Source: a virus
IMG/VR virus record: IMGVR_UViG_3300006925_000157
Coordinates: 1 to 23,441 of that record
Strand: one strand, 5' to 3'
Length of the DNA: 23,441 nucleotides
Shown: one piece after another, positions 1-23,441 of the stretch
Layout of the letters: each line of letters starts with the position of its first letter
Position numbering within the stretch: position 1 is the first letter of the stretch
Made by a program: the position numbers and the translations under genes
The notes under the pieces: generated by a model
The model's input: the letters and a program-made list of their open reading frames with translations, nothing else
Told to the model about the DNA's origin: nothing
Database searches by the model: none

Positions 1-159
1 ATGAATTATATTTGTTACATCAACTTCATTGTAATGTATCGATACAATATCAGCACTAGGTGGAGAATTTGTTTCTTTTTCTCCTGACCAATATGTAAAT
101 TCAACAAAGAATGAGTTGCCCATGAAATTAATTATTCTAGTGTGTGTTTGTTCTTTCAT
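1..159 (-). CDS. Small hypothetical protein, 3' end cut by the window edge
   Basis: This is an open frame of 53 codons starting at ATG 159 (MKEQTHTRIINF...) with no stop before position 1. Its start lies two bases after the stop of the preceding gene, as in most gene pairs here. A second in-frame Met at residue 13 could be the true start. The visible part looks beta-rich, with a charged loop (SGEKETNSPP) followed by a segment reading IVSIHYNEVDVTNII. This resembles small unknown proteins I associate with Bacteroidota phages, but that is memory, not a search. Joined across the ends of the window it runs in frame into the fragment at 23379-23441, giving 73 residues. Function unknown. Confidence 0.6.
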   Translation of the reverse strand, partial: MKEQTHTRIINFMGNSFFVEFTYWSGEKETNSPPSADIVSIHYNEVDVTNIIH

Positions 160-161
160 AA

Positions 162-350
162 TTATTTTTCTAAGGTTGTTAATTTAATTGCAGTAGATTT
201 TAAAGTATTCATAGTAAAATTTTTACCTACTATTTGAACTAAATCTACTCTGTTTGTTACACCTACTAAAGGCATTATAGTCAATTCAGTACCTTTTGTT
301 ACTCTTTGACCTTTTGCAGTTTTGAAATTTCTAATTACTATTTGTTTCAT
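162..350 (-). CDS. Small hypothetical protein (62 aa)
   Basis: I do not recognise this 62-residue protein. It is basic and probably all-beta (MKQIVIRNFKTAKGQ...), with no membrane segment and no cysteine. It is the first gene after the capsid terminator. It has a good Bacteroidota-type promoter 18 bases upstream of its ATG, so it starts a new transcription unit that continues into the gene at 159. Its place just after the major capsid gene is where head-tail connector genes normally lie, but it is shorter than typical adaptor or stopper proteins and I see no motif for either. The existence of the gene is well supported by the promoter and tight spacing; its role is unknown. Confidence 0.7.
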   Translation of the reverse strand: MKQIVIRNFKTAKGQRVTKGTELTIMPLVGVTNRVDLVQIVGKNFTMNTLKSTAIKLTTLEK

Positions 351-367
351 TGTTTGATTATTTACTT

Positions 368-398
368 CAAATATATAAACAATTTTTTAATTCACAAA
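368..398 (-). promoter_or_regulatory. Bacteroidota-type promoter for the gene at 350
   Basis: On the minus strand, TTTG (395-398) is followed by 19 bases and then TATATTTG (368-375). This fits the Bacteroidota housekeeping consensus TTTG / TAnnTTTG with 19-21 base spacing. The gap between the -7 box and the ATG at 350 is 17 bases, giving a short A/T-rich leader. The promoter sits directly after the capsid terminator. If the window ends are contiguous, it would drive the tail module. Confidence 0.75.
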
Positions 399-440
399 GT
401 ATTTTTTAAAAAAAAAGATATTTTTTATGTTTTACTCCAT

Positions 441-470
441 AAAAAAAGAGGGAAATTAATCCCCCTTTTA
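441..470 (-). terminator. Rho-independent terminator after the capsid gene
   Basis: The minus strand reads AAAGGGGGA, a six-base loop, then TCCCTCTTT: a nine-pair stem with one G-U pair. It ends in a run of seven T (positions 441-447). It lies about 25 bases after the capsid stop and closes the packaging and head transcription unit. Confidence 0.8.
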
Positions 471-495
471 ATATTAATAACAATAAAAACCCCTA

Positions 496-1689
496 TTATG
501 GTGTCTCTAATGCAGCTTTAGCAGTGCTAAATGTACCATCAATTATTCCAAGTGGCAAGTAAGTAGCTAATGCTATTCTTTCTTGACATCTTACCGTAAC
601 GAATCCTTCTCTAATGTTGATTCCGTCTTCTCTATGGAAAGAAACTGATAAGTTTTCTCTGATCCATAATTGAGCAGAATTAAAATCACCAACAAAGAAT
701 GTACCTGCTGTAATTGCATTGTTTACAATTACTGGCACACCCATAAAGTTAGGTTGTAACCCTTGATATACTTGATCTTTTAAGTACTTATTAGTACTAT
801 CCTTAAGTAATAAAATCTTATGGAAATCAGTTGGGTTTAAAATAATATAATTTGGCTTATAATTAGATAAAGCTAATTGATTTATCGATGCAACTAAAAC
901 ATCAAATTCATTTGCAGCTTCTACTGACTGGTAGTAAGCTCCACTTGAACTAACATCAAAGTTAGTACCTGAAGAATATAAACCGCTTAAATTAGGTGAT
1001 GAACCATTCCCAGATAAAATCTGAGTATCTTCAACTTCTAATAATTTAGCTGGTACTCTATTAGATATGTAGCTAGTTAATTGCTGAGTATCTGCTAACA
1101 TCTCCTCAGAAATTCTAAGGTATGTTCCGATTTTCTCAACGTTAACTGAACTTGCAGTCATATCAAAGTCAGATTGTCCTAGAGCAGAACCTTCAGCAGC
1201 AGCCGCAGCTCCATTTGAATATCCTGATTCTTTAACAAATCTAACTACATCAGATCCAGTTGATCCATTTGGTATAATAGATCTCATGTTCTGTGCTCTG
1301 CTAGGATCAAATTTAAATCCTGGCACTCTGTCCGCAGCTATAACTTCACCGCTAAAATCAGCACCTGTAGTCATGTCCGCTTTAATCTCAAAAGAAGCAG
1401 CATTGCTGTTTCCTTTCACTAACCCTTCAATAGCACCATCATTGATAGCTTTTGCTAAGTTAGTTTTGAAATCTTTTGATTCATTTTTAGTTTCAAACAT
1501 TTTTTGGTTTGCAACTTCTAATGAGTCAAATCTTTCGTTGAATTTCTGAGTAAGATTATTGATTTCGCCTTTTAAAACTTCATCAATCTTCCCATTGGCA
1601 TTTTCCAACACCTGTCCATTAGCTTTTTCAATTTTCGCATCAATGATGTTTCCTAATTGATCAAGCTGGTTTTTTACATTTTCTTCCAT
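496..1689 (-). CDS. Major capsid protein, HK97 fold
   Basis: This is the 397-residue phage_capsid-type (HK97 gp5-like) protein that forms the head lattice. Residues 1 to about 75 are charged and helical, without cysteine. They match the scaffolding delta domain that the protease removes in this family. The mature part follows, with the usual glycine/alanine-rich region around 150-170 and a C-terminal half containing NPTDFHKILLLKD and the segment GVPVIVNNAI, typical of the A-domain. It directly follows the protease gene (11 bases between them) in the classic portal, protease, capsid order, and a strong terminator ends the unit. Identification is from sequence pattern and position; I see no unusual insertions. 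Confidence 0.93.
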   Translation of the reverse strand: MEENVKNQLDQLGNIIDAKIEKANGQVLENANGKIDEVLKGEINNLTQKFNERFDSLEVANQKMFETKNESKDFKTNLAKAINDGAIEGLVKGNSNAASFEIKADMTTGADFSGEVIAADRVPGFKFDPSRAQNMRSIIPNGSTGSDVVRFVKESGYSNGAAAAAEGSALGQSDFDMTASSVNVEKIGTYLRISEEMLADTQQLTSYISNRVPAKLLEVEDTQILSGNGSSPNLSGLYSSGTNFDVSSSGAYYQSVEAANEFDVLVASINQLALSNYKPNYIILNPTDFHKILLLKDSTNKYLKDQVYQGLQPNFMGVPVIVNNAITAGTFFVGDFNSAQLWIRENLSVSFHREDGINIREGFVTVRCQERIALATYLPLGIIDGTFSTAKAALETP

Positions 1690-1700
1690 TTTGAAAAAAT

Positions 1701-2378
1701 TTATTTTAAGTTATTTAACAAATATTTATAAACATCAAACTCAGATTTTTCTTCTACTGGCTCAGTAATTTCATCAACTGGCTGAGTAGCATCAACGAAT
1801 AAAGATTTAAGTTTGTATATTTCACTCTCTATGGCATACCCCATTTCATCTGTGATATCGCCTTTTCGGATTAATTTAGTAAGATTATCATATCTTTTAT
1901 AAATGTCATCAAAACTTTTTGATCCTTTGACATCCATAATTTTTGCCTGATCATTAGCAGCCAAAGTAACTGCTGAAATTTCAAACAGTTTAACCTCTTT
2001 CAATTCTCTATAATCATTTTTGTCCTCTTTTTGTATTGGTAAAATACCAACAGAGTTTTCTGTGATCACACCCGCTTTCATCAAAGCAATTACATCCTTT
2101 CCAAGTGATGTTTTAGGAATTTCAGCGACAAAAACTAAACCTTTGTCATCTTCATATAATTCTTTCATTTTACCAATTGGTTGCATCATATTATGCTGAT
2201 ATAAATACTTTACTCTTTCACCATTTTCTTTTATTGTTTTTTGATATGCACCCCTCATGATTATATCATTATCAGAATCTTTATTATCAAAATAACTTCC
2301 GTATCCTTTGACAATAGAATTTTTTTCATCATAATCAGATAATTCACCAAGTGGTGATGCTTTATAAATAAAATCCAT
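1701..2378 (-). CDS. HK97-family prohead protease
   Basis: This 225-residue serine protease (U35/S78 family) would cleave the scaffold part of the capsid protein and itself during head maturation. The N-terminal half has the family pattern: KGYGSYFDNKDSDNDII near residues 24-40, the candidate catalytic His62 in YLYQHN, Ser109 in ENSVG and Glu133 in FEISAVTLAAN, in the expected order. The last 70 residues are charged and probably disordered or helical, which is usual for the removable tail of these proteases. The gene lies between the MuF-like gene and the capsid gene. The start at 2378 is 33 bases after the previous stop and keeps the conserved N-terminus. Confidence 0.93.
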   Translation of the reverse strand: MDFIYKASPLGELSDYDEKNSIVKGYGSYFDNKDSDNDIIMRGAYQKTIKENGERVKYLYQHNMMQPIGKMKELYEDDKGLVFVAEIPKTSLGKDVIALMKAGVITENSVGILPIQKEDKNDYRELKEVKLFEISAVTLAANDQAKIMDVKGSKSFDDIYKRYDNLTKLIRKGDITDEMGYAIESEIYKLKSLFVDATQPVDEITEPVEEKSEFDVYKYLLNNLK

Positions 2379-2411
2379 ATTATTATTTTTTACAAATTTA
2401 GTAAATATATT

Positions 2412-3197
2412 TTATTGAAATGGTAACTTAACATTTTCAGGAAAAGGAATCATTGAGCATCTACAATTTATAACATTTCCTGGGTCACTCCCTTCGCCTG
2501 GTCTTTTCATATATTCATTGCCGACATAAAAATCAGATTCAAAATCTACTGTTTGATTATTTGCAACTTGGTGAGCAGCTCTTGTATTTTTATCAAAAAA
2601 AGTTACCCATTGTTTTTTTAATTTTCTTCCTGCATATACTTGCAAAGCACTTTGTTCGACTCCATAACTTGCACCTCTTAATGATTCTGTCCTAACTAAT
2701 CTTAATGCCTGTACCCTTGAATATTGTCTAAATTTGCTTCTAAGTATTCTTGCTCTTTCATCTGCCCCTTTAGATACAAAATCAGGATCTCTGTATAATT
2801 TTTGTATTACACTCATTAAAGTTTTCTTTGCTGTGCCACTTACTAAAGTAACATTTTGAGCAGCCATTCTTCCAGCATAATGATTAAAAGCAGTTCTCCA
2901 TGTTTCTGTATAATCATTAGCAGTTTTTTTTTCTTCATATTTATCTGAATTTCTAAAATACCAAAATGCAAACCTCATGCAAGTATGATTATATATATTT
3001 AAATAAACTTTTTGGAAATCATCATATTTGAATAAAGTAATGTAATCTATATTTTCAGTTTTGATAAAAATATCGACTCCCTTAAAATATTCTTCTCTAT
3101 AGTATCTAGCAACTTGAGGAACTAATTTTTTTTCTGCTAATGATAATTGTTTATCATAATCATTCCTCCATTTATCTGTAATTTTTTTTGAAAGCAT
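2412..3197 (-). CDS. Phage head morphogenesis protein, MuF/SPP1 gp7-like
   Basis: This 261-residue protein belongs to the Mu F / SPP1 gp7 head morphogenesis group, minor head proteins that bind the portal inside the procapsid. The diagnostic part is C-terminal. LVRTESLRGASYGVEQ (about 167-182) is followed by WVTFFDKNTRAAHQVANN and then PGEGSDPGN-VINCRCSMIP, the Cys-Arg-Cys signature of the family, near the C-terminus. The N-terminal half is helical and lysine-rich. Its ATG overlaps the portal stop by one base (TAATG), so the two are probably translationally coupled. No toxin domain is fused to it, unlike many MuF proteins of Gram-positive prophages. Confidence 0.9.
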   Translation of the reverse strand: MLSKKITDKWRNDYDKQLSLAEKKLVPQVARYYREEYFKGVDIFIKTENIDYITLFKYDDFQKVYLNIYNHTCMRFAFWYFRNSDKYEEKKTANDYTETWRTAFNHYAGRMAAQNVTLVSGTAKKTLMSVIQKLYRDPDFVSKGADERARILRSKFRQYSRVQALRLVRTESLRGASYGVEQSALQVYAGRKLKKQWVTFFDKNTRAAHQVANNQTVDFESDFYVGNEYMKRPGEGSDPGNVINCRCSMIPFPENVKLPFQ

Positions 3198-5416
3198 TAA
3201 TCATTGTTTCTAATCTGTTCCATTTTTTTTATTGCCCAATTAACACCACTTGTGCCACCCCATAAATTCCATGCTACATAGCCATTGTCTTTCCATGGTG
3301 TGTCTTGAAACTTTGGATCTACTGTTGCATTTTTTCTATGTCTATTAAAAGCAGCCATTCTTCCAACTGTTTCTGCTGTGAGTTTTTCCCTTTTTGACAA
3401 ACTCGATGCTCTTTGCCATCCAACAGATGTGCCACCTTTGACTTCATCCCTTCCATATTTTTCTCTCCATTCAATCATTCTTTTAGCATTATTAGTAGCA
3501 CTTTGTGGATAATCAGAAAATCCTTCAGCTTTCTTCTCATTTTTTGAGCTTAATTTATGCCCAGATGGAAATAAATCTGTATCATGTTTACCACCTCTAA
3601 ATCGTTCATTTTTTAAAGCATAAAGAAAGCTATTGACTCTAGCATACGCCCATTGGTCAGCATTACTGACACTAGGTCGCACACTTGAGGGATTAGTGTT
3701 ATATGCACCAACACCCCTTTTAAATACCTTTTTTAAAGTACCTAAGGATGTTTTTTTATAACTAACTGAAACCGATTTATTGTGATCTTCTAATTTTTTT
3801 TTTAATCCTTTTTCTACACTACCAGAAACTTGCTTATTATTTCTTACAGCTTCTTCATATTCTTCATGAGTTTTAAAAGGCATATATATTGTTTGCCCAT
3901 CATAATCATGTGTGTGATATCCTGAACCCCCTAATTCTTTTGCACGATCTTCTGCTTCTTCCTGTGTTGTATAAGCATCTTCAAAACCTCTTATTTTATC
4001 TTTTTGTGTAATATAATTTGATAACATTTTTTCAATATCATCTTCTTCATCATCTATTTTTGAAGGTTGTGGATCAGGCATTTCTACATCTTCACCACCA
4101 ATAGGCAATAAATTTGCTGGTACATATATATCATTCATCGCATCATTTTCTTCTTCTGCATAACTCATTGCTGCTCTTTTTTCATTTGGAGTAATCCACC
4201 ATGCCTGCGACATTTGAGTAACTACTTTTTCCATATCCTCCTGTAATTCAGGAATAACAGAAAAATCAAAATCTAAATATATTTTATCACCAAATTTAGG
4301 TGCTAACCATCTATTTAACTCATCTCTAATTTTATATAATTCAGGCATTACTGCATGTTGATATAAAGCAGCTTTAGCACTCTTTTGATTGTTATATGTT
4401 GATGTTTCAGTATTATTTAATAATTGTACTGGTACATTAAATATATTACAAAGATCTTTCACAGATGCATTGTATTGCTCGATCAATGATAAATCTGATG
4501 CAGATAATCCAAAGTTAACCCATGATAATTTTTTTGGAGTTATTATGACATCACCAGCATTGTTACTAGATTGATAGTTAGATCTAAATTTATCTTTTAA
4601 TTGTTGAGCTTGAACTTCATTCAAATCCCCTTCTTCACTCATTAAAACACCTCTAGCCATTTGATTTTGTAAATATCGAACACCAGTTTGAGCAGCTTCA
4701 TTATTTGTTGTCATAGCTCTAAATCCTGCTTTCAATGGCGATTGCCCATATAAGTGTGAACCAGATCCATCATAATGTGGCTGAAAATCTTTTATATGAC
4801 ATATTTGATCTGCTGGTATATCTCTTTGTTCTGAATTATATTCAACTCTATATGATTTAACAGGTTCTAAAATACCACCACTTACAACCTCCATAATTTG
4901 CGAAGGCATTACATAAAGCTCTTTATACTTTCCAATATTATCACCACTTTCAGGTGCTATCCCATAGATATATCTGTTACCTGTTAGTTTACCAAAAGCA
5001 ACTAATTCACTAATCCAACTTGCATAGCTTTGTGCTGGATTAGGTCGATCTAATAATTCATGCAATTTAGTATGCTCTAATTCAACTAAAGCATGTTTCC
5101 TAATCATATTAGCTTTGTGCATTATTGTAGGATCTAACATCCCAGATGTCATAGCTTTATATCTTTTCAATTCATTATCATTTACTTTTTCATAAACACA
5201 CAAAGGCACACTAGATGCCGATTTTGCTATTAAATTAATGATTGAATAAACTGTTGCATTTTTTCTATAACCTTCATTAATATAATTTTCATCATTCTCA
5301 GGATTCCAAACAACTGATTGTCCTAGAAAATTATAAATAGCTTGGTTATATTCTTTCGCTGTCTGTTGTGAGTTTTTAACTATAAGATTTTTGAATCTGT
5401 CAAAGAATGATGCCAT
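3197..5416 (-). CDS. Portal protein (HK97 family) with a long C-terminal extension
   Basis: This 739-residue protein is far longer than a standard HK97-type portal (about 400-450). Residues 1 to about 445 are the portal: the N-terminal VYSIINLIAKSASSVPL segment, LLDRPNPAQSYASWISE, the GNRYIY turn, and SLIEQYNASVKDLCNIFNVPVQLL with ETSTYNNQ. An acidic linker follows (about 446-470). Residues 476-523 contain DAYTTQEEAEDRAKELG then GYHTHDYDG and MPFKTHEEY. Residues about 560-620 contain KRGVGAYNTNPSSVRPSV, then WAYARVNSFL and FRGGKHDTDLFPSGH. Residues 658-735 contain VKGGTSVGWQRASSLS, ETVGRMAAFNRHRK and AWNLWGGTSGVNWAIKK. I recognise the last two as recurrent accessory segments of phage structural proteins, but no function is known to me. 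The frame is intact throughout, so this is a genuine single ORF. Confidence 0.92.
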   Translation of the reverse strand: MASFFDRFKNLIVKNSQQTAKEYNQAIYNFLGQSVVWNPENDENYINEGYRKNATVYSIINLIAKSASSVPLCVYEKVNDNELKRYKAMTSGMLDPTIMHKANMIRKHALVELEHTKLHELLDRPNPAQSYASWISELVAFGKLTGNRYIYGIAPESGDNIGKYKELYVMPSQIMEVVSGGILEPVKSYRVEYNSEQRDIPADQICHIKDFQPHYDGSGSHLYGQSPLKAGFRAMTTNNEAAQTGVRYLQNQMARGVLMSEEGDLNEVQAQQLKDKFRSNYQSSNNAGDVIITPKKLSWVNFGLSASDLSLIEQYNASVKDLCNIFNVPVQLLNNTETSTYNNQKSAKAALYQHAVMPELYKIRDELNRWLAPKFGDKIYLDFDFSVIPELQEDMEKVVTQMSQAWWITPNEKRAAMSYAEEENDAMNDIYVPANLLPIGGEDVEMPDPQPSKIDDEEDDIEKMLSNYITQKDKIRGFEDAYTTQEEAEDRAKELGGSGYHTHDYDGQTIYMPFKTHEEYEEAVRNNKQVSGSVEKGLKKKLEDHNKSVSVSYKKTSLGTLKKVFKRGVGAYNTNPSSVRPSVSNADQWAYARVNSFLYALKNERFRGGKHDTDLFPSGHKLSSKNEKKAEGFSDYPQSATNNAKRMIEWREKYGRDEVKGGTSVGWQRASSLSKREKLTAETVGRMAAFNRHRKNATVDPKFQDTPWKDNGYVAWNLWGGTSGVNWAIKKMEQIRNND

Positions 5417-5461
5417 TAAAATAAAATTTTCTGTAAAAATACAAAATATTAAATTCTTTTA

Positions 5462-6643
5462 TTATACTACAAAAAAATCATTTCTATTTTTATATTTAGA
5501 ATAAACACAATAACGCAGGGAATCCATCAAATGGTTCATTTTATCAACTGGTTTATTAATAATTGTACCATCCTTTAATTCTTCCCATAAATAACTTTGT
5601 TGTTCTTTTCTAAAATTAATAGATTCATTTGAAACTATTATATCAAACTCTTTTAATAATGAAATACCTGCATTTACTGATCCTTGCCCTTTAATTGATG
5701 GCTTTGCCCAAACATTCATTTGCTTTAATTCTTCAATGCTCTTTGGTTCTGCTGAGTCACAAAAAGTTAATTTTTCATTTAAATTATTGTCTTTTAAAAA
5801 CTCTGCGAGATCCCTGTTGGTCATTCCTTTTTTATATAACCATTCATGCACAAATAAATTGTCGCCTACCTTTCCGACCTCACAAACTGCTGCAACGTCC
5901 TGAGAATAGCCAAAATCAATGCCAACAATTGTATCATCAAACTCTGGAAACTCTGACCAGGGTATGTATTCCCAATTCATAAATATTTGTCTTTGACTAA
6001 ATACTGCTCTTTGTCCTTCACCATAAACCCTCCAATAATCAGGATCTTTTTCCTTAATTCTTTCAATTTCATTTATTAATTCTTCAGGAAGAAATTTATT
6101 GTCTTTATAAGTTGAAATAAAAGTATCTGCATCATTTCTATCCATTAAATCATATATCCAATGTATGGGATCTGAAGGGTTAAAATCAATTAAAATATGC
6201 CCTCTAGTTCTCATAGCCAACTGCCTAAAATCTTCATATAATAATTCATTTCCTTCATTTAGCCATAAGATATCCCTAGCAGAACCCCTAATCTTTTGAG
6301 CATCATCTGCACTAAAAAATTCTAAAGTATGCCCATTATATTCAAATATATTTTCTGATCTATTATGTACCCCTTGCCAATAAATACCTAAGTTTTTTGA
6401 TATATGAAGGAAATCTCTTATAACTGACCTTTTAAGTGCTGGTAGCGTTTTTCTAACTATTGAAATAGTAATTGGATCTTTTGTAATTGTCATAAGATAC
6501 AAGCAATATTGTTGCAAACTCCATGATTTGCCTGATCTTGTACCCCCTTGAAATATTCTTAATCTTTTTTGAGAATTTACAGCTTCATAAAATTGTTTAT
6601 TACAAAGCTCCTTTATTCTTCTTTGTCCTTTGCTGGTGTCCAT
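5462..6643 (-). CDS. terL: Terminase large subunit
   Basis: This 393-residue packaging motor combines an ATPase and a nuclease. The Walker A motif is GGTRSGKS (33-40). Walker B is in DILWLNEGNE (124-133), followed by the coupling-type segment HILIDFNPSDP. The RNase H-like nuclease starts at IVGIDFGYSQDVAAV with Asp243, and continues with CDSAEPKSIEEL (Asp296) and NHLMDSLRYC (Asp374): the three expected acidic residues. The length is normal for a compact PBSX/SPP1-like large terminase. The start overlaps the end of terS by 31 bases. No inteins or insertions are visible. Whether it makes cos or headful ends cannot be read from the protein alone. Confidence 0.95.
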   Translation of the reverse strand: MDTSKGQRRIKELCNKQFYEAVNSQKRLRIFQGGTRSGKSWSLQQYCLYLMTITKDPITISIVRKTLPALKRSVIRDFLHISKNLGIYWQGVHNRSENIFEYNGHTLEFFSADDAQKIRGSARDILWLNEGNELLYEDFRQLAMRTRGHILIDFNPSDPIHWIYDLMDRNDADTFISTYKDNKFLPEELINEIERIKEKDPDYWRVYGEGQRAVFSQRQIFMNWEYIPWSEFPEFDDTIVGIDFGYSQDVAAVCEVGKVGDNLFVHEWLYKKGMTNRDLAEFLKDNNLNEKLTFCDSAEPKSIEELKQMNVWAKPSIKGQGSVNAGISLLKEFDIIVSNESINFRKEQQSYLWEELKDGTIINKPVDKMNHLMDSLRYCVYSKYKNRNDFFVV

Positions 6644-6975
6644 TCAATTAATTTACTGCTTATGCTAGTGTCATGTTGGATCTCCTGTCGTTCAACAAAC
6701 CCTCTTTTTTTCCCTTTAGTTTTTAAATAGAAAAATATTGATGATTCTTTTTTATCCCTAATATTTTCAACTAATTTACTTTCAGCAAAATCCAAAGCAA
6801 CATTCTCAATATCCATAACCTCTTTTTTATATTCAGGATCTTCATTTAACCATCTATAATGTGTCGCCCTATGTATATCAACTAACTTACAAGCTGGAGA
6901 AACTATTCCCATAGTTTTTTCCAATGCTTCAATCATCGCCCTTTTTTTAAGTGTCGTATTTTGTCGTTTTTCCAT
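6613..6975 (-). CDS. terS: Terminase small subunit
   Basis: This 120-residue protein should recognise the packaging site and load TerL. The first half is a helix-turn-helix: MIEALEKTMGIVSPACKLVDIHRATHYRWLNEDPEYKKEV follows the pattern of small terminase subunits that resemble transposase-type HTH proteins. The middle is helical (oligomerisation), with IFFYLKTKGKKRGF, a phrase I associate with this group. The C-terminus (about 105-120) is charged and should contact TerL. It is the first gene after a long terminator hairpin, so it must have its own promoter or depend on read-through; only a partial promoter is visible at 6980-6987. Confidence 0.88.
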   Translation of the reverse strand: MEKRQNTTLKKRAMIEALEKTMGIVSPACKLVDIHRATHYRWLNEDPEYKKEVMDIENVALDFAESKLVENIRDKKESSIFFYLKTKGKKRGFVERQEIQHDTSISSKLIEWTPAKDKEE

Positions 6976-6979
6976 GCTA

Positions 6980-6987
6980 CAAAATTA
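6980..6987 (-). promoter_or_regulatory. Possible -7 element upstream of terS
   Basis: TAATTTTG on the minus strand fits TAnnTTTG and ends five bases before the terS ATG at 6975. A TTTG exists at 7003-7006, but only 15 bases away and inside the terminator stem, so the -33 match is poor. If real, transcription would begin at about the ATG, giving an mRNA with almost no leader. Alternatively a phage-coded factor uses a different promoter here. Confidence 0.3.
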
Positions 6988-6990
6988 AAC

Positions 6991-7043
6991 AAAAAAAAAG
7001 TACAAATCCTAAACTGTGACTCACTGTAGTCGGATCTGCACTT
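6991..7043 (-). terminator. Long-stem intrinsic terminator before terS
   Basis: On the minus strand AAGTGCAGATCC (7032-7043) pairs along its full length with GGATTTGTACTT (6998-7009), counting two G-U pairs. A second near-palindrome, ACAGTGA-G-TCACAGT, sits inside it on almost the same centre. A run of nine T (6991-6999) begins within the last pairs of the stem. This would end the early and middle transcription unit after the gene at 7084. The rest of the 6976-7083 gap holds only a weak AAAACAA/TTGTTTT repeat (7045-7070). Confidence 0.7.
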
Positions 7044-7083
7044 AAAAACAAGCTTTCCAATAGTTGTTTTATTTTTTAATAAA

Positions 7084-7278
7084 TCATATTTTAGTTAAAT
7101 CTATTGGATTTTTATATACTCTGCTACTAACTTCAAAACCTGCATTCCAAAGTACTTCACCAGATCCAACACCAACAACTGTATAAAATTCTTCATTTTC
7201 ATCTACTATTTTATCAGTATAAGTTGAATTTCCTTTTTTGTAAGTTATAGTTTTGTCTTTCCAAATAATTGCTTTCAT
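7084..7278 (-). CDS. Small hypothetical protein (64 aa)
   Basis: I do not recognise this 64-residue protein. It looks like a small beta-domain: a start MKAIIWKDKTITYKKGN, an acidic turn VDENEEFYTVVGVGSG, and a lysine-containing C-terminus. It has no cysteine, signal peptide or membrane segment. It is a single-gene unit with its own promoter (7316-7345) upstream and the long terminator (6991-7043) downstream, so it can be expressed apart from its neighbours. Being short, separately promoted and placed at the end of the early region is typical of phage genes that act on the host, but that is inference. Confidence 0.7.
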   Translation of the reverse strand: MKAIIWKDKTITYKKGNSTYTDKIVDENEEFYTVVGVGSGEVLWNAGFEVSSRVYKNPIDLTKI

Positions 7279-7315
7279 AATAATAATTTTAAATTGTTTT
7301 GTTTTTAATTATACT

Positions 7316-7345
7316 CAAATATACAAATATTTTTTAAAAAACAAA
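7316..7345 (-). promoter_or_regulatory. Bacteroidota-type promoter for the gene at 7278
   Basis: TTTG (7342-7345) and TATATTTG (7316-7323) on the minus strand are separated by 18 bases. The same TATATTTG box occurs at the promoters for 350 and 8227. The leader to the ATG at 7278 is about 30 bases, very A/T-rich and without a Shine-Dalgarno sequence. Confidence 0.65.
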
Positions 7346-7358
7346 ATATTTTTTCAAT

Positions 7359-7601
7359 TTATTTATTTATTTTCTTTTTAAATTCAATATATTTTTTCTT
7401 TCTATGTTTTAACCACCCTTTTTCTGCTTTATCTGCAAACTCATATAAAGAAGGAATATCATCTAATAATCCACTTGCATTCCATTCAAGATGTATTACA
7501 TTAACTTCTTCTTCCCATGAATCAACTTCTGCTTCAATATGTACAACTCCATCTGATTGATGCATACTTATTATTCTATGTACAAAAAATTCTTTAGCCA
7601 T
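7359..7601 (-). CDS. Small hypothetical protein (80 aa)
   Basis: No family recognised. The first half looks like beta strands with alternating hydrophobic residues (FFVHRIISMHQSDGVVHIEAEVDSW split by a short turn). It is followed by a helix (about 47-62) and a strongly basic C-terminus (KHRKKKYIEFKKKINK), which could bind nucleic acid. The start overlaps the end of the preceding gene by eight bases, so it is the last gene of the three-gene unit beginning at 8227. After its stop comes only the promoter of the next unit; no hairpin terminator is visible. Confidence 0.7.
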   Translation of the reverse strand: MAKEFFVHRIISMHQSDGVVHIEAEVDSWEEEVNVIHLEWNASGLLDDIPSLYEFADKAEKGWLKHRKKKYIEFKKKINK

Positions 7602-7872
7602 TATAATTTATTCTTGAATTAAACAATATATTTATTTGATCTTTATAAGAACCTTTGATTCTTCCACACAAAGGAAACATTTCTGTTAAAACCTCTGTAC
7701 CCTTTTTAATAGTTTTTTTACCTATTTTTAGATCTTCATTTAAAACTTCTAATCTTCTTCCATGATAACCGACATTATCTCTGTCTGGTGAATCTATTTT
7801 TAAAGAGCCAATGAATTTACCATTGACTCTGTAATCTACACTATAACCGAACACCTCAAATTCTGCTTTCAT
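7594..7872 (-). CDS. Small hypothetical protein (92 aa)
   Basis: No known family is recognised with confidence. The protein has an N-terminal beta region (EFEVFGYSVDYRVNGKFIGSLKI) and then RDNVGYHGRRLEVLNEDLKIGKKTIKKGTEVLT in pieces. This pattern of a glycine-arginine turn followed by lysine-rich strands seems to recur in small Bacteroidota phage proteins. One cysteine lies in PLCGRIKG. Its ATG is one base after the stop of the preceding gene, and its end overlaps the next gene by eight bases, so it is the middle gene of the 8227-7359 unit. It is probably expressed early, from the promoter at 8256-8286. Confidence 0.72.
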   Translation of the reverse strand: MKAEFEVFGYSVDYRVNGKFIGSLKIDSPDRDNVGYHGRRLEVLNEDLKIGKKTIKKGTEVLTEMFPLCGRIKGSYKDQINILFNSRINYNG

Positions 7873-7873
7873 A

Positions 7874-8227
7874 TTAGTAATTTATTAATTCGATTAAATA
7901 TCTAGAATAATTGAAACCTTCATTGTTAACTAAATAAGTTTTGTTTTGATGTGAAACTAAATAGCAAAGCTCATTTTTTTCTCCATCAGGGTAAATGTGA
8001 TCAAATGCACTTGCATCAGATTTTAAAATCATTGTAGTTAAACTTTCAATAGCTACTTTTTGAAAACCATTAAGGTTATTAAAATTAATTTTATTTGAAA
8101 CATATTCAAATTCTGTTTTTCTTTCAAATGGAATGTTAAAAGATCCATTTTCAACTCTAGTAAGAGTTGTCCAGTTTTTTTCTATTTTTCTAATTTTTAA
8201 ACTTTTTTCAACTTTAATTGCATTCAT
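7874..8227 (-). CDS. Hypothetical protein (117 aa)
   Basis: This is the first gene of a three-gene unit with a near-perfect promoter 28 bases upstream. The protein is unrecognised: a basic N-terminus (KVEKSLKIRKIEKNW), a middle amphipathic helix (NGFQKVAIESLTTMILK), and a C-terminal part with HIYPDGEKNELCYLVSHQN and tyrosines that looks like a beta hairpin. There is no signal peptide or membrane segment. With the next two genes it forms a small cassette between the DNA-modification genes and terS. Such separately promoted short genes are good candidates for host-takeover or anti-defence roles; nothing in the sequence proves that. Confidence 0.72.
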   Translation of the reverse strand: MNAIKVEKSLKIRKIEKNWTTLTRVENGSFNIPFERKTEFEYVSNKINFNNLNGFQKVAIESLTTMILKSDASAFDHIYPDGEKNELCYLVSHQNKTYLVNNEGFNYSRYLIELINY

Positions 8228-8255
8228 AACTTTTTTTTATTTGATTATTATACTT

Positions 8256-8286
8256 CAAATATAAAAAGAATATTTTAAATGACAAA
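8256..8286 (-). promoter_or_regulatory. Bacteroidota-type promoter for the gene at 8227
   Basis: TTTG (8283-8286), 19 bases, then TATATTTG (8256-8263) on the minus strand: the same -33 and -7 sequences and the same spacing as the promoter at 368-398. The leader to ATG 8227 is about 28 bases. The box lies in an 85-base gap between the glycosyltransferase gene and this cassette. Confidence 0.75.
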
Positions 8287-8312
8287 GTTTTTTTTAAAAA
8301 AATAAAAATATT

Positions 8313-9032
8313 TTAAATATTTAATTGAATTGTAAATTGATTTGCTTTCCTTGAAACCTTTGAAATCATATTTGGATATAACCTAATAAGCTTTTTAATA
8401 CATGATTTTTCCATTTCGATTGTTCTATAATCTTTGCATCCTCCATCTTTCACCCAATGGTTATTTTCCCAATGCAAATATCTTATTCCTAATATACCCC
8501 CCTTATCTTTTATATGCCTTAAACATATTTCATAATCTTCTTTAACAGGAAAATTTTCATCAAACAGATATTCGCCATCATTTATAATACCCATTAATGA
8601 AGCAGTTACATACGTTCTGGTTAATATTGGTTTATATGGATAGGATCCCCTGGGTGAACTTTCTGTTCTAGTTCCCCATATTTTATAACCCATTTGCTCA
8701 GTTATGTCAAAATACTTTAAAAATTCTTCAATCCAAAATCCTTCTTCTTTAATCTGAATTTTCTTAGTTCTTCTTGTATCTAAAAAATTGTATCCCTGAT
8801 TTACTACATCATCATCAATCATGACTACCCTTTTTTCGCTAGTGTTTTTTAAAATCCAATTTCTTGTCTTAGTTATTCCCTGAACATCTTTCGGCACACA
8901 TTCTATGTTTTTAACTATTCCTTTATATTGATGGTATTCAGATTCAGGAATAAAAAAAACTGCTGATTCTTTTAATATTTTATCTGTGGAGGTTAAACCT
9001 GCCCTTCCTTTACTTGGTACTGCTATTAACAT
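8313..9032 (-). CDS. Glycosyltransferase, resembling TET-associated (DNA base) glycosyltransferases
   Basis: This 239-residue protein looks like a GT-A type glycosyltransferase. It starts with LIAVPSKGRAGLTS (2-15), the nucleotide-sugar binding strand and loop. GITKTRNWIL (52-61) follows, then VVMIDDDVV with the metal-binding Asp73-75, and later FPVKEDYEICLRH (161-173), an acidic pair as in acceptor-site motifs, and LHWENNHW. The VPSKGRAG / TRNWIL / DDD combination is what I associate with phage TET-associated glycosyltransferases, which put sugars on hydroxymethylated pyrimidines in DNA. That assignment is from memory of the family. No TET/JBP dioxygenase or base hydroxymethylase gene is visible here, so the acceptor is open; a protein or glycan acceptor is also possible. 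It overlaps the ParB-like gene by 23 bases. Confidence 0.68.
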   Translation of the reverse strand: MLIAVPSKGRAGLTSTDKILKESAVFFIPESEYHQYKGIVKNIECVPKDVQGITKTRNWILKNTSEKRVVMIDDDVVNQGYNFLDTRRTKKIQIKEEGFWIEEFLKYFDITEQMGYKIWGTRTESSPRGSYPYKPILTRTYVTASLMGIINDGEYLFDENFPVKEDYEICLRHIKDKGGILGIRYLHWENNHWVKDGGCKDYRTIEMEKSCIKKLIRLYPNMISKVSRKANQFTIQLNI

Positions 9033-9627
9033 ATCTTTTTTTAAAATCTGACCACCATATAACCCTTTCTATTGCTACTGAATCAAAAGCAGATCCCTTT
9101 TTATATCCACCCCTTCTGACCATCTTTAGCTTTAAAGTTTCTTTAAGATCCTCCCAATCTACTGAATTAGGTTCTGCCATTATTAAAATATATTCTTTTG
9201 GTGGTTCTAACTGAACTGATTGTGGTAATTCAATTTCATCATCATCTTCTAAATCATCAATCTGATCATCAATAGGAACATCTAAACCCCAATTTTCTAA
9301 AACCTCTAAATCATAATCATTTGCAATTATATCCCATTCCCATTCACCATAGCCAATGTTATCTTTTATTATAAATTCTTTTTTCTTTTCTTCACTCCAA
9401 TCATCAGCAATACTAATTGGAATTTCTTTCAATCCAGCAGCTTTACATGCTTTTAATCTCATATTTCCACCCAATACAATCATGTTTTCATCTACAACAA
9501 TAGGTCTTTTGTCTAACATTTCAGGAAATTCTTTTATAGAATTAACTAATTTTTTGAATTTACTTGCACTAATATATCGAGGATTATTAGTATTTTCTTT
9601 AACTAACTTAATATCAATTTTTTCCAT
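9010..9627 (-). CDS. ParB/sulfiredoxin-like domain protein
   Basis: Residues about 6-75 are a ParB N-terminal (ParB/Srx) fold: NNPRYISASKFKKLVNSI, then RPIVVDENMIVLGGNMRLKACKAAG (41-65, in pieces) with the loop GGNMR at the nucleotide-binding GxxR position. IKDNIGYGEWEWD then continues as in phage and mobile-element ParB proteins linked to methylases. Residues 118-140 are very acidic. The C-terminal part (about 145-205) is basic, with VRRGGYKKGSAFDSVAIERVI, and has no methylase motifs. ParB folds bind CTP or act as nucleases, kinases or guides for DNA-modifying enzymes. Its place between a methyltransferase and a glycosyltransferase suggests a role in DNA modification, not in plasmid partition, and no ParA is present. 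Confidence 0.8.
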   Translation of the reverse strand: MEKIDIKLVKENTNNPRYISASKFKKLVNSIKEFPEMLDKRPIVVDENMIVLGGNMRLKACKAAGLKEIPISIADDWSEEKKKEFIIKDNIGYGEWEWDIIANDYDLEVLENWGLDVPIDDQIDDLEDDDEIELPQSVQLEPPKEYILIMAEPNSVDWEDLKETLKLKMVRRGGYKKGSAFDSVAIERVIWWSDFKKRYVNSSTK

Positions 9628-9835
9628 TTACTTTGCTTTGCTCATACAAATATAAAATTAAATCCCAGATTTTGCTACTTGCAACACTTTGATCTTTATA
9701 TGTATGAGGTGATTTTGTAATGACTCCATTATCATTAACTTCAATATTACATTCTTTTCTTTGTTTTATAGGAACTATATAAACTTTAATTCCTTGATCC
9801 AAGCACCATGATTGAGCTTTTAAATATTTATTCAT
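9614..9835 (-). CDS. Small hypothetical protein (73 aa)
   Basis: I do not recognise this protein. It is basic, with two cysteines (residues 11 and 29), a likely helix at the start (YLKAQSWCLDQG), beta strands (VYIVPIKQR, CNIEVNDNGVITKS) and a C-terminal helix (SKIWDLILYLYEQSK). Its ATG follows the methyltransferase stop by one base and its end overlaps the ParB-like gene by 14 bases, so it belongs to the modification cluster by position. A TATATTTG sequence lies within its end, but without a -33 element at a usable distance. Confidence 0.65.
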   Translation of the reverse strand: MNKYLKAQSWCLDQGIKVYIVPIKQRKECNIEVNDNGVITKSPHTYKDQSVASSKIWDLILYLYEQSKVNGKN

Positions 9836-9836
9836 A

Positions 9837-10445
9837 TTAAAACATTCTTATTTGTGATTTGTGTTGCTCTATTCTTTTTATTGCAGCTTCATAATAATCT
9901 TTGTCAATTTCATAACCAGTTAAGTCATAACCTAAATTATGACAAGCTATTGCTATGCTTCCAGAACCTAAATGAGTATCTAATATTTTATCACCTTTTT
10001 TTGCATAGTTAATCAATAACCACTCATAAAGTTTTACAGGTTTTTGAGTAGGATGTATTCTTATTTTTTGTTGTGGAGCTTGAGAATACATTTTTGATAT
10101 TGTACCTAATCCATTAGATATAAAAGCCATTTCACACATACTCATATTAAAATTTTCTGAAATACTTAATTTTCTCCAAATTACAAATCCTTTATAGTTT
10201 GGCAAACTAAAATTGTTAGCACCCCATATTATTTGATTTTTACTCACTCTAAATAATTCATTAAAATATTGTTTATTTGGTTTATCATTCCAATCTTTTA
10301 ACCTACCTTTTTTTATTATATCTCTATTATATTTTGGCATATCATTTTCATTTGCATTTCTATAAGGAGGATCAACAATAGCCAAGTCAAACTGATTATC
10401 TGACATATCTTTCATAGCTTCTAAACAATCTTGATTGTATATCAT
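9837..10445 (-). CDS. DNA N6-adenine/N4-cytosine methyltransferase, class beta
   Basis: This 202-residue amino-methyltransferase uses S-adenosylmethionine. Motif IV is DPPY at 25-28. The SAM-binding motif comes late, as LDTHLGSGSIAIA (155-167), with THLGSG in place of the usual PFxGSG. HPTQKPVKL (131-139) precedes it and GYEIDKDYYEAA follows it. The order DPPY first, glycine motif last is that of the class beta enzymes (CcrM, HinfI group). The protein is short and has little room for a target-recognition domain, so specificity may be relaxed or supplied by a partner such as the ParB-like protein. No restriction endonuclease gene is next to it, so it is an orphan. It overlaps the upstream gene by four bases (ATGA). 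Confidence 0.92.
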   Translation of the reverse strand: MIYNQDCLEAMKDMSDNQFDLAIVDPPYRNANENDMPKYNRDIIKKGRLKDWNDKPNKQYFNELFRVSKNQIIWGANNFSLPNYKGFVIWRKLSISENFNMSMCEMAFISNGLGTISKMYSQAPQQKIRIHPTQKPVKLYEWLLINYAKKGDKILDTHLGSGSIAIACHNLGYDLTGYEIDKDYYEAAIKRIEQHKSQIRMF

Positions 10446-10792
10446 TCTGTTCCTGATATTATGTCTTTTTTGTTTTGTTTCTTGACAAGTTTTTCAATAT
10501 ATAAACCATAACCTAAATACAAATAATTTATAGCATCTGCATATCTAGATTGTATAGGTTCTGCTTCAATCATTTCAGGATTGTGAGCATGTGATAAAAT
10601 AGCTTGAATGTGCTTATAAAAATAAACTGCCCAAACTTCCTGTGGTTTTAAACCTAAATTTTCTGAAACATTTTTAAAATTCCTTAATACATCATCATCA
10701 TTGTTAGTATATTCAGGTTGTTTGGCTTCCATTATTGCTTTTGAATAAGCATCTAAACTTTTTTTAATTCTCTGAAATTCTTTTTTATTCAT
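10442..10792 (-). CDS. Helical phage protein, resembles DUF1599 / nucleotide-modification-associated proteins
   Basis: This is a 116-residue helical protein. NDDDVLRNFKNVSENLGL (31-48), then VWAVYFYKHIQAILS (53-67) and EAEPIQSRYADAINYLYL (76-93), follow the arrangement of small phage proteins in the DUF1599 / nucleotide-modification-associated group. In these, an NVLRNF helix, a K(Y/H)xxI helix and a D(A/L)xNY helix form a bundle. I infer the resemblance by eye and am not certain. It is linked by ATGA overlaps to the gene before it and to the methyltransferase after it. This fits a helper role in DNA or nucleotide modification, but a plain structural role in replication is possible. Confidence 0.7.
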   Translation of the reverse strand: MNKKEFQRIKKSLDAYSKAIMEAKQPEYTNNDDDVLRNFKNVSENLGLKPQEVWAVYFYKHIQAILSHAHNPEMIEAEPIQSRYADAINYLYLGYGLYIEKLVKKQNKKDIISGTE

Positions 10793-11022
10793 TTTTTATA
10801 TTTATTTTTTTTTATTAAATCATATAACTTTTGTTCAACTGAACTGTTTTCAATACCTAGAGATTTTATATCATTAACAAGTTCATTAAATAATTTTTGG
10901 GATTTAACAATATCACCTTCATTAATAGATTCAATTAAAAAATCTATTATAGCATAAATATTTGAAAAATATGATGCTGATGCAATTACATTTTGTCTGA
11001 TATTTTCTAATTCGTTTTCCAT
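10789..11022 (-). CDS. Small helical hypothetical protein (77 aa)
   Basis: The protein appears all-helical and acidic in its first 60 residues (ENIRQNVIASASYFSNIYA, FLIESINEGDIVKSQKLF) and ends in a lysine-rich tail (LIKKNKYKK). No cysteine, signal peptide or known motif is visible. The helical repeat-like spacing suggests a small dimeric bundle. It overlaps the gene before it by 16 bases and the one after it by four (ATGA), so it is part of the continuous replication/modification operon. Function unknown. Confidence 0.68.
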   Translation of the reverse strand: MENELENIRQNVIASASYFSNIYAIIDFLIESINEGDIVKSQKLFNELVNDIKSLGIENSSVEQKLYDLIKKNKYKK

Positions 11023-11159
11023 AATTTTTTTTTTATTAATTCAACTTTTTTTTCATTACTCAATTTTTTACTATTTATAATATTTATAATTTCCCAAATT
11101 CTCTTTTTTTTTGAATAAGGTATTTTACTATAAATTTTTTGCATTTCTTTAATAGTCAT
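11007..11159 (-). CDS. Very small lysine-rich protein (50 aa)
   Basis: An ATG at 11159, two bases after the stop of the primase-helicase gene, opens a frame of 50 codons ending with TAG at 11007-11009. It starts MTIKEMQKIYSKI and ends LIKKKLWKTN, with about 30% lysine. It overlaps the next gene by 16 bases, the same close packing as its neighbours. Without it there would be a 139-base hole in an otherwise gapless operon. The frame contains several long A runs (nine, eight and ten bases), where slippage could occur. It could bind nucleic acid; function unknown. Confidence 0.6.
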   Translation of the reverse strand: MTIKEMQKIYSKIPYSKKKRIWEIINIINSKKLSNEKKVELIKKKLWKTN

Positions 11160-11161
11160 AT

Positions 11162-12844
11162 TTAAAAAGGTATATCGTTATCTTTAATTACTTGAAACTT
11201 TTTTTCTGTTTGACTGACTGATTTATAAACACCTCCATTTTTAAAATCAGGTGCGACATCAAAAGAACCTAATTGTCCATTTTCTTTCCTTTTAACTTTT
11301 TCAATAAATATTTTTACTGAGTCAGATCCATAGCTTGTCCTTTGCCCAATATTTCTGTAAACTATAATTCCATTATATGCTTTATTAAAAAAATCTGCTG
11401 ATCCTGAAATGTCATAAAGAGTTGGTTTTTTATATTGCCCTCCTTCACTTTCAATCTTTCTAGGATGTGCAACTAAAAACAAATGAGTTTTAGTTTGTTG
11501 ACAAAACTGAGTTAATTCTGATAATGTTTTTCCTATATATGAGTGATCCCTTTGAGCAGAGTGATCTAGCATGTTCCATGGGTCAATGACACAAACATTT
11601 ATGCCTTTTTGAAATACTAATTGTTTAAATGAATCTAATATTGATTTCAATGTTAAATTTTCTAAATCAATTTTGATCCAATAAAAATGTTCTTCAATAA
11701 AATCTTTAACATCATTTAAATCATCATTATCACAATTTTTAGACATTAATTTATTTGCTATTCTTTTTATATGTCCTTCGTATGGAAATGATTCAGGCGA
11801 AAACATAGCACATCTAAAATCATGCTTCATAGCAATATTGCATAAAACCTGATCCAATACATCACTTTTACCTGAATTAGGTATTCCTGAAACTACTGAC
11901 CATTCGCCAAATGCCATTTTAAAATAGCTATCCCCACCTTCTAAGCCAATAGAAAAATTTTCAACACCATTATCATTATAATTTAAAACACTTTGCCAAA
12001 TATTATCAATATTTATAATACCTTCAATAGGAAAATCTTTAGCATCCTTAATAATATTTCTTAAATACTCTGCACCTTTTTCAACTAAAACTTCATTAGC
12101 ATCTTTATAATCACCAAATTCTACATATTTACACCTGTGAGCCCCAAACCTTCTAGCTAATTCATTTCTTAATGATAAACCTGGGTCATCATTATCTGTA
12201 CATAAAATAATTTGTTTTTTATTTTCAAAATATTCCCAGCAATTATCTAAATAATCTAATTTTTGTTTTCCTTTATTAGCACCATTTGGTACAGAAACTA
12301 CAGTATATAAACCAGCTTCATGTAAAGTCAAAGCATCAATTTCACCTTCAACAATATAGCACTTGTCTAATTCTTTAATATTATTTAAACCATAAAAAAT
12401 TAATTCTGCACCAGAAACTAATTTAAAATTCTTTTCCCCATCCCTATACTTAATATTTACAATTTGATTATCTCTATAATAATTAAAATTAATAACCCTT
12501 CTTTTACTTTGTAATTGTGGGATATATTCAACTGATTCTCCTATTTTAAAATGCACTAAAGTAGGTTCAGAAATTCCCCTATTTCTAAACCATGTTATAA
12601 TGCGATCATTTAAATTAGTATTTATTTTTGGAGGTAATACATATTCAATTTTCTTTTTAAAAATAATATTGCCATTCCATCCACAGTGGTGACAATGATA
12701 TAATCCATTATCAATATCAACTGATAAGCATGGATCTTTTTTATTTTTTCTAGTATGTGAACATTTTGGGCAAGTAGTTTTTTCACCACCTGAATTTCTT
12801 TTAATATTAATTCCTAAATCCCTGAGCTTTTCTAAGTTTGTCAT
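11162..12844 (-). CDS. Primase-helicase, T7 gp4 / Twinkle type
   Basis: This 560-residue protein primes and unwinds DNA at the phage replication fork. It has an N-terminal zinc ribbon (CPKC at 25-28 and CHHC at 51-54). The TOPRIM primase core has Glu166 in CYIVEGEIDAL and the DxD-type ILCTDNDDPG (213-222). The C-terminal RecA-type helicase has Walker A GIPNSGKS (320-327) and Walker B INVCVIDPWN (Asp421). It also has a sensor-like HLFLVAHPRK (454-463) and SGSADFFNKAYNGIIV. It ends IKDNDIPF, which looks like the C-terminal tip of SSB (DDDIPF). The start at 12844 keeps the whole zinc ribbon. No separate DnaB loader is evident; the initiator at 13366-14196 may serve. Confidence 0.95.
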   Translation of the reverse strand: MTNLEKLRDLGINIKRNSGGEKTTCPKCSHTRKNKKDPCLSVDIDNGLYHCHHCGWNGNIIFKKKIEYVLPPKINTNLNDRIITWFRNRGISEPTLVHFKIGESVEYIPQLQSKRRVINFNYYRDNQIVNIKYRDGEKNFKLVSGAELIFYGLNNIKELDKCYIVEGEIDALTLHEAGLYTVVSVPNGANKGKQKLDYLDNCWEYFENKKQIILCTDNDDPGLSLRNELARRFGAHRCKYVEFGDYKDANEVLVEKGAEYLRNIIKDAKDFPIEGIINIDNIWQSVLNYNDNGVENFSIGLEGGDSYFKMAFGEWSVVSGIPNSGKSDVLDQVLCNIAMKHDFRCAMFSPESFPYEGHIKRIANKLMSKNCDNDDLNDVKDFIEEHFYWIKIDLENLTLKSILDSFKQLVFQKGINVCVIDPWNMLDHSAQRDHSYIGKTLSELTQFCQQTKTHLFLVAHPRKIESEGGQYKKPTLYDISGSADFFNKAYNGIIVYRNIGQRTSYGSDSVKIFIEKVKRKENGQLGSFDVAPDFKNGGVYKSVSQTEKKFQVIKDNDIPF

Positions 12845-12872
12845 AAATATATTTTAAATATAAAAAAAAATT

Positions 12873-13373
12873 TTAAATATCTAAATCTTTTTTGTCTAAT
12901 AATTTGTCTTTTTCTAAAACATAAGCCATAACTCTTGTCATTTTCAAATTATATTTTTTAAAAATCATTCTATTCGTTGCAAAACCTTCAAATCTATATC
13001 TAGGATAGATACAACTAAACAAAGCAAACAAATCACAGTTAGTTTTTAATCTTTCTGGGATCATTAATGGATTTTTATAGTTTCTATTTACTTTAACATC
13101 AACAGACATCCCACACCATTTAGCATCATAATCATCTGTACCAAATCTTTTACTTGTATTATGTATTTTAAAATCAGGATATAAATTTAATTCTCTACAA
13201 AAAATAAATTCAGCACCAAATCCATCCCTATCTAATTCAAATGAAGAATTTTCATTTACAGTTCCACATCCATCCCATCCTGTTTTAATTTTATTTTGAT
13301 GTCGTTGATTAGCAGATAGCTCAACTATAGCTCTTTCATATTCATCTAAAATAAAAATCTGTCCTTTATTCAT
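12873..13373 (-). CDS. Putative PD-(D/E)XK nuclease-like protein
   Basis: This 166-residue protein is found between the initiator and the primase-helicase. The core reads GFGAEFIFCRELNL (51-64, Glu55), then FGTDDYDAKW (77-86) and MSVDVKVNRN (89-98) with a D-x-K pair (Asp92, Lys94). A conserved glutamate, an aspartate and a D/E-x-K on neighbouring strands is the layout of PD-(D/E)XK endonucleases, including small phage resolvase-like nucleases. The rest is mixed, with four further cysteines but no clear zinc knuckle. The assignment rests on the motif pattern alone; it could be an inactive relative. It overlaps the initiator gene by eight bases. Confidence 0.62.
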   Translation of the reverse strand: MNKGQIFILDEYERAIVELSANQRHQNKIKTGWDGCGTVNENSSFELDRDGFGAEFIFCRELNLYPDFKIHNTSKRFGTDDYDAKWCGMSVDVKVNRNYKNPLMIPERLKTNCDLFALFSCIYPRYRFEGFATNRMIFKKYNLKMTRVMAYVLEKDKLLDKKDLDI

Positions 13374-14196
13374 TTATAAATTCTATTATTTCTTTTATTT
13401 CCTGATCACTCAAAACCTGTTGAAGATTAAACATATTTAAATCAGTACCATTTTTTAATTCTGCTCCTAATCCTTTAATTCCACTTAAATCACTATACAA
13501 ATAAAATTTCTTTAAATTTTTAATCTTTTTAAAAGCCAGGGGTTTATTCTCCTCACTATAAACTGCATCAAATCTATGAATCCATTTGTCGCCATTCTTA
13601 TCTAAGTTTCTTAATTTTGGTAAACTTAAAAATTGATTTTTCCAAAAATGATGATTTCTTATAAACTTAACTATTTTATAAACCTTTCTTAAATCATATC
13701 CATCAATCCTCTCAATTTGATCTAAAATCACATTCCATTTTTTTATCTGAGCATCTGATTTAGGGTGAAATTTATTTGGGAATAATTTAACAAAATGATC
13801 TAAAACATTAGTATTACTTATTATAGTAGTATTATTATTAGTATTACTTTGTGGTTGATTTTCTGAAGTCAATTTTTCTGACTTCAGTATTTCTGATTTA
13901 GCTTTAGCTCTTAACCTATAATTATAACCTTTAAATCTTCCTTCAATATATACCCTATCCCTTTCAATATATCCTAGATCAATTAACTCATTTATTTTTG
14001 CTCTGACCGCAGTTTTATTTTCTTTAAAATGATTACATATAAATTCAACAGTAATTTGCTGAGTAGATTCATGGGAAAATAAATAAGCATATAAACCAGT
14101 AGCTCCTACACTAACACCAGTATGCCTCAGGATATAATTAGGCACAATAGTAAACCTGTCAAACTTTTTAGGTTTGATAATAATATTATATTTCAT
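13366..14196 (-). CDS. Winged-helix replication initiator / replisome organiser
   Basis: This 276-residue protein begins with FDRFTIVPNYILRHTGVSVGATGLYAYLFSH in pieces (12-42), then VEFICNHFKENKTAVRAKINELIDLGYIERDR (50-81, in pieces). This is a winged helix-turn-helix of the kind found in phage replication initiators and in helix-turn-helix domain proteins of Firmicutes and Bacteroidota phages. A polar, asparagine-rich linker (about 108-130) follows and then a C-terminal domain of about 145 residues (HFVKLFPNKFHPKSD..., WKNQFLSLPKLRN...), which may contact the helicase. The DNA for the linker holds a repeat cluster like a lambda-type origin inside the O gene (13807-13896). The helicase is two genes downstream. 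A role in origin binding is inferred. Confidence 0.8.
   Translation of the reverse strand: MKYNIIIKPKKFDRFTIVPNYILRHTGVSVGATGLYAYLFSHESTQQITVEFICNHFKENKTAVRAKINELIDLGYIERDRVYIEGRFKGYNYRLRAKAKSEILKSEKLTSENQPQSNTNNNTTIISNTNVLDHFVKLFPNKFHPKSDAQIKKWNVILDQIERIDGYDLRKVYKIVKFIRNHHFWKNQFLSLPKLRNLDKNGDKWIHRFDAVYSEENKPLAFKKIKNLKKFYLYSDLSGIKGLGAELKNGTDLNMFNLQQVLSDQEIKEIIEFINE
13807..13896. other. Candidate replication origin (iteron-like repeats plus A/T-rich repeats)
   Basis: Inside the initiator gene, TCAGAAA (minus strand) occurs three times at exactly 15-base steps (13890-13896, 13875-13881, 13860-13866). The first interval also forms a perfect nine-base inverted repeat, CTGAAGTCA / TGACTTCAG (13863-13871 and 13879-13887). 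Beside it lies an A/T-only type stretch with AGTAATACTAAT twice (13837-13848 and 13807-13818). Iterons next to an unwinding-prone stretch, within the linker-coding part of the initiator gene, is the design of the lambda origin. The repeats also encode Ser-Glu and Asn repeats, so simple coding repetition is the alternative. Confidence 0.45.
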
Positions 14197-14210
14197 AAAT
14201 TTTCTAAAAA

Positions 14211-14480
14211 TTATTGTTCATCAACGAACCCCTTCACCCTGTCACAAAAATACCTAAAATCAGTATATAACTTATAAAATTCATCATAGGAAATATCTTT
14301 GTCTTCATAAAGAAATGCCAATAATTCACACATCATTGTTAATTCATTTTCAGTAGCTTCTCCTAGATACTTATAATTATAGGTAAAATTATCACTTGAT
14401 GTAGTTGTCCATCTAACCCTTTGTAGTTCTTCATCGTAATATAAAGATCTAGATTTGCTCATCATTAAAATAATTATCAA
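14211..14480 (-). CDS. Small hypothetical protein (up to 89 aa)
   Basis: No family is recognised. The sequence has a tyrosine-rich first part (SLYYDEELQRVRW, YNYKYLGE) and then acidic helices (ENELTMMCELLAFLYEDKD, YDEFYKLYTDFRYFCDRVK in pieces). The ATG at 14480 gives a hydrophobic leader MIIILMM and overlaps the VRR-NUC gene by 32 bases. The Met codons at residues 6 and 7 (14465 or 14462) give MSKSRSLYYDEE and a smaller overlap. I think one of these is the likelier start, because the leader is too short for a signal peptide. The gene lies directly upstream of the initiator, so a replication accessory role is possible. Confidence 0.65.
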   Translation of the reverse strand: MIIILMMSKSRSLYYDEELQRVRWTTTSSDNFTYNYKYLGEATENELTMMCELLAFLYEDKDISYDEFYKLYTDFRYFCDRVKGFVDEQ

Positions 14481-14823
14481 TTAATTTATATACACTTTCA
14501 ATGTCATTTGACCATGTCGTATGCCAACCAGAATTTTTTAAATCCTTTAACCATTTTTTCTGATTATCAGATGGTTTATTATAACCAACCTTTAATTCAA
14601 TAGCTAAACCATTAAATTCTTTATTAGGTGAAAATATCATGACATCAGGAATACCAGCTTTTGCTCCCAGAAATTTCATCTTATATCTTTCAAAAGGCGA
14701 TCTTTTACCCTCGTTAGATACATGAGAGTAAATTGCACTAGGATAATTATATTTTATATAACTCATAACCTTATTTTGCATTCTATCTTCTTTCCCTAAA
14801 TATTTATTAAATGGATTCGGCAT
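14449..14823 (-). CDS. VRR-NUC domain nuclease
   Basis: This 124-residue protein fills a single VRR-NUC (PD-(D/E)XK superfamily) domain. HVSNEGKRS (34-42) is followed by GAKAGIPDVMIF (53-64, catalytic Asp60) and GLAIELKVG (72-80, catalytic Glu76 and Lys78). YNKPSDNQKKWLKDLKNSGW then follows with the conserved Gln88. Stand-alone VRR-NUC proteins are common in phage replication regions and act on branched DNA such as Holliday junctions. Here it probably trims recombination or replication intermediates before packaging. All expected catalytic residues are present and the length is normal. Confidence 0.92.
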   Translation of the reverse strand: MPNPFNKYLGKEDRMQNKVMSYIKYNYPSAIYSHVSNEGKRSPFERYKMKFLGAKAGIPDVMIFSPNKEFNGLAIELKVGYNKPSDNQKKWLKDLKNSGWHTTWSNDIESVYKLIDNYFNDEQI

Positions 14824-14850
14824 AAAATTTTTTTATAAAATTAAAAAAAA

Positions 14851-15255
14851 TTATTCCAAATCTGCTAAATAATATATAGTTAATTCTAAATCTTTGACTT
14901 CTTTTTTTAAAATATCATTCTCCATTAACAGCATGTTGTAACTCTTAACTAACTGATCCAGAGTCATGTTATGTTTTTTTTTATTGTAATATTCAAACTT
15001 GTCAAAAAGTTGTTGACATTTTTTGTTCATAATAGGATCACAAGCCAAAATGTTTTCAAATTCCTTTAACGCATGTAATACTGTTGCATGATTTTTGCCA
15101 ACACTTTGAGCAATTTTAGCATAACTTAATCCAACAATATCCCTGCAAATTTTATAAAAACAGGATCTAGCCACTACATATTCATATTGTCTGTTTACTT
15201 CACTTATATCTAAATGAAAATGTTTATTAACTGCATTTTTAAATTTACTTATCAT
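14851..15255 (-). CDS. DnaA domain IV-like DNA-binding protein with coiled-coil tail
   Basis: Residues about 15-75 match the DNA-binding domain of the bacterial initiator DnaA. RQYEYVVARSCFYKICRDIVGLSYAKIAQSVGKNHATVLHALKEF (22-66, in pieces) contains SVGKNHATVLHALK, equivalent to the DnaA signature GGRDHTTVLHA that contacts the DnaA box. The AAA+ ATPase part is absent. Instead the C-terminal half (about 95-130) is a leucine-rich coiled coil (LLMENDILKKEVKDLELTIY). Such a protein could bind host-type DnaA boxes and either compete with DnaA or bring a phage factor to an origin. It starts one base inside the stop of the exonuclease gene (TAATG), which suggests coupling. Confidence 0.85.
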   Translation of the reverse strand: MISKFKNAVNKHFHLDISEVNRQYEYVVARSCFYKICRDIVGLSYAKIAQSVGKNHATVLHALKEFENILACDPIMNKKCQQLFDKFEYYNKKKHNMTLDQLVKSYNMLLMENDILKKEVKDLELTIYYLADLE

Positions 15256-16040
15256 TATTTTTTTATTAAATATGATCCATCTTCATCAATAGTACTAAAA
15301 GATGTTTCAGGATGGTACAAAGAAACTTCATTAGTTTTTACATAATGCTTCCAATACTCAAAAGCATTTTTCCATTTTTGCCTACCTAATTCTATAAACT
15401 CCTTATCTAATGTATGAACTACAACAGTATAAGGATGGTTTACCTCACATACTACAAATTTAAATTCTGAAATGCCTAGCATATCCATATAAAATGCCGC
15501 CTGTAAATCATAATTAAATTTATATACATCCCTTCTAAAAGCTTGTGGCGAAGCATCCTGACAAGTTTTGACATCACAAATAAAATTAGCTACATGATTA
15601 ATTATATCTGGTCTTACTCTTACATCAATATTATCATGTTTTAAATAATGTGATAATTCAATTTCACCACTACAATAATGTTGAGCTAATTTATTTTTTT
15701 TAAAATTTTGAATTATTTTTTTAATCCTTTCATGATCTTGAAATGATAAACAAATTTTGCCTTCTGCTTTTTCTTCTGCCTGTTTTTTTAATTCTTTATT
15801 TTCTTTTTTTCTTAAATCACCAATTTCAGGCAATACAAAATAAATATCATAAAAATCCACAGGTTCTAATAATGCTTGATGTACAGCAGTTCCAAATGCC
15901 ATTGAGGTTGTTTCCCTGGGTAACTGATTTATATAATGATAAACAGAATATTTACTAATATATTTTAAACCACTTGCTGAAATACTTGTATGCGAATGGT
16001 AAATATCATTACTGTCTTTAACTACTTTTAATCCCTTCAT
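15255..16040 (-). CDS. RecE-type PD-(D/E)XK exonuclease
   Basis: This 261-residue exonuclease belongs to the RecE C-terminal / DUF3799 group. SMAFGTAVHQALLEP (46-60) carries the conserved G-x-A-x-H. Glu126 and Glu128 lie in GEIELSHY, VRVRPDII gives Asp145, and ICDVKTC gives the D-x-K pair (Asp156, Lys158). DASPQAF...YDLQAAFYMDML (162-188) carries the QxxxY motif. Such enzymes chew one strand of duplex ends so that an annealing protein can pair them. Here the putative annealing protein (16600-17007) and SSB (16332-16613) lie just upstream, across a terminator. The stop overlaps the DnaA-like gene. The N-terminus (ISASGLKYISKYSVYHY) matches the family, which supports the chosen start. Confidence 0.92.
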   Translation of the reverse strand: MKGLKVVKDSNDIYHSHTSISASGLKYISKYSVYHYINQLPRETTSMAFGTAVHQALLEPVDFYDIYFVLPEIGDLRKKENKELKKQAEEKAEGKICLSFQDHERIKKIIQNFKKNKLAQHYCSGEIELSHYLKHDNIDVRVRPDIINHVANFICDVKTCQDASPQAFRRDVYKFNYDLQAAFYMDMLGISEFKFVVCEVNHPYTVVVHTLDKEFIELGRQKWKNAFEYWKHYVKTNEVSLYHPETSFSTIDEDGSYLIKK

Positions 16041-16230
16041 TTACTTTTATTTTTTTATTTAATAAATTAATTACTGCTTGAATATGTTGTTTTTTTTCTT
16101 TTTCTGTATATGCTATTTCTTTAACTCTAACCCAAAAATGCAAAGATTTTTCAGGATTAAATATGTCTTTTAATAAATTCCCAAACATTCGCATGGGTCG
16201 ATAGATTTTAGTTACTTTAGTTACTTTCAT
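16018..16230 (-). CDS. Small hypothetical basic protein (70 aa)
   Basis: This basic protein has no recognised domain. It begins MKVTKVTKIYRPMRMFG, continues with a short hydrophobic stretch (LHFWVRVKEIAY) and ends in a helix with lysines (HIQAVINLLNKKIKV). It is the first gene of the long replication unit, lies just after a terminator, and overlaps the exonuclease gene by 23 bases. A degenerate promoter lies upstream (16249-16278). The frame is consistent with the gene packing; function unknown. Confidence 0.6.
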   Translation of the reverse strand: MKVTKVTKIYRPMRMFGNLLKDIFNPEKSLHFWVRVKEIAYTEKEKKQHIQAVINLLNKKIKVNEGIKSS

Positions 16231-16248
16231 AATTTATAAATTTTCTTT

Positions 16249-16278
16249 CAATTTAAAAAAATATTTTATATAATCAAA
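16249..16278 (-). promoter_or_regulatory. Possible degenerate promoter for the replication unit
   Basis: TTTG (16275-16278) is followed after 19 bases by TAAATTG (16249-16255) on the minus strand. It has the right spacing but a -7 box that lacks one base of TAnnTTTG. It lies between the terminator at 16286-16314 and the gene starting at 16230, where a promoter is expected. Confidence 0.35.
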
Positions 16279-16285
16279 ATAAAAC

Positions 16286-16314
16286 AAAAAAAAAGGCAAC
16301 CATTTGGCTGCCCT
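16286..16314 (-). terminator. Rho-independent terminator after the SSB-like gene
   Basis: The minus strand reads AGGGCAGCC, AAAT loop, GGTTGCCTT: a stem with two G-U pairs, running into nine T and then GTTTT. It lies just past the SSB-like stop at 16332 and ends the unit 17210-16332. Confidence 0.82.
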
Positions 16315-16331
16315 CTTTCCCTTTTTGCTGC

Positions 16332-16613
16332 TTAAAAAGGTAGATCATCTTTACCTTCATCAACTTTAACTTGTTGATTAGGTTGATAATCATTGACCGA
16401 CATACTAGCAGATCCATCCTCATTAACCCACAAACTAAATTTAAATTGAGTTTCACCATTATATTCAGATTTTCCGCCATCTGCTTTACCAGATTTTAAA
16501 AACTCAATAAATTTGTTAGGAGTTATCACACCACTCCAGCATGGTTGATTTTCTTTTTTTTGGAATATTCTTATTCCATCATAATAAGTAGTAGTTTTCT
16601 TAGAATTTGACAT
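16332..16613 (-). CDS. SSB-like single-stranded DNA-binding protein
   Basis: This 93-residue protein ends in DEGKDDLPF, the acidic C-terminal tip with the Pro-Phe end that SSB proteins use to recruit partners (DDDIPF in E. coli). The body (about 9-75) has aromatic and basic residues on alternating strands: YYDGIRIFQKK, CWSGVITPNKF, TQFKFSLWVNEDGSASMSV, compatible with a small OB fold. It is shorter than bacterial SSB and I see no clear canonical SSB signature, so the assignment rests on the tip, the strand pattern and the neighbours: the annealing protein overlapping by 14 bases and the exonuclease nearby. It should coat single strands during replication and recombination. Confidence 0.75.
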   Translation of the reverse strand: MSNSKKTTTYYDGIRIFQKKENQPCWSGVITPNKFIEFLKSGKADGGKSEYNGETQFKFSLWVNEDGSASMSVNDYQPNQQVKVDEGKDDLPF

Positions 16614-17007
16614 TTTTAAATTGATTTTGATTAAACTGATTTGTATTTTTTTTCTTTTGAATACTTTGACTATTCAATGCATTTACTAATTCTTCTGCCG
16701 AAGCAATAGAGGTATCAATTCCGATACCCAAATATCCCAATGCCCTTCCTAATGCAGAAGTAAATCCATTTTCTAAAAATGAACTTTTATTAATATAGCT
16801 TGAATCCCTATATTCTTGAGCATGTGCTGTTGATATAATATTGTCATCAATGTCGACAATACTAACTTTAAACACACCCTCTTTTTCATTGAGATCAATT
16901 AGATCTTCAACAATTCGCCATCCTTTAAAGACAGCTTGTTTTCTGAAATATATCAATCTTTCATTGACTGTAATATATTCCTTTCCCTTAATGTTTACAG
17001 ATTTCAT
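16600..17007 (-). CDS. Putative single-strand annealing / recombination protein
   Basis: This 135-residue protein starts KSVNIKGKEYITVNERLIYFRK and carries VFKVSIVDIDDNIISTAHAQEY (46-67, in pieces), then SSYINKSSFLENGFTSALGRALGYLGIGID (69-98, in pieces) and SIASAEELVNAL. The ENxxTSALGRALGxLGIGID block is common in phage proteins found beside SSB and RecE-type exonucleases. It resembles the end of ERF/Sak-type annealing proteins (YAxRYAL...GI). I infer an annealing or SSB-related role from this and from the three-gene context; I cannot confirm the family. The C-terminal 25 residues are Asn/Gln-rich and disordered, as in ssDNA-binding proteins. Confidence 0.62.
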   Translation of the reverse strand: MKSVNIKGKEYITVNERLIYFRKQAVFKGWRIVEDLIDLNEKEGVFKVSIVDIDDNIISTAHAQEYRDSSYINKSSFLENGFTSALGRALGYLGIGIDTSIASAEELVNALNSQSIQKKKNTNQFNQNQFKNVKF

Positions 17008-17021
17008 AAATAATAAATTTT

Positions 17022-17210
17022 CTAAATTAAACGATTCATTGATTCGACAAACCCAATGTCTTTTAAAATTTTAATTTCACTACTTTTAAAAGTTCCTGGG
17101 TTTTCTAATCTCGATGCCAACGTTGGCATTGTAAAAGAAAGCATTTTAGCTACAACTTGTTTATGTAACCCTAATTTTTTCCTTTCTTCATCAAAATAAT
17201 ACTTAAACAT
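17022..17210 (-). CDS. Small helix-turn-helix protein (62 aa)
   Basis: The protein consists almost only of an HTH of the Cro/XRE or phage-regulator type. EERKKLGLHKQVVAKMLSFTMPTLASRLENPGTFKSSEIKILKDIG (8-53, in pieces) has the first helix, the VAKML / MPTLASRL helix pair and the following helix, with the ENPGTF turn typical of phage and Bacteroidota HTH proteins. It is the first gene after the tail terminator and leads the early unit with the annealing protein and SSB. It is therefore a good candidate for an early regulator. No repressor with a dimerisation or cleavage domain and no integrase are seen, so lysogeny is not supported. Confidence 0.78.
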   Translation of the reverse strand: MFKYYFDEERKKLGLHKQVVAKMLSFTMPTLASRLENPGTFKSSEIKILKDIGFVESMNRLI

Positions 17211-17226
17211 AATAATAATTTTTTAA

Positions 17227-17234
17227 CAAATTTA
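17227..17234 (-). promoter_or_regulatory. Possible -7 element for the early unit
   Basis: TAAATTTG on the minus strand fits TAnnTTTG, 16 bases before the ATG at 17210 and after the tail terminator. No TTTG or TTG lies 18-21 bases further upstream, so either the -33 element is not needed or a factor assists. The remainder of the 17211-17332 gap is the terminator and A/T-rich spacer. Confidence 0.35.
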
Positions 17235-17267
17235 TAAAAATAATTTTAAAAATAAAAGAATATTTAT

Positions 17268-17306
17268 AAAAAAAAAGGGCACCCCCTTAATTAAAAAGGA
17301 ATGCCC
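17268..17306 (-). terminator. Rho-independent terminator of the tail unit
   Basis: The minus strand reads GGGCA-TT-CCTT, a seven-base loop, AAGG-GGG-TGCCC, then nine T. The outer five pairs and the inner four pairs are perfect. It lies 27 bases after the stop of the tail-tip gene. Confidence 0.88.
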
Positions 17307-17332
17307 AGCAGCAAACAGGAAAAGAAAAAAGT

Positions 17333-19306
17333 TTAAAATTTAATAACAAATGATGAGCTTAAATCATCATCTTGGTTAGGTACATGCATTATAACTGAAT
17401 AAGTATTTCTTTTGACATTATAAGATAAACTGTCTATATAACAACTTACTGGTTCTTGTAAAACACTAGTGCCAAAATTAACCCATATTTTATTATGTAA
17501 TCCTAAAGGATTATTATTATTATTATATAAATCCCCTTCATATCTAGATACAAAAGATCTATAATCATTTAACACTTGTTGAGTTGTAATTTTTTCTAAT
17601 GACTTTAAATAGTTTGTTTTGTCTCTCGATCTATAAAAATCACCATCTATTTTGCCATATTCTTCATTAGTTAATATTAAATCATCTGTTGTAATTAATC
17701 CGCTAAAATTTCCTGTTCTGCTTCTAACAAATTGTAATAAATCAAATTTTTCAAATATTTCCGACCTTTGACCACTTGAATTTATATAAACTTTATCAAA
17801 TATAATTGAATCCCAATGTGTACTTGTAAATCCTGATGTGCTACCAGTTTGGTATGGATCATATAAATAAAAATATAACCTCCAAGAATTATTAGGCAAA
17901 GAACTTATATTAAATGTATATGACTTCCATCTTCTATTATTAACAACTTCAACCTCATTGATTGTAGCTGTTGTTGTCCATGTATCATCAGCACCCCAAT
18001 ATCTAGTTGCTATTGGTGGATCTCCTGGTATTGTAAAAGCTACTGCTTTAACTTGCCATCTAAAACCTCTAGTTTGACCAGATGTAGAATTAAAAAAATT
18101 ATTAATTAATAATCTATAACCTATAAATTCCGAACCAAATTCATCTATGTAATTAGCTAATTCAGCCGTAACACCAGTTCCATTAGCTGATGTTTTTATA
18201 TTAGTTGATTTTAATGATCCATCACCTTGAAAACTAAATGTGTTATCGACACTACTATTTGTTAACGTCCATCCTGATGTTCCAAATTCAAAACCTGAAT
18301 TTCCTATAATATTAGTGCTAAAAAAACCAGCCATATCAACTTTCTGAGTAATTTTTTTTATAGGTCTTAAAAATTCTTTTGTTAAATTATTTCCAATAGG
18401 TAGTAAATTACTAGGTACACTATATAAAGCATTTACTGTACTTGTTGATTGATAAACTCCATCTGAATTATAAATATGATATTTAATGTCTTCATCATTA
18501 TTAGTTTGTAAGCTAGATGTTTCTGCTGCTCTTATTCCAGTTGGTAAAGAACCACCATTAGCAGTACTAGCAGAGCTGTCTTTTACTGATTGTTCTGAAT
18601 AACTTGAGTTATTTATTATATACCATCTTCCATAACTTTGAAAAATCCTAGAATTAGTGAATTTTAAAATTTGTTCTAAAACTTCTTTACAAGTTTTCGG
18701 ATCTACTCCATCTGTAAAAAAACTACTAGCACCACATGATGCCTGATCAAATACATTATATCCACTTATTGCACCATCTCTTTGTATATCATTTGATACA
18801 TATATATCAAAACCTAAATTTATATTTTCTAAAATTTCATGTATGTGAACCATAAAAACCCCAACAAGTTGAGTACCGCTTGAGGTAACTAATGGCTGAG
18901 TAAATCCATCTAAACTACCTAAACCATCATAACCCCTCAAGGTTATCGGAAATGGAGTATTAGTAATAGCTTCTTGAAATTGATCTACTAATAACCACCC
19001 CTCCCAATATGTTTGGTAATTATTACTAGCATCTTTATATGATATTTTAATTTTATATTCTCTTTCATCTGCTGTATAAAAATCATCATAATTTGTTGTA
19101 TCTGTAACAAAAAGATTTATTTGACAAGTAGATCCAATAATAGGATCGTAAAAATCATCATCTTGATCCCATGATATTTGTAAAGGATCACTAGTTCCAA
19201 TAAGATCTAAAACCGATCCAGTATAACCATCTTTAAGGATTTCAATTTTTTTACCTTTCAAATTATCATCTGAAAATTCTAATCTAAATTTAACCCCGTA
19301 TGCCAT
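17333..19306 (-). CDS. Tail-tip / hub-like structural protein with a carbohydrate-binding-like insert
   Basis: This 657-residue protein directly follows the tape measure gene (TAATG overlap), the place of distal tail and hub proteins. Residues 1-135 are a beta-rich domain with PLQISWDQDDDFYDPIIGS, YWEGWLLVDQFQEA and ITLRGYDGLGSLDG, which I know as a repeated pattern in Bacteroidota phages and prophages. CKEVLEQILKFTNSRIFQSYGRWYI (206-230, in pieces) resembles hub proteins. Residues about 334-505 (IGNSGFEFGTSGWTLTN ... WDSIIFDKVYI) have the look of a jelly-roll carbohydrate-binding module of the CBM4/9/22 kind. The C-terminus returns to a beta domain. It probably connects the tail to a receptor-binding device; no separate fibre gene is visible. 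Confidence 0.72.
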   Translation of the reverse strand: MAYGVKFRLEFSDDNLKGKKIEILKDGYTGSVLDLIGTSDPLQISWDQDDDFYDPIIGSTCQINLFVTDTTNYDDFYTADEREYKIKISYKDASNNYQTYWEGWLLVDQFQEAITNTPFPITLRGYDGLGSLDGFTQPLVTSSGTQLVGVFMVHIHEILENINLGFDIYVSNDIQRDGAISGYNVFDQASCGASSFFTDGVDPKTCKEVLEQILKFTNSRIFQSYGRWYIINNSSYSEQSVKDSSASTANGGSLPTGIRAAETSSLQTNNDEDIKYHIYNSDGVYQSTSTVNALYSVPSNLLPIGNNLTKEFLRPIKKITQKVDMAGFFSTNIIGNSGFEFGTSGWTLTNSSVDNTFSFQGDGSLKSTNIKTSANGTGVTAELANYIDEFGSEFIGYRLLINNFFNSTSGQTRGFRWQVKAVAFTIPGDPPIATRYWGADDTWTTTATINEVEVVNNRRWKSYTFNISSLPNNSWRLYFYLYDPYQTGSTSGFTSTHWDSIIFDKVYINSSGQRSEIFEKFDLLQFVRSRTGNFSGLITTDDLILTNEEYGKIDGDFYRSRDKTNYLKSLEKITTQQVLNDYRSFVSRYEGDLYNNNNNPLGLHNKIWVNFGTSVLQEPVSCYIDSLSYNVKRNTYSVIMHVPNQDDDLSSSFVIKF

Positions 19307-21651
19307 TATTTTATTCTGTTTCTATTACGATCTGCTCTTTGTAAAGCTACAACTAAATCTTGCCCTTTTAAAGTAAACTGCCCACCTACTTGAACTTTTG
19401 ATCCTCCACCGCTATCACCAATGAGATTTTTTAATTTATCCAATGGTGCTATAACTTCAGGATTTTGTCTAGCACCTGGGTATTCTCCAACAGTTGCCAA
19501 GGTAGGAGTAGAAACTATCCCACCCTTAGCCATTTCAATTCCTGAGAATGAAGTAAACAATGATTTAAAATCATCCATCCCTTTAAAAGCATCCTTGCCA
19601 CCAATACCTAAGCCACCAACTAATTTAGATAAAACAAATGCAGCAATAGCAGCTGCAATTAATTTTTTTATTAATCCAATTAATCCCTGTATTAAACTTT
19701 TAAAAACATTTTCTCCTTCCATCATACCCTCAAAAGCATTTAAAAACGCACTTTTAATTCCTTCACCGACTACCTCAGCACTATTAGCTGTCGCTTCTAA
19801 TAATTGTTTAAATGCACTTACTTTTTCGATTGTTTCTTCAATAGGATCTTTTTCTTCTTCACCACCACCAGATGCAACACTAGAATCACCACCACCAGAA
19901 TCACCACCACCTCCAGCAGTAGACAAACCAAAACCTCCCATGAAATCATCAAACAATCCTTTAACCTTGCCTTTTACAGATTCAGTAGCATTTGTTAATG
20001 AAGTATTTAATTGATCAACAGTTTTCTTTTCTAATCTAGATCCTAAAGCATCTTCAAATCCATCCGTAAATGCCTCTCCGATCTCATTTGCGCCATCTTT
20101 AGCAATTTGCTTACCATCTTCAAACCCTTGCTCTAAAATATCCCCAAATGAACCCCTAACACCTTTTTCTGAAAATTCTTTAATTAACTTCCATAAAGTT
20201 TTAAATGAATTTATAAAACCTTTGACAATAATTTTAATTCCAATAAATACTGATTTAAATACTGCACCTATTCCAAATATTGCTTTTCTTAAATTTAAAG
20301 ATGAATTATATAAATCAACAAATTGATTGTATAACCCAACTATAACAGGTGCTACTTCACCCCAATTCTTATATATTACATAAGCAATACCTACTAAAGC
20401 AGCAGTAATCAATGCTAATGGCGACATTAATGCTCCGACAATACTAACTAAACCACCGAATGCAGTTATTAATGTTGGTAATGCTAAAGCAATAACTCCT
20501 AATCCAGCAATTAATTTTTGAGTTCCTGAATCTAAATTTGTAAAAGCACTAAATATATTTTTAATCCCATTTAACAATCCAGTTAATACTGGTAACAACT
20601 GATTTAATAAAACAGTTCCAACCTCTTTAAATGATTCCTTCGCAATATTTAATGATTTTTTTAATTTAAAAGAAGCAGATTTAGAAGTCACATCAAATGC
20701 TTTTGCTGTAGATCCCTGTGCCTTAGCTAATTCTTCAAATATTTTTCTTGCATCCTCTGCACCTGCACCAGTTAAATCTAACACACCCTTTAATGCTCTT
20801 ATATTTGGATAAACAGCAGCAGCAGCATCTGCATTTCCATCAATACCAGTTTTTAATTTATTTAATACACTAATTAAACCACCTTCTTCAGCTAATTCTG
20901 CTCTTAAATCACTAGCATTTAATCCCATATCAGCAAATGCAGTTTGTGCAGCAGGAGTTGTTTTAGTTAATCCCATTAAAATTGCATTTAACTGAGTAGC
21001 TCCACTTGCCGCATCTGTACCAGTTCTAGACATCGCAGCCATCGCAGCACCAACTTCATCAAAACTAACTCCCAAAGCAGAAGCTGTTGGAATTACAGAT
21101 CCCATTGAACCTGCTAATTCTGATGCTTCTAATTTACCCTGTTTTACAGCAGCAACTAAAATATCTGTTGCATGTTCTGCATTTAAATTTTCCGAACCAT
21201 AAGCATTCATAGCAGATGTCGCTAAATCAGCAACAGTTGCCACATCCCCCAAACCTGATGCAGATGCTTTTGAAGCAGCTTCTAAAACCGATATAGCTTC
21301 AGCACCTTCCAAACCAGCCGAAGCAATAAAAAACATTGCCTCACTTGTTTTAGCTGAAGATATGCCAGTTTCTTTTGCCATATTTTTAGCAGCATCTGAA
21401 AACTCTTGTAATGCTTGTCCTGATGTACCTACTAATGCTTCAATCTGGGTAATGTTTTTATCAAAATCCATAGCCATCTTAATAGCTGAACCTCCAGCCA
21501 ATGCACCAATAGCACTAAACTTTTGTAATGATGCACCAACTCCACTAATTTTTTTTCCAAATGATTGTACTTTAGCACTAGCAGAAGTAAGTGCTTTATT
21601 TAGACCTGCGGCATTTCCTGTTATATAATACCTTAATTTGTTATCTGCCAT
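19306..21651 (-). CDS. Tail tape measure protein, TP901 core type
   Basis: This 781-residue protein sets tail length and helps DNA entry. Residues about 60-320 are the TP901 core: AMDFDKNITQIEALVG, AKETGISSAKTSEAMFFIASAG, AYGSENLNAEHATDIL, ELAGSMGSVIPTASALGVSF, MSRTGTDAASGATQLNAIL. Hydrophobic segments lie at about 380-428 and 650-682, probable membrane-inserting parts. A Gly/Ser stretch (577-597) separates helical regions. The C-terminus has KGGIVSTPTLATVGEYPG and PEVIAPLDKLKNLIG, common at the ends of these proteins. With the known scale of about 1.5 angstrom per residue, the tail would be roughly 115 nm, typical for a siphovirus. It follows the frameshifted chaperone gene, as expected. Confidence 0.95.
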   Translation of the reverse strand: MADNKLRYYITGNAAGLNKALTSASAKVQSFGKKISGVGASLQKFSAIGALAGGSAIKMAMDFDKNITQIEALVGTSGQALQEFSDAAKNMAKETGISSAKTSEAMFFIASAGLEGAEAISVLEAASKASASGLGDVATVADLATSAMNAYGSENLNAEHATDILVAAVKQGKLEASELAGSMGSVIPTASALGVSFDEVGAAMAAMSRTGTDAASGATQLNAILMGLTKTTPAAQTAFADMGLNASDLRAELAEEGGLISVLNKLKTGIDGNADAAAAVYPNIRALKGVLDLTGAGAEDARKIFEELAKAQGSTAKAFDVTSKSASFKLKKSLNIAKESFKEVGTVLLNQLLPVLTGLLNGIKNIFSAFTNLDSGTQKLIAGLGVIALALPTLITAFGGLVSIVGALMSPLALITAALVGIAYVIYKNWGEVAPVIVGLYNQFVDLYNSSLNLRKAIFGIGAVFKSVFIGIKIIVKGFINSFKTLWKLIKEFSEKGVRGSFGDILEQGFEDGKQIAKDGANEIGEAFTDGFEDALGSRLEKKTVDQLNTSLTNATESVKGKVKGLFDDFMGGFGLSTAGGGGDSGGGDSSVASGGGEEEKDPIEETIEKVSAFKQLLEATANSAEVVGEGIKSAFLNAFEGMMEGENVFKSLIQGLIGLIKKLIAAAIAAFVLSKLVGGLGIGGKDAFKGMDDFKSLFTSFSGIEMAKGGIVSTPTLATVGEYPGARQNPEVIAPLDKLKNLIGDSGGGSKVQVGGQFTLKGQDLVVALQRADRNRNRIK

Positions 21652-21680
21652 AAAATAAGTTTTTACAAAAATAGTAAATA

Positions 21681-22393
21681 TTAATCTATGTCTTTAAACT
21701 TCATTTTGCTAACTCGATCTCTAAATGCTTGAAATTCTTCTGGTGTAGATTTTGCTTTGCCCCTTTCTAAATAAACATCTTGTGGTAAACTAAATAATTT
21801 GTCTGGTGGAATCATTTGTGATTTTTTACTACAATTTACATTGTAAATCATTGAAGAAATAAATCTTGTTCTTTCCCACTCTAGATTCTGTTTTATCAAA
21901 TATGATTCTCCTAATAAATGATTTTCTTTCCATGTAAAACTCCAAAATTCATTTGGATTAATCCCAACTTGACCAATATAAAAATCAATTAAAGAATCCC
22001 AAGTCAGTTGGGTAGTTACTTTCCCTTCTTAGTCGTTTGCTTTACATTACGATTTAATCCAGCATTTAGATCATTCCCTAAAATACGTGATTCCATCATA
22101 GCTTTTACAACTTCATCTAATTTATTAGCATCAAAATCTTCTAACCACATTCCAACACTAAATTCATTGTAATCAATTTCATTATTGTTTTCCTGATCAT
22201 TCGCTAAAAGTGCTGAATAAATTAATGATCTAATCATTTTTATTGAAACTCCCTTTTCAAAAATACTTGCAATTTCATCTAACGAAATTCCCAAAAGATC
22301 TGTAAAGTTTGCCCAAAAATTCATGCTAAAGTGCATGACTCTATTTTTACCACCTAATTTAATAGTGTAGTAACCTCTTTTCTTGTTTGCCAT
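21681..22393 (-). CDS. Tail assembly chaperone, frameshift fusion product (gpG-T like), 237 aa
   Basis: If ribosomes slip -1 at GGGAAAG (22019-22025), reading leaves the first frame just before its TAA and continues KVTTQLTWDSLIDFYIGQVG to the stop at 21681. The product is 237 residues. The second frame has no stop over its full length. It has no suitable start except a TTG at 21899 that would cut the conserved part (NPNEFWSFTWKENHL). The T-like extension (about 112 residues) should bind the tape measure protein while the G-like part binds tail tube subunits. In lambda, gpG and gpGT are made in a fixed ratio by the same heptamer. The gene order tube, G/GT, tape measure is the same here. Confidence 0.88.
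21998..22025 (-). promoter_or_regulatory. Programmed -1 ribosomal frameshift signal
   Basis: The minus strand has the slippery heptamer G GGA AAG (22019-22025) in the reading phase X XXY YYZ of the first frame, one codon before its TAA. Six bases later comes CCCAA-CTGAC-TTGGG (21998-22012), a perfect five-pair stem with a five-base loop at the usual 5-8 base distance. The heptamer is the one used in the lambda tail chaperone genes. Confidence 0.88.
22016..22393 (-). CDS. Tail assembly chaperone, unshifted product (gpG-like), 125 aa
   Basis: This is the main product of the chaperone locus. It starts ANKKRGYYTIKLGGKNRVMHF in pieces and continues with NFWANFTDLLGISLDEIASIFEKG and LIYSALLANDQENNNEIDYNEFSVGMWLEDF in pieces. 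The pattern is that of tail assembly chaperones of gp13/gpG type: an N-terminal beta part, then helices with an acidic middle. It lies between the tail tube genes and the tape measure gene. It ends VKQTTKKGK just after the slip site. The hairpin at 22408-22430 lies upstream of its start and may lower its expression relative to the tube genes. Confidence 0.85.
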   Translation of the reverse strand: MANKKRGYYTIKLGGKNRVMHFSMNFWANFTDLLGISLDEIASIFEKGVSIKMIRSLIYSALLANDQENNNEIDYNEFSVGMWLEDFDANKLDEVVKAMMESRILGNDLNAGLNRNVKQTTKKGK

Positions 22394-22407
22394 TATATAT
22401 AAAATTA

Positions 22408-22430
22408 AGGCACAAGAAAAACCTGTGCCT
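22408..22430 (-). terminator. Hairpin after the tail tube genes, possible attenuator
   Basis: The minus strand has AGGCACA, a nine-base loop, TGTGCCT, then TTAATTTT. The seven-pair stem is perfect but the T tract is broken. It would suit a partial terminator that lets tube genes be expressed more than the chaperone and tape measure genes, or an RNA-stabilising 3' end. Confidence 0.55.
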
Positions 22431-22450
22431 GGTTATTTTACTTTTTAATC

Positions 22451-22873
22451 TTAGTTTGTAGCTTTAGATATAGCTCCTGTTACAGTGATTGATCCACTGT
22501 ATGTTACAGGTGATTCCATTTCTGCGGACATTTCTACTGAATTTAAAAAACCTGCACCTGAATAAACTTCATCGCCTGAAACACTTGTTCCAAACTCCCA
22601 GTATACTTTAGTTCTAGCAATTAAATAATCAGCAGCTTCAACTGCATTATTAGAATCATCGTAAGCCACCAAACCTTCAAACGAAAGTTCACCTGTTCTA
22701 GTACCAGCAATAACTTCATTAAAACCACTTGAATCTTTTGTAGTAGCATCTGGTAAATCAGCTGACAAGCTTAAACTTGCACTTGTTGAATGACCAACAG
22801 CAACTTCAGATCCATCAGTTGAATGAAACTTTAAAATTAAATTTGTTCCGTTAAATACTCCAGTTGTAGGCAT
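22451..22873 (-). CDS. Tail tube protein, second copy (140 aa)
   Basis: This protein resembles the TP901-1-type major tail (tube) proteins. It is a beta-rich 140-residue protein with VAVGHSTSASLSLSADLPDATTKDSSGFNEVIAGTRTGELSFEGL (about 25-69, in pieces) and a C-terminal VEMSAEMESPVTYSGSITVTGAI that fits the tube fold. It is paralogous to the upstream gene: LPDATTKDS, G, EVIA, R and GE occur at matching positions, and both have GEGF or GAGF and SVE/SVD near the end. It is followed by a hairpin and then the chaperone genes. Of the two copies, this shorter one is closest to a standard tube subunit and is probably the main one. Confidence 0.88.
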   Translation of the reverse strand: MPTTGVFNGTNLILKFHSTDGSEVAVGHSTSASLSLSADLPDATTKDSSGFNEVIAGTRTGELSFEGLVAYDDSNNAVEAADYLIARTKVYWEFGTSVSGDEVYSGAGFLNSVEMSAEMESPVTYSGSITVTGAISKATN

Positions 22874-22916
22874 AATATGATTTTTTAAATTTTATGTAAA
22901 TATACAAATAATAAAT

Positions 22917-23375
22917 TTATGTATTTTCCCAATTACTTGCAATATCTTCCCAGAAATCAAAAATATTTTCCCACGTTCTACTATCGCCAGCAGTTATGAT
23001 ATTTGTTAATTGAATTTCTACATCAAAAGAAGTAGCATTATTAAACTCTGCTGTTTCATCTACACTAGAAATGAAACCTTCTCCTCTTATTACAAAATCA
23101 GAATTTCCATCTTGTTTAAAATAAAAAACCTGTTTGGTTCTTAATATAACAGCATCTGCAAATTCCTTAAAATTTAAACTATCATTATAAGCTGTTAAAC
23201 CACTTACTCTTGCTTCACCACCTCTTGCACATGCTATAACCTCTTTCCATCCATAACTGTCTTTTGTTGTAGCATCTGGTAGATCTATTCTTAAGCTTAT
23301 AGATGTATTTTTAGAATGACCAATTACAGTTTCATCCTTAAATAGCAAAAAGCTGGATGAATTAATTATTGGCAT
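22917..23375 (-). CDS. Tail tube protein, first copy with C-terminal extension (152 aa)
   Basis: This is a paralogue of the next gene. IGHSKNTSISLRIDLPDATTKDSYGWKEVIACARGGEARVSGLTAYND (about 18-65, in pieces) lines up with the second copy without gaps in the core. The C-terminal part diverges and adds a tryptophan-rich acidic tail (TWENIFDFWEDIASNWENT, about 134-152) absent from the other copy. Two related tube-type proteins side by side could mean a tube made of two subunits, a tail terminator-like or initiating subunit, or one decorated form. The start at 23375 comes three bases after the stop of the partial gene at the right edge. Confidence 0.85.
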   Translation of the reverse strand: MPIINSSSFLLFKDETVIGHSKNTSISLRIDLPDATTKDSYGWKEVIACARGGEARVSGLTAYNDSLNFKEFADAVILRTKQVFYFKQDGNSDFVIRGEGFISSVDETAEFNNATSFDVEIQLTNIITAGDSRTWENIFDFWEDIASNWENT

Positions 23376-23378
23376 AAT

Positions 23379-23441
23379 CTATTCTTGTTCTGGGATAATT
23401 TCGTATTCGCCAGATTCTAAATTAACTGAGATTTTTCCGTA
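23379..23441 (-). CDS. C-terminal fragment of a small gene at the right edge
   Basis: Twenty codons and a TAG stop (23379-23381) are visible: YGKISVNLESGEYEIIPEQE. The frame is open to the edge, and the tight spacing to the tail tube gene (three bases) supports it as a real gene end. It looks like two short beta strands and an acidic end. It could be the end of a tail completion or connector gene. Alternatively, since it is in phase with the gene cut at the left edge, the two halves may form one 73-residue protein if the ends are contiguous. Confidence 0.5.
   Translation of the reverse strand, partial: YGKISVNLESGEYEIIPEQE

Follow-up and report, generated by a model that had tools for sequence, protein, structure and literature searches.

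A predicted lambda-type −1 frameshift in the tail assembly chaperone genes of an uncultured phage family, with a covarying hairpin downstream of the slip site

A programmed lambda-type −1 ribosomal frameshift very probably joins the two halves of a tail assembly chaperone in the viral DNA analysed here (probability roughly 0.94, judged from comparative sequence analysis). We refer to the whole stretch of 23,441 nucleotides as the window, and to the two overlapping frames as G and T. The result carries the tail-chaperone frameshift known from lambda over to probable Bacteroidota phages of a large uncultured group, and the comparative evidence for it is very strong. A rarer gain is the detection, by covariation within coding sequence, of a hairpin that is the likely stimulator of the shift.

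Anatomy of the locus

The locus lies on the minus strand, which the earlier note on this DNA had not given; all features of the locus below are on that strand. The G frame (22016–22393) encodes a 125-aa predicted tail assembly chaperone, the short, gpG-like product, assigned from its open reading frame, membership of PHROG 2115, a fold match, and gene position. Its 3′ end reads AAG GGA AAG TAA, with AAG as the final sense codon, and the slip heptamer G_GGA_AAG (22025–22019) stands in the exact X_XXY_YYZ phase directly before the stop, as had been claimed. A −1-frame TAA (22031–22029), shortly before the heptamer, confines any shift to GAAGGGAAAG. The T frame (22028–21681) opens after this TAA and, in agreement with the earlier note, stays open through the second domain to its stop at 21683–21681; the predicted GT fusion is 237 aa long (125 + 112). 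G and T overlap before the G stop by 10 nt in the window and by 7 nt in two relatives (L064 and L066), where the overlap consists of the seven slip bases alone. The slip site is therefore the only place where a ribosome could cross.

Directly upstream is a tail tube gene (22451–22873; Phage_tail_2, PF06199, 1.1e-16), and directly downstream is a tape measure gene (19306–21651; PF10145, 9.9e-29; PHROG 1533, 3e-69). The gene order is thus tail tube, G/T, tape measure, and the G and T frames overlap as in lambda-type G/GT loci.

Three other parts of the window deserve mention. The adjacent genes at 22451–22873 and 22917–23375 are both tail-tube-like (PF06199 / PHROG 1407), which suggests that the tail tube gene was duplicated. 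A TET-associated glycosyltransferase-like gene (8316–10445; PF20691, 1.7e-11) lies near ParB_N-like and N6/N4 DNA methylase genes, possibly forming a DNA base modification cluster. The portal gene (3197–5416, 739 aa) has a C-terminal extension that matches DUF3721 and DUF5824.

The G and T proteins

All 19 family members examined place G in PHROG 2115 (‘tail protein’) and T in PHROG 16333, for which no function is given. The model of G (pLDDT 74) has a fold like those of predicted viral proteins that carry the annotation tail assembly chaperone, and matches the G of Cellulophaga phage phi18:2; a BFVD match with that annotation has E 1.1e-4 and TM 0.67–0.70, such annotations being predictions themselves. 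Neither solved structures, searched by fold, nor isolate phages, searched for relatives, yielded a match to G. For T the structure prediction is poor (pLDDT 67.6). Against Phage_TAC_6 (PF09550), the window’s T scores 13.9 bits, below the curated cut-off of 23.4, and of the 19 members 10 have matches at E 0.1 or better (best E 0.0015). By the Pfam cut-off T is not a member of this family, though it may still work like one. By analogy, the pair seems likely to function as lambda G and T do.

Conservation and turnover of the slip site

The GGGAAAG heptamer alone is no rarity. The window contains five copies where 2.97 are expected, and five or more occur in 19 of 100 shuffles; what lies beyond chance is the phase, place, and conservation of the copy at the end of G. 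We collected relatives by IMG/VR searches with both halves and with an alignment, plus one species-genome scan, and obtained 170 distinct loci with both halves, including three MAG contigs. The second frame is in the −1 register in 170 of 170, and every locus has an in-phase X_XXY_YYZ heptamer inside the overlap, whereas the other two phases contain one in only 22 and 19 loci. Each locus was typed by its last in-phase heptamer, with GGGAAA preferred over CCCAAA and CCCAAA over A-runs. GGGAAAG is found in 103 loci and CCCAAAG in 55; ten loci have A-runs (AAAAAAA in six, AAAAAAG in three, AAAAAAC in one) and two have other GGGAAA types (GGGAAAA and GGGAAAC, one each). Loss of the heptamer with both frames conserved had been named as an outcome that would speak against frameshifting; wherever GGGAAAG is lost, another canonical in-phase heptamer takes its place.

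The wobble position supports the same site. The base before GGA is always G (100/100), though the codon that it ends may encode K, E, S, A, V, Q, P or T, and the same residues elsewhere in the gene family have a third-base G in 8–28% of cases. The CCCAAAG lineages often have AAAAAAC just upstream as well, but three loci (L193, L218 and L162) keep CCCAAAG alone of the two heptamers, which points to CCCAAAG rather than AAAAAAC as the probable slip site in these lineages. Several loci (e.g., L014, L036 and L018) contain a tandem in-phase A_AAA_AAG then G_GGA_AAG in ACAAAAAAGGGAAAG, and in sister loci of this group a −1-frame TAA disables the upstream A_AAA_AAG.

The earlier note had presented GGGAAAG as standing where A-rich slip sites would be expected. 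GGGAAAG is indeed the main choice in the window’s family, but it is not a rule for AT-rich hosts: A-rich sites occur in the minority lineages and in four distant isolates (A8–A9). Within this one protein family the heptamer has changed among GGGAAAG, CCCAAAG, and A-runs with the frameshift retained, a natural series that permits a direct test of how the G:GT ratio depends on slip site and hairpin.

A covarying hairpin six bases after the slip site

A perfect CCCAA/TTGGG stem-loop had been proposed to follow the heptamer. It is present in the window, six bases after the heptamer (22012–21998; CCCAA(CTGAC)TTGGG, −5.2 kcal/mol), but the conserved structure is a long-range helix, and hence a longer hairpin than the one first named. 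The two hairpins share their 5′ arm. In the long stem, CCCAACT (22012–22006), also six bases after the heptamer, pairs with AGTTGGG (21969–21963), which lies within the GQVG codons of T. These seven conserved pairs close a loop of ∼30–36 nt with variable inner pairing, and the window adds GAC/GTC with one bulged base, for ten pairs. The longer fold in the window, where the 5′ arm joins a site ∼45 bases further on, has a predicted energy of −16.0 kcal/mol.

Several tests single out the long stem. All seven of its pairs form in each of the 67 distinct main-clade rows of the alignment, whereas the local hairpin forms in full in 15. RNAalifold on the 67 main-clade rows returns exactly the 7-bp stem; on the full 69-row alignment it finds no stem, because a five-sequence subclade without the stem is included. 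In a scan of all helices in 130 bases, the long stem ranks first with four covarying pairs and 64 cells, followed by a helix with one pair and six cells. With the wider 69-row set, the stem exceeds all 500 shuffles in both cells paired and covariation score, as well as every slid version of itself. Its paired fraction lies above position-specific synonymous nulls (0.757 versus 0.685, sd 0.010). The outermost pair is G-C in 35 rows and C-G in 30. On a tree built without the region, swaps between C-G and G-C number about eight per side and always occur together; five of the eight paired changes fall on well-supported branches, and recombination of a short segment could inflate their count. This pair couples the middle base of a Ser/Thr codon with a silent Gly wobble base, and protein function is thus a poor account of the link.

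On the basis of pair counts, slid controls, and synonymous recoding, we rejected the local CCCAA/TTGGG hairpin as the conserved element. Of 69 rows, 51 break its outer pair, no covariation is seen, and shuffled pairings do equally well or better, leaving this hairpin as an alternative weak pairing with no sign of selection.

Folding stability relative to synonymous recoding follows a similar pattern. From +2 to +59 after the heptamer, the mean z is −2.51 in the main clade, −2.03 in the CCCAAAG clade, and −1.77 in the A-run set, whereas the first 31 bases (+2 to +33) of the main clade alone are no better than synonymous recodings (z −0.17). In one small subclade (L133, L135, L136, L140 and L141) the main stem is missing and a local structure takes its place (z −2.05 in +2 to +33); the hairpin is therefore not universal. 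We also sought a covarying helix near the slip site in the CCCAAAG clade and none emerged, despite the excess stability there. The leading helix of that clade (L155–L214), TGCTTG/CAAGCA, begins 27 bases beyond the slip site, a greater distance than is usual for a stimulator.

One may ask whether any structure is needed. The lambda site has been described without a required downstream structure, and the short hairpin is perfect in the window, so the slip site might suffice alone or with that hairpin, the longer pairing being a by-product of coding constraint. We consider this unlikely, given that the short hairpin shows neither covariation nor excess stability across the family, while the long stem surpasses the synonymous nulls and ties an amino acid-determining base to a silent one. 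Because the 5′ arm has two possible downstream partners in the window, a two-state switch is also conceivable, in which pairing with the local TTGGG or the distant AGTTGGG would set the G:GT ratio, triggered, for instance, by ribosomes translating the loop or by a bound tail protein. We regard such a switch as very unlikely compared with a fixed stimulator. The usual spacing between heptamer and stimulatory stem is 5–9 nt (PMC7618472), and a conserved, covarying stem at six nt falls within it. The long hairpin is accordingly placed as expected for a stimulatory stem-loop, and is likely to stimulate the −1 shift.

The T register and other routes to a fusion

In the preferred reading, T is reached by shifting from G. 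Separate synthesis of T, whether initiated at a start codon within T or by ribosomes that reinitiate past the G stop, might be suggested by the distant Cellulophaga phages phi18:1 and phi10:1, in which T is in the +1/−2 register and ATG codons lie near its beginning. In the window’s family, however, 109 of 110 distinct loci have no ATG, GTG, or TTG in the part of the T frame that precedes the core, and the register is constant across the 170 loci, a constancy that separate genes do not need. We found no relatives that carry the two frames as separate genes with their own starts, an arrangement that had been named beforehand as contrary evidence, and we consider independent synthesis extremely unlikely. 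Transcriptional slippage, rather than ribosomal frameshifting, could in principle yield the fusion where polymerase slippage is possible, as at the A7–A9 junction runs of some minority lineages and distant isolates; for the window, where the longest run in GGGAAAG is three and the spacing to the covarying hairpin suits a ribosomal signal, it is barely credible. A sequencing error or broken gene, which a single-base difference joining both frames might otherwise imply, is effectively refuted, since 170 distinct loci, drawn from many samples, share the register and have an in-phase heptamer.

The earlier proposal of a lambda-type −1 frameshift in a tail chaperone is thus strongly supported: register and heptamer agree in 170 of 170 loci, T lacks its own start, and the locus shares with lambda-type G/GT both the heptamer phase and the conservation of slip site and register.

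Proposed mechanism

From this arrangement we infer the slipping itself, its rate, its stimulation by the hairpin, and the roles of G and GT. Most ribosomes would end at the TAA and release the 125-aa G protein. A minority would pause at the hairpin that starts six bases downstream, and tRNA-Gly and tRNA-Lys on G_GGA_AAG would slip back by one base. Reading would then continue in the −1 frame, producing the 237-aa GT fusion. If the two products act as they do in lambda, G would form a coat on the tape measure protein, and GT, through its T part, would bring in tail tube subunits. In a system of the lambda type, tail assembly would be expected to require both products and the virion to contain neither.

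Host

The virus is a marine phage, likely with a Bacteroidota host. Its terminase is closest to those of Bacteroides phages (39%), and its primase-helicase is closest to that of phage vB_RanS_PJN03, whose host we take from the phage name to be Riemerella, and to those of Tenacibaculum and Flavobacterium phages. The earlier assignment to a Bacteroidota phage is supported by these affinities, as a likely rather than a proven host. The labels of the three MAG contigs (Gammaproteobacteria, Rhodobiaceae and Woesearchaeota) were considered as a host clue and set aside; they disagree and look like binning noise.

Comparison with known systems

Among distantly related isolates, Flavobacterium phage 11b and Cellulophaga phages phi18:1, phi10:1 and phi39:1 resemble the window in that G and T-like frames adjoin before the tape measure gene, and the T of phi18:1 is recognisably related to that of the window. 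They differ in having A8–A9 runs at the junction and in register: T is −1 in 11b, where the run is A9, and +1/−2 in the three Cellulophaga phages. The +1/−2 T-like frames with A8–A9 are found in phi39:1 (L246 1147–1160), where the T frame opens inside the A-run, phi10:1 (L244 3341–3363), and phi18:1 (L154 2962–3014). These isolates may use polymerase slippage or a −2/+1 ribosomal shift. In phi10:1 (L244 2989–3363) G is unannotated, and in 11b (L245 1168–1521) T is annotated from an internal ATG, omitting the conserved start. The GT product is absent from the annotations of these isolates, which fits the earlier remark that the second product is usually missed. An open-access literature search found no paper on tail-chaperone frameshifting in Bacteroides or Flavobacterium phages, though some may exist.

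The closest functional parallel is lambda gpG/gpGT, reportedly worked out by Levin (1993) and by Xu, Hendrix and Duda (2004). The window shares with lambda the heptamer G_GGA_AAG, the direction of the shift, the gene order, a slip near the end of G, and a T without its own start. It differs in that the family searches found no sequence similarity to lambda G or T, and in two features of the window, namely a slip site that abuts the G stop and a covarying hairpin six bases on. The lambda tail assembly chaperone frameshift is reviewed in PMC5009743, as are the stimulatory stem-loops of bacterial dnaX and IS911, the latter with a branched structure. As in those systems, an in-phase slip heptamer is followed within a few bases by a stem; here, by contrast, seven conserved pairs close a loop of tens of nucleotides, and stimulation is predicted. 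Finally, tail genes are known to use various canonical heptamers for the same purpose (PMC5009743), whereas here the turnover among GGGAAAG, CCCAAAG, and A-runs takes place within one protein family of ∼50–70% protein identity.
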